Made by a program: the position numbers and the translations under genes. Below the pieces are notes generated by a model. It was not told the origin of the DNA. It made no database searches and was given only the letters and a program-made list of their open reading frames with translations. This document shows positions 1 to 64,000 of a stretch of DNA of 64,000 nt, piece by piece. The number at the start of each line of letters is the position of its first letter. Within the stretch, counting starts at the first letter, position 1. Origin of the DNA: Tildeniella torsiva UHER 1998/13D (lineage in GTDB: Bacteria; Cyanobacteriota; Cyanobacteriia; Phormidesmidales; Phormidesmidaceae); NCBI GenBank assembly GCA_019358835.1, contig JAHHIH010000020.1, positions 1 to 64,000 of the forward strand. The letters run 5' to 3'.

Positions 1-62
1 TGCGGCGAAGATAGTGAGGGGGTTGCCCCTTGTCAAAATAGCTCGATGCCAGGTTCCTCTTT

Positions 63-106
63 AACAACCCTCTCGACCCCCTAAGGTCGAGAGGGTTGTT
101 TTTTTT
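63..106 (+). terminator. Rho-independent terminator
   Basis: A perfect 16-bp inverted repeat (63-78 against 85-100) with a 6-nt loop is followed by a run of ten T (97-106). This is a textbook intrinsic terminator on the plus strand for a gene that ends to the left of the window. The opposite strand has no comparable T run. Confidence 0.9.
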
Positions 107-246
107 CCATGTCTACGGGCAATCGGAGAAGGTATTGATTGCGTTGGCTTGAATTATTCTCATTAGGTCATTTGCTTAAATCTCAGAACTATAGAGACAG
201 GTTGGAAAAGGCAGTTTCTTTATCTTTAGATGGGATTTAACCTATA

Positions 247-304
247 GCTATAAAAGCCTTACCCCAAGTCAATGGAGATTAACTTGGGGTAAGGCTTTTA
301 TAGC
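247..304 (-). terminator. Long perfect hairpin, probable terminator of the secreted-protein gene
   Basis: A perfect 23-bp inverted repeat (247-269 against 282-304) with a 12-nt loop begins 18 bp past the stop codon of the leftward gene at 322-729. The stem itself supplies a short U-rich stretch but no long T tract follows, so it may work as a bidirectional terminator or an mRNA 3'-end stabiliser. The arms are unusually long for a terminator. Confidence 0.7.
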
Positions 305-321
305 ATGTACAGTGCGGTTTG

Positions 322-729
322 TTAGTTTTCGCGGATGGTGAGGTTGTAGCTAGTGGGAGTCGGGCTGCTGTTGCCAATGAAAAAAGAGTAGGTGCCTTGA
401 TTTAGCAACCCTGGGGCATTGATAGCTCCACCACCGCCAGTGTGGCATTCGCTAAAGCCGTTGCTGCCTTGAATGAGCAAGGTAAGGCCACTGGTGCCGC
501 TGACAGCAATGTCAACGGCGGCAAAATCTTGATTGACCTGCAAGATCTGAACTGCGCCATCACCTAGAACGCCACAGTTGGAAGGACGGCTAGGATTAAC
601 AGAACCGTTGGCTTGCACAGGCTGGGTGAGAGGGGTTTGGGCGACGGGCTGAGCTGAGGCCACACCTGTGCCCAGAGCCAAAGTGAGGGCGGCGGCGGGC
701 AGATTGAGGAATTTAATCAAAGTTTTCAT
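322..729 (-). CDS. Small secreted protein with PPC-like beta domain
   Basis: The 135-residue product starts with a classical Sec signal peptide: basic MKTLIK, a hydrophobic core to about residue 22, then cleavage after ASA (VASAQP). The mature part is short and rich in Ser, Gly, Asn and Thr, and ends in a beta-rich segment (GTYSFFIGNSSPTPTSYNL) resembling bacterial pre-peptidase C-terminal domains. Two Cys, at about residues 52 and 95, could form a disulfide after export. An AGGA ribosome-binding site lies upstream of the ATG and a 23-bp hairpin follows the stop. It is monocistronic and divergent from the next gene. Export is well supported; the PPC resemblance is tentative and no enzymatic motif is visible. 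Confidence 0.75.
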   Translation of the reverse strand: MKTLIKFLNLPAAALTLALGTGVASAQPVAQTPLTQPVQANGSVNPSRPSNCGVLGDGAVQILQVNQDFAAVDIAVSGTSGLTLLIQGSNGFSECHTGGGGAINAPGLLNQGTYSFFIGNSSPTPTSYNLTIREN

Positions 730-1002
730 GGCGTGTCCTGCTCATTTAGGAGCGTTTTTCCTATGTCTCTATAGTATCCAGAGATACAGGAGGGTGTGAC
801 AGTAAATGTGCCAGATTTCAAGGTGCCTAGGTTCTATATGAATATTTGAAATACTGGGGGATATTGGGGCCAAAAGCCGCCGGAATGAGAGGCCTTCGCT
901 ATTATGAGAGGCAATTATGCTGAAAAATTGGGGTCAGCTGATCTGGCGGCGATCGCTCGGTAACCCCGGTAAGTTCAGACTCCGGATCGTTTCGGGTTCT
1001 CT

Positions 1003-3171
1003 ATGGCACCGACCTCTCGTTCTCAGCCGATTTCAGCCCAGGTCGCTGCTGCGCGGGGGCGGGAACAGCTGTCGGCAGTTCGCAGTTTATCCCTGAGACG
1101 TTTAGCGGCTTGGGGGCTAGAAGTTGGGCTGCTGGTGAGTACTGTGGCGCTACCCTGGGGATTGGGAGAGGTGGTACGGCGATCTTCTGCTACGGCCGTA
1201 GTGCCTTTAACCCCCGCAGTGGCTGGGGTTCAGAGGGCGCTTGCTCGCCCATTGGGCCTATCGCGTCAGCGGCTAGTTACCGATGTGCCTCTTCTGACAA
1301 ATGTACTGTGGTTTAGTACCCTGGTGCTGCCAACAGCCTTGGTCGCTAGCCAGCTGTACAGCCTGGCTAGCCGGGGTAAAACCTGGCCGAAGGCTTGGCT
1401 GGGGTTGCAAGTCGTGGCGATCGACCGATCGGTGCCCGGCATCCAGACAACCCTGGTACGGGAAGTGGGGCGTTGGGGTGTGCCCGTGGTAGCGGCCTAT
1501 GGCCTATGGCTCGGCAGCGGAGCGTTTCCCAGTTTGCCGTGGTTAGGGGGGCTGGCGATCGCCTGTGGGTTGGGGGCAGGGGCCATCGGGCAGACTAGCC
1601 GTTCGCGGTTGACCTGGTACGATTCTTTAGCGGGAACTCGGGTTGTGCTGTTGCGGGGAGGGCAGGTACCGATTCGGTATCTGCCTGGGGCTGATGGTCA
1701 TAGCCATCCTTCTTTTAGAGAAGGGGATTCTGCATTGCTGGCGACACCGCTAGAGGGGTTGACGACGGAAGAGTATGGTGGCCTGACTGCCATTGTGCTC
1801 TCCCCAGCCGAGGCGGCGGCGGTGCTGGGGCCGCAGGGCTGGCGGCGGCATTTGCCTGTTCTATGGGCCTTGGCCGGAGTAGCTTTGCTGGGGGGCCTGT
1901 GGCTAGATCGACGACTGCCGCCCGTGGGGCAAGAAAAGGATGCGCTGTTTTTGGCCTTGGTGGAAAATCTTAGCCGCAATGCCACGTCGTTTAGCGATCG
2001 CCAAGCGGCCGCTTTGGCTTTAGCTAGCAGCCAAGATGCTCGCGCCATACCACTACTGGTAGACATGCTGGCTCAGAGCGGTGACCCTGACCTGCTCAAC
2101 ACCTTACAGCAGGCCCTAGTCACCCTTGGGCCACCGGCTGTTCTTCACTTGCAGCAACTCAATCTGGCTCTGGCTAACGATCTGATAGCTCTGCCTCCAG
2201 AGCAACGATTGATTCCGCAGCTGCGGCAGCGCACGGTAAAGCGTACCCTGAATAAAATCTTAGTGCTGCACAGCGGTAACCTTAACCAGGTTGACCTGAG
2301 CGGTACCAATTTGGGCTATGTGATCGAAAGTCCTGATGCCTTTACTCTGATGCTAGAGCAGCAGCATCTAGCGGGCATTGTCTGGCGCAATGGGATGCTT
2401 TTTGGGGCGCGGTTTCGCAAGGCCAAATTTTTTGATCCCGGTGCCGATGGCCGTCCGGATACCTTTGACGATTGGATTACTGACTTTAGTGGATCAGATC
2501 TAACGGAGACAAGTTTTGTAGCGGCCCACCTCCGCCACGCCGTTTTTCGGAACACGAGTTTGCTGCGGGCCAACCTGAGCAATTCTCTAGCGGCCTACGC
2601 CGATTTTTCTGGAGCCAACGCCAGCAGCGCTTGGTTGATTGCTGCAGACGTGAGCCATGGCAACTTTAACGGCACCAGCTTGGTAGGGGCCGACCTGACT
2701 GATGCCAACCTGAGCCAGGCTACACTAGTCAACGCTCGTCTGCGGCAGGCTTACTTGGCAGGGGCGACTCTGGTCTCTGCAAATCTGACCCAGGCGGATT
2801 TGACTGACGCCAACTTGAAAGAGGCGGATTTGACGGCCGCTAACCTGCGGCAGGCTAACCTAAGTAATGGTGGGTTACAAGGGGCTAATTTGACCCATGC
2901 CAATCTGGAGGGGGCCAACCTGGAGGGGGCCAACCTGGAGGGAACCGTATTGGCAAGGGCGAATTTGGCTGAGGTAAATCTAGCTGGAGCGCGGTTTTTT
3001 ACGGCAGAGCGATCGCCCAATGATGCTTTTGTGACGGCGATCGCTGCGCCAGAGACCACCGCAGTGCTAGAGGGAGTAGACTTTTCCAAGACGCTGAACC
3101 TAGAGGGCGAGCAGCTAGAGTATGTCTGTCGTCAGGGCGGACTTCATCCCGCCTGTCGAGCTGAGTTTTAA
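1003..3171 (+). CDS. RDD-domain membrane protein fused to HEAT-like and pentapeptide repeats
   Basis: The 722-residue protein has three visible parts. Residues about 25-230 are an RDD-type membrane domain: an Arg-containing first helix (LRRLAAWGLEVGLL), a GKTWPKAWLGLQVV loop and a WYDSLAGTRVVLL end. Residues about 310-390 form a helical segment with HEAT-like character (QDARAIPLLVDML). From about residue 425 to 690 there is a long series of A(D/N)LXX pentapeptide repeats predicted to form a right-handed quadrilateral beta helix, capped by a short tail with two Cys. RDD proteins are membrane proteins of mostly unknown function, some implicated in ion exchange; the pentapeptide solenoid is probably a cytosolic interaction platform. 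The start is ATG without a clear Shine-Dalgarno. It may be co-transcribed with the Ycf20-like gene 72 bp downstream. Confidence 0.8.
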   Translation: MAPTSRSQPISAQVAAARGREQLSAVRSLSLRRLAAWGLEVGLLVSTVALPWGLGEVVRRSSATAVVPLTPAVAGVQRALARPLGLSRQRLVTDVPLLTNVLWFSTLVLPTALVASQLYSLASRGKTWPKAWLGLQVVAIDRSVPGIQTTLVREVGRWGVPVVAAYGLWLGSGAFPSLPWLGGLAIACGLGAGAIGQTSRSRLTWYDSLAGTRVVLLRGGQVPIRYLPGADGHSHPSFREGDSALLATPLEGLTTEEYGGLTAIVLSPAEAAAVLGPQGWRRHLPVLWALAGVALLGGLWLDRRLPPVGQEKDALFLALVENLSRNATSFSDRQAAALALASSQDARAIPLLVDMLAQSGDPDLLNTLQQALVTLGPPAVLHLQQLNLALANDLIALPPEQRLIPQLRQRTVKRTLNKILVLHSGNLNQVDLSGTNLGYVIESPDAFTLMLEQQHLAGIVWRNGMLFGARFRKAKFFDPGADGRPDTFDDWITDFSGSDLTETSFVAAHLRHAVFRNTSLLRANLSNSLAAYADFSGANASSAWLIAADVSHGNFNGTSLVGADLTDANLSQATLVNARLRQAYLAGATLVSANLTQADLTDANLKEADLTAANLRQANLSNGGLQGANLTHANLEGANLEGANLEGTVLARANLAEVNLAGARFFTAERSPNDAFVTAIAAPETTAVLEGVDFSKTLNLEGEQLEYVCRQGGLHPACRAEF

Positions 3172-3243
3172 CGCTTGGCGGCATAGCGAACCGTTATCGA
3201 CCCACGGTTTAGAGATTACAGAGGCATTTTGAGGGGTTAACCC

Positions 3244-3597
3244 ATGCAGCGCACCCGTTTAAGTACCCTTGTTGACGATCTGGGCGATCAGCTGAGTCTG
3301 TGGTTGATTAACCCCTGGCGGCGGGTTTCGCTGGTGTTGATTAGCCTGCTGCTAGGCTACTTTTTTGCGGTGTCTTTGGCGTCAATTGCAGGCCAGGCCG
3401 CCACCCAAGATACAGTTGTCTCAGCGTTTTTAGTACTGGGGGCAGAGCTGATCAGCTGGCTGGTGTATAGCCGTCGCTGGCGCGACCCAGCCCTGGTAAA
3501 AACGGTGCCAAAACCGGTTTGGCTAGACTGCATCAACAGTTTTAAGATTGGGGCGATCTACGCCCTGAGCGTGGAGGCCTTTAAACTGGGCAGTTAG
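3244..3597 (+). CDS. ycf20: Ycf20-like (DUF565) membrane protein
   Basis: The 117-residue protein matches the Ycf20/DUF565 pattern: an N-terminal RLSTLVDDLG segment, an NPWRRVSLVLISLLLGYFF transmembrane helix, a second hydrophobic helix, an RRWRDP turn, and a closing FKIGAIYALSVEAFKLGS. Plastid and green-algal relatives have been linked to non-photochemical quenching; the cyanobacterial role is unsettled. The gene follows the RDD-pentapeptide gene by 72 bp on the same strand. Its stop overlaps the stop of the convergent KDPG aldolase gene by 4 bp, leaving no room for a terminator between them, so antisense read-through in both directions is likely. Confidence 0.85.
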   Translation: MQRTRLSTLVDDLGDQLSLWLINPWRRVSLVLISLLLGYFFAVSLASIAGQAATQDTVVSAFLVLGAELISWLVYSRRWRDPALVKTVPKPVWLDCINSFKIGAIYALSVEAFKLGS

Positions 3598-4244
3598 CGC
3601 GAGGAGTCTGTACTGGCCAGGGTCTCTACCAACTGGGCCGCCAGAGTTGTAATGGTGGCCCAGTTTTGCTCAGCTACGGCGGTTTTGGGGAATAGGCTGG
3701 TGGAGAGGCCAACGGCGATCGCCCCCGCCTTCAGCATATCCCCGGCATTCTCAACGGTTATCCCACCGGTAGGGATCAGCGGAATGTGAGGTAGCGGCCC
3801 CTGTAAGCTACGGATATAGCTGGCTCCACCCACGGCGTTAACTGGAAACACCTTAACGGCTGTTGCTCTGGCGTGCCAGGCGGTAACAACTTCGTTAGGC
3901 GTTAGAGCACCTGGCACAATAGGAATTTCCATCTCTTGGGCCAGCCCAGTGATTGTCAGATCGGTATGGGGGCAAAAGCAAAACTGCGCCCCAGCGCTCG
4001 CAGCGGCTTTCAGATCGGCTTTAGATAGGGCTGTGCCAATGCCGATGGTGCAGTGGGGTAGTCGGTGTCTGAGCTTGCTGACCAAATCCCCAGGATGAAA
4101 GCTATTCCAGGTAATCTCGATTAGGTGAATACCGCCGGCGGCGGCGGCTTCTGCCATGGCCAGCCCCCGATTGAGATCAGGGGCGCGGATAACGGCGATC
4201 GCCCGGTGCTGCCGCAGCAGACTCAAAAACGTGTCTTTGTCCAT
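3594..4244 (-). CDS. eda: 2-dehydro-3-deoxyphosphogluconate (KDPG) aldolase
   Basis: The 216-residue protein is a class I KDPG/KHG aldolase, which splits KDPG into pyruvate and glyceraldehyde-3-phosphate in the Entner-Doudoroff route. The Schiff-base lysine is K131 in AVKVFPVN. The general-base glutamate is E43 in EITWNS (the family more usually has EITLRT), and R20 in AVIRA binds substrate carboxylate or phosphate. The glycine-rich phosphate site IPTGGITVENA is present. Length fits the family (about 205-215). It lies 140 bp downstream of the potC-like gene on the same strand, but a separate promoter is possible. Its 3' end overlaps the convergent Ycf20-like gene by 4 bp. Confidence 0.93.
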   Translation of the reverse strand: MDKDTFLSLLRQHRAIAVIRAPDLNRGLAMAEAAAAGGIHLIEITWNSFHPGDLVSKLRHRLPHCTIGIGTALSKADLKAAASAGAQFCFCPHTDLTITGLAQEMEIPIVPGALTPNEVVTAWHARATAVKVFPVNAVGGASYIRSLQGPLPHIPLIPTGGITVENAGDMLKAGAIAVGLSTSLFPKTAVAEQNWATITTLAAQLVETLASTDSSR

Positions 4245-4384
4245 TGGCCCATCGTAGAAGCATGGGCTAGGAGATGAGGCAATGGGGAAACATTTTTAAG
4301 ATTTTGGAGGGGCTACCGGATTTCGACGTCCCAGGCATTGCCAATCATTCCGCCAAAATCTAAAATCCCAATTCCCAAATTTCC

Positions 4385-5200
4385 TTATGCCTTACCCCGC
4401 TGCCGCTTGACCACAGCGTTGTAGGCAAAGAAGGCAATTAAAATCAGCGACGCCGAGAAAATGGTCGTCAACGTGCCCAGGGCGTAGAGGGCGGGCGACG
4501 TAACGTTGGTGGTCATACCAAAGATTTCCAGCGGCAGCGTGTTGCTCTGGCCTGACACCAGCGACGTGCGGGTAAATTCGTCGTAGGAGAGGGTGAAGGT
4601 GAGCAGCCCTACCCCCAGTAAGCTGGGGGCAATCAGCGGCATTACAATTTCCCAAAAGGTTTTTGAATCGGTGGCCCCCAGGTCACGAGCGGCCTCTTCG
4701 TAGGAGGGGTTAAAGCGGTTGAAGATGCCTAGCATAATCAAAAATGCGATGGGCAAAGTCCAGGTTAGGTGAGCCCCTAGGCCGGAGGTAAACCAGTTAG
4801 TGGGCCAGCCCATCACCTGAAACACTACGCCAATACCCAACGAAACCAGGATGCTCGGCACGATCAGACTGGCGATGGTCATGTAGAAAATCACCGTGGA
4901 TCCCTTGAACCGCTGGCGAAAGCCCATGCTGGCAAGCACCGAAGCCGTAATCGTAATGGCCATGACGGCAATGCCAAGGATGAGCGATCGCACAAACGGC
5001 TCAATAAAATTGCCCACTCGCTGCTCTTGAAATACCTGCCCCAGCCAATAAAAGCTAAAGCCTCGCATCGGAAAGGTCAACCCGCCCTCTGGCCCCTGCA
5101 TGGACAGCATAAAAATGGTGATCATCGGGCCGTAGAGAAACAGCACGAACAGACAGAAGAACGCCAGCAGTAGGTAATAGGTCAGTGAGCGTTTTTGCAT
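4385..5200 (-). CDS. potC: ABC transporter permease, PotC type (spermidine/putrescine family)
   Basis: The 271-residue inner-membrane protein has about six hydrophobic helices, beginning with SLTYYLLLAFFCLFVLFLYGP, and the cytoplasmic EAA loop (ARDLGATDSKTFWEIVMP, then LIAPSLLG) that docks on the ATPase. Order and sequence match the PotC/PotI second permease of polyamine-type importers. It is the last gene of the potA-potD-potB-potC set. The gap to potB is 185 bp, larger than typical within an operon. Substrate specificity cannot be read from the permease; putrescine, spermidine or a related cation is the family default. Confidence 0.88.
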   Translation of the reverse strand: MQKRSLTYYLLLAFFCLFVLFLYGPMITIFMLSMQGPEGGLTFPMRGFSFYWLGQVFQEQRVGNFIEPFVRSLILGIAVMAITITASVLASMGFRQRFKGSTVIFYMTIASLIVPSILVSLGIGVVFQVMGWPTNWFTSGLGAHLTWTLPIAFLIMLGIFNRFNPSYEEAARDLGATDSKTFWEIVMPLIAPSLLGVGLLTFTLSYDEFTRTSLVSGQSNTLPLEIFGMTTNVTSPALYALGTLTTIFSASLILIAFFAYNAVVKRQRGKA

Positions 5201-5385
5201 AGGTAATGGCTGGGGGGTGACTGTAGGGTTTCCCGTGGATTGCGCTTGAAGAACACAGCTAATTCAGAAAGACTTCCCAAAAAAGACTGACTTTAGAACT
5301 GACTTTAGATAGGAGAAATTTCGTAGGCTTTGCCTCAGTGAGCTACTTTAGTAACGACTCTGCTCGGCAGCAAAATCGCCTATCC

Positions 5386-6240
5386 TTACAACTCCTTACG
5401 AATATCTAGCACTCGTAGAATCGAAACGATAATCAGCATCGTCACGGCCAGCAGCACGATCGCATTCGCTGCCGCTAAGGGATACTGTAAACTGCCAATC
5501 TGGGTCTGAATTAGCTTGCCAACGGAGGCTGATTGTCCCCCACCCATTAGCCGCACCGTCACAAACTCGCCCATGATCAGCGTGACGATAAAAATAGAAC
5601 CGATCGCAATACCTGGAGCCGACAGCGGCAAGATCACTTCCTTAAAGACTTGCAGACCAGACGCGCCAAGGTCTTCGGCAGCGGTCACTAGGGAGCGTTC
5701 GATCCGCATCAGGCTATTAAAAATTGGCGCAATCATAAAGATGATGTACAGGTGCACCATCCCCAGCACCACCGCGAAGTCGGAGAAGAGCAAAAACTGT
5801 AGCGGCTCCTGGATCAGACCAACGCCCATGAGTCCCTGGTTAACCAATCCCTCTCGCCCCAGCAGCGGCACCCAGGAGATCATGCGGATAATATTCGATG
5901 TCCAAAAGGGAATGGTACAGACCAGAAACAGCAGAATTTGCCACTCCAGCTTCGGTACATGGAACGCCAAAAAATAGGCCACCGGGTAGCCAATTAGCAG
6001 CGTCGCCAGCCATGTTAAAGCTAAGAATTTAAAGGTATTCAGGTAGGTCTTAAAGGTGACATCGGTCAAAATGCCTCGATAGTTATCGAGGGTAAAGGCC
6101 GGAGTCATCGAGTAGCCGTTAAATTCCCAAAAGCTCACTACCCCAATCATCAGAATGGGAAACACCAAAAACATTAGAAAGACCAAGGTCTGCGGTGTGA
6201 TCAGCGCGTAGGGCTTCAGGCTTTTCCAGGTTTCAGACAT
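5386..6240 (-). CDS. potB: ABC transporter permease, PotB type (spermidine/putrescine family)
   Basis: The 284-residue inner-membrane protein has about six transmembrane helices, starting with YALITPQTLVFLMFLVFPIL, and a periplasmic loop before helix 2, as in PotB/PotH. The EAA coupling motif is EDLGASGLQVFKEVILPLSA. It would pair with the PotC-type permease downstream to form the membrane channel, driven by the PotA-type ATPase and fed by the PotD-type binding protein upstream. A palindromic repeat (6281-6373) sits in the 167-bp gap between potD and potB and may trim or attenuate the transcript there. Confidence 0.88.
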   Translation of the reverse strand: MSETWKSLKPYALITPQTLVFLMFLVFPILMIGVVSFWEFNGYSMTPAFTLDNYRGILTDVTFKTYLNTFKFLALTWLATLLIGYPVAYFLAFHVPKLEWQILLFLVCTIPFWTSNIIRMISWVPLLGREGLVNQGLMGVGLIQEPLQFLLFSDFAVVLGMVHLYIIFMIAPIFNSLMRIERSLVTAAEDLGASGLQVFKEVILPLSAPGIAIGSIFIVTLIMGEFVTVRLMGGGQSASVGKLIQTQIGSLQYPLAAANAIVLLAVTMLIIVSILRVLDIRKEL

Positions 6241-6280
6241 GGGAGGTTATTCCAAGGTTATTTGTTCTTGCCTCGGTTGT

Positions 6281-6373
6281 GGCCCTGACCCCCAGCCCCT
6301 CTCCCTCAGGGAGAGGGGAGCCGGAACGCTTCAAAGTCCCTCTCCCCTAGGGAGAGGGATTTAGGGTGAGGGA
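6281..6373. repeat. Dispersed CCCTCTCCC/GGGAGAGGG palindromic repeat, copy 1
   Basis: Two consecutive hairpins are built from CCCTCTCCC-type arms and their complements (around 6296-6318 and 6337-6359), joined by a spacer containing AGCCGGAA and TTCAAAGTCC. The same arrangement recurs at 26661-26759 and, more divergent, at 29659-29751. Here it lies between potD and potB inside a transcription unit. It is a repetitive extragenic palindrome of a type common in filamentous cyanobacteria. Confidence 0.85.
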
Positions 6374-6407
6374 GCCGCACGGCATCAAGAAACCGGGGGA
6401 TCGGAAT

Positions 6408-7712
6408 CTACGACGCAATAAACTCGTTCCACTTCTGCACGAGGTAGGTGTTTTCTTCCATAGTCGAGTTCCAGCAGACGATGTTGCCAAAGCGCTCGTC
6501 GAAGGAGCCGCCATCGCGACTGACGCCAGACTTGGCCAGGGTTTTGCCGAAGGGGTCAACGATGTCTTCGGCGGCGGGCTTGCCCTCGTACCAAAAATCC
6601 CACTCGGAGGTAGACATAAACTTGCGGGCGGTCTCGGGGGCGGCGCTGTAGTAGCCCTGCCGCCCAAGGAATGCGCCTACCCAGCCGTCGAGCATCCAGT
6701 TGATGTACTCGTAGGCGGCATCGAGGTTGACCCCCTCTAGGTTTTTGGAGAGGCCAATGCCGCCGCCCCAGCCCCGATAGCCTTCCTTGAGGGGGGCGTA
6801 GATGCACTCAATGCCCTGGGACTGCACCGCCGTCACCGCTGGCGACCACATCGATTGCAGCACCACTTCCCCAGAACTCATCAGGTTGACCGACTCGTCA
6901 AAGGTCTTCCAAAAAGCGCGGAACTGACCGTTGGCCTTTTGCTCTTTGAGAATTTCGATGATCTGGTCAATTTCGGCCTTGGTCATGTTGCCCTTGTCGG
7001 CAAAGCTCATGAGCCCGAGCGACTCGGCCACCATGGCGGCATCCATAATGCCGATTTGCGGAATGTCGAGGATGGAGGTTTTGCCCTTAAATTCTTCGTT
7101 AAATAGCTCGCCCCAGCTCTCAATAGTGCGGCCTACCAGGTCGGGGCGGTAGCCCAGGGTGTCGGCGTTGTACTGGAAGGGAATCAGGGTGGCGTAGTCG
7201 GTGGGGGTAGCCGAAAACTCGCTGGAGTCAGGCCCGGTGAGATACTGCACCTTGAAGGGAGCAGTGCCCTGGGAGGTTTCGACCGGCATGCCTTTGAACT
7301 CGCCAGTTCTAAAGAACGACACAATTTTGTCGTAGTTGGTGATGCGTTTGATGTCGATGGGCTGGAGGTTGCCGGAGGGTACCACCAGGGGGAGGCTGAA
7401 GTATTCGCCGTCGAAGATGTCGTACTGACCGGGCTGGGTAATGGCGATTTGATTGTTTTCTTCGGTGCTGAGGGCCCGCATGTCGAACTTAAAGCCTAGG
7501 TCTTCCTGGGCTTTGTCGCGGATGTCGTTGATTTGCGATACGCCAGTGCCAATCAGCCGCAGGGTGACATCTTTGGTTTGGTTGGTGTTGACCTGGGGGC
7601 CGGGGGCCGGGTTATTTGGGGTGCCGGAGGGGGCGGCGCAGCGGGTGGCGGTGAGAAAAGCGCCAGCGGCGAGGCTGGTGCGAATCACTTGGCGGCGAGA
7701 AAACTTACCCAT
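6408..7712 (-). CDS. potD: Extracellular polyamine-type substrate-binding protein with twin-arginine signal
   Basis: The 434-residue protein begins with a twin-arginine leader (SRRQVIRTSLAAGAFL) followed by TATRCAAPSG, which could serve as a lipobox-like cysteine anchor. The mature part is a type II periplasmic binding protein with hallmarks of the PotD/PotF family, including YDIFDGEYFSLPLV, TLIPFQYNADTLGYRPD, LDIPQIGIMDAA and YEYINWMLDG. The reading frame stays open upstream to 7913, but that extension lies inside potA; the ATG at 7712 gives the Tat signal directly at the N-terminus, 73 bp after potA, and is the credible start. It would capture the substrate outside the membrane and deliver it to PotB/PotC. 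Ligand identity is not resolvable by eye. Confidence 0.88.
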   Translation of the reverse strand: MGKFSRRQVIRTSLAAGAFLTATRCAAPSGTPNNPAPGPQVNTNQTKDVTLRLIGTGVSQINDIRDKAQEDLGFKFDMRALSTEENNQIAITQPGQYDIFDGEYFSLPLVVPSGNLQPIDIKRITNYDKIVSFFRTGEFKGMPVETSQGTAPFKVQYLTGPDSSEFSATPTDYATLIPFQYNADTLGYRPDLVGRTIESWGELFNEEFKGKTSILDIPQIGIMDAAMVAESLGLMSFADKGNMTKAEIDQIIEILKEQKANGQFRAFWKTFDESVNLMSSGEVVLQSMWSPAVTAVQSQGIECIYAPLKEGYRGWGGGIGLSKNLEGVNLDAAYEYINWMLDGWVGAFLGRQGYYSAAPETARKFMSTSEWDFWYEGKPAAEDIVDPFGKTLAKSGVSRDGGSFDERFGNIVCWNSTMEENTYLVQKWNEFIAS

Positions 7713-7785
7713 GGTTAGCAATTCAGTAACAACGAATGGTTGAGAAAATGGTAGGAGGAGAACGCTGGCGATGCCTTGCCCAGAG

Positions 7786-8961
7786 CTAGTGGGGCAGATA
7801 CACGCAGTCGGCGGCGGCCCAGTCAAGCACCACCACCTGCCCTTCTTCGAAGGTAGTGGTGAGCCAGTCGGGGGTACGGGCTTTGTACAACACTTCCACG
7901 CCGCTGCGCTCAAGCACCAGGGAGACGCGGGTGACGTAGCCGGTAAACTCTACAGCGGTAATGCGAGCGGTGAGGCGGTTGGTGGCTGGGCCGCAGGCGG
8001 TTGTTTCGGCCTCGGTGAGGGATTTGATCTGCATGAGATCGGCGCGAATGCAGCAGGCGGCTTCGGTACCCACCTGGGCGTAGTCGCCGATGCACAGCAG
8101 GGTGCCCAGGGAGGGGACATCGAGCTGGATGAGCTGGCCATTGGTGTCTTGTACGGCGCTGGTGACGGTGCCTGGGAAGATGTTGTTGTCGCCGGTAAAG
8201 CGGGCCACAAATCTTGACAGAGGTTTGGAGAAGATCTCGGCGGGGGTGCCGACCTGGTCTACCCGACCGTCGTCCATCACCACAATTTGGTCGGATAGGG
8301 AGTAGGCTTCGTCCTGGTTGTGGGTGACTTGAATAAAGGTCATGCCGAACTGACGCTGGAGCTTGCGAAGTTCACCGCGAGTTTTCACCCGCAGCGATTC
8401 GTCGAGGGCGCTGAGGGGCTCGTCGAGCATCAGCACCTGGGGTCGAGTGACGAGGGCGCGGGCGAGGGCAACCCGCTGCTGCTGGCCGCCGCTGAGCTGG
8501 GCGGGTTTGCGATCGCTAAAGCTGCTCAACCCCACCACCTCTAGCATTTCGCCTACGCGATGCTGCCGATCTGCTTGGGTCATGCCGCGCATTTTGAGGC
8601 CAAAATCGACGTTATCCCACACGGTTTTGTGGGGGAATAGGGCGTAGTTTTGAAACATCATGGCGGTGTTGCGCTGGGTGGCCGGAATGTCGTTAATGCG
8701 CGTCTCGCCGATGTAGATGTCGCCCTTGGAAATATCTTCGTGACCCGCAATCATTCGCATGGTGGTGGTTTTGCCACAGCCACTGGGGCCTAATAAACAG
8801 GTATATGACCCGGCGGCAATGTCGAGGGTAATATTTTGAACAGCAGTGAACGAGCCGTAGCTTTTGGTGACATCTCGCAGAGAAACCCCCTTTGCCTCGA
8901 CCTGAAGCTCTTCAGGCACTGTTTCAAGGGTGAGTACTGGTTCCAGTTGTACGTCTTGCAT
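7786..8961 (-). CDS. potA: ABC transporter ATP-binding protein, PotA type
   Basis: The 391-residue cytoplasmic ATPase carries a Walker A (GPSGCGKTT, residues 58-66), Q-loop ([11 protein letters not shown]), signature [15 protein letters not shown], Walker [13 protein letters not shown] and H-loop [12 protein letters not shown]-terminal TOBE-like regulatory domain follows (about residues 290-391), typical of PotA/CUT1 ATPases. It opens the potA-potD-potB-potC set and presumably powers it. The ATG at 8961 gives about 20 extra residues before the ABC core, which is usual for PotA. It is divergent from the fructose PTS operon across a 455-bp gap. Confidence 0.92.
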
Positions 8962-9416
8962 AGGTAAGGCCGCAGTTTAACGCTTGATGTACTTGATTCA
9001 GTTCAATGGGATAAAACAGCCCAGCAAGAGCCAGTTCTACCGCGACTTTCAATCAGCTCACTTATAAAATTCTCTCTGAATGTGTACTGTATGCAGGGAT
9101 ACATTTTGAAGATCACCCCAGGGGCATGGGGGTTTTCTAGACCTGCATATTACGTCAAGCTAGGGAGTAACCCTAAACGTTTTGCTTCAATATGTTGCGA
9201 AAAGTAAATTTAGTTTAGTCGTCCAGGTTCGCTACAAATCTTTAAGTGATGTCTAAGGAAATATGACAAACCCTCCCTAGATTTCCTCCAGTCTTGAACA
9301 ATTAAGACATAGAAAAAGCGCCCTACAATCGTCGAGTTCTAGCCAGGAAACATTAGAATTCTGGGCCGGTTTTGTGCGTTTACGTTTGCTTAATTGTCCC
9401 AACGAGAGACCGCTGA
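8962..9416. other. 455-bp divergent intergenic region between potA and the fru operon
   Basis: No convincing ORF is seen. The stretch is AT-richer than its flanks and must hold the promoters of both divergent operons. A short perfect palindrome AAACGTTT lies at 9175-9182; it loosely resembles the core of LacI/Cra-type operators, but no regulator gene is nearby, so this is only a candidate site. No riboswitch or strong terminator is recognised. Confidence 0.4.
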
Positions 9417-11867
9417 ATGATTAACCTAACACCGCAGGATGTGCGGCTTAAGGCCACTGCCCGCAGCAAAGAAGATGCGATTCGTCAGGCGGGAGAATTG
9501 CTGGTGGCCAGTGGTCGCATTCAGTCGGGCTACGTTGCTAGCATGCTGGCGCGGGAGACCCAGGCCAACACCTACCTGGGCAACAGCATTGCCATTCCCC
9601 ACGGGCAGCCCGCCCAGCGCGACCTGATTGTGACAACGGGGATTGCGGTGCTACAAATCCCTGCTGGGGTAGAGTGGAACCCCGGCGAGGTGGTGCGGCT
9701 GGTGGTGGGCATTGCGGCGAAGTCGGACGAGCACTTGCAGATTCTCACCAACTTGACCCACGTGCTGGATGACCCGGCGGCGGTGCAGGCGCTGGTGGAG
9801 ACCGAGGACGCGCAGGTGATTTGCGATCGCCTCACCGGCAAGTCCTCCCCCAGCAGCAAAGGACTTGATACCGAGGGCTTTGACCAGTTTGTGGATGTCA
9901 CCATCGACGCGCCGACGGGGCTGCACGCTCGGCCCGCCACAGTGTTTGCCGATTTGGCGAAATCCTTTAGTGCCGAGGTGCGGGTGCGCTACGGCGACCA
10001 GGTGGCTAACGGCAAAAGCCTGATGTCGCTGCTGAAGCTGGGGGTTGAGCGCGATGGCGTGGTGCGGGTGCTGGCTAAGGGCAGCGATGCGACTCAAGCG
10101 CTGAACGCGTTGCAGCAGGCAGTAGAGGACGGGCTAGAGGAAGAGGAGGAAGCGGCGACCAGTCCGGCGCTGGAATTGCCTGCCTTGGGCTTGGAGAGCC
10201 CTGCTATAGCTGGGGTGGCAGCATCCCCAGGGTTAGCCATTGCCCCCTTGCACCGCTTCCGCCATACGAAACTAGAGTTTGCCGAGACCGCTATGGATGC
10301 GGTGGCAGAGCAGGATCGGTTAAGGGATGCGATCGCCCTCGCCGACATTGATTTAACCGACCTCTACACCACCATCAAAGAACGTTCTGGCAAGGCTAAA
10401 GCCGCAATCTTCCAGGCCCACCGGGAGTTTTTGGCCGATCCTGAGCTACAGCAGGAGGCGTTGAACCGGATTCCGCCCAACCACAGCGCGCCCTGGGCCT
10501 GGCAGCAGGTGATTGAGGCCAAGGCCAAGGAACTGGAGGCGCTGGCCGATCCCGTGCTATCGGGGCGGGCGGCGGATGTGCGCGACGTGGGCCAGCGGGT
10601 GCTGGCGCGGCTGGTGGGTGCTGGCGATGCAGGGGTGGGTCTGCCCGATCATCCCGTGATTCTAATTGCTGACGATCTGGCTCCGTCGGATACGGCGGGG
10701 CTAGACCCAGCCAAAATTCACGGGTTCTGCACGGCGGCGGGCGGGGCGACCTCGCACACGGCGATTATTGCGCGATCGCTCAACATTCCCGCTGTGGCTG
10801 GTGCTGGCACCGGAATTCTCGATCTGCCGGAGGGGGCGATCGCCATTCTCGACGGCGATAAAGGCCAGCTCTACGCAAATCCAACCGAGGCGGATTTGGA
10901 GAAGGCGCGGCAGGCCCAGGCGGAGCGCGCCCAGCTGCGCGATGTGGAGCAGCAAACCCGGTTCCAGCCTGCCATCACCACCGATGGCCACCGCATTGAG
11001 GTGGTTGCCAACATCGGCGGGCCAGCGGAAGCCGCCCCGGCTGTGAATGCCGGGGGCGAAGGGGTGGGGCTGCTGCGCACAGAATTTCTGTTTCTTAACC
11101 GCACTGCACCCCCTAGCGAAGAGGAACAGTACGACGCGCTGCGTCAGATGACCGAAGCCCTCAACGGTCTGCCGTTGATCGTGCGCACGCTGGATATTGG
11201 CGGTGACAAGCACGTGCCCTACCTCAACCAGCCCGCCGAAGAAAATCCATTTCTCGGCATTCGGGGAATTCGCCTCTGCTTGGAACGCACCGATCTGTTC
11301 GAGACACAGCTGCGGGCGATTCTGCGGGCGGCTCGCGGCGGTTACATTCGTATCATGTTCCCGATGATTGCCACGCTGGAGGATATTCGTGTGGCGAAGA
11401 CCGTGCTGGAGTCGGTGCGGGCGGCGATCGACGGCCCTCCGGTGGAAATCGGCATGATGGTCGAGGTGCCCAGCGCCGTGCTGATGGCGGCGGAGTTTGC
11501 CCAGGAGGTGGATTTCTTCTCGGTGGGCACCAACGACCTCACCCAGTACCTCCTGGCGATGGATCGGGGTCACCCCACCCTGGCCAAACAGGCCGATGCC
11601 CTGCACCCCGCCGTGCTGCGGGCGATCTACCAGACGGTGCAGGGGGCGAAGCTGGCGGGCAAGTGGGTCGGCGTCTGTGGTGGGTTAGCCGGAGAGCCTC
11701 AGGGGGCGATGATCCTCGCCGGGCTGGGGGTGAAAGAGCTGAGCATGGATATCCCCAGCATTCCGAAGGTCAAAGCGCGGTTGCGGGGCGCGTCGATGAA
11801 GCAGATGAAGCGGCTGGCGCAGAAGGCGATCGCCTGTCGCACCGCCGAGGAGGTCAGGGCGCTATGA
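9417..11867 (+). CDS. fruB: Fructose PTS multiphosphoryl transfer protein (EIIA-HPr-EI fusion)
   Basis: The 816-residue protein fuses three phosphotransferase modules. Residues about 1-145 are a fructose/mannitol-type EIIA with phospho-His H62 (AIPHGQP). Residues about 157-245 are HPr with H170 (GLHARPA). After an acidic linker, residues about 265-816 are Enzyme I with phospho-His H447 (GGATSHTAI), the PEP-binding barrel motifs RTEFLFL and [19 protein letters not shown], and the catalytic Cys region [11 protein letters not shown]. It would pass phosphate from PEP through EI, HPr and EIIA to the EIIB of the FruA-type permease. The ATG at 9417 gives a complete EIIA. It overlaps the kinase gene by 4 bp (ATGA), indicating translational coupling. 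Confidence 0.95.
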
Positions 11868-12820
11868 CCCACCCCCCAAAAGCGCAACGGATTGCTACGG
11901 TGACGCTGAATCCGGCGATCGACCAGACTGTCTCGATTCCAAACTTTCGGGTCGATGCGGTGAACCGGGTCGATTGGAAGCAAGACGACGCGGGCGGTAA
12001 GGGCGTGAACGTGGCTTCCTTCTTGGCTGAAGCAGGCCACAAGATCAGCGTCACGGGTTTTTTAGGGCGGGAGAATAACGCCCTATTTAAGACGCTTTTT
12101 CATCAAAAGGGCATTGACGACCACTTCGTCAATCTGCCCGGTGAAACCCGCGTCAACATCAAGATTGTGGATGAGGCCCAGGGGCAAGTCACCGACATCA
12201 ACTATCCCGGCCAATCGCCCACCCACCAGGATGTCGATGGCCTGCGGAATGTGGTGCATGCCCTGACCGGGAGCTGCGACTGGTTTGTCTTTTCGGGCAG
12301 CGTGCCCGCAGGCCTGTCCAACGACATCTATGACGAACTGATCGGTCCCCTTAAGGCCCAGGGCAAAACCGTAATTCTCGACACCAGCGGCGACGCCCTG
12401 CGCTTTGGCCTGCCCGCCAAGCCCGATTTGATCAAGCCCAACCGGGTGGAACTGGAGGAGGTGCTGAACACCCGCCTGGAGAGTCATGGTGCGATCGTGG
12501 CCGCTGCCCGTGAGCTGATTGAATCGGGCATTCGCTATGTGGTGGTGTCGATGGGGGGGGATGGGGCATTGTTTATCGATCGCACCCAGGCCTTCCACGC
12601 CCAGCCCCCAGTAGTTGAGATCAAAAGCACTGTCGGCGCGGGCGATGCCATGGTGGCGGGCACGGTGGCGGGGTTGCTGGGCGGCGAATCGCTGCGGGCC
12701 TGTGCGACTCTGGCCACGGCTTTTTCGATGGGGGCGCTGGGCCAGATCGGCCCGCGACTGCCACCCATGGAACAGATTCACGCCATGCGGCACCTAGTCA
12801 CCGTGCAGGAGGTGAGTTGA
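11864..12820 (+). CDS. fruK: 1-phosphofructokinase
   Basis: The 318-residue PfkB-family kinase converts fructose-1-phosphate, the product of the fructose PTS, to fructose-1,6-bisphosphate. Visible family features are the N-terminal TLNPAIDQTV, the substrate segment GGKGVNVASFLAE, the ATP-binding VVVSMGGDGAL, and the anion-hole/catalytic-base motif STVGAGDAMVAGTVAG. The start is the ATG at 11864 that overlaps the stop of the EIIA-HPr-EI gene (ATGA). The frame remains open further upstream, but that part lies within the preceding gene and does not resemble PfkB. The gene is followed by a 143-bp inverted-repeat element before the permease gene. Confidence 0.95.
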   Translation: MTHPPKAQRIATVTLNPAIDQTVSIPNFRVDAVNRVDWKQDDAGGKGVNVASFLAEAGHKISVTGFLGRENNALFKTLFHQKGIDDHFVNLPGETRVNIKIVDEAQGQVTDINYPGQSPTHQDVDGLRNVVHALTGSCDWFVFSGSVPAGLSNDIYDELIGPLKAQGKTVILDTSGDALRFGLPAKPDLIKPNRVELEEVLNTRLESHGAIVAAARELIESGIRYVVVSMGGDGALFIDRTQAFHAQPPVVEIKSTVGAGDAMVAGTVAGLLGGESLRACATLATAFSMGALGQIGPRLPPMEQIHAMRHLVTVQEVS

Positions 12821-12825
12821 TCCCC

Positions 12826-12968
12826 GTAGGGTGCATTCGCGAAGCAATGCACCGTTTGTAGACCGTGCCACAAGCCGTCAGCATTCCAAGGATGGCGTTA
12901 ATTGTTGCATTGCAGCTCGAAATTGGCCTGACGAACGCCTGGATTAACTGGCCGCGAATGCACCCTAC
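12826..12968. repeat. MITE-like element with 16-bp terminal inverted repeats
   Basis: The sequence GTAGGGTGCATTCGCG at 12826-12841 is perfectly inverted at 12953-12968, enclosing a 143-bp element with no ORF. The length, the perfect ends and the position in a 200-bp gap between fruK and fruA suggest a miniature inverted-repeat element inserted inside the fru operon. Inner sequence near the left end (GCAATGCACC) is also partly complementary to the arm. No clear target-site duplication can be read. Confidence 0.75.
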
Positions 12969-13020
12969 GCCTCCTTACCCCTTACCCATTCACTTTTAAC
13001 CCTTCTACCCAAACAAGCCC

Positions 13021-14844
13021 ATGACCAAAATTGTTGCCGTTACCGCCAGTGCCGCTGGCGAGGCCCATACCCAGATGGCGGCAGAGGCCCTCAGGCGCAC
13101 CGCCCAGGCGATGGGCCACGAGATTGTGACCGAGGCCCAGGGGGGCGCTGTCGTTACGGCCCTCAGCCCCGATGACATTCAGCAAGCCGACGTGGTGATT
13201 GTGGGGGCGGATGGGCCGGTGGAGCGCGATCGCTTCCACAACAAACCCGTCTACGCCGTCTCTACCAGCGAAGCCATTCGCAACACCGAAATGGTGGTTC
13301 AAAGCGCTGTGGCCCTGGTGGGGCACGTCCCCAGTCTGGGGGCAATCAAGACCACGCCCCACCCCCACGATCCCCTGCCAGGGGATCGTGGGGGTGGGGC
13401 GGGAGCCGTAGCCCTCCCCATCGCCGCCCCAGCTAGCAAATTCTTTGTAGGCATTACCTCCTGCCCCACGGGCATTGCCCACACCTTTATGGCCGCCGAA
13501 GCCCTCAAGCAGGGAGCCCTCAAGCTAGGCCACGACATCAAGGTCGAAACCCAGGGTTCCGTTGGTTCGCAAAATGCCCTCACCGATGAGGAAATTGCCC
13601 GCGCCGATGCGGTGATCGTAGCTGCCGATACCCACGTAGACCTGTCACGCTTTGGCGGCAAGCGATTGTACGAAACCTCGACTAAAGCAGCGATTCACAA
13701 TGGGGCCGACGTCGTGACGGCGGCAATGGATGCGCCTGTGGCCGGGGGCGGCGGCAGCGGCGGCTCGGGCAGCTATGTGGACGAAGTCAACCGAGCCAAG
13801 GCCGAGCGCTCCGCAAGTCGCTCTGGCCCCTATAAGCACCTGCTGACCGGGGTCAGCTATATGCTGCCGGTGATTGTGGCGGGCGGCCTGATCATCGCGC
13901 TTTCTTTTGTGTTTGGCATTAACCCGGAAGAGGGTACCTTTGGAGATGCACTGATGCAGATTGGCGGCGGTGCGGCCTTTGCGCTAATTGTGCCAGTGCT
14001 GTCGGGCTTTATAGCCTTTTCCATTGCCGATCGCCCCGGTATTGCCCCCGGTTTAATCGGCGGCATGCTGGCCGCCAACCTGGGCATGGGCTTCCTCGGC
14101 GGCATTCTCGCGGGCTTTCTCGCGGGTTATGTAGCCAAGTTTGTGCGCGACAAGGTCAACCTGCCCACTAACTTTGAGGGGCTGAAGCCGGTGTTGGTGA
14201 TCCCCCTGCTGGCGACGCTGGTGGTGGGGCTGCTGCTGGTCTACGTCTTTGGTGCACCAGTGCGGTTCATTATGGATGGCATGACCACCTACCTGGAAGG
14301 GCTGAGCGGCACCAACGCCGTGCTGCTCGGGCTGATTTTAGGAGCCATGATGGCGGTGGACATGGGCGGCCCGGTGAACAAGGCGGCCTACACCTTCGCG
14401 GTGGGGCTACTGGCCACCAACATCTACGCGCCGATGGCGGCGGTGATGGCGGCGGGCATGACGCCTCCTTTGGGATTGGCCATAGCCACCTTTGTCTCTA
14501 AAAAGCACTTTAACCAGGCGGAGCAGGAGGCGGGCAAGGTGGCCTCGGTGCTGGGTATCTCCTTTATTACCGAGGGGGCAATTCCCTTTGCGGCCAATGA
14601 CCCGCTGCGAATTTTGCCCGCCTGCATTGCCGGGTCGGCGGTGACTGGGGCGCTGTCGATGGCCTTTGGCTGCACTCTGCGAGCCCCCCACGGCGGCATT
14701 TTTGTGCTGGCGATTCCGAACGCGGTGGAGAATGTGGGGCTCTATATTGTGGCGATCGCCGCTGGCACCCTGATTACTGCCTTGGTGACTGTCCAGCTCA
14801 AGCACTTTTTCCCCCGCAAAAAAGTGGTGGTTGCTGAAGCCTAG
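13021..14844 (+). CDS. fruA: Fructose PTS permease EIIB'-EIIB-EIIC
   Basis: The 607-residue protein has two EIIB-type domains followed by an EIIC permease. The first (about residues 1-100) has the EIIB fold pattern AHTQMAAEALRR, but the active Cys position reads TASAAGEAH, so it is catalytically dead, like the EIIB' domain of enterobacterial FruA. The second (about 140-240) has the phospho-Cys C148 in ITSCPTGIAHTFMAAEAL. The EIIC part (about 280-600) has around nine hydrophobic helices and GPVNKAAYTFA. The linker between the EIIB domains (residues 112-127) is encoded by a perfect 47-nt palindrome. It would import fructose as fructose-1-phosphate, using phosphate from the 9417-11867 fusion protein. 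Confidence 0.95.
   Translation: MTKIVAVTASAAGEAHTQMAAEALRRTAQAMGHEIVTEAQGGAVVTALSPDDIQQADVVIVGADGPVERDRFHNKPVYAVSTSEAIRNTEMVVQSAVALVGHVPSLGAIKTTPHPHDPLPGDRGGGAGAVALPIAAPASKFFVGITSCPTGIAHTFMAAEALKQGALKLGHDIKVETQGSVGSQNALTDEEIARADAVIVAADTHVDLSRFGGKRLYETSTKAAIHNGADVVTAAMDAPVAGGGGSGGSGSYVDEVNRAKAERSASRSGPYKHLLTGVSYMLPVIVAGGLIIALSFVFGINPEEGTFGDALMQIGGGAAFALIVPVLSGFIAFSIADRPGIAPGLIGGMLAANLGMGFLGGILAGFLAGYVAKFVRDKVNLPTNFEGLKPVLVIPLLATLVVGLLLVYVFGAPVRFIMDGMTTYLEGLSGTNAVLLGLILGAMMAVDMGGPVNKAAYTFAVGLLATNIYAPMAAVMAAGMTPPLGLAIATFVSKKHFNQAEQEAGKVASVLGISFITEGAIPFAANDPLRILPACIAGSAVTGALSMAFGCTLRAPHGGIFVLAIPNAVENVGLYIVAIAAGTLITALVTVQLKHFFPRKKVVVAEA
13355..13401. repeat. Perfect palindromic element inside the fruA coding sequence
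   Basis: Positions 13355-13375 are exactly complementary to 13381-13401, and the inner T76/A80 bases extend the stem to 22 bp around a 3-nt loop. The whole hairpin lies in frame and encodes the Pro/His- then Gly-rich linker between the two EIIB domains of FruA. It looks like a G+C-rich extragenic palindrome that inserted, or was retained, in a permissive linker. Confidence 0.9.
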
Positions 14845-14873
14845 ATCAGGACACATCGCCAACTGTAGTATTG

Positions 14874-14920
14874 AGAGCCAGGGAGTTGACGGATGGTCAA
14901 CGCGTCGATTCCCTGGCTCT
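14874..14920 (+). terminator. Two-tier hairpin, probable terminator of the fru operon
   Basis: An outer 11-bp stem (14874-14884 against 14910-14920) encloses a second 6-bp hairpin (GTTGAC 14885-14890 against GTCAAC 14896-14901). It starts 30 bp after the fruA stop. The T tract is poor (TTGCTGTCGTT), so termination efficiency is uncertain and some read-through into bicA is possible. Confidence 0.6.
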
Positions 14921-14973
14921 TGCTGTCGTTAACAAGCCGCTAACCATCTTCAATAAGGATTCAGGTGCTGGCG

Positions 14974-16662
14974 ATGGGCATCACAAACCCGATCCACTTT
15001 CGCAATGTGCGGGGAGATATTTTTGGGGGCGTCACCGCTGCGGTGATTGCCCTGCCGCTAGCCCTGGCTTTTGGGGTGGCCTCGGGGGCTGGGGCGGCCT
15101 CGGGTCTATACGGGGCCGTTATAGTGGGCTTCTTTGCGGCGCTGTTTGGGGGCACGCCAACGCTCATATCAGAACCCACCGGGCCAGTGACCGTAGTGTT
15201 TACCGCCGTCATTGCTCAGCTCATCGCCGCTGACCCCGAAAACGGCATGGCCATGGCCTTTACCGTAGTGATGCTGGCCGGAGCATTCCAAATATTGTTT
15301 GGTTTTCTCAAACTGGGCCGCTACATCACAATCATGCCTTACACCGTTATCTCCGGCTTTATGTCGGGGATCGGCATTCTTCTGATCATTCTGCAACTGG
15401 GGCCGTTGCTGGGCCATGCCACCCCCAAGGGCGGCGTGGTCAGTACCCTGGCTAACCTGCCTGAGATGGTGAGTACCCTCAACCCAACCGAGGTGGCGCT
15501 GGGGGTGTTTGCCCTGGCGGTGCTGTTTCTTGTGCCCAAGCGGTCTAAACGCTGGGTGCCGCCTCAACTGTTGGTTCTAGTCGGCGGTACGCTGCTAGCG
15601 CTGGTGCTGTTTCCCAATGCGGGGCTGCGGCTGATTGGCGAAATTCCCACCGGGTTGCCGAGTCTGCGGTGGCCTACCTTTCAGCCCAGTCAGGTGCAAA
15701 CCATGCTGGTAAATGGTCTGGTGCTCGGCATGCTGGGCTGTATTGACACGCTGCTGACAGCCATGATTGCCGACAGCATTACCCGCACCCAGCACGACTC
15801 TAACAAAGAGCTGATCGGCCAGGGCATCGGCAACATGGTGTCGGGTTTATTCGGTGGCATGCCTGGGGCCGGAGCCACCATGGGCACGGTGGTCAACATT
15901 CAGGCTGGAGGCAAAACGGCACTGTCGGGCATAGTGCGCGCGGGCATTTTGCTGGTGGTGGTGCTGTGGGCCGCGCCCTTGACCAACGTTATTCCTCTAG
16001 TGGTGCTGGCGGCGATCGCGGTTAAAGTCGGCTTCGATATTTTGGACTGGAGCTTTCTAAAGCGAGCCCACCAGGTCTCGTGGAAGGGAACGGCCATCAT
16101 GTATGGCGTGATGTTTCTCACGGTATTTGTGGATTTGATTGTGGCGGTGGGGGTTGGTGTGTTTATTGCCAATCTTCTCACCATCGATCGCCTCAGCAAG
16201 CTTCAGTCTGATGTGAAGACCATTACCGATTTTGACGACGACCTGGCCATGACCCCCGAAGATCAAGAGCTGATGGACCGGGCTAAGGGGAGAATTTTAG
16301 TCTTTCACCTCAGCGGCCCGATGATTTTTGGCGTGGCGCGGGCCATTTCCCAAGAGCAGATGACCATGGCCAACCACGATGTGCTAATTCTCGACTTACA
16401 GGATGTGCCTCACCTGGGCGTGACAGCGGCTTTAGCTCTGGAAAGCGCCATTGAGAATGCCCGATACGCCGGACGGCCAGTATTTTTGGTGGGGGCGCGG
16501 GGTAAAACTCTGAGCCGATTGCAAAAACTTGGGGCGCTTCAGTCTGTGCCCGCCGCCCACCGAGTTGACACCCGCACCGAAGCCCTGAGATTATCCCTGG
16601 CGCTGCTGGGGGCGATCGACAGGGGCGAGTTTGTGCCAACCCGGTTTGTGAAACCCACGTAG
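14974..16662 (+). CDS. bicA: SulP-family sodium-dependent bicarbonate transporter, BicA type
   Basis: The 562-residue protein closely follows the BicA pattern: N-terminal IHFRNVRGDIFGGVTAAVIA, the GGTPTLISEPTGPVTVV loop, NKELIGQGIGNMVSGLFGG, GAGATMGTVVNIQAGGKTA, about 12-14 membrane helices, and a C-terminal STAS domain (about 430-545) with FHLSGPMIFGVARA and DLQDVPHLGVTAALALE. BicA imports bicarbonate for the CO2-concentrating mechanism with low affinity and high flux. The ATG at 14974 aligns with the usual M-x-ITN-x-IHF start; a GTG at 14965 is an alternative. It sits directly after the fructose PTS operon, an unusual neighbour for an inorganic-carbon transporter. Confidence 0.9.
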   Translation: MGITNPIHFRNVRGDIFGGVTAAVIALPLALAFGVASGAGAASGLYGAVIVGFFAALFGGTPTLISEPTGPVTVVFTAVIAQLIAADPENGMAMAFTVVMLAGAFQILFGFLKLGRYITIMPYTVISGFMSGIGILLIILQLGPLLGHATPKGGVVSTLANLPEMVSTLNPTEVALGVFALAVLFLVPKRSKRWVPPQLLVLVGGTLLALVLFPNAGLRLIGEIPTGLPSLRWPTFQPSQVQTMLVNGLVLGMLGCIDTLLTAMIADSITRTQHDSNKELIGQGIGNMVSGLFGGMPGAGATMGTVVNIQAGGKTALSGIVRAGILLVVVLWAAPLTNVIPLVVLAAIAVKVGFDILDWSFLKRAHQVSWKGTAIMYGVMFLTVFVDLIVAVGVGVFIANLLTIDRLSKLQSDVKTITDFDDDLAMTPEDQELMDRAKGRILVFHLSGPMIFGVARAISQEQMTMANHDVLILDLQDVPHLGVTAALALESAIENARYAGRPVFLVGARGKTLSRLQKLGALQSVPAAHRVDTRTEALRLSLALLGAIDRGEFVPTRFVKPT

Positions 16663-16815
16663 CCTTGTCCGCTGAAAGAATTTGATCTGGTTGTAGAGAC
16701 ACAGCGCCGCCTGATCTCTCTCTAATGGGTTGCTCCACCCCTATCCTTGGGGAGATCAGCTTGAGGGGCTGAACTGACTACTATGCATGCATAACCTCAT
16801 TGGGAGACCGCCACC

Positions 16816-17010
16816 ATGGCTAATACCGAAAACGACCAGCAGACTACAACTACTGAGTCTAGCGATGGGTATAACACCCCCATTGATGAGACCCAGCGCC
16901 ACACCGGCATGTACGAAGCCAGCAACGCTAAAGAAGATGCCAAGCCCGAAAGCGGCAGCAGTGCTACTGGCCCAGAGGGTGCGCCTAACCAAGGCACTGA
17001 AAAGCGCTAG
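16816..17010 (+). CDS. Small hydrophilic, probably disordered protein
   Basis: The 64-residue product is almost entirely polar (Thr/Ser/Glu/Asp/Asn/Gly), with no hydrophobic core, membrane helix or cysteine, so it is predicted to be intrinsically disordered. No family is recognised. A strong hairpin begins 26 bp after its stop, supporting an independent short transcript. The Shine-Dalgarno is weak. An out-of-frame competing ORF overlaps it, and coding status is plausible rather than proven. Confidence 0.5.
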   Translation: MANTENDQQTTTTESSDGYNTPIDETQRHTGMYEASNAKEDAKPESGSSATGPEGAPNQGTEKR

Positions 17011-17035
17011 AACTGAGTTAATCTAGGCTCGATGA

Positions 17036-17075
17036 CGAAGGGGGCGATCGCGGCTAGCTGCGATCGCCCCCTTCG
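17036..17075 (+). terminator. HIP1-containing terminator hairpin
   Basis: A perfect 16-bp stem (17036-17051 against 17060-17075) with an 8-nt loop lies just after the small hydrophilic protein gene. Each arm contains a GCGATCGC HIP1 octamer. There is no T tract, so it is a terminator or 3'-end hairpin of the non-canonical cyanobacterial kind. Confidence 0.65.
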
Positions 17076-17126
17076 CTGTAGTCGTAGTTATGGTGGTTGA
17101 GACATCAAGAAGATCTCAAAACTCCC

Positions 17127-17795
17127 ATGGCAACAGATTCGCTAAACCTGGGCTTACAAAAGCCAGGAAATTTGCAAGAGCGTTGGTCTGTGATGTGGCG
17201 CAGGCTCAACTTGCCAGAGCCTGAACCGCAGGTGTTTTGGGATTTGTGCGATCGCTACACCGAGCCTCACCGGGCTTACCATACCCTGCAACACCTAGGC
17301 GAATGCTTTAAGTGGTTTGACCGGGCCTACGATCTGGCCGAAAACCCAGCAGCCGTGGAGTTGGCTCTCTGGTTCCACGATGCCGTTTACGATACCCGAG
17401 GGGCAGACAACGAAGCGCGCAGTGCTGAGCTAGCAGCGCAGGTAATTGAGAGCGTGGGCGGGGGATGTTTACTTCAGCAATCTGTCCAAACCATGATTTT
17501 GGTCACGCAGCACGAGGCAGCGCCAAGCACCATAGATATGAGCTTCGTCGTGGATATTGATCTGGCCATTCTGGGGGTAGGGGTAGATCGCTTTACCCAG
17601 TATGAAGCTCAAATTCGGCAGGAGTACGACTGGGTACCTGAGGATAGGTTTCGCCAAAAGCGGGCTGAAATTCTTCAGAGCTTGCTAAATCGACCCTCAA
17701 TCTTTACTGCTGAATTTTTTCGGGAACGGTTAGAGTGCCAAGCCCAGAGCAACCTGCATCGGTCGTTGACCATGCTGCGGGAAGGGCTTGGCTAA
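17127..17795 (+). CDS. HD-superfamily metal-dependent phosphohydrolase-like protein
   Basis: The 222-residue protein belongs to the group of HD-domain proteins often misnamed as NMDA-receptor-like. Features are the N-terminal YHTLQHLGEC (an early metal-binding His), the HD pair in ALWFHDAVYDTR, an EARSAELA segment, and VDIDLAILG late in the fold. They predict a cytosolic divalent-metal phosphohydrolase of unknown substrate. The frame is open to a TTG at 17097, but the ATG at 17127 is the better start. The gene is followed within 72 bp by a VOC-fold gene on the same strand; a functional link is not evident. Confidence 0.8.
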   Translation: MATDSLNLGLQKPGNLQERWSVMWRRLNLPEPEPQVFWDLCDRYTEPHRAYHTLQHLGECFKWFDRAYDLAENPAAVELALWFHDAVYDTRGADNEARSAELAAQVIESVGGGCLLQQSVQTMILVTQHEAAPSTIDMSFVVDIDLAILGVGVDRFTQYEAQIRQEYDWVPEDRFRQKRAEILQSLLNRPSIFTAEFFRERLECQAQSNLHRSLTMLREGLG

Positions 17796-17867
17796 GCTTC
17801 TAAGTTGTCCTATCCCAAGGCTCACCGCCTACGGGACGCATTTTGCTCAAGTAAGGATTATCCAGCT

Positions 17868-18284
17868 ATGGAAGTTTTGATCAACATAGACGTAGGCGAT
17901 CTGGCTGTTGCGAAACGGTTCTACGGCGATACCTTTGACCTCAAGCCGGGTCGCCGCTTGGGCGACACCATCGTTGAGCTGGTGGGCGCTACCTCAAGCA
18001 TTTATCTGCTGCAAAAAGAAGCGGGCTCTCAGATATCGCCGCAGACCGCCGAGCAGCGCCGATTTGACCGCCACTGGACTCCTGTACACCTGGATTTTGT
18101 TGTAGACAACATTGAAGCGGTAACGAATCGCGCCGTTGCGGCGGGAGCGGTGCAGGAGTCGCCTATTCAGCAGACCGCCTGGGGCAAGATTGCGCTCATG
18201 GCCGATCCCTTCGGCAATGGCTTTTGCCTTATTCAGTTTGTGGGGCAGGGGTACGATGCTATCTGCGATCGCGGCCCCGACTAA
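17868..18284 (+). CDS. VOC-superfamily (glyoxalase/bleomycin-resistance) protein
   Basis: The 138-residue protein shows the paired beta-alpha-beta-beta-beta units of the vicinal oxygen chelate fold: INIDVGDLAVAKRFYGDTF at the start, then HLDFVVDNIEAVTNRAVAAGA and KIALMADPFGNGFCLIQF at the end. Such proteins bind a divalent metal and act as dioxygenases, lyases or binding proteins; the substrate cannot be assigned. The ATG at 17868 has an AAGGAT Shine-Dalgarno and is preferred over an upstream in-frame start at 17805. Confidence 0.82.
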   Translation: MEVLINIDVGDLAVAKRFYGDTFDLKPGRRLGDTIVELVGATSSIYLLQKEAGSQISPQTAEQRRFDRHWTPVHLDFVVDNIEAVTNRAVAAGAVQESPIQQTAWGKIALMADPFGNGFCLIQFVGQGYDAICDRGPD

Positions 18285-18371
18285 ATCTTCAACGTTAATT
18301 AACTCTGAAGAGAGGTTAGTATGTCTGAACTATTATGGTGATTTGCTCCCGCAGAACTCTAAGGTTTTCCT

Positions 18372-18806
18372 ATGGCGACCGATAACCCGAGCATTCTGTC
18401 CCACATTTCCCTGGGCACTAACGATTTTGACAAGGCCGTAGCCTTTTACGATCGCGTTTTGCCCACCCTGGGCTGTAAGCGCATTGTGGAGCACCCTGGG
18501 GTGGTGGCCTACGGCAAGGTCTATCCCGAATTCTGGATTGGGTTGCCCCACGACAACCAGACCGCCACCGTGGGCAACGGCACCCACATTGGGTTTGTCG
18601 CCCCTACTAAAGAGTCGGTGCATGCCTTCTACGAGGCGGCGATCGCCGCCGGAGCTCAGGACGACGGCCCCCCTGGCCCCCGACCCGACTACGGTGAGCC
18701 CTACTACGGCTGCTTTGTGCGCGACCTCGATGGCCACAAGATCGAGGCCTCTTACTGGGATTTGGCGCTGATTGAAGAACTCTATGGGGTGCCTGCCCCT
18801 AGTTAG
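18372..18806 (+). CDS. VOC-superfamily (glyoxalase-like) protein
   Basis: The 144-residue single VOC-fold protein starts with HISLGTNDFDKAVAFYDRVL, has the central THIGFVAPTKESVHAFYEAAIAAG and ends with YYGCFVRDLDGHKIEASYW, a pattern common to small bacterial glyoxalase/extradiol-dioxygenase relatives. The metal ligands are probably the first His (HISLG), His of THIGF and Glu of KIEA. It is distinct from the neighbouring VOC protein at 17868-18284, so this is not a recent tandem duplication. Confidence 0.85.
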   Translation: MATDNPSILSHISLGTNDFDKAVAFYDRVLPTLGCKRIVEHPGVVAYGKVYPEFWIGLPHDNQTATVGNGTHIGFVAPTKESVHAFYEAAIAAGAQDDGPPGPRPDYGEPYYGCFVRDLDGHKIEASYWDLALIEELYGVPAPS

Positions 18807-18921
18807 GATCGGTAGGGGTAAGGGGTGAATGGGTGGATCTCGTAGATTGGGTTGAGCTAGCGTTTGCGTTCGCGCAGCCTGTGCTTTGCACTCAGCGTCT
18901 CCCTGAGGAGAAAGGATAGAT

Positions 18922-19010
18922 AAAGAAATTTGTGCGCTTAGGGTAGATTATTTGGTAGGACAACTATCAGGGGAGTTGGGGTTGCGCAGCGTTTCACCCA
19001 ACCTAGAGCA
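18922..19010. repeat. Dispersed short repeat, copy A
   Basis: The block runs from GAAATTTGTGCGCTTAGGGT to a CACCCAACCT end and matches the copies at 20120-20193 and 20626-20738. The right end is inverted relative to the TTGGGTTGA motif at about 18847, giving a partial terminal-inverted-repeat structure. It is non-coding. Confidence 0.65.
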
Positions 19011-19094
19011 ACTAAAGAAAATTGATCTGTTTCATGCAATAACTGCAATATAGTTGTTAGCTGACTAGCGTTTGGATACAGACTTTCAATGATC

Positions 19095-19964
19095 TTATTT
19101 ACAATCGCTTGATTGCACCACTCGCGAGAGATAGTGGCGCAGTGAGGTCGGCCCTCGTTCGACAGAGTCTACATCTGGGAATGTTTCATCGAGTGTTGCT
19201 GCTGTCATATTAGCGAAAGATTCAGCGGCCTCGTTTGAGAAGTTTATGCTTTTGAACATTACCAACCATTGGTCGCGAGGAATGGATTCAGCAGAAACGG
19301 GACGACCTAGCGCTGTCGCAAATGCAGCGGCTACATCTTGGGACGAATAGCGATCGGGACCTTCGACATAATGCAGCCCGGTTTGCTCGATTGGTTCGGT
19401 CATGAGACGAGCCGCGATCGCACCGATATCTGATGGAGCAACCATCGGCAATTTGAAATCTGCTGGATAAAGCATCTGCACGATTCCCTGTTCGCGCGCT
19501 GATTGTAGAGATGCGCACCAGTTGCTCATGTAGTAAGCGGCTCGAATAATCGCTGTGGGAATGGGTTGGGTGGCTAGTGCCTGCTCCATTTCATAGAGCA
19601 CACCTAAGTCGCCTATGCGCTCTCCAGGTTGGGCTCCATAGGTTGATTCGGCTACAATTTTTTGCAAACCTGAGCCATCGATCGCGCTCAAAATGGCGGC
19701 TAAACTGCGTCGCTCTTCAGCAGCTACATCACGGGAAGGAGCGGCGGGCGGATTGAGTAAAAACAACCGCTGACCTTGACGAAAGATAGCCCGCAGCGTT
19801 TCTACATCGTGCACATCGGCCACTGCAATGTCGGCTCCGTCTCGGCGCAATGCCTCGGCTTTTGAGGGATTGCGAGTGACAATAAGAACGGGTTCACGAC
19901 GGTTGAGGAGTGCCCGTGCTACGGCTGAACCAACGTTGCCAGTACCGCCAAGGATTATGTGCAT
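19095..19964 (-). CDS. NmrA-like NAD(P)-binding protein
   Basis: The 289-residue protein has an N-terminal Rossmann dinucleotide motif (ILGGTGNVGSAVARALL), followed by the IVTRNPSKAEAL basic segment that favours NADP(H). The architecture AESTYGAQ, then IIRAAYYMSNW, then an LHYVEGPDRYSSQDVAAAFA segment is typical of atypical short-chain dehydrogenases of the NmrA/YtfG quinone-reductase-like group. These act as redox sensors or reductases; the catalytic Tyr-x3-Lys is not obvious here, so an enzymatic role is unproven. It is monocistronic and flanked by dispersed repeats, so a transferred origin is possible. Confidence 0.85.
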   Translation of the reverse strand: MHIILGGTGNVGSAVARALLNRREPVLIVTRNPSKAEALRRDGADIAVADVHDVETLRAIFRQGQRLFLLNPPAAPSRDVAAEERRSLAAILSAIDGSGLQKIVAESTYGAQPGERIGDLGVLYEMEQALATQPIPTAIIRAAYYMSNWCASLQSAREQGIVQMLYPADFKLPMVAPSDIGAIAARLMTEPIEQTGLHYVEGPDRYSSQDVAAAFATALGRPVSAESIPRDQWLVMFKSINFSNEAAESFANMTAATLDETFPDVDSVERGPTSLRHYLSRVVQSSDCK

Positions 19965-20119
19965 CCAGTACCTCGAGGATGGTGTGCATCTTCTAGTTTT
20001 AGGATAAACAATTACTGAGTACTGAGCCAGCTAACTTGTTGTTGGCGGCAAGCTCTCGGTTTGGTACTTCTTATGGCAGATTAGGTGAAAATTTGGCAGC
20101 TAATACCTTTGAGGAGCAG

Positions 20120-20193
20120 CGCGGCGATCGCGCGTAGATGGGGTGAAGGAATTTGTGTGCTTAGGGTAGGTTGTTGGGTAACAAAACTATTAG
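20120..20193. repeat. Dispersed short repeat, copy B
   Basis: A block starting GCGGCGATCGCGC and running through GGGTGAAGGAATTTGTGTGC and GGTAGGTTGTTGGGTAAC to about 20193 matches copy C (20626-20699) over its whole length with few differences. It sits just downstream of the decayed toxin fragment and may mark a recombination boundary. Confidence 0.7.
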
Positions 20194-20199
20194 CTTCAA

Positions 20200-20325
20200 T
20201 TACTGGCGGCGTTTCCAGTAGCTAGGCTCACGACTGCAATGCATAACCGCCAAAATTAGAATGTAGTCTTGTTCAACCGTGTAAAGAACGCCGTAGGGAA
20301 ACTTACGTGGAACACATATCTCATG
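20200..20325 (-). pseudogene. Truncated ParE/RelE-type toxin remnant
   Basis: On the minus strand a short frame ending at 20200 reads [10 protein letters not shown], then [13 protein letters not shown], then [10 protein letters not shown], which is the C-terminal third of a ParE/RelE-fold toxin. The usual N-terminal part of about 55-60 residues is missing: the frame has no start codon and begins at the stop region of the antitoxin-like gene in a different frame. The simplest reading is deletion of the 5' part of the toxin gene, leaving an inactive stump. Confidence 0.7.
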
Positions 20326-20551
20326 GTTCAATCAGCCGTCTGACCTGCGCCAGGGCGTCTTCACCTGAAATTGGTTGCACAGAACCATCTCGGATTTCGT
20401 CTCTCCGTCGTTTGGCTTCAGTTACCCAAACGGCTTGAATAGCTGGGTCGGTGTCAAATTCTAGGCTTTCGACTAACTTATCGGCAAGCAGTGCTCTCGA
20501 TGCACTCGGCAAGGACAGTATTTCTTCAGTCAGCTGCTCAATTGACCGCAT
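20321..20551 (-). CDS. Addiction-module antitoxin component (TIGR02574-like)
   Basis: The 76-residue acidic helical protein has the pattern of small addiction-module antitoxins paired with ParE-type toxins: [24 protein letters not shown] near the N-terminus, then [15 protein letters not shown] and a C-terminal [12 protein letters not shown]. Such antitoxins bind the toxin and often repress their own promoter. Here the toxin partner downstream is a truncated remnant, so the antitoxin is orphaned or could act on related toxins elsewhere. Confidence 0.8.
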
Positions 20552-20625
20552 ACATAACCCTTCAGAGAATACTGTATTTGACTAAAATTGTAGCAAAAGG
20601 CGTAGGTGGCCGCTGGAGTCTGGGT

Positions 20626-20738
20626 GCGGCGATCGCGCATGGATGGGTGAAGGAATTTGTGCGCTTAGGGTTAGGTTGTTGGATAAGAAAACTATCAGGG
20701 GTGTTGAGTTGTGCGGACTCTTCACCCAACCTATATTA
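20626..20738. repeat. Dispersed short repeat, copy C
   Basis: Positions 20626-20699 match copy B (20120-20193). From about 20649 the element also matches copy A through ACTATCAGGG and the TTCACCCAACCT end. This copy is the most complete of the three and lies between the antitoxin gene and the caspase cluster. Confidence 0.7.
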
Positions 20739-20753
20739 GCTAATGATTAACTA

Positions 20754-21137
20754 CTAAGGCCTACGGGTAAACTTCATTGTAATCCCTCCAGTGTTACCAA
20801 GTTTACCTCCATTGCCAGCAATTCCGATTTGCCCCTCTGCATTGACCTCAACAGAAAGAGTTACTTCATCTAAATGCATTTCGCGGCTTTGCTCTGCCTG
20901 AGCAAATAAATCCCCCACGACTTGCATTAGCCCGTTCATCTGTGACTTAAGAGCCTGAGCATCCAGTGGTATACGCTCTTTTTTTAGAATACGGTTAATT
21001 CTCTCAGAGATGATGTTGGGTTGTTGATCGTATCCTCCGCCCATATCTTCGCTTGAACGCCTACCTTCAACGATAGGAAATTCAACTAGTTCTTCTTTTT
21101 CAACGAATACCCAAATTGTTAAATCTTCTAACATCAT
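20754..21137 (-). CDS. Small peptidase-associated accessory protein (Pepco/Trypco-like)
   Basis: The 127-residue protein has an N-terminal beta segment (LEDLTIWVFVEK), a linker, a helix (LDAQALKSQMNGLMQVVGDL) and a C-terminal beta hairpin rich in Gly (DEVTLSVEVNAEGQIGI then GGITMKFTR). This layout resembles small proteins found beside trypsin-like or caspase-like peptidases in predicted bacterial conflict systems (Pepco/Trypco domains). It is the third gene of an AT-rich leftward cluster, 155 bp after the orthocaspase-FGE gene. By analogy it may regulate or recruit the protease. Family assignment is by pattern only. Confidence 0.5.
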   Translation of the reverse strand: MMLEDLTIWVFVEKEELVEFPIVEGRRSSEDMGGGYDQQPNIISERINRILKKERIPLDAQALKSQMNGLMQVVGDLFAQAEQSREMHLDEVTLSVEVNAEGQIGIAGNGGKLGNTGGITMKFTRRP

Positions 21138-21292
21138 TAATTCAATCTATTCGATGGTTAAATTACGGCTTAGCAAAATACAATTTTATCTCTAATTGGC
21201 TTTCCTCTTCTCCTGATAAAAAGCTTTCAAAACACAGAAACTGCATAAACTCAAGGCAGAAAATCTTATATTTGCCCGCAAAAAACCTTGTA

Positions 21293-23164
21293 TTACAAAA
21301 CGGAAACGGCAACACGAAAGCCTAGGGCATCGTCTTGGCAATCGATGTTTGCCTGGTTACGATATGCAGAGCGACAAGCAATAGGATCACTGCTCCAAGA
21401 TCCGCCACGGGTCACGCGAGAAGAACTATCACCTCCAGTTGTCCATGCTATTCCATCCGTAGGTGCTCCATTATAGTTCTCATGCCATACATCCTGGCAC
21501 CACTCAAGAACGTTGCCATGCATATCTGATAAGCCAAACATATTAGCGTAGGTAAACTCTTGAACTACATTTGTTGATTGGCGATATTCTCCTAATGAAC
21601 CATGTCCATAGCGGTAATTACCATGATAGTTAGCTTCAGCTGTTCTAATCGTTTCTCCAAAATGAAAGGGAGTTGTTGTTGTTGCTCGACAGGCATACTC
21701 CCATTCAGATTCACTTGGCAGGCGATACTTACGTCCTGTATAGCGACTAAGGCGCTCACAAAATTCTATAGCCTCACACCAGCTTACACATTCTACAGGC
21801 CGATCTTTACCTTTGAATTTAGCAGGACTAGCTTCTAATTCTTGATTTACTTTAGGCAAAAATGATACTGCATTCCATTGAATCTGGGTGATCGGATATC
21901 GTCCTAGCCAGAAAGGCTTTATTACTACATTATGTTGGGGCTCTTCGCGATTAGTCCGACCTCGCTCACCCTGAAGCGAACCCATCATAAAAGAGCCACC
22001 CGAAATACTTACTAGCTCTAATGAAACACGGTTTCCCAAGTCTTCTACATAACAAATTACTTGAGTTTTCCAATGCTCTAATTCTTCGCCTTTGTTATTT
22101 AGTCTTACTATTTGAACCGGAAGTCTCGAACTTGAAATAGAAGTAAAAGGTGACGGATGTGGTTTTAATCCATCATCTAAATTAGTGTGCAGGGTAACTT
22201 CAGTTCTTGTTTCTAGATCACGAGGTTCTTTGGCTTCAACTTTAAAGTTTATCGATCGAGAATTTGACCAAATTCTTTTCAAGCCCTTAAAGGCGGATTG
22301 GTCAGAAGGTTGTATAGCTAGAACTCTTTTCCATAAGTCTTCAGCTTGCTCAATATTTCCCTCTAGTTCTGCATCTTTTGCATCTTCTTTAAGAGTTAAA
22401 ATATCAAGCTCCGTTGCTTGCTCAGGCAGTAAGACAAGATGTGACTTTATCCTTGGCTCAACAATAGTATAAGGTGTTTGAGAGGGTTTTCTATACTTTT
22501 GGTTTAAAGCCGGAACATTATTCAATAAATAATTATCTAATCGCTCTACTGTTGCACAATTTTTCTCTCCTTGAAGACGCAATGCAGTCAACAAAACGTA
22601 AGTAAAAGATCCTTGCCTCAGTTCTTCTATTTCGTAAGAAGATTCATTAGGGCTACATGAGAATATAGTTATGACACCTTTCGGTCGTTCTGAGCCAATT
22701 CCTAATCCGTTTCGACGGCCTTGGTCCCGACAAGCATCTATCAATAAAATTACATTGCCTGCACCACAACACCTTAACCTTTCCGTAATGTAATTAATGG
22801 ATATACTTGTTTGACCTACGTTACCTGGATCAGCATCACCAGGCATTAAATAGTCTCGCTCTTGATAACGTAAACCATGTCCCGCAAAGAAAAACCAAAA
22901 GCTATCTCCTGAAGACAAAAAGGGTTTTTCAAAACGGACTCGTAAAAATCGCATAAGATTAGTAAAACGAGGTAATGCTTCAAGATCATTACCGTAGTCT
23001 TGCTTTATGGAAAGAGCATCCTCCGCAAAGTAATATACCTTTTCAAAGTTCGCTTCCTTCAAAAAATAGTCCTGCATTAATTCTGCATCCCGCTTGGCAA
23101 AACCAAGGTCTTTCAAGTAGTTGTACTTGTTGATGCCAATGCAAATTGCAAAGTTTTTCCCCAT
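21293..23164 (-). CDS. Orthocaspase (metacaspase-like protease) fused to a formylglycine-generating-enzyme-type domain
   Basis: The 623-residue protein begins with a p20-type caspase domain (about 1-240) carrying the catalytic pair H96 (FFFAGHG) and C145 (LLIDACRD), both intact. A short TPR-like helical stretch follows (about 255-300; EGNIEQAEDLWKRVLAIQP), then a Ser-rich linker. A C-terminal FGE-sulfatase/SUMF-type domain (about 375-623) has EWEYACRA, NVLEWCQDVWH, RVTRGGSW and ALGFRVA. Cyanobacterial orthocaspases cleave after basic residues; the FGE-like module is often a sugar- or peptide-binding sensor rather than an oxidase. It sits between a coiled-coil membrane protein gene (85 bp upstream) and a small accessory gene. 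A role in regulated proteolysis, stress death or phage defence is inferred. Confidence 0.9.
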   Translation of the reverse strand: MGKNFAICIGINKYNYLKDLGFAKRDAELMQDYFLKEANFEKVYYFAEDALSIKQDYGNDLEALPRFTNLMRFLRVRFEKPFLSSGDSFWFFFAGHGLRYQERDYLMPGDADPGNVGQTSISINYITERLRCCGAGNVILLIDACRDQGRRNGLGIGSERPKGVITIFSCSPNESSYEIEELRQGSFTYVLLTALRLQGEKNCATVERLDNYLLNNVPALNQKYRKPSQTPYTIVEPRIKSHLVLLPEQATELDILTLKEDAKDAELEGNIEQAEDLWKRVLAIQPSDQSAFKGLKRIWSNSRSINFKVEAKEPRDLETRTEVTLHTNLDDGLKPHPSPFTSISSSRLPVQIVRLNNKGEELEHWKTQVICYVEDLGNRVSLELVSISGGSFMMGSLQGERGRTNREEPQHNVVIKPFWLGRYPITQIQWNAVSFLPKVNQELEASPAKFKGKDRPVECVSWCEAIEFCERLSRYTGRKYRLPSESEWEYACRATTTTPFHFGETIRTAEANYHGNYRYGHGSLGEYRQSTNVVQEFTYANMFGLSDMHGNVLEWCQDVWHENYNGAPTDGIAWTTGGDSSSRVTRGGSWSSDPIACRSAYRNQANIDCQDDALGFRVAVSVL

Positions 23165-23249
23165 CTTCTGTCAGTAATCTATTAAGTTTAATTCCGAATC
23201 TTTCTGCTGCAGAATCCTATATCTGAATTTTGAAATGCAAGCAAAATAG

Positions 23250-24977
23250 TCAAGGTAATTGTTGCGATGCCGGATTATTTCTCTGATTTCTGTTTATTTC
23301 CAAACGGTTCAACCGAGTGTCAAGCATCCAATAAAAAGCGGAAACAAAACAAAGTACTAGAGCCATTGTAAGCCACCACTCAACATCAGACTTCTTCTTG
23401 ATTTCCTCTAACTGTTGTTTTGTATCGGTAATATTTTTATCGAGTCCAGTGATGGCATCAGCAGTGGCAGTAGTTAATCTTTTATTAATCGACTTTAAGC
23501 TTTCAATCTCTCTTCTTGAATTTGCTTTAAGCTCTTCGAGTTCATCATTCAGTCTATCAATAACGTATCGGTGTTCTTCTGTGCCTTCCCTTATTGAATT
23601 TATTCTACTATCTTTATCATTAATAGCACTCCAAATATCTGCTTCGAGATCTTCAATGGCTGAAGCATGTTGAGTAATTAGGTCTTCTTTTTCACTTGTT
23701 AGTTGTATAAGTTCCGCTTTAGATCTACTTAGTAGTTTTTTGCTCTCGGCAAGCATTTTTTTGAGCTCATTAGCAAATTTGCCCTTTACTTGTTGAAGCT
23801 CTTGCCAGAAAGTATCGTGCTTTTGCCTAGTTTCAATCTCCAAATCGTCAATATTTTTGGATAGAATATCTTTCAAGTCTTTCTCGGATTTCTCAAGGGA
23901 TCTGCTTATTAAGGACGGTAACTTTTCTATTTCTAGTTCGAGTCGTGCGATACTTTCCTGAATGCCATCCAAAAGATCAATATTATACGACACGTGATTG
24001 AATCTATGATACGCATCTAAAAGTACGCTTAACTTGGTATAAGTTTCTTTTTCCACAATAATGTTTTCATTTCGAGAGCCAATATAATTTTGAACTTTTA
24101 GCTCTGCAGCCTGGATCATTTCATCCGCATTGCATCGATTCACTTGAAACTTATCAAGTTGACATTGCTCAAGATTAGGGCGTTCTCTAGTAGGCTCTAA
24201 ATCTATATTGTTTTCCATTAACTTTTGACTGTAGAACGCTCCTAACACTCTTACAACTGTTTGCTTCTCATGTTCAGATGCATCTGCAACCAAGAGTTTT
24301 TTCCTCAATTCTCTATATTCATCTATTAATCGCTCAGACACGACAACTTTCTTATTGTCAAAAGGACTGATGAATTCTGGGTTCTCCGGATTTTTTCTCC
24401 TAAAATCCGCGATCCAATTTGAAAAATCAGTAACAGTCGGTGGAATTTTTTCAATGGCAATCTTTGCCTTAAGCACCGAGAGGACATTGATTGAATCCTG
24501 TTCTAACTTTCTTTTTCGGCCTAATTCTTTGATTAAAGCTAATTCTAGCTGTGTGATAACCTCCTGTTTGGCCATCAGTTCAGCCAATTCAACACTTACT
24601 CTGACGGAATTGTTCTTCATTAATCGCACAAGAATGTCAGCTTCTTTTGCGATTGGATTGTCGTCGCCAAATTTAGCAATGCATGTTGATCCAATTCGAG
24701 CAACATTCCCATTCAAACGGTTTTTGATGTAAGTAACGTATTTAATTTCTTCACCTTCAGCTTCGCCTTGGCTACATAGACAACTTGACTTTTGCTCTAT
24801 ATCTGCGCTAGTGAAAAACCATTGCTTAGAGATGTTTTGAAGATCCTCTTCAACGACATCCTTTAGATCGAGATCTGTTTCGGAGTGCTGAACAAGCCTG
24901 CAAACCAGTAATTCAAACTTTTCGCGTCGATTCTCACGTCTATACAAACCTTGCAGATCATTAATAAGTTTGCTCAT
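23250..24977 (-). CDS. Coiled-coil membrane protein with N-terminal Cys motif, partner of the orthocaspase
   Basis: The 575-residue protein is not recognised as a named family. Residues about 50-105 hold a Cys/aromatic motif (SSCLCSQG, then IKYVTYIKNRLNGNVARIGSTCIAKFGD), which recalls a small zinc-binding-like module (CxC...VGSxC). The middle is helical. Residues about 325-535 form a long, strongly charged coiled coil, and one transmembrane helix (WWLTMALVLCFVSAFYWML) lies about 25 residues before the C-terminus. The bulk is therefore cytosolic and tethered at its C-terminal end. As the first gene of the leftward cluster with the orthocaspase, it may act as a sensor, scaffold or protease substrate. 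Base composition is clearly more AT-rich than the flanking genes, suggesting transfer. Confidence 0.65.
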   Translation of the reverse strand: MSKLINDLQGLYRRENRREKFELLVCRLVQHSETDLDLKDVVEEDLQNISKQWFFTSADIEQKSSCLCSQGEAEGEEIKYVTYIKNRLNGNVARIGSTCIAKFGDDNPIAKEADILVRLMKNNSVRVSVELAELMAKQEVITQLELALIKELGRKRKLEQDSINVLSVLKAKIAIEKIPPTVTDFSNWIADFRRKNPENPEFISPFDNKKVVVSERLIDEYRELRKKLLVADASEHEKQTVVRVLGAFYSQKLMENNIDLEPTRERPNLEQCQLDKFQVNRCNADEMIQAAELKVQNYIGSRNENIIVEKETYTKLSVLLDAYHRFNHVSYNIDLLDGIQESIARLELEIEKLPSLISRSLEKSEKDLKDILSKNIDDLEIETRQKHDTFWQELQQVKGKFANELKKMLAESKKLLSRSKAELIQLTSEKEDLITQHASAIEDLEADIWSAINDKDSRINSIREGTEEHRYVIDRLNDELEELKANSRREIESLKSINKRLTTATADAITGLDKNITDTKQQLEEIKKKSDVEWWLTMALVLCFVSAFYWMLDTRLNRLEINRNQRNNPASQQLP

Positions 24978-25230
24978 AATAATTAGCTACCTAGTATAAA
25001 TGCTCGTTTCTTTAAATGTTTTGATGCCAATGATACTATTTGGGATTATCTCAGTTCTCTTCCAATTAATACATTAGAGACTGAAAAGTTATTTAATTCA
25101 CTAAAAGTAATTGTTTTGGCTTGACTTTACTACTACGGTTGACGGGAAGCGATCGCACCATTATCCTCTTACATTAAGCCGTTCAGCCAGAGCGGTGACC
25201 ACCCAGAACTCGAAAATCTTAGCGCTGCCG

Positions 25231-25390
25231 GTCGGTGCCGTTAACACCGACAGACAGCTAACCCCGCAAATCTTGCACGCAGATTGCGAGGCTAGGCTCA
25301 TCGTACCCTAGCCCCCTCAGTTTGCACTTCAGCTGCGGGTGGCTAGGGTTTTCGCGTTCTGTTTCTTTCCATCCACAAAGGAAACAGAAC
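25231..25390 (+). promoter_or_regulatory. Structured leader upstream of the 93-residue protein
   Basis: Four hairpins are visible in a row: GTCGGTG 25231-25237 with CACCGAC 25245-25251; an imperfect stem at about 25265-25289; CCCTAGCC 25306-25313 with GGCTAGGG 25341-25348; and GTTCTGTTTC 25356-25365 with GAAACAGAAC 25381-25390. The last stem ends 2 nt before the ATG at 25393 and takes in part of the AAAGGA ribosome-binding site. It looks like a cis-acting RNA controlling translation. No known riboswitch class is recognised. Confidence 0.5.
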
Positions 25391-25392
25391 CC

Positions 25393-25674
25393 ATGTTTGA
25401 ATATCTCGAACCCGATGCCAGCGGCGCATCTAACCTGCCGCCGTCTTCACGCAGCACCCCCCAAATTCGTCCAGAGCGGGTGCGTCACATGCTCTACGGC
25501 AGCCTCGCAGGCATAGACCGCACCATCAAAATCCTCCACGCCCTCGGCTACACCGACCCCAACGACTGGAGCGACCCCATCCCCGTGCCGCCCACCAGCG
25601 ACACCATCGGCGCAACCTCCCCAACAGGCACCATCTGGATGGCGATCGCCACCAAAACCGTGCTGATTGAGTAG
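25393..25674 (+). CDS. Short cyanobacterial protein of unknown function
   Basis: The 93-residue protein has a Pro/Ser-rich start (MFEYLEPDASGASNLPP), a central basic helical part (RPERVRHMLYGSLAGIDRTIKILHALGY) and a Pro-rich stretch before a short C-terminal segment (TIWMAIATKTVLIE). The organisation recalls a family of small multicopy cyanobacterial proteins with an LxGSxxxIxxTIxxLHxLGY core, known to me only as hypotheticals. The ATG at 25393 has an AAAGGA Shine-Dalgarno and follows a chain of hairpins. No catalytic motif or membrane helix is seen. Confidence 0.65.
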   Translation: MFEYLEPDASGASNLPPSSRSTPQIRPERVRHMLYGSLAGIDRTIKILHALGYTDPNDWSDPIPVPPTSDTIGATSPTGTIWMAIATKTVLIE

Positions 25675-25796
25675 CGCACCCCGCCAGCCTCCGATGGCAT
25701 AAACCCTTGCCATTGGAGGCTGCGATCGCCAACACCAAACCCCCTACCCCCGCAACTTGGCCTGCTGAGCAGCCCGTTTAACAAATTAAGACCGCC

Positions 25797-26006
25797 GTAA
25801 AGCAAACTGGCACAGCTGCATAGCTTGCAGAGGCCGGTGTATAGCGAAGTGGCACAGCTGTTTAGCTTACAGAGGCCGATGTAAAGCAAAGTGGCACAGC
25901 TGTTTAGCGTATTGAGGTCGCTGTAAAGTGAAGTGGCACAGCTGTTTAATATATTGATGCCGCTGTAAAGCGAAGTGGCACAGCCGTGCAATACGTTCAA
26001 AGAGCA
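25797..26006. repeat. Five tandem 42-bp repeats
   Basis: Five contiguous 42-bp units start at 25797, 25839, 25881, 25923 and 25965. The best-conserved core is GTGGCACAGCTGTTTAG; the 3' part of each unit drifts. Because 42 is divisible by three, both a minus-strand frame (14-residue repeat containing NSCATSLY) and another frame (QLCHFAL) stay open across all copies. There are no unique spacers, so this is not a CRISPR array. The region 25675-26072 otherwise holds no recognised gene. Confidence 0.9.
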
Positions 26007-26072
26007 AATTGCCGATTGCACGCCGCAGCATCTTAAATTGAATGCCTGCATCGGCCCATCGAGCTTGCCAAA

Positions 26073-26627
26073 ATGCCCGCACCCACCGAACTCTGGATTG
26101 ACACCCTACCCTCTGCGATCGGCGACATTTTGCTAGTCTCCGACGGTGCATCGCTCTGCGCCCTCGACTTTGCCGACTATAAACCTCGCCTGCTGACCCT
26201 GCTCCACAAGCGGTTCGCAGCAGTCACCCTCACTCCCTGCACCAACCCCCAGGGCTTTAGCGATCGCCTCGACGCCTACCTAGCTGGCGACCTGCACAGT
26301 TTCGACCCCGTGCCCGTCAACCCAGGGGGCACCGCCTTTCAGCAGCAGGTGTGGCTAGCACTGCGCCAAATCCCCGCTGGCACAGTGGCCACCTACGGCG
26401 AACTAGCGGCGAAACTTGGCAAACCCACAGCCTACCGAGCCGTGGGCATGGCCAACTCGCTCAACCCTGTGGCGATCGCCCTGCCCTGCCACCGCGTCGT
26501 TGGCGCCAACGGCCAGCTCACCGGCTACGCAGGCGGCCTAGAGCGCAAACAATGGCTGCTGCACCACGAAGGCGTCGATTTGGCCAACCGAGACTCGATT
26601 CAGCAAGAATTGTCGCTGGGGCTTTAG
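26073..26627 (+). CDS. ogt: Methylated-DNA-protein-cysteine methyltransferase
   Basis: The 184-residue protein is an O6-alkylguanine-DNA alkyltransferase, which removes alkyl groups from O6-guanine by irreversible transfer to its own cysteine. The acceptor is C139 in the invariant PCHRV motif. The DNA-binding winged helix includes AYRAVGMANSLNPVAIALPCH, with the Arg finger R122, and the upstream TAFQQQVWLALRQIPAGTVATYGELA is canonical. The N-terminal part is shortened relative to Ada. It starts 67 bp after the tandem repeat and is followed by a palindromic repeat copy. Confidence 0.95.
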   Translation: MPAPTELWIDTLPSAIGDILLVSDGASLCALDFADYKPRLLTLLHKRFAAVTLTPCTNPQGFSDRLDAYLAGDLHSFDPVPVNPGGTAFQQQVWLALRQIPAGTVATYGELAAKLGKPTAYRAVGMANSLNPVAIALPCHRVVGANGQLTGYAGGLERKQWLLHHEGVDLANRDSIQQELSLGL

Positions 26628-26660
26628 CGATCGCGTAGGTTCAGTAGATCGCAAAATCCT

Positions 26661-26759
26661 AGCCCTCTCCCCCACCCCCTCTCCCAGGCAGGAGAGGGGA
26701 GCCGGAAAACCTTTCAAAGTCCCTCTCCCAGCTTGGGAGAGGGATTTAGGGAGAGGGCT
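26661..26759. repeat. Dispersed CCCTCTCCC/GGGAGAGGG palindromic repeat, copy 2
   Basis: Two tandem hairpins with CCCTCTCCC-type arms, the shared AGCCGGAAAACC spacer and TTTCAAAGTCCCTCTCCC match the copy at 6281-6373 closely. It occupies most of the gap between ogt and the following hydrolase gene. Confidence 0.88.
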
Positions 26760-26819
26760 AGATCTTGTCAGGAAGGATTGTTTTCGTTTCATAGATTTTC
26801 CCCAGAGTTCTAGGCGAAA

Positions 26820-28514
26820 ATGCCAGCATCCTTTGCTGCCCGTTGCCCTATGCTGCTTCGCCACCGCCCGTTCAAGATTCTCTCTGCCCTAGCGCTGGGG
26901 CTAGGGGTAGCATTGGCCACCGCCCTACCGCTGCGGGCGGCAGAGAGCGTGGTGCTCCAGTTTGGCCTCTTTAGCCGCTCCATACCTACCGAGTCATTGG
27001 TCACCTTTGCCGAAACCGGCACCGTTGACTCGCAGCTGGCTCCCTTCTTGCGGCGGCTCAACCCAGCCCAGCAGCAGGGGTTGCGTGCCGCGCTGTCTCG
27101 CGGACGAGCGGTGAACGTGGTGCCCATTTCCCAGTGGTTTGACAGCCCCATGGGCGATCGCAGCCTGCAATTTTTGGGCAAGCTTGCCCAGACCGAGGCC
27201 GGGCTCAACGGTCGCCAGGCGCTGCGGGCTGCGATCGTCGCTGCCGCCGCCGAGGATGGCGAGATTTCACTGCTCGATATCGTGCGCCACTTTCCCACCA
27301 GCAGTCTGCAAATTGATGTCGCCCAGGGCTTGACCGTAGCCCGCCAGGTGCGGGCTGAGGCCGGGGCCACCCGCGCCATTGTGGCCGCTATCAAGCAGCA
27401 GTCAGAAGCCGCCGCAATGCAAGAGCCATCCTTTGACCTGGCTGCCCTGCCCGACCTCACCCAGCCCGGCCCCTACGGCAGTCGCCAGGTATCGCTGACT
27501 TTGGTGGATGCCAGCCGCAGCCGCACCTACGCCGCCGATGTCTTTTTGCCCCAAAATTTAGCTGCCCTAGACGGCCCCCTGCCCGTAGTGGTGCTCTCCC
27601 ACGGGTTGGGCGACAGCCGTACTTCTTTCTTTGCGCTGGCGGCCCACGCGGCCTCCCACGGGTTTGCGGTGGCCCTGCCCGAGCATGTGGGCAGCAACAG
27701 CACCCAAAAGCAGGCCCTACTCACTGGGCTAGACCACGAAACCTTTAAGGCGAAAGACTTCCTCGATCGCCCCCTCGACATCAGCTTTTTGCTCGACGAG
27801 CTAGAGCGTCTTAACGCCACCACCTTTGGGGGGCGGCTCGATGTCAGCCGAGTGGCGGCGGTCGGGCACTCCTTTGGCGGCTACACGGCGCTGGCCGTCG
27901 GCGGTGCCACGATTGACTTTGAGCGCTTGGCCCAGCGCTGCGACCCCGCCGCCAACCTGCTGCTCGACGCCGCCATGGTGCTAGAGTGCCGTGCCCTAGA
28001 GTTGCAGAGCGATGCCGCCGTGATAGAGCGCCTGCGCCAGGGCACTAAGGACGATCGCGTCAAGCTGGTGATGGCCTTTGCCACGGTGTCTAACCTGTTT
28101 GGCCCCCGAGGCATGGCCCAGGTTTCAGTGCCGACGATGCTGTTTGGCGGCGAGGTCGATCTGGTTGCTCCGGTGGTGCCCCAGCAGGTGGCGGCGTTTA
28201 CCTGGCTGCGGGGGCACCACCGCTACCTATATCTGGGCGAAAACACCTCCCACGGCCCCGACTTTACGAAATTAGCCAGCCGCTTTTTGTACCTCGACGA
28301 CGCCTTTGAGCAGGGTGTAGAGGAAGCGATCGCCTCGACCCAAGGGGTCAATAAATCGCTGGTGGTGGCCTTTAGCCGGGTGTACCTGAGCCAGCAGGAA
28401 GAGTATCGACCTTTTTTGAGCGCCGCCTACGTCGAGGCGGTCAGCGCCGAGCCCTTTCGGCTGCACCTGGCCCGCGAGCTGCCTCCCCCGGTGGTCGAAC
28501 GGCTGCTGGAGTGA
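26820..28514 (+). CDS. Secreted alpha/beta hydrolase with N-terminal DUF1400-like domain
   Basis: The 564-residue protein has a signal peptide (basic LLRHRPFK, hydrophobic core, cleavage near LRAAES), a DUF1400-type domain (about 40-190) typical of cyanobacterial hydrolases, and an alpha/beta hydrolase domain (about 220-530) of the dienelactone hydrolase/lipase type. The oxyanion region is VVVLSHGLGDSRTS, the nucleophile elbow is VGHSFGGYTAL, the acid lies in FGGEVDLVAP, and the His is probably in NTSHGPDF. A periplasmic esterase or lipase is predicted. The ATG at 26820 has an AGGCG ribosome-binding site; a second ATG at 26850 would give a tighter signal peptide. Confidence 0.85.
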   Translation: MPASFAARCPMLLRHRPFKILSALALGLGVALATALPLRAAESVVLQFGLFSRSIPTESLVTFAETGTVDSQLAPFLRRLNPAQQQGLRAALSRGRAVNVVPISQWFDSPMGDRSLQFLGKLAQTEAGLNGRQALRAAIVAAAAEDGEISLLDIVRHFPTSSLQIDVAQGLTVARQVRAEAGATRAIVAAIKQQSEAAAMQEPSFDLAALPDLTQPGPYGSRQVSLTLVDASRSRTYAADVFLPQNLAALDGPLPVVVLSHGLGDSRTSFFALAAHAASHGFAVALPEHVGSNSTQKQALLTGLDHETFKAKDFLDRPLDISFLLDELERLNATTFGGRLDVSRVAAVGHSFGGYTALAVGGATIDFERLAQRCDPAANLLLDAAMVLECRALELQSDAAVIERLRQGTKDDRVKLVMAFATVSNLFGPRGMAQVSVPTMLFGGEVDLVAPVVPQQVAAFTWLRGHHRYLYLGENTSHGPDFTKLASRFLYLDDAFEQGVEEAIASTQGVNKSLVVAFSRVYLSQQEEYRPFLSAAYVEAVSAEPFRLHLARELPPPVVERLLE

Positions 28515-28560
28515 CCCGGCCTGGAATAATGGGAGATGGCCGTTTCCCTTGGCGCACCCC

Positions 28561-29556
28561 ATGACGAGTTTTGCACCGGATCTGCGATCGCCTCTGCCTC
28601 TGCCCGAGATGGGCTGCGGCACCTGGGCCTGGGGCAACCGGCTGCTGTGGGGCTACGACCCCACCATGGATGGCGAGCTGCACCAGGTGTTTGATTACTG
28701 CCTCAGCCACGGCGTTACCCTGTTTGACAGCGGTGACTCCTACGGCACCGGGCGGCTGAATGGTCGCAGCGAAGTGTTGCTGGGGCAGTTTGCCCAGAGC
28801 TACACAGGGCAAAATCGAGATTCCCTCTGCCTAGCGACGAAGCTAGCCGCCTACCCCTGGCGGCTCACCGCCAGGTCGGTGGTCAAAGCGGGAACTGCCT
28901 CCGTCGAGCGGCTGGGTCGCCCCATCGACCTGGCCCAAATGCACTGGTCTACCGCCAACTACGCCCCCTGGCAGGAAGGCCCATTTTTGGATGGGCTGAT
29001 GGATCTGTGCGTTCAGGGACAGGCGCGGGCGATTGGCCTGTCGAACTTTGGCCCCAAGCGGCTCAGGCTCGCCCACCAGCGGTTGCAAGACCGGGGACTG
29101 GCGATCGCCACGCTGCAAGTGCAATATTCGCTGCTGTCCACCTACCCAGTCACCGAGCTGGGCCTGAAGGCTCTCTGCGATGAGCTGGGCATTCGCCTGA
29201 TCGCCTACAGCCCCCTGGCGCTGGGATTGCTGACGGGCAAGTACTCGGCTCAGGGGCCGTTTCCCCCTGGCCTGCGGGGGCTGCTGTTTCGCCGACTGCT
29301 GCCCAAAATTCAGCCGCTGCTGGAGGTGCTAGGGGCGATCGCCGCCCACCGTCAAAAAACCTCGGCCCAGGTGGCCCTTAACTGGTGCATTTGCAAAGGC
29401 ACCCTGCCCATTCCTGGGGCCAAAACCCTCGTTCAGGCCCAGCAAAATATCGGTGCCCTGGACTGGCGACTGGATGCGGGAGAACTGGAAGAATTAGACC
29501 GGGTGGCAGCCCGTAGCGATGGCCGAATGGTGCAGAACAATTTTCAATCTCGCTAG
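28561..29556 (+). CDS. Aldo/keto reductase
   Basis: The 331-residue TIM-barrel NADPH-dependent oxidoreductase has the family signatures TLFDSGDSYGTGRLNGRSE (catalytic Asp and Tyr), LATKLAAYPW (catalytic Lys), the LAQMHW segment (His), IGLSNFGPKRL, VQYSLLST, LIAYSPLALGLLTGKY and PGAKTLVQAQQNIGAL for cofactor binding. Substrate is undetermined; such enzymes reduce a range of aldehydes and ketones. The ATG at 28561 is preferred over an in-frame TTG 12 bp earlier. It follows the alpha/beta hydrolase gene by 46 bp and may be co-transcribed with it. Confidence 0.92.
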   Translation: MTSFAPDLRSPLPLPEMGCGTWAWGNRLLWGYDPTMDGELHQVFDYCLSHGVTLFDSGDSYGTGRLNGRSEVLLGQFAQSYTGQNRDSLCLATKLAAYPWRLTARSVVKAGTASVERLGRPIDLAQMHWSTANYAPWQEGPFLDGLMDLCVQGQARAIGLSNFGPKRLRLAHQRLQDRGLAIATLQVQYSLLSTYPVTELGLKALCDELGIRLIAYSPLALGLLTGKYSAQGPFPPGLRGLLFRRLLPKIQPLLEVLGAIAAHRQKTSAQVALNWCICKGTLPIPGAKTLVQAQQNIGALDWRLDAGELEELDRVAARSDGRMVQNNFQSR

Positions 29557-29658
29557 CCCCTCGGCGCTATTAAACGGCGGCATGAATTTGGGCAGGGGCA
29601 AACGACCATTTGCCTCTACTCTGATTGACTGACAAAACTTGTTAGCCAGATCCCTGAA

Positions 29659-29751
29659 AGCCCTCTCCTTAGCCCTTTCCCCTCGGGAGAGGGAACCGGA
29701 AAAGTGGGTCGGATCCCCTCGCCCTCTGGGAGAGGGGTTGGGGGGTGAGAG
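29659..29751. repeat. Dispersed CCCTCTCCC-type palindromic repeat, copy 3 (divergent)
   Basis: A degenerate member of the same family as 6281-6373 and 26661-26759: two GGGAGAGGG-type hairpins with an AACCGGAAAAG spacer. It lies in the 428-bp gap 29557-29984, which holds no other recognised feature apart from the ribosome-binding site of the next gene. Confidence 0.75.
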
Positions 29752-29984
29752 CCATAAACTTTTGTCGGTCAACCAGGCCCCTACTAGAGAGGTAGAATTC
29801 TGGATTCGTACTTGTACCCAGCAATCCCGCCTCTCTATGGGGATAGATCTCGATCGTTTTTGCCTACGCCATTCACTAGAGATCAAGAGTGACCGCAGGG
29901 GAGATGTGCCGCATCTCGCCTATCTCGATAATGGTCGCATCAGTCGAAGCAATTGAGTTCCTATTCCATTTTTGGAGAACCCCC

Positions 29985-30149
29985 ATGCTGCGTTACGCGC
30001 TGATTTTCCTAGTTGTAGCTTTGGTTGCTGCGTTCTTTGGGTTTAGTGGCGTAGCTGGCACCGCCGCAGGCATTGCCCAAATTTTGTTCTACATTTTCCT
30101 GGCCATCTTCGCTGTGTCCCTAGTTATGAATCTCCTCAAGCGTGCTTAG
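29985..30149 (+). CDS. DUF1328 (YtjA-like) small membrane protein
   Basis: The 54-residue protein consists of two hydrophobic helices ([19 protein letters not shown] and [19 protein letters not shown]) separated by a Gly/Ala turn (VAGTAAG) and ends in LLKRA, matching the small DUF1328 inner-membrane family. Function is unknown; relatives are often stress-induced. The frame is open upstream, but the ATG at 29985 with a GGAG ribosome-binding site gives the family-typical N-terminus. A strong hairpin terminator lies 45 bp after the stop. Confidence 0.88.
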
Positions 30150-30194
30150 GCCCCTGAGCCATGACTACCTAGAAACAATCTTAGTCTTGCATTG

Positions 30195-30231
30195 AAAAAA
30201 CCCTTTTCTCAACTAAAGAAAAGGGTTTTTT
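30195..30231. terminator. Bidirectional intrinsic terminator
   Basis: A perfect 14-bp stem (30195-30208 against 30218-30231) with A-rich and T-rich flanks serves the small membrane protein gene from the left and the convergent hydrolase gene from the right. Confidence 0.9.
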
Positions 30232-30244
30232 GTATGGCTATATC

Positions 30245-31093
30245 TCACTGCGATTCAGTCTGCTTCCCTATAGCGTCAAGAACAACAGACCAGTCATCGC
30301 GATGCAGTTCATGCCCTGTTCCGACTAACGGTAGCAATACAGCCCCCTGGATTTCTGCCTGCAATGCCAAGCCATGGGCATAGGGTAAAACACAATCTTC
30401 TGTGCCATGAATAATCAGAGTTGGCACAGCGATTTCGTGAAGGCGGTTAAACCATTGTTCTCCACCCTGAAGCAAGACGTGATTGAAGGTCGTCATGAGG
30501 TTGGGGGTGCGATCGAAGTCAGCCTCAGCTAATTCACGGATGGCTGACTCATCAAAGGGATGGGCTGAACCGGAAAGCAGCTGCCACGCACCAATCTGAT
30601 AGTCAATCACAGCCTCACGGTTTGCCCAATCCAGTTCACTGGCTTTCGTATGATATTCAAGGACAGATGGGTCGATTCCTGGCATTGTTGGATCGCTGTC
30701 AGCCAAACGTTCCGAGGCAACTAGCGTCATACTTTTGACGCGTTGAGGATACTTGAGCGCCATGAGTTGAGCCAAGAATCCTCCCAATGACATCCCTACT
30801 AGATGAGCGCTCTGAAGTTCATAGCCATCGAGAATGCAAAAAGCATCGTCCGCCAGATCTTCTACAGAATAGTGAATGTGCCCTGGCTCGTAACTGGTCG
30901 ATCGCCCAGTGTCTCGATGATCGTAACGAATCACATAGCGTCCTAAAGCCGCCAACTGAGAGCAGAAATCCTCTGGCCACCACACGGCTGAAGCCATCGC
31001 TCCCATGATTAATAAGATGGGTGGATCGTCTGGAGTACCGAAAGATTCGGAGAAAAGGCAAATTTCGTTACGGCTAATCCATTTACTTTCCAT
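30245..31093 (-). CDS. Alpha/beta-fold hydrolase
   Basis: The 282-residue cytosolic hydrolase shows an oxyanion-hole segment ([10 protein letters not shown]), the conserved [10 protein letters not shown] strand-turn, the nucleophile elbow [10 protein letters not shown], the acid in [11 protein letters not shown] and the His in GTGHELH. The pattern is typical of proline iminopeptidase- or aclacinomycin methylesterase-like enzymes. Physiological substrate is unknown. It is a single leftward gene ending at a bidirectional terminator. Confidence 0.88.
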
Positions 31094-31205
31094 GTCTTTT
31101 TACAGCTCGGCTTTCTCCCATTTTAGGCAGCCTCGATTTCGGCGTTTCTCCACTGTAAAGATCTGATTGTTTGGTTTTCTACAACTGCCATAGTTCGCGG
31201 CCTAG

Positions 31206-31225
31206 CAAGGGGCTTAAGCCCCTTG
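31206..31225. terminator. 20-bp perfect palindrome after the GT2 gene
   Basis: CAAGGGGCTT is followed directly by its reverse complement AAGCCCCTTG, ending 11 bp short of the GT2 stop codon. It probably acts as a terminator or 3'-end structure for the leftward glycosyltransferase transcript, although no T run follows. Confidence 0.55.
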
Positions 31226-31236
31226 TTGTAGTCTCA

Positions 31237-32790
31237 CTATTTCGCCCCTCGCAGGGCCACCATCCACCGATTGGGCTTACTCTTAGTGCGGGCGGTGACG
31301 TGCCAAACCCGACTGCCGCTAAGGTGGTTGACCACCGCCACCATGCCAATTAGCGCCTTGAGCCAAAAGTAAACCGGCGACAGCACACAGTAGAGCACCC
31401 CGTGGCGGCGGGTATAGGACGACTGCTTGGGCCGCAGCACCATGGCCACCGCCACTTGCAGCACCACGCTGAGGGTGAGTAAGCCCATCAGCACCAGGTT
31501 GAGGTTTTCGAAATTGAGGTCGCGATCGCGGCCGCTGAGGTGAATGCTGAGCAGCATTGGCACCACCTGCCACACCAGCGGGTAAAAGAACTGGCTAAAC
31601 AGCAGCATCAGCACCCAGTAGGGCTTTTGCACGGCGTCTAGGCGGGGCGATCGCGCCACCCGGCCCAAGTGCAGCCCCGCCACCTCTAGCCAGCCCTGGC
31701 TCCACCGCTGGCGCTGCAACCACAGACCCCGCAGGTTGTCGGGGGCCAGCTCGGTGGTGACAATCGCCGGGTCATGCACCAGGCGACAGCCTCCCAGCAG
31801 GCCCCGCACCGTCACGTCAATGTCTTCGGTCAGGCGGGTGTGGTGAAAGCCCAGGTGGCGCAGGGTTGAGGTGCGCCAGTAGCCGTTAGAGCCGCCAAAC
31901 AGGGCGGTGTCGGCCAGCAGCGATCGCCCGTAGTGGCTGATCCCATAGATGCACTCAAACTCCACGGCAATCAGCTGGGTCAACCAGCTGTCTCTGGCGT
32001 TGCGAATAATGTTGCGCCCCTGCACCACGTCGTAGCGCCCCTGGTACAGCCAGGCCCAGGCCCGACTGAGGCAATCGGCCGCCGGGTGGTGGTCGGCGTC
32101 AAAGATACCCGTCATCTCCCCCGCCGCCACCTGAAGGGCGGCGTTGAGGTTTTCGGCCTTAGAGTGGCTGTGGGGCACGGGCAGCAGCACCAGGGCCGGG
32201 TAGCGCCGCGCTAGCGCCTGCAAGCGGTCTTCTACCGGCAGCCGGGTGGGAGTGTTGTAGGCCAAAATAATTTCCCACCCCTGGGTCGGCGGCGTCACCT
32301 GGGTCAACCAGTGGAGCAGGGTGTCTTCAATAATGTCTTGCTCGTTGGGCAGGTAGGCCGCTACCACAACCGAGACAAAGGGTACCGAAACTAAGGGCTC
32401 TGAGACTTGGGGCTCTGACCCCAGGGGCAGCGAAACTAAGGGCAGGGCTCCCTGGGGCGGCAGCGACTCTGGCACCCCAGATGGCAGCGCCAGGGATGAC
32501 GCTCGTCGCCGTCGCCGCACCCGGCACCAGCGCTGGAGCAGCCCCCGATCGAACCAGGGGTTAGACCGACGGCTACTGTAGATCACCACGGCGGTTTCGG
32601 CGTTGATAATCACCAGACCAATCAGCGAAACGGCCAGTAAGGCCCATTGCAGTATCCCCAGGCTATGACCGTAGTCAAGGGCAACAACGTATACCGCCAT
32701 CGGTATACACAGCAGCCAGAGGCTCAACCACAGTAGCCGTCTGGCATTGGCCAGAACAGGCTCAGCAAACAGCGCCAAGCTCGACTTCAT
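31237..32790 (-). CDS. Membrane glycosyltransferase family 2, processive-type
   Basis: The 517-residue protein has two N-terminal transmembrane helices (about 20-65), a cytosolic GT-A catalytic domain (about 130-375), and three or four C-terminal helices. Catalytic features are FVSVVVAAYLPNEQDII at the nucleotide-sugar site, the metal-binding DxD-like GIFDADHHP, the base motif LTEDIDVTVRG and the processivity motif QRQRWSQGW. This is the architecture of cellulose-synthase-like or beta-glucan-type synthases, implying extrusion of a polysaccharide. Product identity is not resolvable. A low-complexity Pro/Leu/Ser/Val repeat (about residues 95-130) separates the membrane anchor from the catalytic domain. 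It is a single-gene unit. Confidence 0.9.
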   Translation of the reverse strand: MKSSLALFAEPVLANARRLLWLSLWLLCIPMAVYVVALDYGHSLGILQWALLAVSLIGLVIINAETAVVIYSSRRSNPWFDRGLLQRWCRVRRRRRASSLALPSGVPESLPPQGALPLVSLPLGSEPQVSEPLVSVPFVSVVVAAYLPNEQDIIEDTLLHWLTQVTPPTQGWEIILAYNTPTRLPVEDRLQALARRYPALVLLPVPHSHSKAENLNAALQVAAGEMTGIFDADHHPAADCLSRAWAWLYQGRYDVVQGRNIIRNARDSWLTQLIAVEFECIYGISHYGRSLLADTALFGGSNGYWRTSTLRHLGFHHTRLTEDIDVTVRGLLGGCRLVHDPAIVTTELAPDNLRGLWLQRQRWSQGWLEVAGLHLGRVARSPRLDAVQKPYWVLMLLFSQFFYPLVWQVVPMLLSIHLSGRDRDLNFENLNLVLMGLLTLSVVLQVAVAMVLRPKQSSYTRRHGVLYCVLSPVYFWLKALIGMVAVVNHLSGSRVWHVTARTKSKPNRWMVALRGAK

Positions 32791-33150
32791 AGGCGGGGAT
32801 TAACTCCTTACTTGATTAGGTAGAAAAGCCAGCAAACCGACGACATCTTCTTACCGCAAACGACCCTGCAACACTCTACCAGCCCAGTCGGGGTGAGTTG
32901 GCAAACTCTAGCAGCTAATACTAAATCCGAATTCAATAATCTCCACTCAAAAAGGTAACGCTGTGCAGCGGTATGCCCCTACGAATCCGGGAGTTTTTGA
33001 GCAGGATTGGGGATAAATCCCCCATTAGCAGCTTTCACTTGCTGATTGTCCCAAAAAAAAGTGAATTTTGTATGACCCCTTAGAGCGATTGCTATTCCAG
33101 CCCTGGTCGGCTGCGGGAACAAAGCCCCTGTGCTATCGATCGGGCAGGGT
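32791..33150. other. 360-bp intergenic region between the GT2 and DUF3685 genes
   Basis: No ORF is supported. A small hairpin GGGGATAAATCCCC lies around 33009-33022. The region upstream of 32790 should hold the GT2 promoter, and the part next to 33151 the 3' end of the leftward two-gene operon. Confidence 0.4.
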
Positions 33151-35100
33151 TTAGTCTCGCAGGTTGCTCTCTTGGGCATCGCGGCGGTAGCGGGGGTCGC
33201 GCCAGGCTCCGCCCACCCCGCGCAAAATGCCGCGCCCAATCAGCCCGATGCCGCGGCCAATTACGTCGGTGAGCACGTAGACAATGCCGCTGCCCACCAG
33301 TGAAACCGCTGAGCGAAACCGGGGGGCGATCGCATCGCGAGCTTCCACCGCCAGGGTCACCGCCCGCTGGAGGCCCGAGAGCTGCTCCAGCTCCTCCCGC
33401 CGGGGCGCGTAGATTGTCTGGTACTGAATGCCCCGCTCGGTAAAGCCAAACAGCCGATGCTGGCTCTCAAAAATCGCTCGAGGTTCGTTGATTAGCCCAT
33501 CCCAGCGGTAGCGCCAGGAGAGGTCATTGCGAAAGCGCTCGATGTCGCGGCTGGTGATCAGGCGGCGGTGGTAGAGGTTTTTCTTCATCAGCTCCACGTC
33601 GGCGAAATGGTTGAGCAGCGGCTGCACCACGGCGTTGGCCAGCTGAATCAGCAGGTGCTCAAGCAGCTCCTGGCTGCGGGCCATCGCCTGGGGCGTGGCG
33701 GCTGCGTAGAGGCTGCCGTCCACCACCATCGACTCGTTAAACAGCAGATGCCCCAGCAGCATCGGCACCAGGGGCAGCCGGTCTAAGATTGCCGCTTGCA
33801 CCACCGGGGCCTCGGTCAGCAGGGTGGGCACCACGGGCTGCTCTAGGGTATCGATCTGGAGGGTGTAGTAGCGGCCAAAGAAATCGGTGACGGTGGCCTG
33901 CCACAGGTCGTGCAGCACCAGGGTGCTTTTCTCGGTCAGCTGCCCCGGCAGCACCCCCGCCTCGCGCAGGTGTTCGAGGGCATCCTCCACTTTGCGCAGC
34001 ACCAGGTAGAGCAGCTCCCGCTTTTTGTCGTCGCGCAAAATGTCGGACTCGAGCGGCACATTGCTGGTGTTGTCGAGCAGCCCCTGGAGCTTGCGAAACA
34101 CCCGCTCAAACACCAGGGTGGCCAGGTCGCCCTGGTTGAGGGCCAGGCGATCTGCGGTGGCTACCGCCAGGGCATCCCTCGGCCCCGGTAGAGGTCTAAC
34201 CCTGGTAGGCGGCGACCCCGGCGGCCCTCCGCCCACCCAGGGGGGCGTTAGCTCCCGTGACTCTGATGGGGCACGAACCACGGGGCGATCAGTAGGTGGC
34301 CACTGGTCAGAGAAGCTCGGGGTAGCCAGCAGCCGCCGCACCAGCCAGCGAGCGGCCCGCAGTTCGCGATAGCGCCCCGCCAGCACCGCCTCCGCCAGCA
34401 GTGAGCCGCGCCCCCGCCGCCGTTCGGCCTCGATCTGGGCCATCACCGCCTCAATCTGCTGCACCGACGATCGCCGCATACTGATACGCAGCGCCGCGAG
34501 GGCATTGGGTACCGGTGAACCTGTTCCAGCAGCGTCGTTCTCCCGCATTGTGACTGGGGGGCGCTGACCGCCTGCGATCGGGTGCAGGCTGCTGGCTGGC
34601 TGAGGCCCAGGGGCGACCAGTTGTTCAATCAGCCGACCCAGCTCGGCTACGGCCATGCTGCGAGCGCCAAATCCATCGGCCCCCAGCTGGCGGGCGGCGG
34701 CGGCCAGCACCGGTTCGGTCTGGGCGCTGAGCACCAGCACTGGCAGCGTCGGGTAGCGCCCTTTAATGTCGGCACAGAGGCGCAGCCCCGGCAGCTGGTC
34801 GGGGCGACCCGCCCCCAGGCCCAAATCGAGAATCACCAGATCAAGGTCGGGGCGAGGGCTGGGTTCCTGGGCTGACCAGGCATCGACCCAATCCGGGGCG
34901 GGCTCTGGAGCCCAGTCGGAAGGCGCTGCGGGAAGCGTCCCTAGGCTGGCACGGCTGGCCAAGATCGCCAGGGCATCGTCGGCCTGGGTGGCTTCGGCCA
35001 CTACGGTATAGCCAGCGGTTTGCTCCAGCCAGATGCGCAGGCCCAGGCGAAATACCGGGTCTTCGTCTACCAGCATGAGTCGCAGGGGGGCCGTCGTCAT
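33151..35100 (-). CDS. Response regulator with C-terminal DUF3685 domain
   Basis: The 649-residue protein starts with a CheY-like receiver: acidic pocket LMLVDEDPVF, phospho-acceptor Asp in LVILDLGLG, and LVLSAQTEP as the Thr/Ser switch strand. The receiver carries an unusual Pro/Ala/Trp-rich insertion at about residues 55-82. After a low-complexity linker, the rest (about 200-630) is the helical DUF3685 region found in cyanobacterial and plastid (Ycf55-like) proteins, with no DNA-binding motif. It may control an effector by protein contact. It is the second gene of an operon; its ATG overlaps the stop of the upstream gene by 4 bp, implying coupled translation. Confidence 0.85.
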   Translation of the reverse strand: MTTAPLRLMLVDEDPVFRLGLRIWLEQTAGYTVVAEATQADDALAILASRASLGTLPAAPSDWAPEPAPDWVDAWSAQEPSPRPDLDLVILDLGLGAGRPDQLPGLRLCADIKGRYPTLPVLVLSAQTEPVLAAAARQLGADGFGARSMAVAELGRLIEQLVAPGPQPASSLHPIAGGQRPPVTMRENDAAGTGSPVPNALAALRISMRRSSVQQIEAVMAQIEAERRRGRGSLLAEAVLAGRYRELRAARWLVRRLLATPSFSDQWPPTDRPVVRAPSESRELTPPWVGGGPPGSPPTRVRPLPGPRDALAVATADRLALNQGDLATLVFERVFRKLQGLLDNTSNVPLESDILRDDKKRELLYLVLRKVEDALEHLREAGVLPGQLTEKSTLVLHDLWQATVTDFFGRYYTLQIDTLEQPVVPTLLTEAPVVQAAILDRLPLVPMLLGHLLFNESMVVDGSLYAAATPQAMARSQELLEHLLIQLANAVVQPLLNHFADVELMKKNLYHRRLITSRDIERFRNDLSWRYRWDGLINEPRAIFESQHRLFGFTERGIQYQTIYAPRREELEQLSGLQRAVTLAVEARDAIAPRFRSAVSLVGSGIVYVLTDVIGRGIGLIGRGILRGVGGAWRDPRYRRDAQESNLRD

Positions 35101-36920
35101 TGGGGCTCGGTGGAAGGGCTGTCATCTGAGGCGCTACCGCCGCCGGGTACGGAGCGACCCTCGGCCTCCCAGATCGACCAGATGTAGGCTCGCTCAGCGG
35201 TCCAGAGGGCGATCGCCGCCCTGGCCTCATCATAGAGGGCTCGCCCTGGCCCAATCTGGCTAGCCAGATTGATCGCCGCCGACAGGCTGCCGCCGTAGGC
35301 CAGATCCTTGGCCTCGTCCAAAATCGGCTTGTCTTCGGCAATTTGAATGGTGGCCGTCCACTCCTGCACCAGCCCTTGGGCGCGGCTGTGGAGGGCGCGG
35401 CTAGGCTGGATTTTGTTGGCCTCGGCGATCGCCTCGGGAAGCTTGCCCTGATTGGCCAGGGCCACCGCCGCATCGAGAATGGGCCGGTCTTCGATCACCT
35501 GAATTTCTTGCTGCCACTCGGCGACCAGGGTTTGAGCCTCTACCCGCAGGGCGCGACCCAGCTCGACCTCACTGGCCTTGGCCATGGCGGATTGCAGTGC
35601 CGCAACGGTGCCGGGTCGGGCCAGACTGCGGGCCTCGGTCAAAATCGGGCGGTCTTCAATGCGCTGGAGGTTGAACTGCCACTGGGCAATTAGCGTCTGC
35701 CCCTGAATGCGGCGGGGTCGGCCCACTTCGACGCGCTGGGCCTGACGGATCGCCCATTCGTAGGTGGTTTGCTGCCCTAGCCTGGCTACCATATCGCTAA
35801 ACTTCAGCTGCCTCAGATCGGTGAGCTGTTCGCCCCACTGCTCTTTTGAGGATAGGTCAGCTGCCGCGTAGGGACTGTTCGCCGGGAGCTGATTGACGGC
35901 GCTGACGGCTTCCATCAGCCCAAATAGGTGGCTGTAGCGCGGGGCCAGGCCCTCACCCACGGGCTCAGCCTGGCGAGCGAGGGTTTGGGCATGGCTGAGG
36001 GCCAGCAGCGCCTGGGCCTCGGGGGCCAGATCGGGGGTAGGAGGCACTACTCTGGCCAGCTCTAGGGCTCCGGGTCGATCGCCCACCTCCCAGCGCTGGA
36101 GGGCCACATCCAGCACGGTCTTACTCCAGCGATCGACATCGCTTTCCGCCGCCTGCCACACCTGGCTGCGCAGGTCGATGGCGCGAGCCAGCACTACCGC
36201 CTGGCGCAAACTCTCAATCTGGTTAGTCTTGGCCAGCTCGCGGGCCTGCAAGAGTTGATCCCACCCCTGGTGCTCCACCTGAAACTGCCGCTGCCAAAAC
36301 ACGTATCGCGTCGTTAGCCAGTAGTCACTCTTGAGGGTTTTGAACTCTTGCAGATGGGTTTTGGCCAGCTCCCAATCGCTGGCGGCTAGGGCGGGCTTGA
36401 GCTTGGCCTCAATGGCCTGGCCCTGCTCCCAATCTTGCTGCCACTCAAAAATCACCGACTGGGCCGACTTGCGCAGCGGCGTATTCAGCGGAATTTGATC
36501 GGCTAGAGCCACCGCATCGTCGAGCTTACCTGCCTGGGCCCAGCGGTTGGCCAGCACCAAGATCTGCTCTGAGGCATCCTTTAAAATTTCTTGGGAGTCG
36601 TCGTAGTTGGCGTGGGTTTTGGGCCAGTTGGCGGTCAGCAACACCGACTGCACCAGGTTGTTGGGCTCTCCCGTGCGGGCCTGGGCCTTGGCGCAGTACA
36701 GCAGATCGCTGGCCGAATGAAAGGGGGTAATCTGCTCACAGTCGGGCAGCGGCGGAATCCGCGTCAGCCAGAGCAGCGCCCAGCCGCAAAATATTCCCGA
36801 CCCGGTGAGCAAGAGCACCCACAGCGTTAGCCAAAACCATTCCCAAGGTTTAACCTGGCTGGGCCCAGGGCGCTGCCGGTGACGAGAACTCAGAGTCGAT
36901 GAAGCCGGTGTCGATGCCAT
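35097..36920 (-). CDS. Membrane-anchored helical-repeat protein, partner of the DUF3685 regulator
   Basis: The 607-residue protein has a short basic N-terminus, one transmembrane helix (about 27-52; FWLTLWVLLLTGSGIFCGWALLWL) and a long extracytoplasmic or cytosolic series of TPR-like helical repeats. Several repeats contain near-identical stretches such as RILxEAxxLA, RALxxxAQxLVxEW and IEDRPIL, at roughly 65-residue spacing in the C-terminal half. No enzyme motif is visible and no named family is recognised. The 4-bp overlap with the DUF3685 response regulator gene downstream suggests the two proteins act together, for example as a membrane scaffold for the regulator. Confidence 0.7.
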   Translation of the reverse strand: MASTPASSTLSSRHRQRPGPSQVKPWEWFWLTLWVLLLTGSGIFCGWALLWLTRIPPLPDCEQITPFHSASDLLYCAKAQARTGEPNNLVQSVLLTANWPKTHANYDDSQEILKDASEQILVLANRWAQAGKLDDAVALADQIPLNTPLRKSAQSVIFEWQQDWEQGQAIEAKLKPALAASDWELAKTHLQEFKTLKSDYWLTTRYVFWQRQFQVEHQGWDQLLQARELAKTNQIESLRQAVVLARAIDLRSQVWQAAESDVDRWSKTVLDVALQRWEVGDRPGALELARVVPPTPDLAPEAQALLALSHAQTLARQAEPVGEGLAPRYSHLFGLMEAVSAVNQLPANSPYAAADLSSKEQWGEQLTDLRQLKFSDMVARLGQQTTYEWAIRQAQRVEVGRPRRIQGQTLIAQWQFNLQRIEDRPILTEARSLARPGTVAALQSAMAKASEVELGRALRVEAQTLVAEWQQEIQVIEDRPILDAAVALANQGKLPEAIAEANKIQPSRALHSRAQGLVQEWTATIQIAEDKPILDEAKDLAYGGSLSAAINLASQIGPGRALYDEARAAIALWTAERAYIWSIWEAEGRSVPGGGSASDDSPSTEPQ

Positions 36921-37090
36921 GACGTCAAACTACCGAGAGCGAGCAGCAGCATCTCGACTGCCTAGGCGGTGATAACCAGCATGCTCACTGGCTTTGGGAA
37001 CCAGCGGGCCAGAAGATGCTGACACATTGTAGAGGCAATCTATAAACTTGATCTTAGATCTTTAAGCCAAACCTACCGGAATCGCACGCC

Positions 37091-37879
37091 ATGGCCCACC
37101 ACACCGACCCACGCCGAAATCTCCGGCCCACGGGGGTAGCCGCAGCGGTTGGCCTCACCCTGGCCCTGGCCTTACCCGGTGTCGCCAACGACCCCCTACG
37201 GCAGCTGCTGATTAGCCGTATCTGCATCGCCTGCGACCTCAGCGGCGTTGTGCTTACCCGCGCTAACCTCGAAGATGCCGACTTGACCAACGCCAACCTG
37301 GCGGGGGCCAATCTGCGCCAGGCCCGCCTGCCCCGAGCCCAGTTGACCCAGGCCGACCTGAGCCAGGCCAACCTGCAACAGGCGGTGCTCAGCGGCGCTG
37401 ACCTGTCGGGAGCGAACCTGGCGGGGGCCAATCTCGGCCAGGCCACCCTCACCGGCAGCCAACTGCGGGATGTGAATGCTGCTAATGTCAATTTAGAGCG
37501 TGCCGAAGCCCGCGATAGCAACTGGTACGGCAGCGACCTCAGCGGCAGCAGCCTAGATGGAGCCGTGTTTAACCATGCCAGTCTGTCGGCCACTGATTTA
37601 ACCAACGTGACATTGACCAACGGTCAATTTTTTCGGGCTGACTTCATTGGTGCTCAGCTAGCGGGGGCCGACTTCACCGGGGCCGACCTGCGCCAGGCTC
37701 TGATGCGCGATGCCCAGATGGCTGGGGCCATTTTCACCAATGCCGACCTGCGGGATGCCAACCTCAACCGCACCGACCTCAGCACCGCGCGGTTTTGCAA
37801 CACCCGTATGGCCAACGGCGATATCAATAACGATCACTGCGCCGAGCTAGGGCTGAGCCCCGATCGCCCTGCTCCCTAA
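37091..37879 (+). CDS. Secreted pentapeptide-repeat protein
   Basis: The 262-residue protein opens with a signal peptide (RPTGVAAAVGLTLALALPGVA) and then LLISRICIACDLSGVVLTRANL, a motif with CxxC-type cysteines that often starts exported cyanobacterial pentapeptide proteins. The rest is about 35 A(D/N)LXX repeats, predicted to form a right-handed beta-helix rod in the periplasm or thylakoid lumen. The role is likely structural or as a binding partner; no catalytic residues are visible. It is unrelated in domain layout to the RDD-pentapeptide fusion at 1003-3171. Monocistronic. Confidence 0.88.
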   Translation: MAHHTDPRRNLRPTGVAAAVGLTLALALPGVANDPLRQLLISRICIACDLSGVVLTRANLEDADLTNANLAGANLRQARLPRAQLTQADLSQANLQQAVLSGADLSGANLAGANLGQATLTGSQLRDVNAANVNLERAEARDSNWYGSDLSGSSLDGAVFNHASLSATDLTNVTLTNGQFFRADFIGAQLAGADFTGADLRQALMRDAQMAGAIFTNADLRDANLNRTDLSTARFCNTRMANGDINNDHCAELGLSPDRPAP

Positions 37880-38094
37880 ATAGTTCGTAATGTCGTGGGG
37901 CAGTTCCTTGGTCTCGTCTGGGGTAAACCCCGCTTAGGTGAATATGCCGCAGGTTTTTTTGCGGCCCCATGGTGCCCGGCCCAGGGCTAGGGCGGCTGTT
38001 CTGCCTGAATGACTACAGTATTGACGGCTACCGTCTTCTACAATGCGGGCTGCTAGCTCTTCAGAGCAAATGGTGGGCCAACGGCCCTGTTTTT

Positions 38095-40239
38095 ATGCGA
38101 TCGCTGAACCAACTGAGCATTAAGTCCAAGCTCATTCTGATGCTGCTAGCGGTGAGCGGGTTTTCCACCCTAGTTACCGCCTACCTGGGCTACCGCAGCG
38201 GCCAGACCAACCTGACCGATCGCGTCTTTAGCCAGCTCACCAGCGTGCGGGCCTCTAAGGCCTACCAGATCGAGTCGTACTTTAAGACCACTCGCCACCA
38301 CACCCAAACCCTGAGCGAGAACCCGGCCATTGTCAGCGCCATGCAGGAGTTTGAGGCCGCCCTAAAAGAGCTAGACACCGTTGCGGTGCCGCCCCAGGCT
38401 GGGGGAGCGATCGCCCAATACTATCAAGAGGTCTTGCTGGCTCGTTTGGACAAGGTGGAAGAGGGCACCCCCATTTTGCAGTCCTACACGCCCCAAACCA
38501 CCGCCAGCCGCTACCTGCAATACCACTACATTGCCGCCAACCCCAACCCCGTGGGCCAAAAACATCGGCTCACCCAGGCCACCGACGGCAGCGACTACAG
38601 CGCTATCCACGCCCGCTATCACCCAATTTTTCGCAACATTATCGAAAAATTTGGCTACTACGACATGTTTCTGATCGACCCCGACGGCAACATTGTCTAC
38701 ACGGTGTTTAAAGAAACCGACTTCATCAGCAATCTGCAAACCGGCCCCTATAAAGACAGCAACCTGGCCCGCCTGGCGGAGCGGGTGCAGACCTCCAAGG
38801 AACGCGACTACGCCTGGATTGAAGACTTTGAGCCCTATACTCCCTCCTACGGTGCGCCCGCCGTATTTATTGCCGCGCCGATTTTTGACCAGTCGCAGCT
38901 GATTGGGGTGCTGGCGTTTCAGCTGCCGGTGAACGAAATCAACGCCGTCATGACCGGCAACCAGAAGTGGGAAAGCGACGGCCTGGGTGAAACCGGCGAA
39001 ACCTACCTGGTGGGCAGCGACGGGCTGATGCGATCGGTGTCGCGCTTTTTGGTGCAGGATCCGGCGGGCTACGCCGACAGTTTGCGGGCGATCGGGGTCA
39101 AAGACGACGACATCGCCCGCATTGAGCAGTACGGCACCTCAATTTTGCAGCAGCAGGTCGAAACCCAGGCCGTCGATCAGGCGCTCAACGGGCAAATAGG
39201 CACCCAAATCATCGACGACTACCGGGGAATTTCGGTTTTAAGCTCCTACGCACCCCTGGAGATTGAGGGGCTCGACTGGGCGGTTCTAGCTGAGATAGAT
39301 CTAGCGGAAGCCTACGCCCCCATCTACTCCTTTAGACGGCAAATCTTGGTGTCGGCCACCCTGCTGCTGCTGCTGGTGACGGTGCTGGCCATGGGGCTGG
39401 CCCACCTGTTTGTGCGGCCCATTCAAAAGCTGATTGACAGCGCCCGTAAGGTGGCTACCGGCGAGCTAGACACCATTGCCGCCCTGGAGACCGAGGATGA
39501 GTTTGGTGAACTGGGCCAATCCTTCAACGCTATGGTGCGGAGCCTGCGCACCCAGACCAACCTGGTGGAGCAAAAAAACCATGAAAACGAGCAGCTGCTG
39601 CTGAGCGTGTTTCCGGCGGCGATCGCCAAGCGCCTGCAGCGAGGCGAGAAAAATATCGCCGAAGATCTCTCCAACGTGGCGGTGCTGTTCGCCGACCTGA
39701 CCGGGTTTGCCAAGCTGTCGGCGGCCCTTAGCGCCTACGAGTCGGTCTCGATTTTGAATGACCTAATTGGCGCCTTTGACGAAGCGGGCGATCGCTACGG
39801 CATGGAAAAAATTAAAACCATCGGCGACAGCTACCTGACGGTGTGCGGCCTGTCGGTGCCCTATCTGGACCACGACAAGCGGGCGATCGACTTTGGCCTC
39901 GACCTGCTGGGCATTGTGCGCCGGTTTAACCTGGAGCGGGGCTTTCAGCTGAATGTGCAGATTGGTATCAACTCTGGGGATGTGGTGGCAGGCATTGTGG
40001 GCCGCAACAAGGTGATCTACGACGTCTGGGGCGACACCATCAACCTGGCCAGCGCCCTACGAGACCACGCCCCCCCCGGCGGCATTTTAGTGTCGGAGGG
40101 GGTGCACCAGCGCCTCTACGACCTCTACCAGTTTGAGCCAGTGGGCGATCTAGACGCCAACGGCAGCGGCAAGCTGCCCGCCTGGCGGCTAAAAAGTACC
40201 CGTCTGCCCGTGGATGCTGAGGAGCTCACCCGCCCATGA
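38095..40239 (+). CDS. Receptor-type class III nucleotide cyclase (Cache-HAMP-cyclase)
   Basis: The 714-residue protein has TM1 (about 12-32), a large extracytoplasmic Cache-type sensor (about 40-400), TM2 (about 416-438), HAMP (FVRPIQKLIDSARKVATGEL), a short coiled coil, and a C-terminal cyclase domain (about 520-710). Metal-binding aspartates are in LFADLTGF and IGDSYL; the purine-selecting Lys (EKIKTIGD) and Asp (VWGDTIN) predict ATP as substrate, hence cAMP. The transition-state Arg normally four residues after the Asn in NLASR is displaced: here the segment is NLASALRD, so activity needs testing. The ATG at 38095 is chosen because the upstream extension lacks features. It overlaps the MscS-type channel gene by 4 bp. 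Confidence 0.9.
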   Translation: MRSLNQLSIKSKLILMLLAVSGFSTLVTAYLGYRSGQTNLTDRVFSQLTSVRASKAYQIESYFKTTRHHTQTLSENPAIVSAMQEFEAALKELDTVAVPPQAGGAIAQYYQEVLLARLDKVEEGTPILQSYTPQTTASRYLQYHYIAANPNPVGQKHRLTQATDGSDYSAIHARYHPIFRNIIEKFGYYDMFLIDPDGNIVYTVFKETDFISNLQTGPYKDSNLARLAERVQTSKERDYAWIEDFEPYTPSYGAPAVFIAAPIFDQSQLIGVLAFQLPVNEINAVMTGNQKWESDGLGETGETYLVGSDGLMRSVSRFLVQDPAGYADSLRAIGVKDDDIARIEQYGTSILQQQVETQAVDQALNGQIGTQIIDDYRGISVLSSYAPLEIEGLDWAVLAEIDLAEAYAPIYSFRRQILVSATLLLLLVTVLAMGLAHLFVRPIQKLIDSARKVATGELDTIAALETEDEFGELGQSFNAMVRSLRTQTNLVEQKNHENEQLLLSVFPAAIAKRLQRGEKNIAEDLSNVAVLFADLTGFAKLSAALSAYESVSILNDLIGAFDEAGDRYGMEKIKTIGDSYLTVCGLSVPYLDHDKRAIDFGLDLLGIVRRFNLERGFQLNVQIGINSGDVVAGIVGRNKVIYDVWGDTINLASALRDHAPPGGILVSEGVHQRLYDLYQFEPVGDLDANGSGKLPAWRLKSTRLPVDAEELTRP

Positions 40240-41720
40240 ACACCGCCGCCACCCAACCGGATACCTGGATTTGGGCGATCGCCCTCGTCCTCGGCTTTGC
40301 CATTATGTCGGTGCTGCTGGGGGAAGTCATCCATCGGCTCAAACGGCGCGGCAAAGCCCTAGCCAGCACCCTGCGCCTGGTGCGCAACCTGATTTTGCCG
40401 GTGCTGGTGTTTTTGCTGTTTATGCAGCATTTGCTCAACCTCAGCGGCGATGCCCGCCTGGTCAAAACCGTCGAAACCCTGCTCTGGGTGGTGGTGATCC
40501 ACGGGGCGCTGTCGCTGCTGAATGTGCTGCTGTTTGAGCAGGCCCAGGTGGGGACGTGGCGATCGCGCGTCCCTAAGCTGCTGATCGACCTAGCCCGGCT
40601 GTTTCTGATTTTGCTGGGCACTGCGATCGTGCTGGCCACGGTATGGAACGCCGATCTGGCCGGGCTGGTGACGGCCCTGGGGGTCAGCTCCATCGTCATT
40701 GGTTTGGCCCTGCAAGATACTCTGGGTAGCGTGATGTCGGGCATTGCCCTGCTGTTTGAGCGCCCCTTTTCGGTGGGCGATTGGCTGCACGTGGGCGGGG
40801 TAGTGGGTCAGGTAATCGACATCAACTGGCGGGCGATTCGCCTACAAACCCTGGAGAGCGAGATGGTGGTGATTCCCCACAAGGTGATCAGCGGCGAAAC
40901 CATTCGCAACTTCAACCAGCCCTTTCAGCTCCACGCCGAGCGCATTCGCATCGGCTTTTCCTACAACGATCCGCCCAACCTGGCCCGCCAGGTGCTCAAA
41001 AGCACGGCGCTCGAAACCCAGGGCATTTTGGCCGAGCCCGAGCCCAAAATTTTCACCCTCTCCTACGACGATTTTGCCGTCACCTACGAGGTCAAGTTCT
41101 TCATTCGCGACTACGGGGAGCTGGAGGATATTCGCGATCGCTTCATGACCCGCGTTTGGTATGCCGCCCAGCGCAACAACCTCTCCATTCCCTTCCCCAT
41201 TCGCACGGTCTACCACTACCACGGCCCCACTACCGAGGCCAAAAACACCTCCAAAAAGTTCACCGACAGCCTCAGCTCGCTGCCCGCCTTTGTGCCCCTC
41301 AACAAGGCCCAAGAAAACCTGCAAGTTTCCTCCGAGGGCATTAACCTCCAGCACTTTGCCGCTGGCGAAACGGTGGTGCGCCAGGGCTACACGGGCGATG
41401 CCCTCTACATCATCGTCTCGGGCCACGCGGTAATGACCACCAGTGATGCCGCTGGCCACGAGGTGGAGGTGCTGCCCCTCAAGGGGGGCGAGTTCTTTGG
41501 CGAAATGGCGCTGTTTTCGGGCGAACCCAGCATTGTCTCGGTCACCGCTGTGGAAGATCTGGAGGTGATGATGATTGACGCCACGGTGGTCAACCAGATG
41601 ATCGATCGCCAGCCCAGCTTTGCCCGCGAAATTGGCCAAATTCTAGAAATCCGCCGCCGCACTATTCAAGAGGTGAGCCAATCCCCCCTCCCCGCCGACT
41701 TGCCAACGGATTGGAATTAG
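40236..41720 (+). CDS. MscS-family channel with C-terminal cyclic-nucleotide-binding domain (bCNG type)
   Basis: The 494-residue protein has about four N-terminal membrane helices, the MscS pore and beta core (IGLALQDTLGSVMSGIALL, ERPFSVGDWLHVGGVVGQV), the cytosolic vestibule domain, and a C-terminal CNB fold (about 365-490; INLQHFAAGETVVRQG, LYIIVSGHA, GGEFFGEMALFSGEP). This is the bCNG subgroup of mechanosensitive channels. The phosphate-binding cassette lacks the usual Arg: the stretch after GEP reads SIVSVTA where ligand-binding domains have RSATVRA, so the ligand may differ or binding may be lost. Its start overlaps the stop of the class III cyclase gene (ATGA), a strong hint that the cyclase product, or its signalling, gates this channel. 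Confidence 0.92.
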   Translation: MNTAATQPDTWIWAIALVLGFAIMSVLLGEVIHRLKRRGKALASTLRLVRNLILPVLVFLLFMQHLLNLSGDARLVKTVETLLWVVVIHGALSLLNVLLFEQAQVGTWRSRVPKLLIDLARLFLILLGTAIVLATVWNADLAGLVTALGVSSIVIGLALQDTLGSVMSGIALLFERPFSVGDWLHVGGVVGQVIDINWRAIRLQTLESEMVVIPHKVISGETIRNFNQPFQLHAERIRIGFSYNDPPNLARQVLKSTALETQGILAEPEPKIFTLSYDDFAVTYEVKFFIRDYGELEDIRDRFMTRVWYAAQRNNLSIPFPIRTVYHYHGPTTEAKNTSKKFTDSLSSLPAFVPLNKAQENLQVSSEGINLQHFAAGETVVRQGYTGDALYIIVSGHAVMTTSDAAGHEVEVLPLKGGEFFGEMALFSGEPSIVSVTAVEDLEVMMIDATVVNQMIDRQPSFAREIGQILEIRRRTIQEVSQSPLPADLPTDWN

Positions 41721-41880
41721 CCGATGCATAGCCATGCGTGAATTGCCGCCACTGAATCTACCGATTTGACCTTTGCGGAGTATGTGGCCAAATTGGTGGG
41801 TGCAAGTTCCATTGGGTTGCTATCGTACGACGACCTTGGACACTATGGTTGAAGATATGCTGAAAGTCTCTTGTGATCTA

Positions 41881-42000
41881 TTTAGACCGGAATAATATAC
41901 AGAAAGTATCGGCTTATCTACCTAAACAGGGACAATATGTGGAAGTTTTCAGCCCACCTGCCTAAATCAGGATAATATGTGAAAATCATCTCTCTAATAA
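41881..42000. repeat. Three imperfect 40-bp tandem repeats in an AT-rich gap
   Basis: AATATAC or AATATGT motifs recur exactly 40 bp apart (41894, 41934, 41974). The second and third units also share CCTAAA..CAGG.. before and TGT.GAA after the motif. The surrounding gap 41721-42039 holds no ORF of its own and is much more AT-rich than the channel gene to its left. Confidence 0.6.
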
Positions 42001-42039
42001 GATTGTTAGGCAGCAAGTTATAAATTTCAATTCTCTAAT

Positions 42040-42826
42040 ATGTTTGATCCCAGAGACTATAGTGAGTGTGATTTTTCTAGTGTTACAACCATACGTTTGC
42101 CTATTTCTGAAGGATCAAACCCAAGGACATATCTAGGCTATGCCCAAGCAGACTTGAATGATCCTAGTTCGGACAGAACATGCGTAAATTCTCTTTCTAA
42201 TGCGAAGCGATCTTTACACTTTCAAGTGGACATATTGTCTGAGGCATTTGGAATTGTACATTCAAAGTTAGGGACAAAGACTCACCTTCCCGCAGAAACT
42301 TGAATTCTGCGTGAAATGTGGTGTGATAGGCCCTCGTATAATCGGAAAAATAAATCGCCTGCGAAATGCAGTGGAGCATGATTACTACCTTCCTACACCC
42401 GATGAATCCCAAGATTTTGTTGATGTCGTAGAACTTTTCCTTCACGGGACAGATTCTTATATAAAACAATTTCCTGAACATCTAGAACTAGAGTCACCAG
42501 AAGAGAAAGTTTTTCATGGAATTCCAAGAAAAGTTATAATAATAGACTTTCCTGCAAATCAAGGAGTTATCAGAATTCAGAGCACTGAGTTCAATGATCA
42601 GGAAAATATCTTACATGCTGAGGCTCAAAAATTTATTGAGCAACTTAAGAATGAAGCCGAAACTAAGAGGCAGTCTGGGGTAGAAGTCCTATATGTTGAT
42701 AGTCTTGAAAGAAAAGCGTATCAACTTGCATTCAAATCTCTTTGCGAGAGGAAAGATTTTCAAATAAAGGTAGATGCAAAAGATGATTATTGTAAATGGG
42801 TATCTTTCATTTTGTCGAAGTTGTAG
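42040..42826 (+). pseudogene. Frameshifted gene of unknown function
   Basis: Two consecutive plus-strand frames look like parts of one protein. The first (42040-42303) ends abruptly in THLPAET. The second is open from 42272, before its first possible start at 42311, and reads LTFPQKLEFCVKCGVIGPR then IIGKINRLRNAVEHDYYLPT, continuing to 42826. A single frameshift around 42270-42300 would join them into about 260 residues. The RNAVEHDYY motif recalls HEPN/apolipoprotein-like helical proteins, but this is uncertain. Base composition is strongly AT-rich, unlike the neighbours, consistent with a transferred and decaying gene. A sequencing error is an alternative cause. Confidence 0.6.
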
Positions 42827-43200
42827 TTGAAGAATAGATAGGCGCGTAAAAGGATATATTTAACAAAAAGAATAATAATATAACCATTATTGTTTGATTC
42901 CAAATGCTGAAAAGTTTATGCCCTAATTAAACCTGGTAAGCGCAATATACCGGAACTTTGGGGGATATTGATTGGTAGCTGGAGTTGTCTGAGTTCGGTG
43001 ATCTCGAACGTTAGGTAGATAGATTTATTTGTTATGGAAGTTGCACTAGCTTGATATAGCTCTGGTAGACTGACTGGCCCACGACTGTTACAACGCCTTG
43101 AGCAGTTGCTATAACACTGGCTAGATACGCAAGGTTAAGCAACCCTAATCTGCTAGTATCTGGCTCTAATGTCAGCTCTACTCCTCTGGCCTGCGATATT
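42827..43200. other. 374-bp AT-rich intergenic region
   Basis: No ORF, strong hairpin or RNA gene is recognised. Composition changes from AT-rich at the left to the normal level near 43150, marking the end of the accessory segment. The promoter of the downstream permease gene is expected near the right end. Confidence 0.4.
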
Positions 43201-44553
43201 GTGAAAGCTACTCAGTCTCTGGTTCGGGTTTTCCAAAGCCGCAAGATGGCGGCCATTCTGCTATTGGGCATCGCCTCAGGGCTACCCTACGCCCTCATGG
43301 ATGACGCCTTTCGGGGCTGGATGACCAAAGCCCAGCTAGACCTGAGAACCATCGGCTGGTTTAGCCTGATTAGCCTGCCCTACTCCCTCAAATTTCTGTG
43401 GTCGCCCCTGTTAGATCGCTTTGTGCCCCCCCGCCTGGGCCGACGGCGGGGCTGGATGGTGATTGGGCAACTGGGGCTCGTGGTGACGATCGCCATTCTC
43501 GCCCTACAGATGGCCGCGATCGCTGCTGGCCCCTCACCCACCCCGGCCTCGGCGTTACAGCTCGTCGCCCTGATCGCCCTGGGAATTACCTTCCTCAGCG
43601 CCACCCAAGATATCGCCATCGATGCCTACCGCACCGATGTGCTCGAAGAGCGCGAAATGGGGGCTGGTGCCGCCACCTACGTCTTGGGCTACCGCATCGC
43701 CATTTTGCTGACCGGGGCGCTGGCCTTTATTTTGGCCGATCGCATCACCTGGCCCTGGGTCTACGGGACAATGGCCGGGCTGATGGGGCTGGGGGTGCTG
43801 GTCTCGCTGTGGGCACCGGAGCCAGTGCGCACCGTGCACCCGCCCGACTCGCTGAAACAGGCGGTGGTGCAGCCCTTTGGCGAGTTTTTTAGCCGCCTGG
43901 GGGTGCAGCGAACGATCGCCGTGGTGCTGTTCATTCTGCTCTACAAGCTGGGCGACAACCTGACGGCGAAAATGGCCATTCCCTTTCTGGGCGACCAGGG
44001 GTTGGGCTTTTCAGATACTGACATTGGCACGATTCGTCAGGGGCTGGGGTTGGTGGCCACCATCGTTGGCACCCTGGCGGGCGGGGCAGCCCTCAGCCAG
44101 TTGGGCATCAACCGCTCCCTGTGGATTTTCGGTGGGCTTCAGGCGCTGAGCAACCTGGGCTATCTGATCCTGGCGATCGTCGGCAAAAACTACCTGGTCA
44201 TGGTGCTGGCTATCAACGTCGAAAACTTTTGCGCCGGGCTGGGGACAGCGGGCTTTGTCGGTTTTCTGATGAGCCTGTGTAATGCTCGCTTTTCGGCCAC
44301 CCAGTTTGCCCTGCTCTCCAGTCTGATGGCGGTGGGACGCGATCTGATTGCCGGCCCCGCCAGTGGTGAACTTGCCCAACGCCTGCAACAGTTTGTGCAG
44401 AGCAACCCCAGCATTGCCGCAACACCCGCCTTGGGCGGGGCTACTCAGCAGGGCTGGCCCCTATTCTTTGGGATTACGCTGCTCGCCGCCTTGCCAGGAT
44501 TGCTGCTGCTGCCCGTGTTTGCCCCCTGGAACGATCGCGAGGAGGTCGATTAA
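43201..44553 (+). CDS. ampG: AmpG-like muropeptide/MFS permease
   Basis: The 450-residue protein has about 12 membrane helices and follows AmpG throughout: ILLLGIASGLPYALMDD, RTIGWFSLISLPYSLKFLWS, PLLDRFVPPRLGRRRGW, SATQDIAIDAYRTDVL, EREMGAGAATYVLGYR, LYKLGDNLTAKM and a C-terminal SLCNARFSATQFALLSSL. AmpG carries anhydro-muropeptides from the periplasm to the cytosol for peptidoglycan recycling. The start is a GTG at 43201 that gives the complete N-terminus; an internal ATG would remove the first helix. It shares its strand with a TMEM14-like gene 38 bp downstream. Confidence 0.9.
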   Translation: MKATQSLVRVFQSRKMAAILLLGIASGLPYALMDDAFRGWMTKAQLDLRTIGWFSLISLPYSLKFLWSPLLDRFVPPRLGRRRGWMVIGQLGLVVTIAILALQMAAIAAGPSPTPASALQLVALIALGITFLSATQDIAIDAYRTDVLEEREMGAGAATYVLGYRIAILLTGALAFILADRITWPWVYGTMAGLMGLGVLVSLWAPEPVRTVHPPDSLKQAVVQPFGEFFSRLGVQRTIAVVLFILLYKLGDNLTAKMAIPFLGDQGLGFSDTDIGTIRQGLGLVATIVGTLAGGAALSQLGINRSLWIFGGLQALSNLGYLILAIVGKNYLVMVLAINVENFCAGLGTAGFVGFLMSLCNARFSATQFALLSSLMAVGRDLIAGPASGELAQRLQQFVQSNPSIAATPALGGATQQGWPLFFGITLLAALPGLLLLPVFAPWNDREEVD

Positions 44554-44591
44554 GGCGTACGCTTAAGGCAAGACGTTGCTGACGTGCGGAT

Positions 44592-44924
44592 ATGCTCTTT
44601 TTAATCGTGGCGATCGCCCCCTGGGTGCTCTTGCTCTATGCCGTGCTAGTGCTGGCTGGAGGCGTTATGGGCTATGTGAAAGCCCGCAGCAAACCTTCCC
44701 TGATCTCTGGACTGATCAGCGGTGCTGCCCTACTGATCGCCTGGTGGATCGCCTTGAGAAACAGCTACAGCGCTGGGATAGGGTTAGCTGTCTGCCTGGC
44801 GATCGCGCTTCTCATCGTCTTTGGCCTGCGCTTCCGCAAAACCAACAAATTCATGCCTGCCGGACTGATGGCGATCGTGAGTCTGTTTTGCGCGGTTGTA
44901 TTTGGCATTGCGCTGGCTGTATAG
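44592..44924 (+). CDS. TMEM14-family small membrane protein
   Basis: The 110-residue protein has four hydrophobic helices with the TMEM14 hallmark GGVMGYVKARSKPSLISGLISGAAL after helix 1 and FGLRFRKTNKFMPAGLMAI before helix 4. Plant relatives (FAX proteins) take part in fatty-acid export from plastids; in cyanobacteria the role is not established. The gene lies 38 bp after ampG and is probably co-transcribed with it. Confidence 0.88.
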   Translation: MLFLIVAIAPWVLLLYAVLVLAGGVMGYVKARSKPSLISGLISGAALLIAWWIALRNSYSAGIGLAVCLAIALLIVFGLRFRKTNKFMPAGLMAIVSLFCAVVFGIALAV

Positions 44925-44946
44925 CCCTGAACTTGCAATCGGCTTA

Positions 44947-45011
44947 AGAGACCCGGTTCCTTCTGTGCAACGCCAAGTCGATCGGGTACGTGCAAAAGGA
45001 ACCGGGTCTCT
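44947..45011. terminator. Shared 16-bp hairpin between convergent genes
   Basis: AGAGACCCGGTTCCTT at 44947-44962 is perfectly inverted at 44996-45011 with a 33-nt loop. It lies between the TMEM14-like gene and the end of the convergent dnaE-C gene and probably separates the two transcripts. The arms resemble a dispersed cyanobacterial repeat. Confidence 0.7.
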
Positions 45012-45019
45012 CCCCAAGA

Positions 45020-46372
45020 TCAGGCGCTAATCAGGGGCGTCGCCTTAGCCTGGAAATTAGCATTCACCAGAGCCGTCACCGCTGCCTCAGGATCCTTGAC
45101 GCGAAACTGTGCCCCCAGCCGCACGAACTGCCGCTGCTGGCTGCCGCCAATCACCGCAATCACCGGCACCCGCGCATACTTGGGGTCATCTCCCTGGTTG
45201 TTGCGAATCACGTTGCGCAGGCGGTGCTGCTGCTCAATGTCGCCCGCCAGGCGCGGGTCTAGCTCCACCATCACCATACGCACGTCTTCGATCGATTCGG
45301 CATCGTCAATGATGAACTGCACGCGATCGTCGCGGCGATCGACCTTGCCCCAAATCATCAGCCGCTTATCGGCGACAATGTACTGCCCAATGCGCTCAAA
45401 GGATTTAGGGAAAACCACGGCTTCCGACTGCCCGGTCAGGTCTTCGAGCTGAACGATTGCCATGCGATCGCCCTTCTTGGTCACCACCGGCTTGACGCTG
45501 GCCAAAATCACGATCGCGCTCAGGGTCACGTTATCCGGCTGCTCGTGCAGCTCCGCCAGGTTAATCGGGGCCAGCACCCGCGCCGACCGCTGCACCGACT
45601 TGAGCGGATGGTCAGAAATATAGAAGCCCAGCAGTTCTTTCTCCTGCCGCAGCTTTTCCTGGGCCTCAAAGTCGGCCACCAGCGGTGCCTTGGGCGCGGT
45701 TTCATAGCCCGCCGAAGGCGTGGCGCTCTGGGCATCGCCGCCCCCCAGCATCATGTCGAACAGGTTGCCCTGGCCAATCTCGCGGTCCTTCGCCCGGCCC
45801 TGAGCCCAGTCGATCACCAGCTCCAGATCCTGCATCAGCTGGTTGCGGTTGGGGTCCAGCTTATCCAGCGCCCCAGCCAAAATCAGCGATTCTAGGGCGC
45901 GGCGGTTGACGGAGTGCAGGTCGACGCGATCGCACAGCTCCGCCAGCGACTTAAACGGCCCATCTGCCTCACGGTTTTTCAGAATGCATTCGATCGCCCC
46001 CAGCCCCACGTTGCGCACCGCTGAGAGTCCAAACAAAATGCTTTTATCTTCGGGGGTGAAATCAACCAGCGATCGGTTGACATCCGGCGGCAGCACCTCG
46101 ATGCCCATGGCGATGCAGTTGCCGATGTGCATCTGCACCTTGTCCTGGTCGCCGCTGTTGGAGGTCAGCAGCGCCGCCATGTACTCCACCGGGTAGTTGG
46201 CCTTCAGATAGGCGGTCTGGAAGGTGACAAACCCGTAGGCGGTAGAGTGCGACTTGTTGAAGCAGTTAGCGGCCACCTGACCATCGGCCAGCAAAAAGTT
46301 GTGATCGTGGCCCACCCCGATGTCGTAGACGGGCTGCACTCCCAGGGATTGACGACTAACGATTTTGACCAC
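45020..46372 (-). CDS. dnaE: DNA polymerase III alpha subunit, C-terminal half with C-intein (DnaE-C)
   Basis: The 450-residue precursor begins with a 36-residue C-terminal split-intein fragment (VYDIGVGHDHNFLLADGQV..AAN, block F then G) followed by the C-extein starting CFNKSHSTAYGF, with the required Cys at +1 and Asn at the intein end. The C-extein (414 residues) carries the end of the polymerase fingers, the HhH DNA-binding region (GLGAIECILKNREADGPF) and an OB-fold domain (VTLSAIVILASVKPVVTKKG). Trans-splicing to the N-terminal half at 48449-51055 is needed to make full-length DnaE. An AGGGG ribosome-binding site precedes the ATG. A toxin gene ends only 41 bp upstream, so this essential gene may be read from the toxin-antitoxin promoter. 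Confidence 0.97.
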   Translation of the reverse strand: MVKIVSRQSLGVQPVYDIGVGHDHNFLLADGQVAANCFNKSHSTAYGFVTFQTAYLKANYPVEYMAALLTSNSGDQDKVQMHIGNCIAMGIEVLPPDVNRSLVDFTPEDKSILFGLSAVRNVGLGAIECILKNREADGPFKSLAELCDRVDLHSVNRRALESLILAGALDKLDPNRNQLMQDLELVIDWAQGRAKDREIGQGNLFDMMLGGGDAQSATPSAGYETAPKAPLVADFEAQEKLRQEKELLGFYISDHPLKSVQRSARVLAPINLAELHEQPDNVTLSAIVILASVKPVVTKKGDRMAIVQLEDLTGQSEAVVFPKSFERIGQYIVADKRLMIWGKVDRRDDRVQFIIDDAESIEDVRMVMVELDPRLAGDIEQQHRLRNVIRNNQGDDPKYARVPVIAVIGGSQQRQFVRLGAQFRVKDPEAAVTALVNANFQAKATPLISA

Positions 46373-46413
46373 GGCTAACCCCTATTTCACTGCAAAACTA
46401 CTGAATACACTGA

Positions 46414-46767
46414 TTACCGACCAATTCCTAATGTGTGGCACAGCGCAAGGTCAACGGCTAGCATGTCTGACCAGACGCCTAGTTTACGATCAATTTCTGC
46501 TTCTAAAACTGTCGCTAAGTTATCCGTCATGATTACTGAATTGGTGAGCAGTCCACTTTGGCTAGCTTCAGCATTGTTGAGCTGAACCTCCACTCGACTC
46601 GGATGGCCAACTCGCCTCATATTGCTGCTGATCATGGCCATAATCAGTTGTGACAGTCCTGTGTTCAGTTCGGTAGCTTGAACGACCAAAGCAGGGCGGC
46701 GTTTTGCGGTTCTCATATTGGAGTTTGGGAATAGAACAAGAACAATGTCGCCACGGCTATAGCTCAT
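46414..46767 (-). CDS. MazF/PemK-type toxin (endoribonuclease family)
   Basis: The 117-residue protein follows the MazF/PemK SH3-like barrel pattern: YSRGDIVLVLFPNSN at the start, TAKRRPALVVQATELN, MAMISSNMRRVGHPSRVEV, and GLLTNSVIMTDNLATV (the conserved Thr/Ser-containing strand). Such toxins cleave RNA at short sequence motifs when free of antitoxin. The ATG at 46767 overlaps the antitoxin gene by 11 bp, the usual translational coupling; an upstream in-frame ATG at 46776 is possible. It lies between the two halves of the dnaE locus. Confidence 0.82.
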   Translation of the reverse strand: MSYSRGDIVLVLFPNSNMRTAKRRPALVVQATELNTGLSQLIMAMISSNMRRVGHPSRVEVQLNNAEASQSGLLTNSVIMTDNLATVLEAEIDRKLGVWSDMLAVDLALCHTLGIGR

Positions 46768-47020
46768 CGTAGACATCCATTTCGGGGCTGTCCCAGTCTT
46801 CGGCAAAGGTTTGGAGGCGCGATCGCAGATTTGCCGCCTGCTCAGGGCTAATTCCTCGGCTTGCCAAATTCACAGACGAATCTGGCTTGCTAACAGAAAC
46901 CGTTAATTCCTCTGAACTTTCCAAGAAAGTCACAATCACGCGCATTCCTTCCGATGCTGCCGGAACTTCGAGTAGCTCTACTTTGCCGTTGCGATAAACT
47001 CCTTCAACTGTTTGAAGCAT
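46757..47020 (-). CDS. Putative antitoxin of the MazF-type module
   Basis: The 87-residue protein starts LQTVEGVYRNGKVELLEVP, a DUF104/AF2212-like beta segment typical of small antitoxins, followed by a charged linker and an acidic C-terminal helix (PEQAANLRSRLQTFAEDWD, DVYDEL) suited to toxin binding. The ATG at 47020 has a strong AGGCGGA ribosome-binding site and is preferred to the in-frame upstream start at 47050. It overlaps the toxin gene by 11 bp. The pair probably forms a self-regulated type II toxin-antitoxin operon. Confidence 0.72.
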   Translation of the reverse strand: MLQTVEGVYRNGKVELLEVPAASEGMRVIVTFLESSEELTVSVSKPDSSVNLASRGISPEQAANLRSRLQTFAEDWDSPEMDVYDEL

Positions 47021-47428
47021 GACATCCGCCTTCTTTACAAATGTTCTCATATCAGCATGATAAATCTCTAGTCCGGTAGCTCTTCAGTAAACTGGTTGAT
47101 CGTATCCACCCTGTCTTCAGAATATGACTCTAAAACAGTGGTACACAAGTGGAGATCAGCCAGGGTTGAGTGAATGCCTCTTCATCCGTATCTAGGGCTG
47201 AAAGGTTTTGGATAGCGGAGATCGCCTTCTTAAGACTAGGTCTATGCTCTGGCAAGTCAAGCTTGAGGCTGATAAGAGATAGGAGCTAGTTCCTGACATT
47301 CCTTTGACAGCAATAACTTATAAACAAAAAATAGAACAGATATAACGCCAACGAGAACTGAACTCAAGAAATAATTCCTATCTTTACAAAGACAAGATTT
47401 TCATGCTGTTCCTAGTATTTCCAGGGAT
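47021..47428. other. 408-bp AT-rich region between the antitoxin and orphan genes
   Basis: Apart from the toxin-antitoxin promoter expected near its left end, no ORF, intein remnant or RNA gene is recognised. Both strands carry frequent stops. It is part of the 2.08-kb segment separating the two dnaE halves. Confidence 0.4.
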
Positions 47429-48211
47429 TTAATTGGTAGCTGCGATGAAGATGGGATATGCCAAAAGATCATTTACACGACGCTGATTATCGTTGACGGT
47501 ATAGCATTGTTCGTCAGTCATATAACGTTTACGGTATAAAGTAGTGATTTTTCGACGATCACTAATTGTTGCACCAATCCTCTCAAGTTTTTGAATAGGA
47601 TGCTCATAGGAACCACGCCCAAACGGCTCAAATTCATTGAAAACCTTGCTAGAGCTACGATCCAATAAATCACTTCCGATAGCAGCATTGACAATCATGC
47701 GAAGAGCTGAGCAACCCGAGAAAACAGTGTCAAACTCGAGGTTATCCCAATGCACTTCTGTCAGATATAAAAACGTTCCAATCCAATTCCACTCCACATT
47801 GGAATAGAGGTCTTTGTCTGGATCAGAGATCCAAACAGCAAAGCTTGAAAGTCCCTCTACAGAGGTAAGGTGAGATGTCGGAACTATGACTTTTATCGCA
47901 TCCGTCGTTTCGCGGATAAATCGAGGAGGCGGAAATGAGGTTCCACGAAGTTCTTTAAGTGAACGAGGTCGCTCAGTAGACAAATCATCTGTATCTTCAA
48001 GATGGGTTTGCAGCAGAGCAATACGCTCATAGGTATTGAGTTCACGCCTTTGCTTATTCCTAGAAGATTCTAGCTTTGGGCCAGTTAAAGAAGCCGACAT
48101 TGACCAGGAGTGATTTTCTTCTTCAATAAAGCGATTTGAAATTTGATCGGTGTAACGTCGAAGCATTGCTTCATCAATAAACAAGTAGTCAGTTAATCGA
48201 TCTTTTCTCAT
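47429..48211 (-). CDS. Orphan protein encoded between the dnaE halves
   Basis: The 260-residue soluble protein is not recognised. It starts LTDYLFIDEAMLRRYTDQISNRF, has a mixed alpha/beta centre (DAIKVIVPTSHLTSVEG, FAVWISDPDKDLYSNVEWNWIGTFLYL) and ends in a helical part with RRKITTLYRKRYM. There is no signal peptide, membrane helix, LAGLIDADG or HNH motif, so it is not an obvious homing-endonuclease remnant of the intein. Base composition is more AT-rich than dnaE. Its position beside a toxin-antitoxin pair suggests accessory cargo, possibly defence-related; that is inference only. Confidence 0.6.
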   Translation of the reverse strand: MRKDRLTDYLFIDEAMLRRYTDQISNRFIEEENHSWSMSASLTGPKLESSRNKQRRELNTYERIALLQTHLEDTDDLSTERPRSLKELRGTSFPPPRFIRETTDAIKVIVPTSHLTSVEGLSSFAVWISDPDKDLYSNVEWNWIGTFLYLTEVHWDNLEFDTVFSGCSALRMIVNAAIGSDLLDRSSSKVFNEFEPFGRGSYEHPIQKLERIGATISDRRKITTLYRKRYMTDEQCYTVNDNQRRVNDLLAYPIFIAATN

Positions 48212-48448
48212 GGCAAAGTGTTCCCAGAGTTAACTATTGTGCATTGCGCTAAATACAAAGAGATTCGCATAAAAGCTTACATATAAAGAAAGATTTTCAT
48301 TAGTTTAAAGTGGCTTTTGCTTTATTCAATAGACTGAGTGTAAACACAAAACTTTTGAACACCAAATCATTGCTTATATATTTTCAATGGCCTCACATTT
48401 CATGGGCCCTCGACAATGCCCTAGTAATAGTATGAGATAAATGCCTTT

Positions 48449-51055
<2,607 letters not shown>

Positions 51056-51379
51056 GGCGCAGCAGCTCGTTAGTACAATTTTACCATTTTGAGCGTCCCG
51101 GCGGCTAGAAAAATCTTGCCCAGAATACTCAGTCTGACCCTTAGGTTAGCGGATCTGTCGGCCTACATCTAGCGATTCTTGATAAAGATAGAAAACAATA
51201 TCCCCCACATGTAGGGGCGAGGCCGGTTAGCGATTATTTTCCCAAGCTATGCCCAGCGTGGGCTAAACAGCTCAACATGCGATCGCCAGTCGGCTCAGCC
51301 CAGAGGTAAGGCCTAAACCGATTGGGCGCTCAGAGTAGTGATTCAATTAATCACAATCATCCGGAGTCAGGAGTTTGCC
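51056..51379. other. 324-bp divergent intergenic region upstream of dnaE-N
   Basis: It must contain the dnaE promoter on the minus strand and the promoter of the rightward GT-C-like gene, whose AGGAG ribosome-binding site lies at about 51369-51373. Apart from a HIP1-like GCGATCGC-related site, no repeat, hairpin or ORF stands out. Confidence 0.4.
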
Positions 51380-52432
51380 ATGCCAGGATTGCGCAGATGG
51401 GATAAACGATATTGGCTCACGCTCTTGCTGTTGCTGGTTGCGGGCCTGCTGATGCATATTAGCTTTTGGTTCACGCCCGCCGCTGATTTGATGGGTCAAG
51501 ACATTTACTACATTTGGCTAGAAGGCAAAAGAATTATTGGCGGAGAAAACCCCTACTCCAGGGTTTTAGCCAGCGACATGCGGGCTAACGACAAGTACGC
51601 AACTTACTTTCCGCTGGCCTATCTGGTCTCTGCCCTGCTTCATAAACTTGGCTTTCCAGAGTTTTTAGACTGGCTCTATCTATGGCGTCCCCTGTCATTT
51701 TTATGTCACATAGGGATAGTTGCCCTGGTGTTGAGGTTTTTCTACGTTCGGGGCCTATGGCTGTTTGGCTTTGCTGCCGCTGGCATTCTTTTATTAGGGC
51801 GTTGGAGCGTCTACATTACGCGGGTTCATCACCTTGAGTTTGCCGCCGTCTTCTTTCTCCTACTCTCCCTGCTGCTGCTCAAAAATCGAGTGAGATGGGC
51901 ACTACTTGCCTTTAGCCTGTCTTTGGGAATCAAGCAGATTGCCATCTTTCTGCTACCGCTCTACCTCGTTTACCTCTGGAAGACGGCAGCCAAAACTAAG
52001 CGGATCAGCGAGGTGGGTCTCGGTCTTTTAATTATTCTGAGCATCCCAGTTTTAACGTCGCTGCCTTTCTTGATTTGGGATGTTGAAGGCTTTGTCAAAT
52101 CTATTCTTTTTTCAGCGACTCGGGCGGGCAGTTCCCATATTGAAGCTGCTCCTTCTCTGGATGTGATATTTTCGCAGAATTTGCCCTGGGTGGTGGGTCT
52201 CAAAGCCAAGCTGCCCATGCTGTTGCTGATGGGGCTTATTTATCTAAGTTTTTTGACGGAAAAAGTCAGTATTTTGGCTTGCGCTGCCCTGGTGATGATG
52301 GTATTTCTCTATTTCAACTCGGTGCTGTTTTTGCAGTATTTTTTGTGGCCCTTGAGCCTAACGCTTTTAGCACTGGTGGAGTTGATTCCACCAATCCCGC
52401 AGCGGCAGCCCATTGAACCGTTGCCACAATAA
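51380..52432 (+). CDS. Polytopic membrane protein, GT-C/GT87-like
   Basis: The 350-residue protein has about nine membrane helices, starting KRYWLTLLLLLVAGLLMHIS, and an early extracytoplasmic loop with acidic residues (GQDIYYIWLEGKRIIGGENPYS) of the type found in GT-C and GT87 (DUF2029) lipid-linked sugar transferases, where Asp in this loop is catalytic. YATYFPLAYL and SLGIKQIAIFLLPLYLVYLW also fit that group. The likely role is transfer of a sugar from a polyprenyl carrier outside the membrane; the acceptor is unknown. The ATG at 51380 with AGGAG is preferred over a GTG at 51338. Confidence 0.7.
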   Translation: MPGLRRWDKRYWLTLLLLLVAGLLMHISFWFTPAADLMGQDIYYIWLEGKRIIGGENPYSRVLASDMRANDKYATYFPLAYLVSALLHKLGFPEFLDWLYLWRPLSFLCHIGIVALVLRFFYVRGLWLFGFAAAGILLLGRWSVYITRVHHLEFAAVFFLLLSLLLLKNRVRWALLAFSLSLGIKQIAIFLLPLYLVYLWKTAAKTKRISEVGLGLLIILSIPVLTSLPFLIWDVEGFVKSILFSATRAGSSHIEAAPSLDVIFSQNLPWVVGLKAKLPMLLLMGLIYLSFLTEKVSILACAALVMMVFLYFNSVLFLQYFLWPLSLTLLALVELIPPIPQRQPIEPLPQ

Positions 52433-52444
52433 TGCTGGGCAGGC

Positions 52445-53755
52445 CTACTCGGCCTCCGATGCGGCGGGGCTGTAGCTCGCCCAGGTTTGCCGCAGCCATG
52501 GGTGAATTTCTCGCGGGTAGAGTAGCCAGGTGCGCTCGTAGGGCTGGCTGAGGGCCTGCACCAGGGCCGATAGGTCTTTGATATCCACAAAGGCGTTGTC
52601 GCTGTGGAGAAAAATGCCCTCGTTATAAGTGGTGTAACCACGGCTCCAGGTGCGGCGCAGGCCGCTGTAGTGCTCGCCGCTGTAGCCCTGCTGCTCTAAA
52701 TGGGTACGAACGGCATGGAGAAAGTCATTCTGCTGATCTACCGAGAGTCGGGTGACCTCCAGGGTCTTGAGCAGGTCGCGATCGAGGTAGCGGCGGCACA
52801 GGTCGGCCAGCAGTGGGTCGGGGCTGTGTCGCCACCGCTGGAGATGGTAGGTAAAGACAATGTCGTCCCCGGCCAGGTAAGTCTCCAACGATAGGGGGTG
52901 ATCGGGCGTTAGCAGCCAGGCCGTCACCGTCGGATCGGCCTCTAGCTTGCCCACGTGCAAGTCAGAGCGGGCTCGCTCAAAGGCTCGCTCTAGCAGCCAG
53001 GTGACGGCGATATTTTTGGGGTGGTTGTATACCTGCACATACATAAAGTGGCGCACCACCAGGTAGTGCTCGATCGCAGACAAGCCCTTGTGAGCCACCA
53101 CCAAGCGACCGCTCACTAGCTCAAACCGCAGAGCCATGAGAATGCGATCGAGGTCGAGCTGGCCATAGCTAGCTCCGGTAAAGTAGCTGTCGCGCAGTAG
53201 GTAGTCGAGGCGATCGCAGTCCAGCTGACTGGAGACCAACTGCCACACCAGCGCAACGGGGTGCTCGTGGGTGTAGACCTGATCCACCGCTGCCGCTAGC
53301 CCCTTCGAGTGCGCCTCCAGGGCATCGTGAATTTCCGGCAGCTCGCCAATCATGCGGCGGGTCCAGTGCTCGTGTTGGAGGCCAAACACCTCTTCTGCGG
53401 TGTGGCTAAAGGGGCCGTGGCCAATGTCGTGGAGCAGGGCCGCCACTAGCACCGTGGCCCGGTGGGGGGCCAGCTCCGGGTAGCGCCGCTGGATCTGGTC
53501 AAAGGCGCGACGAGCGATCGCCATCACCCCCAGGGAATGGGTAAACCGCGAGCTTTCCGCCCCGTGAAAGGTAAGGCTCGCCGGGCCGAGCTGGCGAATC
53601 CGCCGCAGCCGCTGAAAGGTCGGCGTGTCAATGAGCTGGGTCAGCAATGCCTCATCGGGGTCGCTGGCATGGAGCGTAATCGCCCCGTGGAGCGGGTCGT
53701 GGTACGAGCGGCTAGCCTTGAGCGGCCCTTCCTGGGGCAAGGATTCAGGACGCAC
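52445..53755 (-). CDS. HD-domain phosphohydrolase (SAMHD1/YwfO-like)
   Basis: The 436-residue cytosolic protein opens with YHDPLHGAITL and FQRLRRIRQLG, continues with the HD metal site HGAESSRFTHSLG then LVAALLHDIGHGPFSH, and later LDCDRLDYLLRDSYFTG (the metal-binding Asp). This is the signature of SAMHD1/dGTPase-like HD hydrolases and of YwfO-type proteins. A triphosphohydrolase acting on dNTPs or related nucleotides is plausible. Its 5' end overlaps the ctpA gene by 11 bp on the same strand, so the two form an operon with ctpA first. Confidence 0.88.
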   Translation of the reverse strand: MRPESLPQEGPLKASRSYHDPLHGAITLHASDPDEALLTQLIDTPTFQRLRRIRQLGPASLTFHGAESSRFTHSLGVMAIARRAFDQIQRRYPELAPHRATVLVAALLHDIGHGPFSHTAEEVFGLQHEHWTRRMIGELPEIHDALEAHSKGLAAAVDQVYTHEHPVALVWQLVSSQLDCDRLDYLLRDSYFTGASYGQLDLDRILMALRFELVSGRLVVAHKGLSAIEHYLVVRHFMYVQVYNHPKNIAVTWLLERAFERARSDLHVGKLEADPTVTAWLLTPDHPLSLETYLAGDDIVFTYHLQRWRHSPDPLLADLCRRYLDRDLLKTLEVTRLSVDQQNDFLHAVRTHLEQQGYSGEHYSGLRRTWSRGYTTYNEGIFLHSDNAFVDIKDLSALVQALSQPYERTWLLYPREIHPWLRQTWASYSPAASEAE

Positions 53756-54986
53756 TGGCCAGTACCTTGGCTTGGCTGAGCATTTCTAATGCTGCCAGAT
53801 ACTGGGGGTCGGCATCGGTGGCCACGGTGTCGCGGTTGAGGGGCACGCTGTCAACGATGCGATCGGGTTTAATCCCCAATTTATTGATGTCGTGGTGAGC
53901 CGGGGTTTCGTACTTGGCCACCGTCACCGCCAGCCCGGCCCCATCCGACAGGTCAAACAGCGACTGAATTAGCCCCTTGCCAAAGGTGGTGCTTCCCACC
54001 AAGGTAGCCCGGCCATTGTCTTGCAGCGCCCCGGCCAAAATTTCGCTGGCGCTGGCGGTGCCTTCGTTGACCAGCACCACGAGGGGCGCATCGGTAATCG
54101 CCTGACCAAAGGCCTCGAAGCTATCTAAAATGCCCTGGCGGTTAACCGTAAAGACAATGGTGCCTTCGGGCAGCCACAGCCGGGCAATTTCGATGCCCGA
54201 CTGCAACAGCCCGCCGGGGTTGTTGCGCAGGTCGAGCAGGTAGCCCTCCGCTCCCTGGTCGGCCAAATTGCGAATCGCGGCGGCCACTTTCTCCGAGGCG
54301 TTGCCGTTGAACTGGCTCAGCCGCAGATAGCCCACCCGCTGTCCCGCTGGCGTTGTCTTTAGCGCCGCCACTACAGGATTGAGGGTAATCACATCGCGGG
54401 TCAGAGAAACCTGGCGGGTGGTGGTCTCGTCAGGGCCAAGCAGTTGCAGAGTAACGGTGGTGCCGCGCTGGCCTCGCATCCGGGCAGCCGCCTCATCCAA
54501 AGTCAATTCTGTCGTAGCGACGCCGTCGATCTCCAGCACCACATCCTGGGGTTGAATGCCCGCCTGCTCCGCCGGAGAGCCTTCGATCGGGGCAATTACC
54601 CGCAGCCAGCCGGGTTGCTCATCCTTAGAAATTTGCAGCCCTACCCCGGTTAACGCCCCAGCGGTACTGGTCTGCAAACTGCGATACTGCTCGGGGGGCA
54701 GCAGCCGGGTGTAGGGATCTTCTAGCCCAGCCAGCATGTCCTGAATTGCCTGGTAGGTATCGTCTCGACTGGCCAGGGCGCGATCTAGAGCCCGCTGGCG
54801 GGTAAACCACCAGTTTTGGTGGTTAAACGTCTCGTCTACGTAGGCTCGGTTCACAATGCGCCACACCTCTGCCACCAAATTTTGCTCTTCGGTGAGGGCC
54901 AGGGCTGGGCCTGCGGACACCCCGCCAACCACTAACCCGATCAGGCAAAGGCTGAGAATTGAAAGACGCAACAGGGGTTTGATCAT
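53745..54986 (-). CDS. ctpA: C-terminal processing peptidase (CtpA type)
   Basis: The 413-residue protein has a signal peptide (LLRLSILSLCLIGLVVGG, cleavage near ALA), a PDZ domain (about 105-190; GVGLQISKDEQPGWLRVIAPI and AGIQPQDVVLEIDG), and the S41 protease core with the Ser-Lys dyad S312 (GTASASEILAGALQD) and K337 (TTFGKGLIQ). It is exported to the lumen/periplasm, where the CtpA member matures the D1 reaction-centre protein. Whether this is CtpA or a CtpB/C paralogue is not certain. The ATG at 54986 fits the signal peptide; an upstream in-frame start at 55079 adds 31 unlikely residues. It is divergent from petB and overlaps the HD gene. Confidence 0.88.
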   Translation of the reverse strand: MIKPLLRLSILSLCLIGLVVGGVSAGPALALTEEQNLVAEVWRIVNRAYVDETFNHQNWWFTRQRALDRALASRDDTYQAIQDMLAGLEDPYTRLLPPEQYRSLQTSTAGALTGVGLQISKDEQPGWLRVIAPIEGSPAEQAGIQPQDVVLEIDGVATTELTLDEAAARMRGQRGTTVTLQLLGPDETTTRQVSLTRDVITLNPVVAALKTTPAGQRVGYLRLSQFNGNASEKVAAAIRNLADQGAEGYLLDLRNNPGGLLQSGIEIARLWLPEGTIVFTVNRQGILDSFEAFGQAITDAPLVVLVNEGTASASEILAGALQDNGRATLVGSTTFGKGLIQSLFDLSDGAGLAVTVAKYETPAHHDINKLGIKPDRIVDSVPLNRDTVATDADPQYLAALEMLSQAKVLASAS

Positions 54987-55456
54987 AAACGCAGGGCAGA
55001 GGCAGGCAGTGAATTGAGGGTTGAAAATCAGGTGTTGACCAGCGTTTCTAGCCCGCGGGGGGCCTGGGTTAAGGATCAACGATATCCTCAGCCATTCGGT
55101 CAGCGCTTCACATTAGTTTATTCTGATCATTTTTTTACGGATTGCGCCCAACCGACAAAACTAGCGGGCCTCTATCTGTTGCGACAGGCTCTGCCGTCAG
55201 CTACTCCCTAGCTCTAGTTCCACCCCACAGTCGAGACAATGTAACAGAATGTTGCGGAACTATAGCAGGAACCTCATTTGTCTCTCGAAGCTGGTTTGTA
55301 GCCTGGGGTGAGCCTTTTGCCCGAGTAGCCTATTCTGGGGATGGCAGGATGCGCCCCAGGCCTTAGAATTTAAGACAGAGAATTTAGCGTTGCCATTACG
55401 GCTATGTTACATTTTTCATTGACGGCAATTATTGAATATATAGAGTTACCCGCTTC
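54987..55456. other. 470-bp divergent control region between ctpA and petB
   Basis: No credible ORF is seen. The AT-rich segment at about 55390-55456 lies directly upstream of petB and should contain its promoter and leader; no Shine-Dalgarno is obvious in front of the petB ATG. No riboswitch or repeat is recognised. Confidence 0.4.
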
Positions 55457-56125
55457 ATGTTTACTAAGCAAGTTACCGACTCTAAGGCCTTCCAATGGTT
55501 TAACGAGCGGCTAGAGATTCAGGCCCTGGCCGATGACATCTCTAGCAAGTATGTGCCACCCCACGTCAATATTTTCTATTGCCTGGGTGGCATTACCCTG
55601 ACCTGCTTCCTGATCCAGTTTGCCACTGGGTTTGCGATGACCTTCTACTACAAACCCACGGTCACTGAAGCATTCAGTTCTGTGCAGTACCTAATGACCG
55701 ACGTCAACTTCGGCTGGCTGATTCGGTCTATCCACCGCTGGTCGGCCAGCATGATGGTGCTGATGATGATTCTCCACGTGTTTCGGGTGTACCTCACCGG
55801 CGGCTTCAAGAAGCCCCGTGAGCTGACCTGGGTAACCGGCGTGGTGCTGGCCGTCATCACTGTGACCTTTGGCGTTACCGGCTACTCCCTCCCCTGGGAT
55901 CAGGTGGGCTACTGGGCGGTGAAGATTGTGTCTGGGGTGCCCGGTGCCATTCCTGTGGTGGGCTCTACCGTGGTTGAGCTGATGCGCGGCGGCGAGGCCG
56001 TTGGTCAATCGACGCTGACCCGTTTTTACAGTCTGCACACCTTCGTTCTGCCCTGGGCGATCGCGGTGTTCATGCTGCTGCACTTCCTGATGATTCGCAA
56101 GCAGGGTATCTCTGGCCCTCTCTAG
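55457..56125 (+). CDS. petB: Cytochrome b6
   Basis: The 222-residue thylakoid protein is the cytochrome b6 subunit of the b6f complex, which passes electrons from plastoquinol to plastocyanin or cytochrome c6. The paired heme-ligand histidines are in helix B ([20 protein letters not shown]) and helix D ([20 protein letters not shown]). The covalent heme c(i) Cys is in NIFYCLGG, and the quinol-site loop is present. Length fits the family exactly (about 215-222). It is followed by petD after 153 bp. Confidence 0.98.
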
Positions 56126-56278
56126 GGTCTGAGATACGAGGGGAGCCGTTGCTGAGGCAGGCTCCTGGGCAAGTGTTTTGGGGGCATGACGTTTGGTTTC
56201 GGCTATACCGATTGCCCCGGCTGAATGGTTTAGACTTTGGGCCTGGCCCAACTGGCTGTAACAGGAGAAGTTTTTTCA

Positions 56279-56761
56279 ATGGCGACCATTAAAAAACCGG
56301 ATCTAAGCGATCCTAAGTTAAGAGACTTGCTCAAGCAGGGCATGGGCCACAACTACTACGGCGAACCCGCCTGGCCCAACGACCTGCTGTACATTTTCCC
56401 CGTGGTAATTTTGGGCACCATTGCCTGCTGTGTTGGGCTGGCTGTGCTAGACCCGGCCCTGGTGGGTGAGCCCGCTGACCCCTTCGCCACCCCGCTAGAG
56501 ATTCTGCCGGAGTGGTATCTGTACCCTACCTTCCAGATTCTGCGGATTGTGCCGAGCAAGCTGCTGGGTATTGGCGCAATGACCGCCATTCCCCTGGGGC
56601 TGATGCTGGTGCCCTTCATTGAGAACATCAATAAGTTCCAAAACCCTTTCCGCCGTCCTTTGGCCACCACCATGTTCTTGTTTGGCACGGCTGTGACCCT
56701 CTGGCTGGGAATTGGGGCCACCTTCCCTATTCAAGAATCGCTGACCCTAGGCCTGTTCTAG
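56279..56761 (+). CDS. petD: Cytochrome b6f subunit IV
   Basis: The 160-residue protein matches subunit IV: start [41 protein letters not shown], the quinol-site loop [14 protein letters not shown] (the PEWY motif), and three membrane helices ending [15 protein letters not shown]. With cytochrome b6 it forms the quinol-oxidation site. The frame is open upstream, but the ATG at 56279, after an AGGAG ribosome-binding site, gives the invariant N-terminus. It ends the petBD operon at an intrinsic terminator. Confidence 0.98.
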
Positions 56762-56784
56762 GCAGCCAATTCTGTTTGTTATTC

Positions 56785-56825
56785 AAGACCTGCGTAGAAC
56801 TGTATCGTTTTACGCAGGTCTTTTT
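56785..56825 (+). terminator. petBD terminator
   Basis: A 12-bp stem (56785-56796 against 56811-56822) with a 14-nt loop is followed by a short T run (to 56825), 23 bp after the petD stop codon. It marks the end of the petBD transcript. Confidence 0.85.
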
Positions 56826-56892
56826 GCTGGGAGCGTACTCTTTCGCTAAGCTACGTTTAGGGGATCTGGTAGGCGTTGATACAGGAGTGGCT

Positions 56893-57351
56893 ATGGCACG
56901 GGTGGGCACTAGACAAGAACTCAGACAAGAACACCTACAGGTGGCTAGCAAGCTGGATGTCGTAGCCCAGGTGCAGCGCTGGTTTCGCGATACCTGCCGC
57001 TCTCTAGAAGGGGAGTCGGCTTGGGTGAGCAACCACTGCGATCGCCTCGCCCTGGCCCTGACCGAAGGCTTTACCAACGCGGTGCGCCACGCCCACGCCC
57101 ACTTGCCCGCCGACACCGACATTGATATCGACCTCTCCCTAGCCGCCGACTGCGTTGAAATTCGCATCTGGGATCACGGCGACCCCTTCAATCCAGAGCT
57201 ATTGCCCGAACCCCAGCCCGGCGAACTGCTCGAGAGCGGTTACGGCTGGTTTTTGCTGCGCCGCCTGGCCGACAAGGTGACCTACCATCGCTCAAAGGAT
57301 GGCCGCAACTGCCTGTCTATCGTCAAGTACGGCACTTTTCCGACCTACTAG
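56893..57351 (+). CDS. RsbW-like anti-sigma factor/serine-threonine kinase (HATPase)
   Basis: The 152-residue protein is a single GHKL-type ATPase domain: N-box ALALTEGFTNAVRHAHAH, G1 motif IRIWDHGDPFNP, and G2 ESGYGWFLLRRLADKV. This is the RsbW/SpoIIAB group, which phosphorylates antagonists and sequesters sigma factors in partner-switching pathways. No antagonist or phosphatase gene is adjacent, so its partners lie elsewhere. The ATG at 56893 has an AGGAG Shine-Dalgarno; an earlier in-frame start overlaps the petBD terminator and is rejected. Confidence 0.88.
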   Translation: MARVGTRQELRQEHLQVASKLDVVAQVQRWFRDTCRSLEGESAWVSNHCDRLALALTEGFTNAVRHAHAHLPADTDIDIDLSLAADCVEIRIWDHGDPFNPELLPEPQPGELLESGYGWFLLRRLADKVTYHRSKDGRNCLSIVKYGTFPTY

Positions 57352-57447
57352 ACTCGATATCCCCAGGACAGAGAATCGTTAGCCTGAGCCTAGAGGGCTG
57401 TTTTGGGTAGCCTAGAGGGCACTTGGCGATTGTTGTGCTGTCTTCTC

Positions 57448-58608
57448 ATGGGTTCAACCACCAACCTACCCGCTGCCTCTGGAGCGCAGGGATCGCTGGT
57501 CTTTGTCTTCCTCGAAATTTTTTCTTGGGAGGGGGGCATTCAGTCCTACGTGAAGGATGTTTTGGCGGCTTACCTAGAGCAGCCTAACCCTGTCCCCGCC
57601 GATGTTTTTTTGCTGCGGGATGGGCCAGACTGCCTCAACCCCTACGATCGCTCCCCCCTGCGATTTCACTACCTGGCATCGGCATCACCAGCGGTGGGGC
57701 GAGCCCGGCTGGTGGCGGCACTGCTAAAGCATCTGATTCTCCACCGCCCTCGCCAGGTAGTCTGTGGCCACGTGCTGCTGCTGCCCTTGGTCTCAACCCT
57801 CTGCCGTTGGCTGAGGCTGCCCTACACCGTGATGATCTACGGCAAGGAGGTGTGGGAGCCACTGCCCAATCGAGAGCAACAGGCGCTGCGCCAGGCCGAC
57901 TGGATTTGGGCCAACAGCCGCTACAGCCGCGATCGCGCTTGCGCTGCCAATGGTCTAGACCCGGATAGGGCGTTCATGGTTCCCTGCGCGGTGGATGGCG
58001 ATCGCTTTAGCCCCGGCCCCGCCGACCCGGATCTGGTAGAGGCTTACGGTCTGGCCGACTGCCGGGTGATCATGACCGTGGCCCGCCTGTGGTCGGGGGA
58101 TATTTATAAAGGCGTGGATGTGACGATTCGAGCGCTGCCTGCCATTGCCGCCGCCGTGCCCACGGTGAAATACCTGGTGATTGGCCGGGGTGATGACCAA
58201 CCCCGGCTGGCGGTGTTGGCGGAGGAGATGGGGATGAGCGATCGTGTTGTGTTTGCCGGGTTTGTGCCCACCCAGGACTTGGTGGCTCACTATCGCCTGG
58301 CCGATGCCTACGTCATGCCCTCCCAAGAGGGCTTTGGCATTGTCTATCTGGAAGCGATGGCCTGCGGTGTGCCGGTGCTCTCCGGTGACCAGGACGGTTC
58401 CGCTGACCCCCTGCAAGACGGACGCCTCGGCTGGCGCGTGCCCCACCGCGATCCCCAGGCCGTCGCCGCTGCCTGCATTGAGATGCTGGCGGGCCATGAC
58501 CCTCGCTGCCAGGGGGCGTGGCTGCGGCAGGAAGCGCTGGCGGCCTTTGGGACTGTGGCCCTGGCCCAACACCTGGAGCGGGCTCTGGCCAGCTATTCGG
58601 TAGCGTAG
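57448..58608 (+). CDS. Glycosyltransferase family 4
   Basis: The 386-residue GT-B enzyme has the N-terminal donor-independent half with WEGGIQSYVKDVLAAYLEQ, then the C-terminal nucleotide-sugar half: DRAFMVPCAVDGDRFSP, IMTVARLWSGDIYKGVD, YLVIGRGDDQPRL, and the E-x7-E motif PSQEGFGIVYLEAMACGVPV. It retains its substrate by using a nucleotide sugar on an acceptor such as an exopolysaccharide or glycolipid. No membrane helix is present, so it is cytosolic or peripheral. The ATG at 57448 is preferred over an upstream TTG (57403). Confidence 0.9.
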   Translation: MGSTTNLPAASGAQGSLVFVFLEIFSWEGGIQSYVKDVLAAYLEQPNPVPADVFLLRDGPDCLNPYDRSPLRFHYLASASPAVGRARLVAALLKHLILHRPRQVVCGHVLLLPLVSTLCRWLRLPYTVMIYGKEVWEPLPNREQQALRQADWIWANSRYSRDRACAANGLDPDRAFMVPCAVDGDRFSPGPADPDLVEAYGLADCRVIMTVARLWSGDIYKGVDVTIRALPAIAAAVPTVKYLVIGRGDDQPRLAVLAEEMGMSDRVVFAGFVPTQDLVAHYRLADAYVMPSQEGFGIVYLEAMACGVPVLSGDQDGSADPLQDGRLGWRVPHRDPQAVAAACIEMLAGHDPRCQGAWLRQEALAAFGTVALAQHLERALASYSVA

Positions 58609-58686
58609 CGATAGAATAGAAAACTAAGGTTAGGGCTTGACCCAGACGTTTTCAGCCCCTGCCAGTGCCGTGCGGAGAATGCCCCT

Positions 58687-59082
58687 GTGAACCCAAATAG
58701 CTCTAGACAAGTGCAACTTAACTTTTCGGGCCTGGGCTGCTGGCTCACCCTGATTGGGGTGATCTGGCTGCTGGGGGCCGTCGGCCTGGGCTGGCTGGTG
58801 AAATCGCTGGCGGTGCTGGTGGTGCTGCTGCTGGCGGCCCCGGTGCTGGGGTTCATTGGGCTGCGGTTTTGGCTGCGGCGCAACCTGGTGCAGGCTTCCT
58901 GCCCGGTGTGCTCTACCCCACTGACCGGCATCAAGGGGGCTGAGACCCGATGCCTCAACTGCGGCACCCCGCTGCACACCGAACTGGAAGGGTTCTCGCG
59001 GGTGGCAGAAGAAGGCACCATCGACATCACGGCGGTGGATGTCACCGTTGAGGCCAAACCCATCTTGCCCGAAGGAGACTGA
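58687..59082 (+). CDS. Small membrane protein with C-terminal zinc ribbon
   Basis: The 131-residue protein has two N-terminal hydrophobic helices (LGCWLTLIGVIWLLGAVGLG and SLAVLVVLLLAAPVLGFIG), then a four-cysteine zinc-ribbon-like motif (SCPVCSTPLTG and RCLNCGTPLH), and a short acidic tail. It is typical of conserved cyanobacterial membrane proteins of unknown role. The start is a GTG at 58687 that gives the intact first helix; no ATG is available in frame near it. It lies between GT4 and deformylase genes on the same strand. Confidence 0.75.
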   Translation: MNPNSSRQVQLNFSGLGCWLTLIGVIWLLGAVGLGWLVKSLAVLVVLLLAAPVLGFIGLRFWLRRNLVQASCPVCSTPLTGIKGAETRCLNCGTPLHTELEGFSRVAEEGTIDITAVDVTVEAKPILPEGD

Positions 59083-59168
59083 CCCGGCTGCGGTTAACCG
59101 CTATGTCGAAGTGAGTCTGTGTTGTTAGGATAGATACATAACCCTAGATCACCCTGGACCCCATCCCT

Positions 59169-59738
59169 ATGCCCGCCGCCATTCAAGTCGAAAAAACCAA
59201 GCTCAAGCCGCCGCCTCTGGAAATTCACACCCTGGGCGATCGCGTGCTGCGCCAGCCCGCTAAGCGGGTGGCCAAGGTCGATGACGAAATTCGCGCCCTG
59301 GTGAAGGAAATGCTGCAAACCATGTACAGTGCCGACGGCATTGGTTTGGCAGCGCCCCAGGTGGCGGTCAACAAGCAGCTGCTGGTGGTCGATATCGACC
59401 CCGAAGATGCGGCCAACCAGCCTTTAGTGCTGATCAATCCCCAAATCGTCAAAGTTTCTAAAGACATTGCCACTGGGCAGGAGGGCTGCCTCAGCATTCC
59501 TGGCGTCTACCTCGATGTAATTCGCCCGGCGGCGCTAGAAGTGGCCTACAAAGACGAGAACGGTCGCCCCAAAAAACTCCAGGCCACCGACCTGCTGGCC
59601 CGCTGTATTCTCCACGAGATGGATCACCTGGCTGGGGTGCTGTTTGTGGACCGGGTTGAGAATGCCTTGGCCCTCAACCAAGAGCTTCAGAAGAACGGCT
59701 TTTACTCTAAGGACGTGCAGCCGATCGCAGCCCAATAG
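59169..59738 (+). CDS. def: Peptide deformylase
   Basis: The 189-residue metalloenzyme removes the N-formyl group from nascent proteins. All three family motifs are intact: GIGLAAPQ (57-64), EGCLSIPG with metal ligand C107, and HEMDHL with ligands H149 and H153 and catalytic E150. The N-terminal LEIHTLGDRVLRQPAKRV is standard. Length is slightly longer than enterobacterial Def because of a short N-terminal extension. It appears monocistronic. Confidence 0.97.
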   Translation: MPAAIQVEKTKLKPPPLEIHTLGDRVLRQPAKRVAKVDDEIRALVKEMLQTMYSADGIGLAAPQVAVNKQLLVVDIDPEDAANQPLVLINPQIVKVSKDIATGQEGCLSIPGVYLDVIRPAALEVAYKDENGRPKKLQATDLLARCILHEMDHLAGVLFVDRVENALALNQELQKNGFYSKDVQPIAAQ

Positions 59739-59822
59739 TTGCGTTAGAGCGCGTTAGGGCCGTGGTATGCTGCCCCGTTAGGGCCAGGAGATTGGCCCCC
59801 TTAGCCGTTTAGGAGAAACCCT

Positions 59823-60020
59823 GTGACCCCCAAGAGTGGCCTATTGTTGGCTGGTTCCTGCATTGCTGCGATCGCCGCAGTGGGCTCTATCTTTGAGCTA
59901 TCCTCCGGTAGCCCCGACTGGGGCACGGTGCCCACCACAGTCATCCTCGGCCTCTGTGTGCCGCTGGTGGGGGTCTTGTTTTACGCCGCCGTTAAAGACG
60001 CCAAGGCTAACCAAGAGTAA
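59823..60020 (+). CDS. Small two-helix membrane protein
   Basis: The 65-residue protein has two hydrophobic helices (LLLAGSCIAAIAAVGSIF and TVILGLCVPLVGVLFYAAV) linked by a polar loop (ELSSGSPDWGT) and a short charged tail (KDAKANQE). The start codon is GTG at 59823, preceded by AGGAGAAA. It resembles small conserved cyanobacterial membrane proteins without assigned function. Confidence 0.7.
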   Translation: MTPKSGLLLAGSCIAAIAAVGSIFELSSGSPDWGTVPTTVILGLCVPLVGVLFYAAVKDAKANQE

Positions 60021-60134
60021 TTGAGCGTTAGCTCGATGGTTCGAGCCGCCTGTCCTGGGAAATCCCGCTGAGTTTTGGCATCCTTCCTCCTAAAGCAGCG
60101 TCTACTATAGAGACCATCGAGAGAGGACAGAGCT

Positions 60135-61025
60135 ATGGAGCCGAACCGAGAGATTTCTTTGCTGACCCGGCGATCGCTGCTGGCCGCCACCGCCGCAGGC
60201 TCACTGGCCGTGCTGCTGAGTCGTCCAGCCCAGGCCTACGATGTGGTGCTCAACCCCACGGCGCCAGAGCTGGGCGACACCATCTCCGTCATCGTCATCC
60301 CCAGGGATCCGTCCACAACGACGCCCCCCAAGGTAACGGTCAATGACAGCCTCGAATACCCCACCTTCCCCATCGGCGGCAACCGCTTTCGGGCGCTGGT
60401 GCCCACCAGCCCGCTGAACCCTCCCGGTCGCATGGTGATTCGGGTAATCGGCACGGAAGAAACCCGCAACCTGGCGGTGGGCCTCAAAAACCGAAACTTC
60501 CCCACCCAGCGCATTACCCTGTCGCCCGGCCAGAGCGACCTGGGCACCCAACACGAGTTTGACCGGGTCGCCGCCTTTAAGAATATCGTCAGCCCCGAAC
60601 GCTACTGGAATGGGCCGCTGGTACGCCCCAACCAGGGCCGTACCAGCACCCAGTACGGCGTGCGCCGCTATTACAACGGCGTTTTTGCCCAAGACTATTA
60701 CCATCGGGGTCTCGACTACGCCTCCCCCACAGGCTCCCCCGTAGTATCCCCCGCCGCCGGACGGATTGCCCTGGTGGGGCGGCTATCTGACGGGTTTGAG
60801 CTGCACGGCAACACCGTCGGCATTGACCACGGGCAGGGACTGCTCAGCATCATGATTCACCTCAGCCGCATCGACGTCAGCGAAGGGGCGATGGTGCAGC
60901 CGGGGCAGGTGGTTGGGGCCGTGGGTAGCACAGGCGCAGCCACCGGGCCACACCTGCACTGGGGGCTGTATGTCCACGGCGTATGTGTAGACCCAACCCC
61001 GTGGCGCGATCGCGGCTTTGAGTAG
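60135..61025 (+). CDS. Secreted M23-family (LytM-type) peptidase
   Basis: The 296-residue protein has a signal peptide with an RRSLLAATAAGSLAVLL core (Tat-like RR), a beta-rich N-terminal domain (about 35-150), and a C-terminal LytM/M23 domain with zinc ligands in YYHRGLDYASPTGSPV (His and Asp) and TGPHLHWGLYVHG (His-x-His). It is predicted to cut peptidoglycan cross-bridges or act as an amidase activator in the cell envelope. All metal ligands are present, so catalysis is likely. Monocistronic. Confidence 0.92.
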   Translation: MEPNREISLLTRRSLLAATAAGSLAVLLSRPAQAYDVVLNPTAPELGDTISVIVIPRDPSTTTPPKVTVNDSLEYPTFPIGGNRFRALVPTSPLNPPGRMVIRVIGTEETRNLAVGLKNRNFPTQRITLSPGQSDLGTQHEFDRVAAFKNIVSPERYWNGPLVRPNQGRTSTQYGVRRYYNGVFAQDYYHRGLDYASPTGSPVVSPAAGRIALVGRLSDGFELHGNTVGIDHGQGLLSIMIHLSRIDVSEGAMVQPGQVVGAVGSTGAATGPHLHWGLYVHGVCVDPTPWRDRGFE

Positions 61026-61143
61026 AGCGAAGGGGTGGATGAGTAAGTGGGTAAATGGGTGGGCGGGTGAATGCGCTGCCGTAGGATAGGCAGTGCCTAC
61101 CGTCCGAAACAGCATTTTCAAACCATCGCCCAGGTACAGCTTA

Positions 61144-61935
61144 ATGAGCATCTACGAGATTTTGGCCCAAACCCAGCGGCAGCGGGTGAGCGACGGAGAA
61201 ACAGCGCCCCTGCTGAGCAGCTGTGAAGGGTCAGCCCAGACTTTGGTGCTGGTGTGGCCTCAGCTCGGCGATTTCGACAGCTTGGAGTACGCCTGGTGGT
61301 TGCAGCGCGAGGCCGACACCCTGCGCCAGCGAGGGATCGCCGTGCGGGCGGTAGGCATCGGCGATCGCCCCTCCGGCCAAAAATTTTGCAGCTACACCGG
61401 TTTCCCCGCAGACGCTCTCTTTGTCGATGAGACCGCCGCCCTGCACCGCGAGTTGGGTCTTTACCAGGGACTTACCTTTAATCCGCCGGGATTGAAGGCG
61501 GGGCAAGCCGCCTGGCTCAACCTGATGCTGATGTGTGCGGGTATCGCTAGTCCAGGGACACTGCGGGAAGTGCTGCGGGGCTACACGGGCGATCGCACGG
61601 CACCCCAGCTCATCGGCGACGACGAAACCGTCAAAGCTGGGCCGCTGCCGCCGCTGACCGGCAAAGCCTTTAACCTTGTCGGCGGCAGCGGCTTTCAGCG
61701 CCCCATAGAACTAGCAACTCTGCGCCTGCGCAACATGACCGAGGTGTTGAGTCACTGGAGCACCTACGTGCCCAACGCCGCTTACTTGACCCAGCGAGGC
61801 GGCACGTTTTTGTTTGATAGGCAGGGGAATTTGCTGTACGAACATCGCGATCGCGGCATTCTCGGCTTTGCCGCCACTATGGCTAACCCCCTCGCCTTTT
61901 TAGACGACCTAGTTCCCGTCGTGAATATTTCCTAG
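61144..61935 (+). CDS. Peroxiredoxin-like (AhpC/TSA, PRXL2-type) protein
   Basis: The protein is about 263 residues from the preferred ATG at 61144. It has a thioredoxin-like fold with VLVWPQLGDFDSLEYAWWLQREADTL, AVRAVGIGDRPSGQKFCSYTGFP and DALFVDETAALHRELGLYQGL, a cyanobacterial/plastid AhpC-like group. The first peroxidatic Cys position of typical peroxiredoxins is not preserved as CxxC, so function as a peroxidase is uncertain; a redox-regulatory role is possible. An upstream in-frame start at 61093 is less likely. Confidence 0.75.
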   Translation: MSIYEILAQTQRQRVSDGETAPLLSSCEGSAQTLVLVWPQLGDFDSLEYAWWLQREADTLRQRGIAVRAVGIGDRPSGQKFCSYTGFPADALFVDETAALHRELGLYQGLTFNPPGLKAGQAAWLNLMLMCAGIASPGTLREVLRGYTGDRTAPQLIGDDETVKAGPLPPLTGKAFNLVGGSGFQRPIELATLRLRNMTEVLSHWSTYVPNAAYLTQRGGTFLFDRQGNLLYEHRDRGILGFAATMANPLAFLDDLVPVVNIS

Positions 61936-62001
61936 CGATCGCCCAATACCGACACCGGCAGCCATCCTGATAATCTTGAGGTTTGACATGGGTTGGTTGC
62001 C

Positions 62002-62388
62002 GTGGTTGAGCCTTTAGAACAGCTGCTAGAAGAGATTGTCCTCCTCACCACGTTTTGCCTAGAGGCAATTTCGGTGCTGTGCGTCGTGGTCGGGCTGTTC
62101 AAAACTGCCCTCCTAGCCGCCCGCCTGACTCGTCGGCACCGGGGCGACGAATTTCCCTTCAACCAGGTGCGGCTGAGGTTTGGGCTGTGGCTGGCCCTCG
62201 CCCTAGAGTTTCAGCTGGGGGCCGATATTCTATCCACCACCGTGGCACCCACCACCCAAGACCTGATCAAACTGGCGCTGATTGCTGTCATCCGCACCTT
62301 CCTGAACTACTTTTTAGGCCGGGAGATGGCCACCGAAATGGCCCTGGCGCGGGAGCAGCGCCAGCTAGAAAGAGACGGGGCGGGGTGA
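62002..62388 (+). CDS. DUF1622 membrane protein
   Basis: The protein is about 128 residues, with three hydrophobic helices (IVLLTTFCLEAISVLCVVVG, RFGLWLALALEFQLGADIL, LALIAVIRTFLNYFLG) and the DUF1622 signature RLRFGLWLALALEFQLGADIL. Function is unknown; relatives occur widely in bacterial inner membranes. GTG at 62002 is the likely start; a TTG at 61993 is possible. It is convergent with the CNNM-type gene across an AT-rich hairpin. Confidence 0.85.
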   Translation: MVEPLEQLLEEIVLLTTFCLEAISVLCVVVGLFKTALLAARLTRRHRGDEFPFNQVRLRFGLWLALALEFQLGADILSTTVAPTTQDLIKLALIAVIRTFLNYFLGREMATEMALAREQRQLERDGAG

Positions 62389-62411
62389 AATGGGAATGTT
62401 CTAAGGTTTGA

Positions 62412-62460
62412 ATTTTAAGTTTTGAGTTTATATTTGAGCCAAAAACTCAAAACTCAAAAT
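62412..62460. terminator. AT-rich inverted repeat between convergent genes
   Basis: An 18-nt arm at 62412-62429 pairs with 62443-62460 with a single G:T-compatible mismatch and a 13-nt loop. It lies between the DUF1622 gene and the convergent CNNM-type gene and probably terminates both transcripts. Confidence 0.6.
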
Positions 62461-62480
62461 TAAACACTCAAAACTATTCC

Positions 62481-63833
62481 TCATCCCTCCATCTCCCCAT
62501 CCTCCTCACCCGTTGCCGACAGCTCCGATCTCAGCGACAAGTTTTCTAGCAGCACCTTATCCACCCGGCGACCGTCCATATCGACCACCTCAAAGCGCAG
62601 CCCCTCCCACTCAAAGGAGTCGCCCGCACTGGGAATGCGGCCCATGTGGCGAATCATAAAGCCCGCTAGGGTGTGGTAGTTGTCTTCGTCTTCGGTTAGC
62701 TCTTCGCGTTTGAGCAGGTCTTTAAGGTCATCCACCGGCAGCAGGCCGTCGAGCAGCCATGAGCCATCGTCCCGCTGGGTCATCATCGGGTCGTCGGCAT
62801 CTTCTAGGGAGGGCAGGTCGCCTACGATCGCCTCCACCACATCGTTGAGGGTGACTAGCCCCTCGACGCCGCCGTATTCGTCGAGCACCATGGCAAAGTG
62901 GGTACCCGACGACTTAAACAGCTCTAGCACCTTGAGTACATAGGTGCTCTCGGCCACAAACAGCGGCGGCTGTACCAGGTTGAGGAGCGCTGTCGGCTCA
63001 GTGTTCTGGCTGAGGTAGTTGGGCAGCAGCGCTTTGAGCGACACCACCCCAACGCAGTCATCAATGCTGTCGTTGCACACCGGAAAGTGGGAGTGAGCGC
63101 TCTGCATGACCAGTTCGCTGTGCTCAGCAAAGGAGGCATCGACATTCAGCCATTCAATGTCGGTGCGGGGGGTCATAATCGCGCGAATGGGGCGATCGCC
63201 CAGTTGCAGCACTCGGCCCATCATTTCCTGCTCGGCCACCTCAAAGGTGCCCGCTTCGGTACCTTGGTCGATTAGCAGGCGCAGTTCTTCTTCGGTAATA
63301 GCGGCGTCAGGTCGGTCGTTGAGGCCCATAAGCTTGACTAGAAAGCTCGTGGACATGCCCAGCAGCACTACAAAAGGGGTTACCAGTTGAGACAGGCTCT
63401 TCATCGGCCCAGCGACCTGACAGGCGATCGTTTCGGGATAGCTAAGGGCAATGCGTTTGGGCACCAGTTCGCCCACCACCAGCGATAGGTAAGTAATTAG
63501 CCCCACTACAATCGCCAACCCGAGCACATCGCTGTAGGGGGCCAGAGCGGGAACCTGGCTAAGCGCCTGGCTCAGACTGGTGGCTACGGTGGCCCCCCCC
63601 AGGGCACCGCTGAGAATGCCAATCAGCGTAATCCCAATCTGCGCCGTCGATAGAAAGTCGTTGGGGTTGTTGGCCAGTTTAAGCGCCAGCCGCGCCTTGG
63701 CATTGCCCCGCCGGGCCTGGTGCTCTAGGCGGGCTTTGCGGGCCGACACCAGGGCAATTTCGGCTCCCGAAAACACCCCGTTGGCCACAATTAGCAGAAA
63801 AATAAACACACTTTTGAGGGCAATATCGGACAT
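62481..63833 (-). CDS. CNNM/CorC (hemolysin-family) transporter with CBS domains
   Basis: The 450-residue protein has an N-terminal DUF21/CNNM membrane domain (about 1-190, with IALVSARKARLEHQARRGNA and GELVPKRIALSYPETIA), a pair of CBS domains (about 215-345; PIRAIMTPRTDIEWL and MVLDEYGGVEGLVTLNDVVEAIVGD), and a C-terminal CorC/HlyC transporter-associated domain (about 355-435). CNNM proteins mediate Mg2+ or Na+/Mg2+ transport, with the CBS pair sensing adenine nucleotides. The hemolysin label for the family is historical. It is monocistronic and leftward. Confidence 0.93.
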   Translation of the reverse strand: MSDIALKSVFIFLLIVANGVFSGAEIALVSARKARLEHQARRGNAKARLALKLANNPNDFLSTAQIGITLIGILSGALGGATVATSLSQALSQVPALAPYSDVLGLAIVVGLITYLSLVVGELVPKRIALSYPETIACQVAGPMKSLSQLVTPFVVLLGMSTSFLVKLMGLNDRPDAAITEEELRLLIDQGTEAGTFEVAEQEMMGRVLQLGDRPIRAIMTPRTDIEWLNVDASFAEHSELVMQSAHSHFPVCNDSIDDCVGVVSLKALLPNYLSQNTEPTALLNLVQPPLFVAESTYVLKVLELFKSSGTHFAMVLDEYGGVEGLVTLNDVVEAIVGDLPSLEDADDPMMTQRDDGSWLLDGLLPVDDLKDLLKREELTEDEDNYHTLAGFMIRHMGRIPSAGDSFEWEGLRFEVVDMDGRRVDKVLLENLSLRSELSATGEEDGEMEG

Positions 63834-64000
63834 AGGGGGAGGTTAAGGACAGGGAAATAAAGACAGCCGTGGGCCAGCCTGGGCCACAAACCGTATGACA
63901 TCTATACCAGGTTTATCACTATCGTATTGAACGGTATATCCGCCTGCTATGGTAAAACGATTTAGTTGCTGGCTCCCTATTCTCCCTCTGAGCTGTTTTG

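Follow-up and report, generated by a model that had tools for sequence, protein, structure and literature searches.

The locus considered here raises the question of whether three adjacent AT-rich genes of the cyanobacterium Tildeniella torsiva UHER 1998/13D form a single conflict or cell-death system, as an initial annotation proposed, or whether only some of them belong together. The genes lie within the window, by which we mean the whole stretch of 64,000 nucleotides that was analysed (positions 1 to 64,000 of contig JAHHIH010000020.1; the source assembly, GCA_019358835.1, comprises 5.84 Mb in 48 contigs). All three are transcribed from the minus strand in the order CC575 (23250–24977; 575 aa), caspase-FGE (21293–23164; 623 aa) and Pepco (20754–21137; 127 aa), with gaps of 85 and 155 bp and no overlap. 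Their GC contents are 0.373, 0.405 and 0.427, whereas the remainder of the window stands at 0.575, and the first description of them as co-directional, closely spaced and AT-rich (GC 37–43% in surroundings of 57%) holds. The caspase gene ranks first among 63 Pepco-linked caspases in its GC difference from the flanks, the flank being the rest of the window in this case and about 3 kb on each side for the other 62. Promoter-like and terminator-like matches in the region 20300–25500 show no excess over shuffled sequences (10 against 11.4, and 2 against 4.1, respectively), and no tRNA genes were found in the 64-kb window.

The 623-aa protein is a fusion of a p20 caspase domain (PF00656; Peptidase_C14, 6.5e-15, 55.9 bits against a Pfam cut-off of 21.4) and an FGE/C-type-lectin-like domain (PF03781; FGE-sulfatase in Pfam, 9.1e-50). 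Its H96 and C145 align with the dyad residues of its relatives, which bears out the intact His/Cys dyad and the orthocaspase-FGE fusion originally read from the letters. The 127-aa protein, at first recognized only as small and peptidase-associated, is a Pepco protein (PF24393; Pfam, 1.7e-27, 96.6 bits against a cut-off of 27), a small partner of caspase-type peptidases. It is the single Pepco match in its own genome, where the caspase-FGE gene is one of five Peptidase_C14 matches. Pepco is present in 46 of 386 genomes of the phylum and 29 of 63 of the family, with the genome under study counted in both, and a search for viral relatives of Pepco and of the caspase gave one weak locus each. A single-sequence fold of Pepco has a pLDDT of 59.7 and carries no weight here.

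Pepco and caspase genes are found together repeatedly. The comparison comprises 93 Pepco ORFs at 93 loci, all but L168 contributing and L161 supplying two, and a caspase ORF lies within 600 bp on the same strand of 63 of them, the window included. It is 3' of Pepco in 60 (median gap 4 bp) and 5' of it in just three, the window, L142 and L157, so that the gene order in the window is the reverse of the common Pepco-then-caspase order; in L069 the caspase-FGE ORF is in pieces, with the FGE piece 5' of Pepco. Neither a caspase nor an FGE ORF is located within 600 bp of 29 of the 93 Pepco ORFs; among these, L140 and L151 have a caspase-FGE gene farther away on the same strand, L152 has one on the other strand, and in L090, L099, L145 and L151 the Pepco ORF is near the downstream limit of the stretch or contig. 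One ORF in L161 (2817–3335) fuses the beginning of a caspase domain with the final part of a Pepco domain, and is probably a deletion remnant.

The domains joined to the caspase vary. Peptidase_C14 is present in all 57 caspase partners that were scanned (the 63 less the window and five ORFs shorter than 350 aa), accompanied by FGE in 35, GUN4 in 14, iHD-CE in four, HD-CE in four and wHTH-HSP90 in three; HD-CE/HSP90 systems are reportedly the subject of an earlier paper. When the 63 partners are aligned, the dyad is conserved in every one that has the column (His in 61 of 61, Cys in 58 of 58, window included). Caspase and Pepco are a recurrent, dyad-conserved pair, and the pair in the window belongs to a known kind, the Pepco-caspase in its FGE-fused form. 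The caspase also matches the PADLOC candidate-defence 'caspase' model (6.2e-12). A literature search, with coverage mostly outside subscription journals, found no relevant publication on Pepco with a caspase or peptidase, and the accessible portions of the literature on DGRs, caspases and cyanobacteria, similarly covered, contain no description found of a Pepco-caspase locus.

The third gene has a different distribution. CC575 is an orphan composed of an N-terminal Cys module (cysteines C66, C68 and C99), a helical middle, long predicted helices (residues 333–463 and 467–567) and a single hydrophobic stretch near the C terminus (534–552, mean hydropathy 1.77), and has no Pfam match above cut-off. 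Its AlphaFold model (29 rows, pLDDT 71.8) consists of a strand, the CxC, a hairpin and a short helix with C99, and then long helices to the C terminus; in the model the Cys module looks treble-clef-like, and a Foldseek search of the PDB gave no match at E <= 0.001. A relation to Zorya ZorA was considered and rejected: the similarity is weak (2.5e-05) and confined to residues 341–514 with no N-terminal match, the NCBIfam ZorA models score 12 bits against cut-offs of 190 and 250, and the likeness is to the long helices only, with the MotA/ExbB-type part not matched and the sole predicted membrane segment of CC575 near its C terminus.

No full-length relative of CC575 was found in 385 other cyanobacterial genomes (up to three candidates scored per genome), in 62 other genomes of the family, 25 of them of the genus (up to 21 candidates scored per genome), in the plasmids or phages searched, or in genome and viral contigs searched with short exact peptide patterns, which detect close relatives only. 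A partial match within the family, in G399, covers residues 13–182. Conserved co-occurrence of all three genes, which the initial annotation had named as a check, is not supported. The N-terminal part of CC575 belongs instead to a protein family whose members are mostly stand-alone and about 157 aa long. A profile of the module made from four sequences, none of them from the window, placed CC575 at 4.1e-9 among 590 ORFs; with a wider profile the value was 2.8e-6, and W53, C66, C68, I84, N86, G96, C99 and F103 are invariant in both alignments. The relatives of the module (L178–L234) comprise 45 genome loci and 12 viral loci, 28 of these 57 being covered by the wider alignment, and no Pfam or NCBIfam match is common to any two of the seven members examined.

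None of the 66 loci examined for the Cys module has a caspase, FGE or Pepco match; these include two likely duplicates (L102/L174 and L175/L219), and the module profile matched ORFs in 64. The supposed tie of the coiled-coil gene to a protease accordingly fails for the module, though the fused form is seen only here. Among 90 of the 176 neighbouring proteins listed (the immediate neighbours on each side at the 45 genome loci only), the raw counts are nine for Peptidase_M78 with PADLOC CapP, four for AriA and three for GajA, with methylases and helicases among the others. Because stand-alone copies adjoin CapP-like, GajA-like, methylase and helicase genes, the Cys module appears to have an independent life. 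Together with the missing full-length relatives, this favors an alternative to which we give nearly an even chance, namely that only caspase-FGE and Pepco form a system, and that CC575, an unrelated member of the mobile gene pool, has come to rest next to them; its shared strand, the 85-bp gap, the similarly low GC content and its position in one block that has shared boundaries and holds only these genes argue the other way.

The block lies between two repeats. A multicopy element, R1 (25133–25410, plus strand), has its 5' end at the upper boundary of the AT-rich DNA, and a dispersed repeat, R2 (20603–20744, unstranded; repeat families D2–D4), is located just past the 3' end of Pepco; the approximately 4.4 kb between them is AT-rich and contains just the three genes. 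The junction with the neighbouring genes is common to two of eight sister stretches, G415 and G420, which share with the window the hydrolase gene beside the site (protein identities of 90% and 81%), and homology to both stops exactly at 25133, the end of R1. Beyond this point G415 (L293:5284–7600) codes for an AAA ATPase and a DUF4435 protein that match AriA (7.3e-28) and AriB (3.1e-12), a PARIS-like pair, and G420 (L298:1800–5756) codes for a Roc-TIR protein and a WD40 protein. In G427 a similar stretch of about 107 bp, located 6 kb from ogt and of uncertain orthology, precedes the gene for a DUF262 protein (5e-8 to 7p9k).

R2 is on the far side of the cargo and in the same orientation in the window, G415 and G420. 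It has further copies in the window and in G415 and was found at only one of 20 other R1 loci, and is therefore not a general end marker; it was also considered as an attC site and set aside, since its core-like motifs, judged by eye, are in the wrong order. Because the boundaries of a block with these three genes and no others recur in sister genomes, the three may have been inserted together, and by sequence comparison they fill one apparently exchangeable AT-rich block. Outside the block is a toxin-antitoxin remnant (20200–20551, minus strand), in which an antitoxin gene (20321–20551; PF09720, 1.1e-16) and a short ParE-like ORF (20200–20331; ParE_toxin, 0.0087, which is below its cut-off and spans profile positions 63–88 of 89 only) sit between diverged direct repeats at 20121–20193 and 20626–20698.

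R1 is about 210–280 bp long and is followed by a small ORF (MFEYLEP...). Full-length copies are present in 21 of 26 genomes of the genus, with matches reaching 12 per genome, the most that were scored, and short weak matches occur in five other genomes of the family that belong to other genera (L322–L326). In an alignment of copies from 25 of 30 loci, these five weak matches being left out, conservation begins sharply at the equivalent of 25133. The median GC content is 0.41 in the 5' kilobase as against 0.58 in the 3' kilobase, and is lower on the 5' side in 24 of 24 usable copies, some of the 5' flanks being short and that of L320, which starts inside the element, having no meaningful value. 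Twenty further R1 stretches (11 from the same genome and nine from G415, with one copy also among the 25, L327 being L342) follow the same pattern: the nearest 500 bp on the 5' side is GC-poorer than the 3' kilobase in all 20, and, as read by eye, the nearest 5' ORF of at least 80 aa points away from R1 in 17, two of the exceptions being integrase-like. R1 copies are recorded in L301–L321 and L327–L350.

The R1 consensus folds at -79.7 kcal/mol, compared with -25.2 +/- 4.0 for 50 column shuffles, with 25 of 1742 pair cells broken and double changes in only three of 70 pairs; the element is predicted to be highly structured, with thin covariation support. Rfam gave no match in the region 20000–26700 up to E 0.5. 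IntI-like ORFs are present at five of the 58 R1 loci searched, including a 70-codon fragment in the same genome. Judged by eye, the genes carried at other R1 sites mostly lack an evident link to defence, and none of the remaining R1 loci under study gave a caspase, FGE, Pepco or Cys-module match. In the window, a 42-bp unit occurs five times in tandem (25776–25985) between the small ORF that follows R1 and the ogt gene.

CC575 is, on this evidence, an unproven third component that is found only in this genome, and the part given to it rests on position and composition; most likely it would either place the module at the membrane or be a substrate. A more inclusive proposal takes all three genes as one complete system: the tail-anchored Cys-module protein would tether to the membrane a caspase that senses through its FGE domain and is controlled by Pepco, and the whole would travel as exchangeable cargo beside R1. 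R1 itself would be a structured multicopy element, so far undescribed and linked to integron integrases, that gathers AT-rich genes, including defence systems, at many places in the genus. We regard this proposal as unlikely in its full form.

The FGE domain of the caspase bears on what the pair may do. The active-site cysteines of the formylglycine-generating enzyme, which we take to be Cys336 and Cys341 of human SUMF1, correspond in the window protein to a Ser at the first position and a Cys at the second; the displayed FGE entries, presumably mutant forms, also have Ser at the first, and loss of formylglycine-generating activity is only suggested by these residues. Among PDB entries the FGE part comes closest to PvdO and to a Treponema denticola variable protein, the latter described as a DGR target in the accessible text of PMC7159879.

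A relative of the pair is linked to a DGR. In L084 (6004–10106) the genes are ordered Pepco, caspase-FGE, Avd, RT and TR, and 14 of the 15 VR/TR mismatches are at template A; an adenine bias like that of L084 is also seen in 13 more VR/TR pairs, taken from the family's DGR loci, which were picked from a longer candidate list. Avd, RT and TR are also beside Pepco at the contig end in L149, an Avd piece is kept near Pepco in L142 (bAvd, 5.9e-12) and L069, and pieces of both Avd and RT in L147. RT-like matches were recorded in L043, L062 and L063.

By comparison with these relatives, the counterpart of the variable region in the window is the C-terminal stretch of caspase-FGE at 21311–21430 (minus strand). 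No DGR template repeat was found in the same genome, in which the C-terminal 271 bases have as their best match elsewhere a 68-bp stretch at 78%, and none of its 48 contigs has a match at 1e-20 to the L149 RT. Mismatches between the window and the relatives' TRs are spread over all bases and are not A-specific. The possibility of a DGR variable protein in the window was dropped on these grounds; past diversification of this copy is unsupported because the mismatches are not concentrated at template A, and the sensor is taken to be fixed because no DGR parts were found in its own genome.

Cyanobacterial DGR variable proteins with orthocaspase N termini have already been reported (PMC7517822), and share with the protein described here an orthocaspase-like N terminus and a C-terminal CLec-type domain. 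L084 resembles such a locus with Pepco in front, whereas the window differs in that RT and template were not found; Pepco is unmentioned in the accessible text of that paper. Combinations of FGS and caspase have likewise been predicted to be conflict systems (PMC7159879, PMC8195603, available portions), among which the EACC1/EACC2-caspase systems are similar in having a small constant component beside a caspase with varied domains, with FGS proposed as an invader sensor. Here the small component is Pepco instead, and the window caspase scores 44.1 bits against the cut-off of 140 for the EACC1-associated caspase model NF047832.

Since sister genomes have antiviral-type genes at the same spot, the module is probably an immune or cell-death one. 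The conflict or cell-death reading of the initial annotation survives to this extent, and draws on the recurrent dyad-conserved pair, the PADLOC match, the predicted FGS/caspase conflict modules and the defence-type genes at the site in two sisters; its extension to a conserved three-gene system does not. Weighing against the conflict reading are the 29 of 93 Pepco ORFs that are without a nearby caspase, the reversed gene order of the window, the mostly non-defence look of the cargo at other R1 sites, and the restriction of alternative cargo at the orthologous site to only two sisters.

Alternatively, the caspase could be a non-immune protease that carries a lectin-like domain and serves housekeeping or regulation, in stress response or differentiation. 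A broader set of functions, including homeostasis and differentiation, is attributed to orthocaspases (PMC7517822, available text), and GUN4, which occurs in the 14 partners noted above, is a tetrapyrrole-binding domain (PMC7159879, available text). The patchy distribution of Pepco, the AT-rich block, the DGR linkage in a relative and the defence-type genes at the site in two sisters make such a role doubtful.

Toxin-antitoxin-type genes are near Pepco at several loci picked by eye, with HigB/HTH in L152, ParE/PF09720 on the opposite strand in L147, and UPF0175/DUF3368 in L141, the last of which we assume to be of toxin-antitoxin type. The caspase module might act through the toxin-antitoxin pair just 3' of Pepco, following the precedent of MaOC1, an orthocaspase reported to cleave the antitoxin in a toxin-antitoxin pair flanked by direct repeats (PMC7935541, available text). 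Such a mechanism is quite improbable given that the window toxin ORF is truncated, the toxin-antitoxin genes are outside the block, and their types vary among the relatives, themselves chosen by eye. The likeness to MaOC1 is of an orthocaspase with a ParE/ParD-like pair located 3' between direct repeats; in the window Pepco is in between and the repeats are diverged, and the words FGE and Pepco do not appear in the MaOC1 paper.

We therefore favor, on balance, a lectin-sensing Pepco-orthocaspase conflict module that is carried as cargo with CC575 alongside. The core would be a Pepco-orthocaspase module of two proteins with a role in immunity or cell death, in which the FGE/C-type-lectin-like domain on the caspase would sense a ligand, probably an invader molecule, and Pepco would bind the protease and either hold it inactive or assemble it. 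Upon sensing, the His96/Cys145 protease would cleave cellular proteins, presumably after basic residues by analogy with orthocaspases, and this cleavage would halt growth. The sensing domain is DGR-diversified in L084, with DGR parts kept by other relatives, and would be fixed in the window, where CC575, with its Cys module, coiled coil and predicted tail anchor, shares the AT-rich block with the pair at a site of varying defence-type genes. What is new here is the Cys-module orphan that accompanies the pair, the inverted gene order in a locus where no DGR was found, and the site of exchange.

This case joins lectin-sensor orthocaspases, DGR diversification in a relative, and a site of differing defence-type modules. 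The Cys-module family is without a Pfam or NCBIfam model, and some of its members are near known defence genes. The R1 and R2 boundaries make the question of which genes form one unit a testable one, and the R1 sites provide a list of candidate cargo genes.
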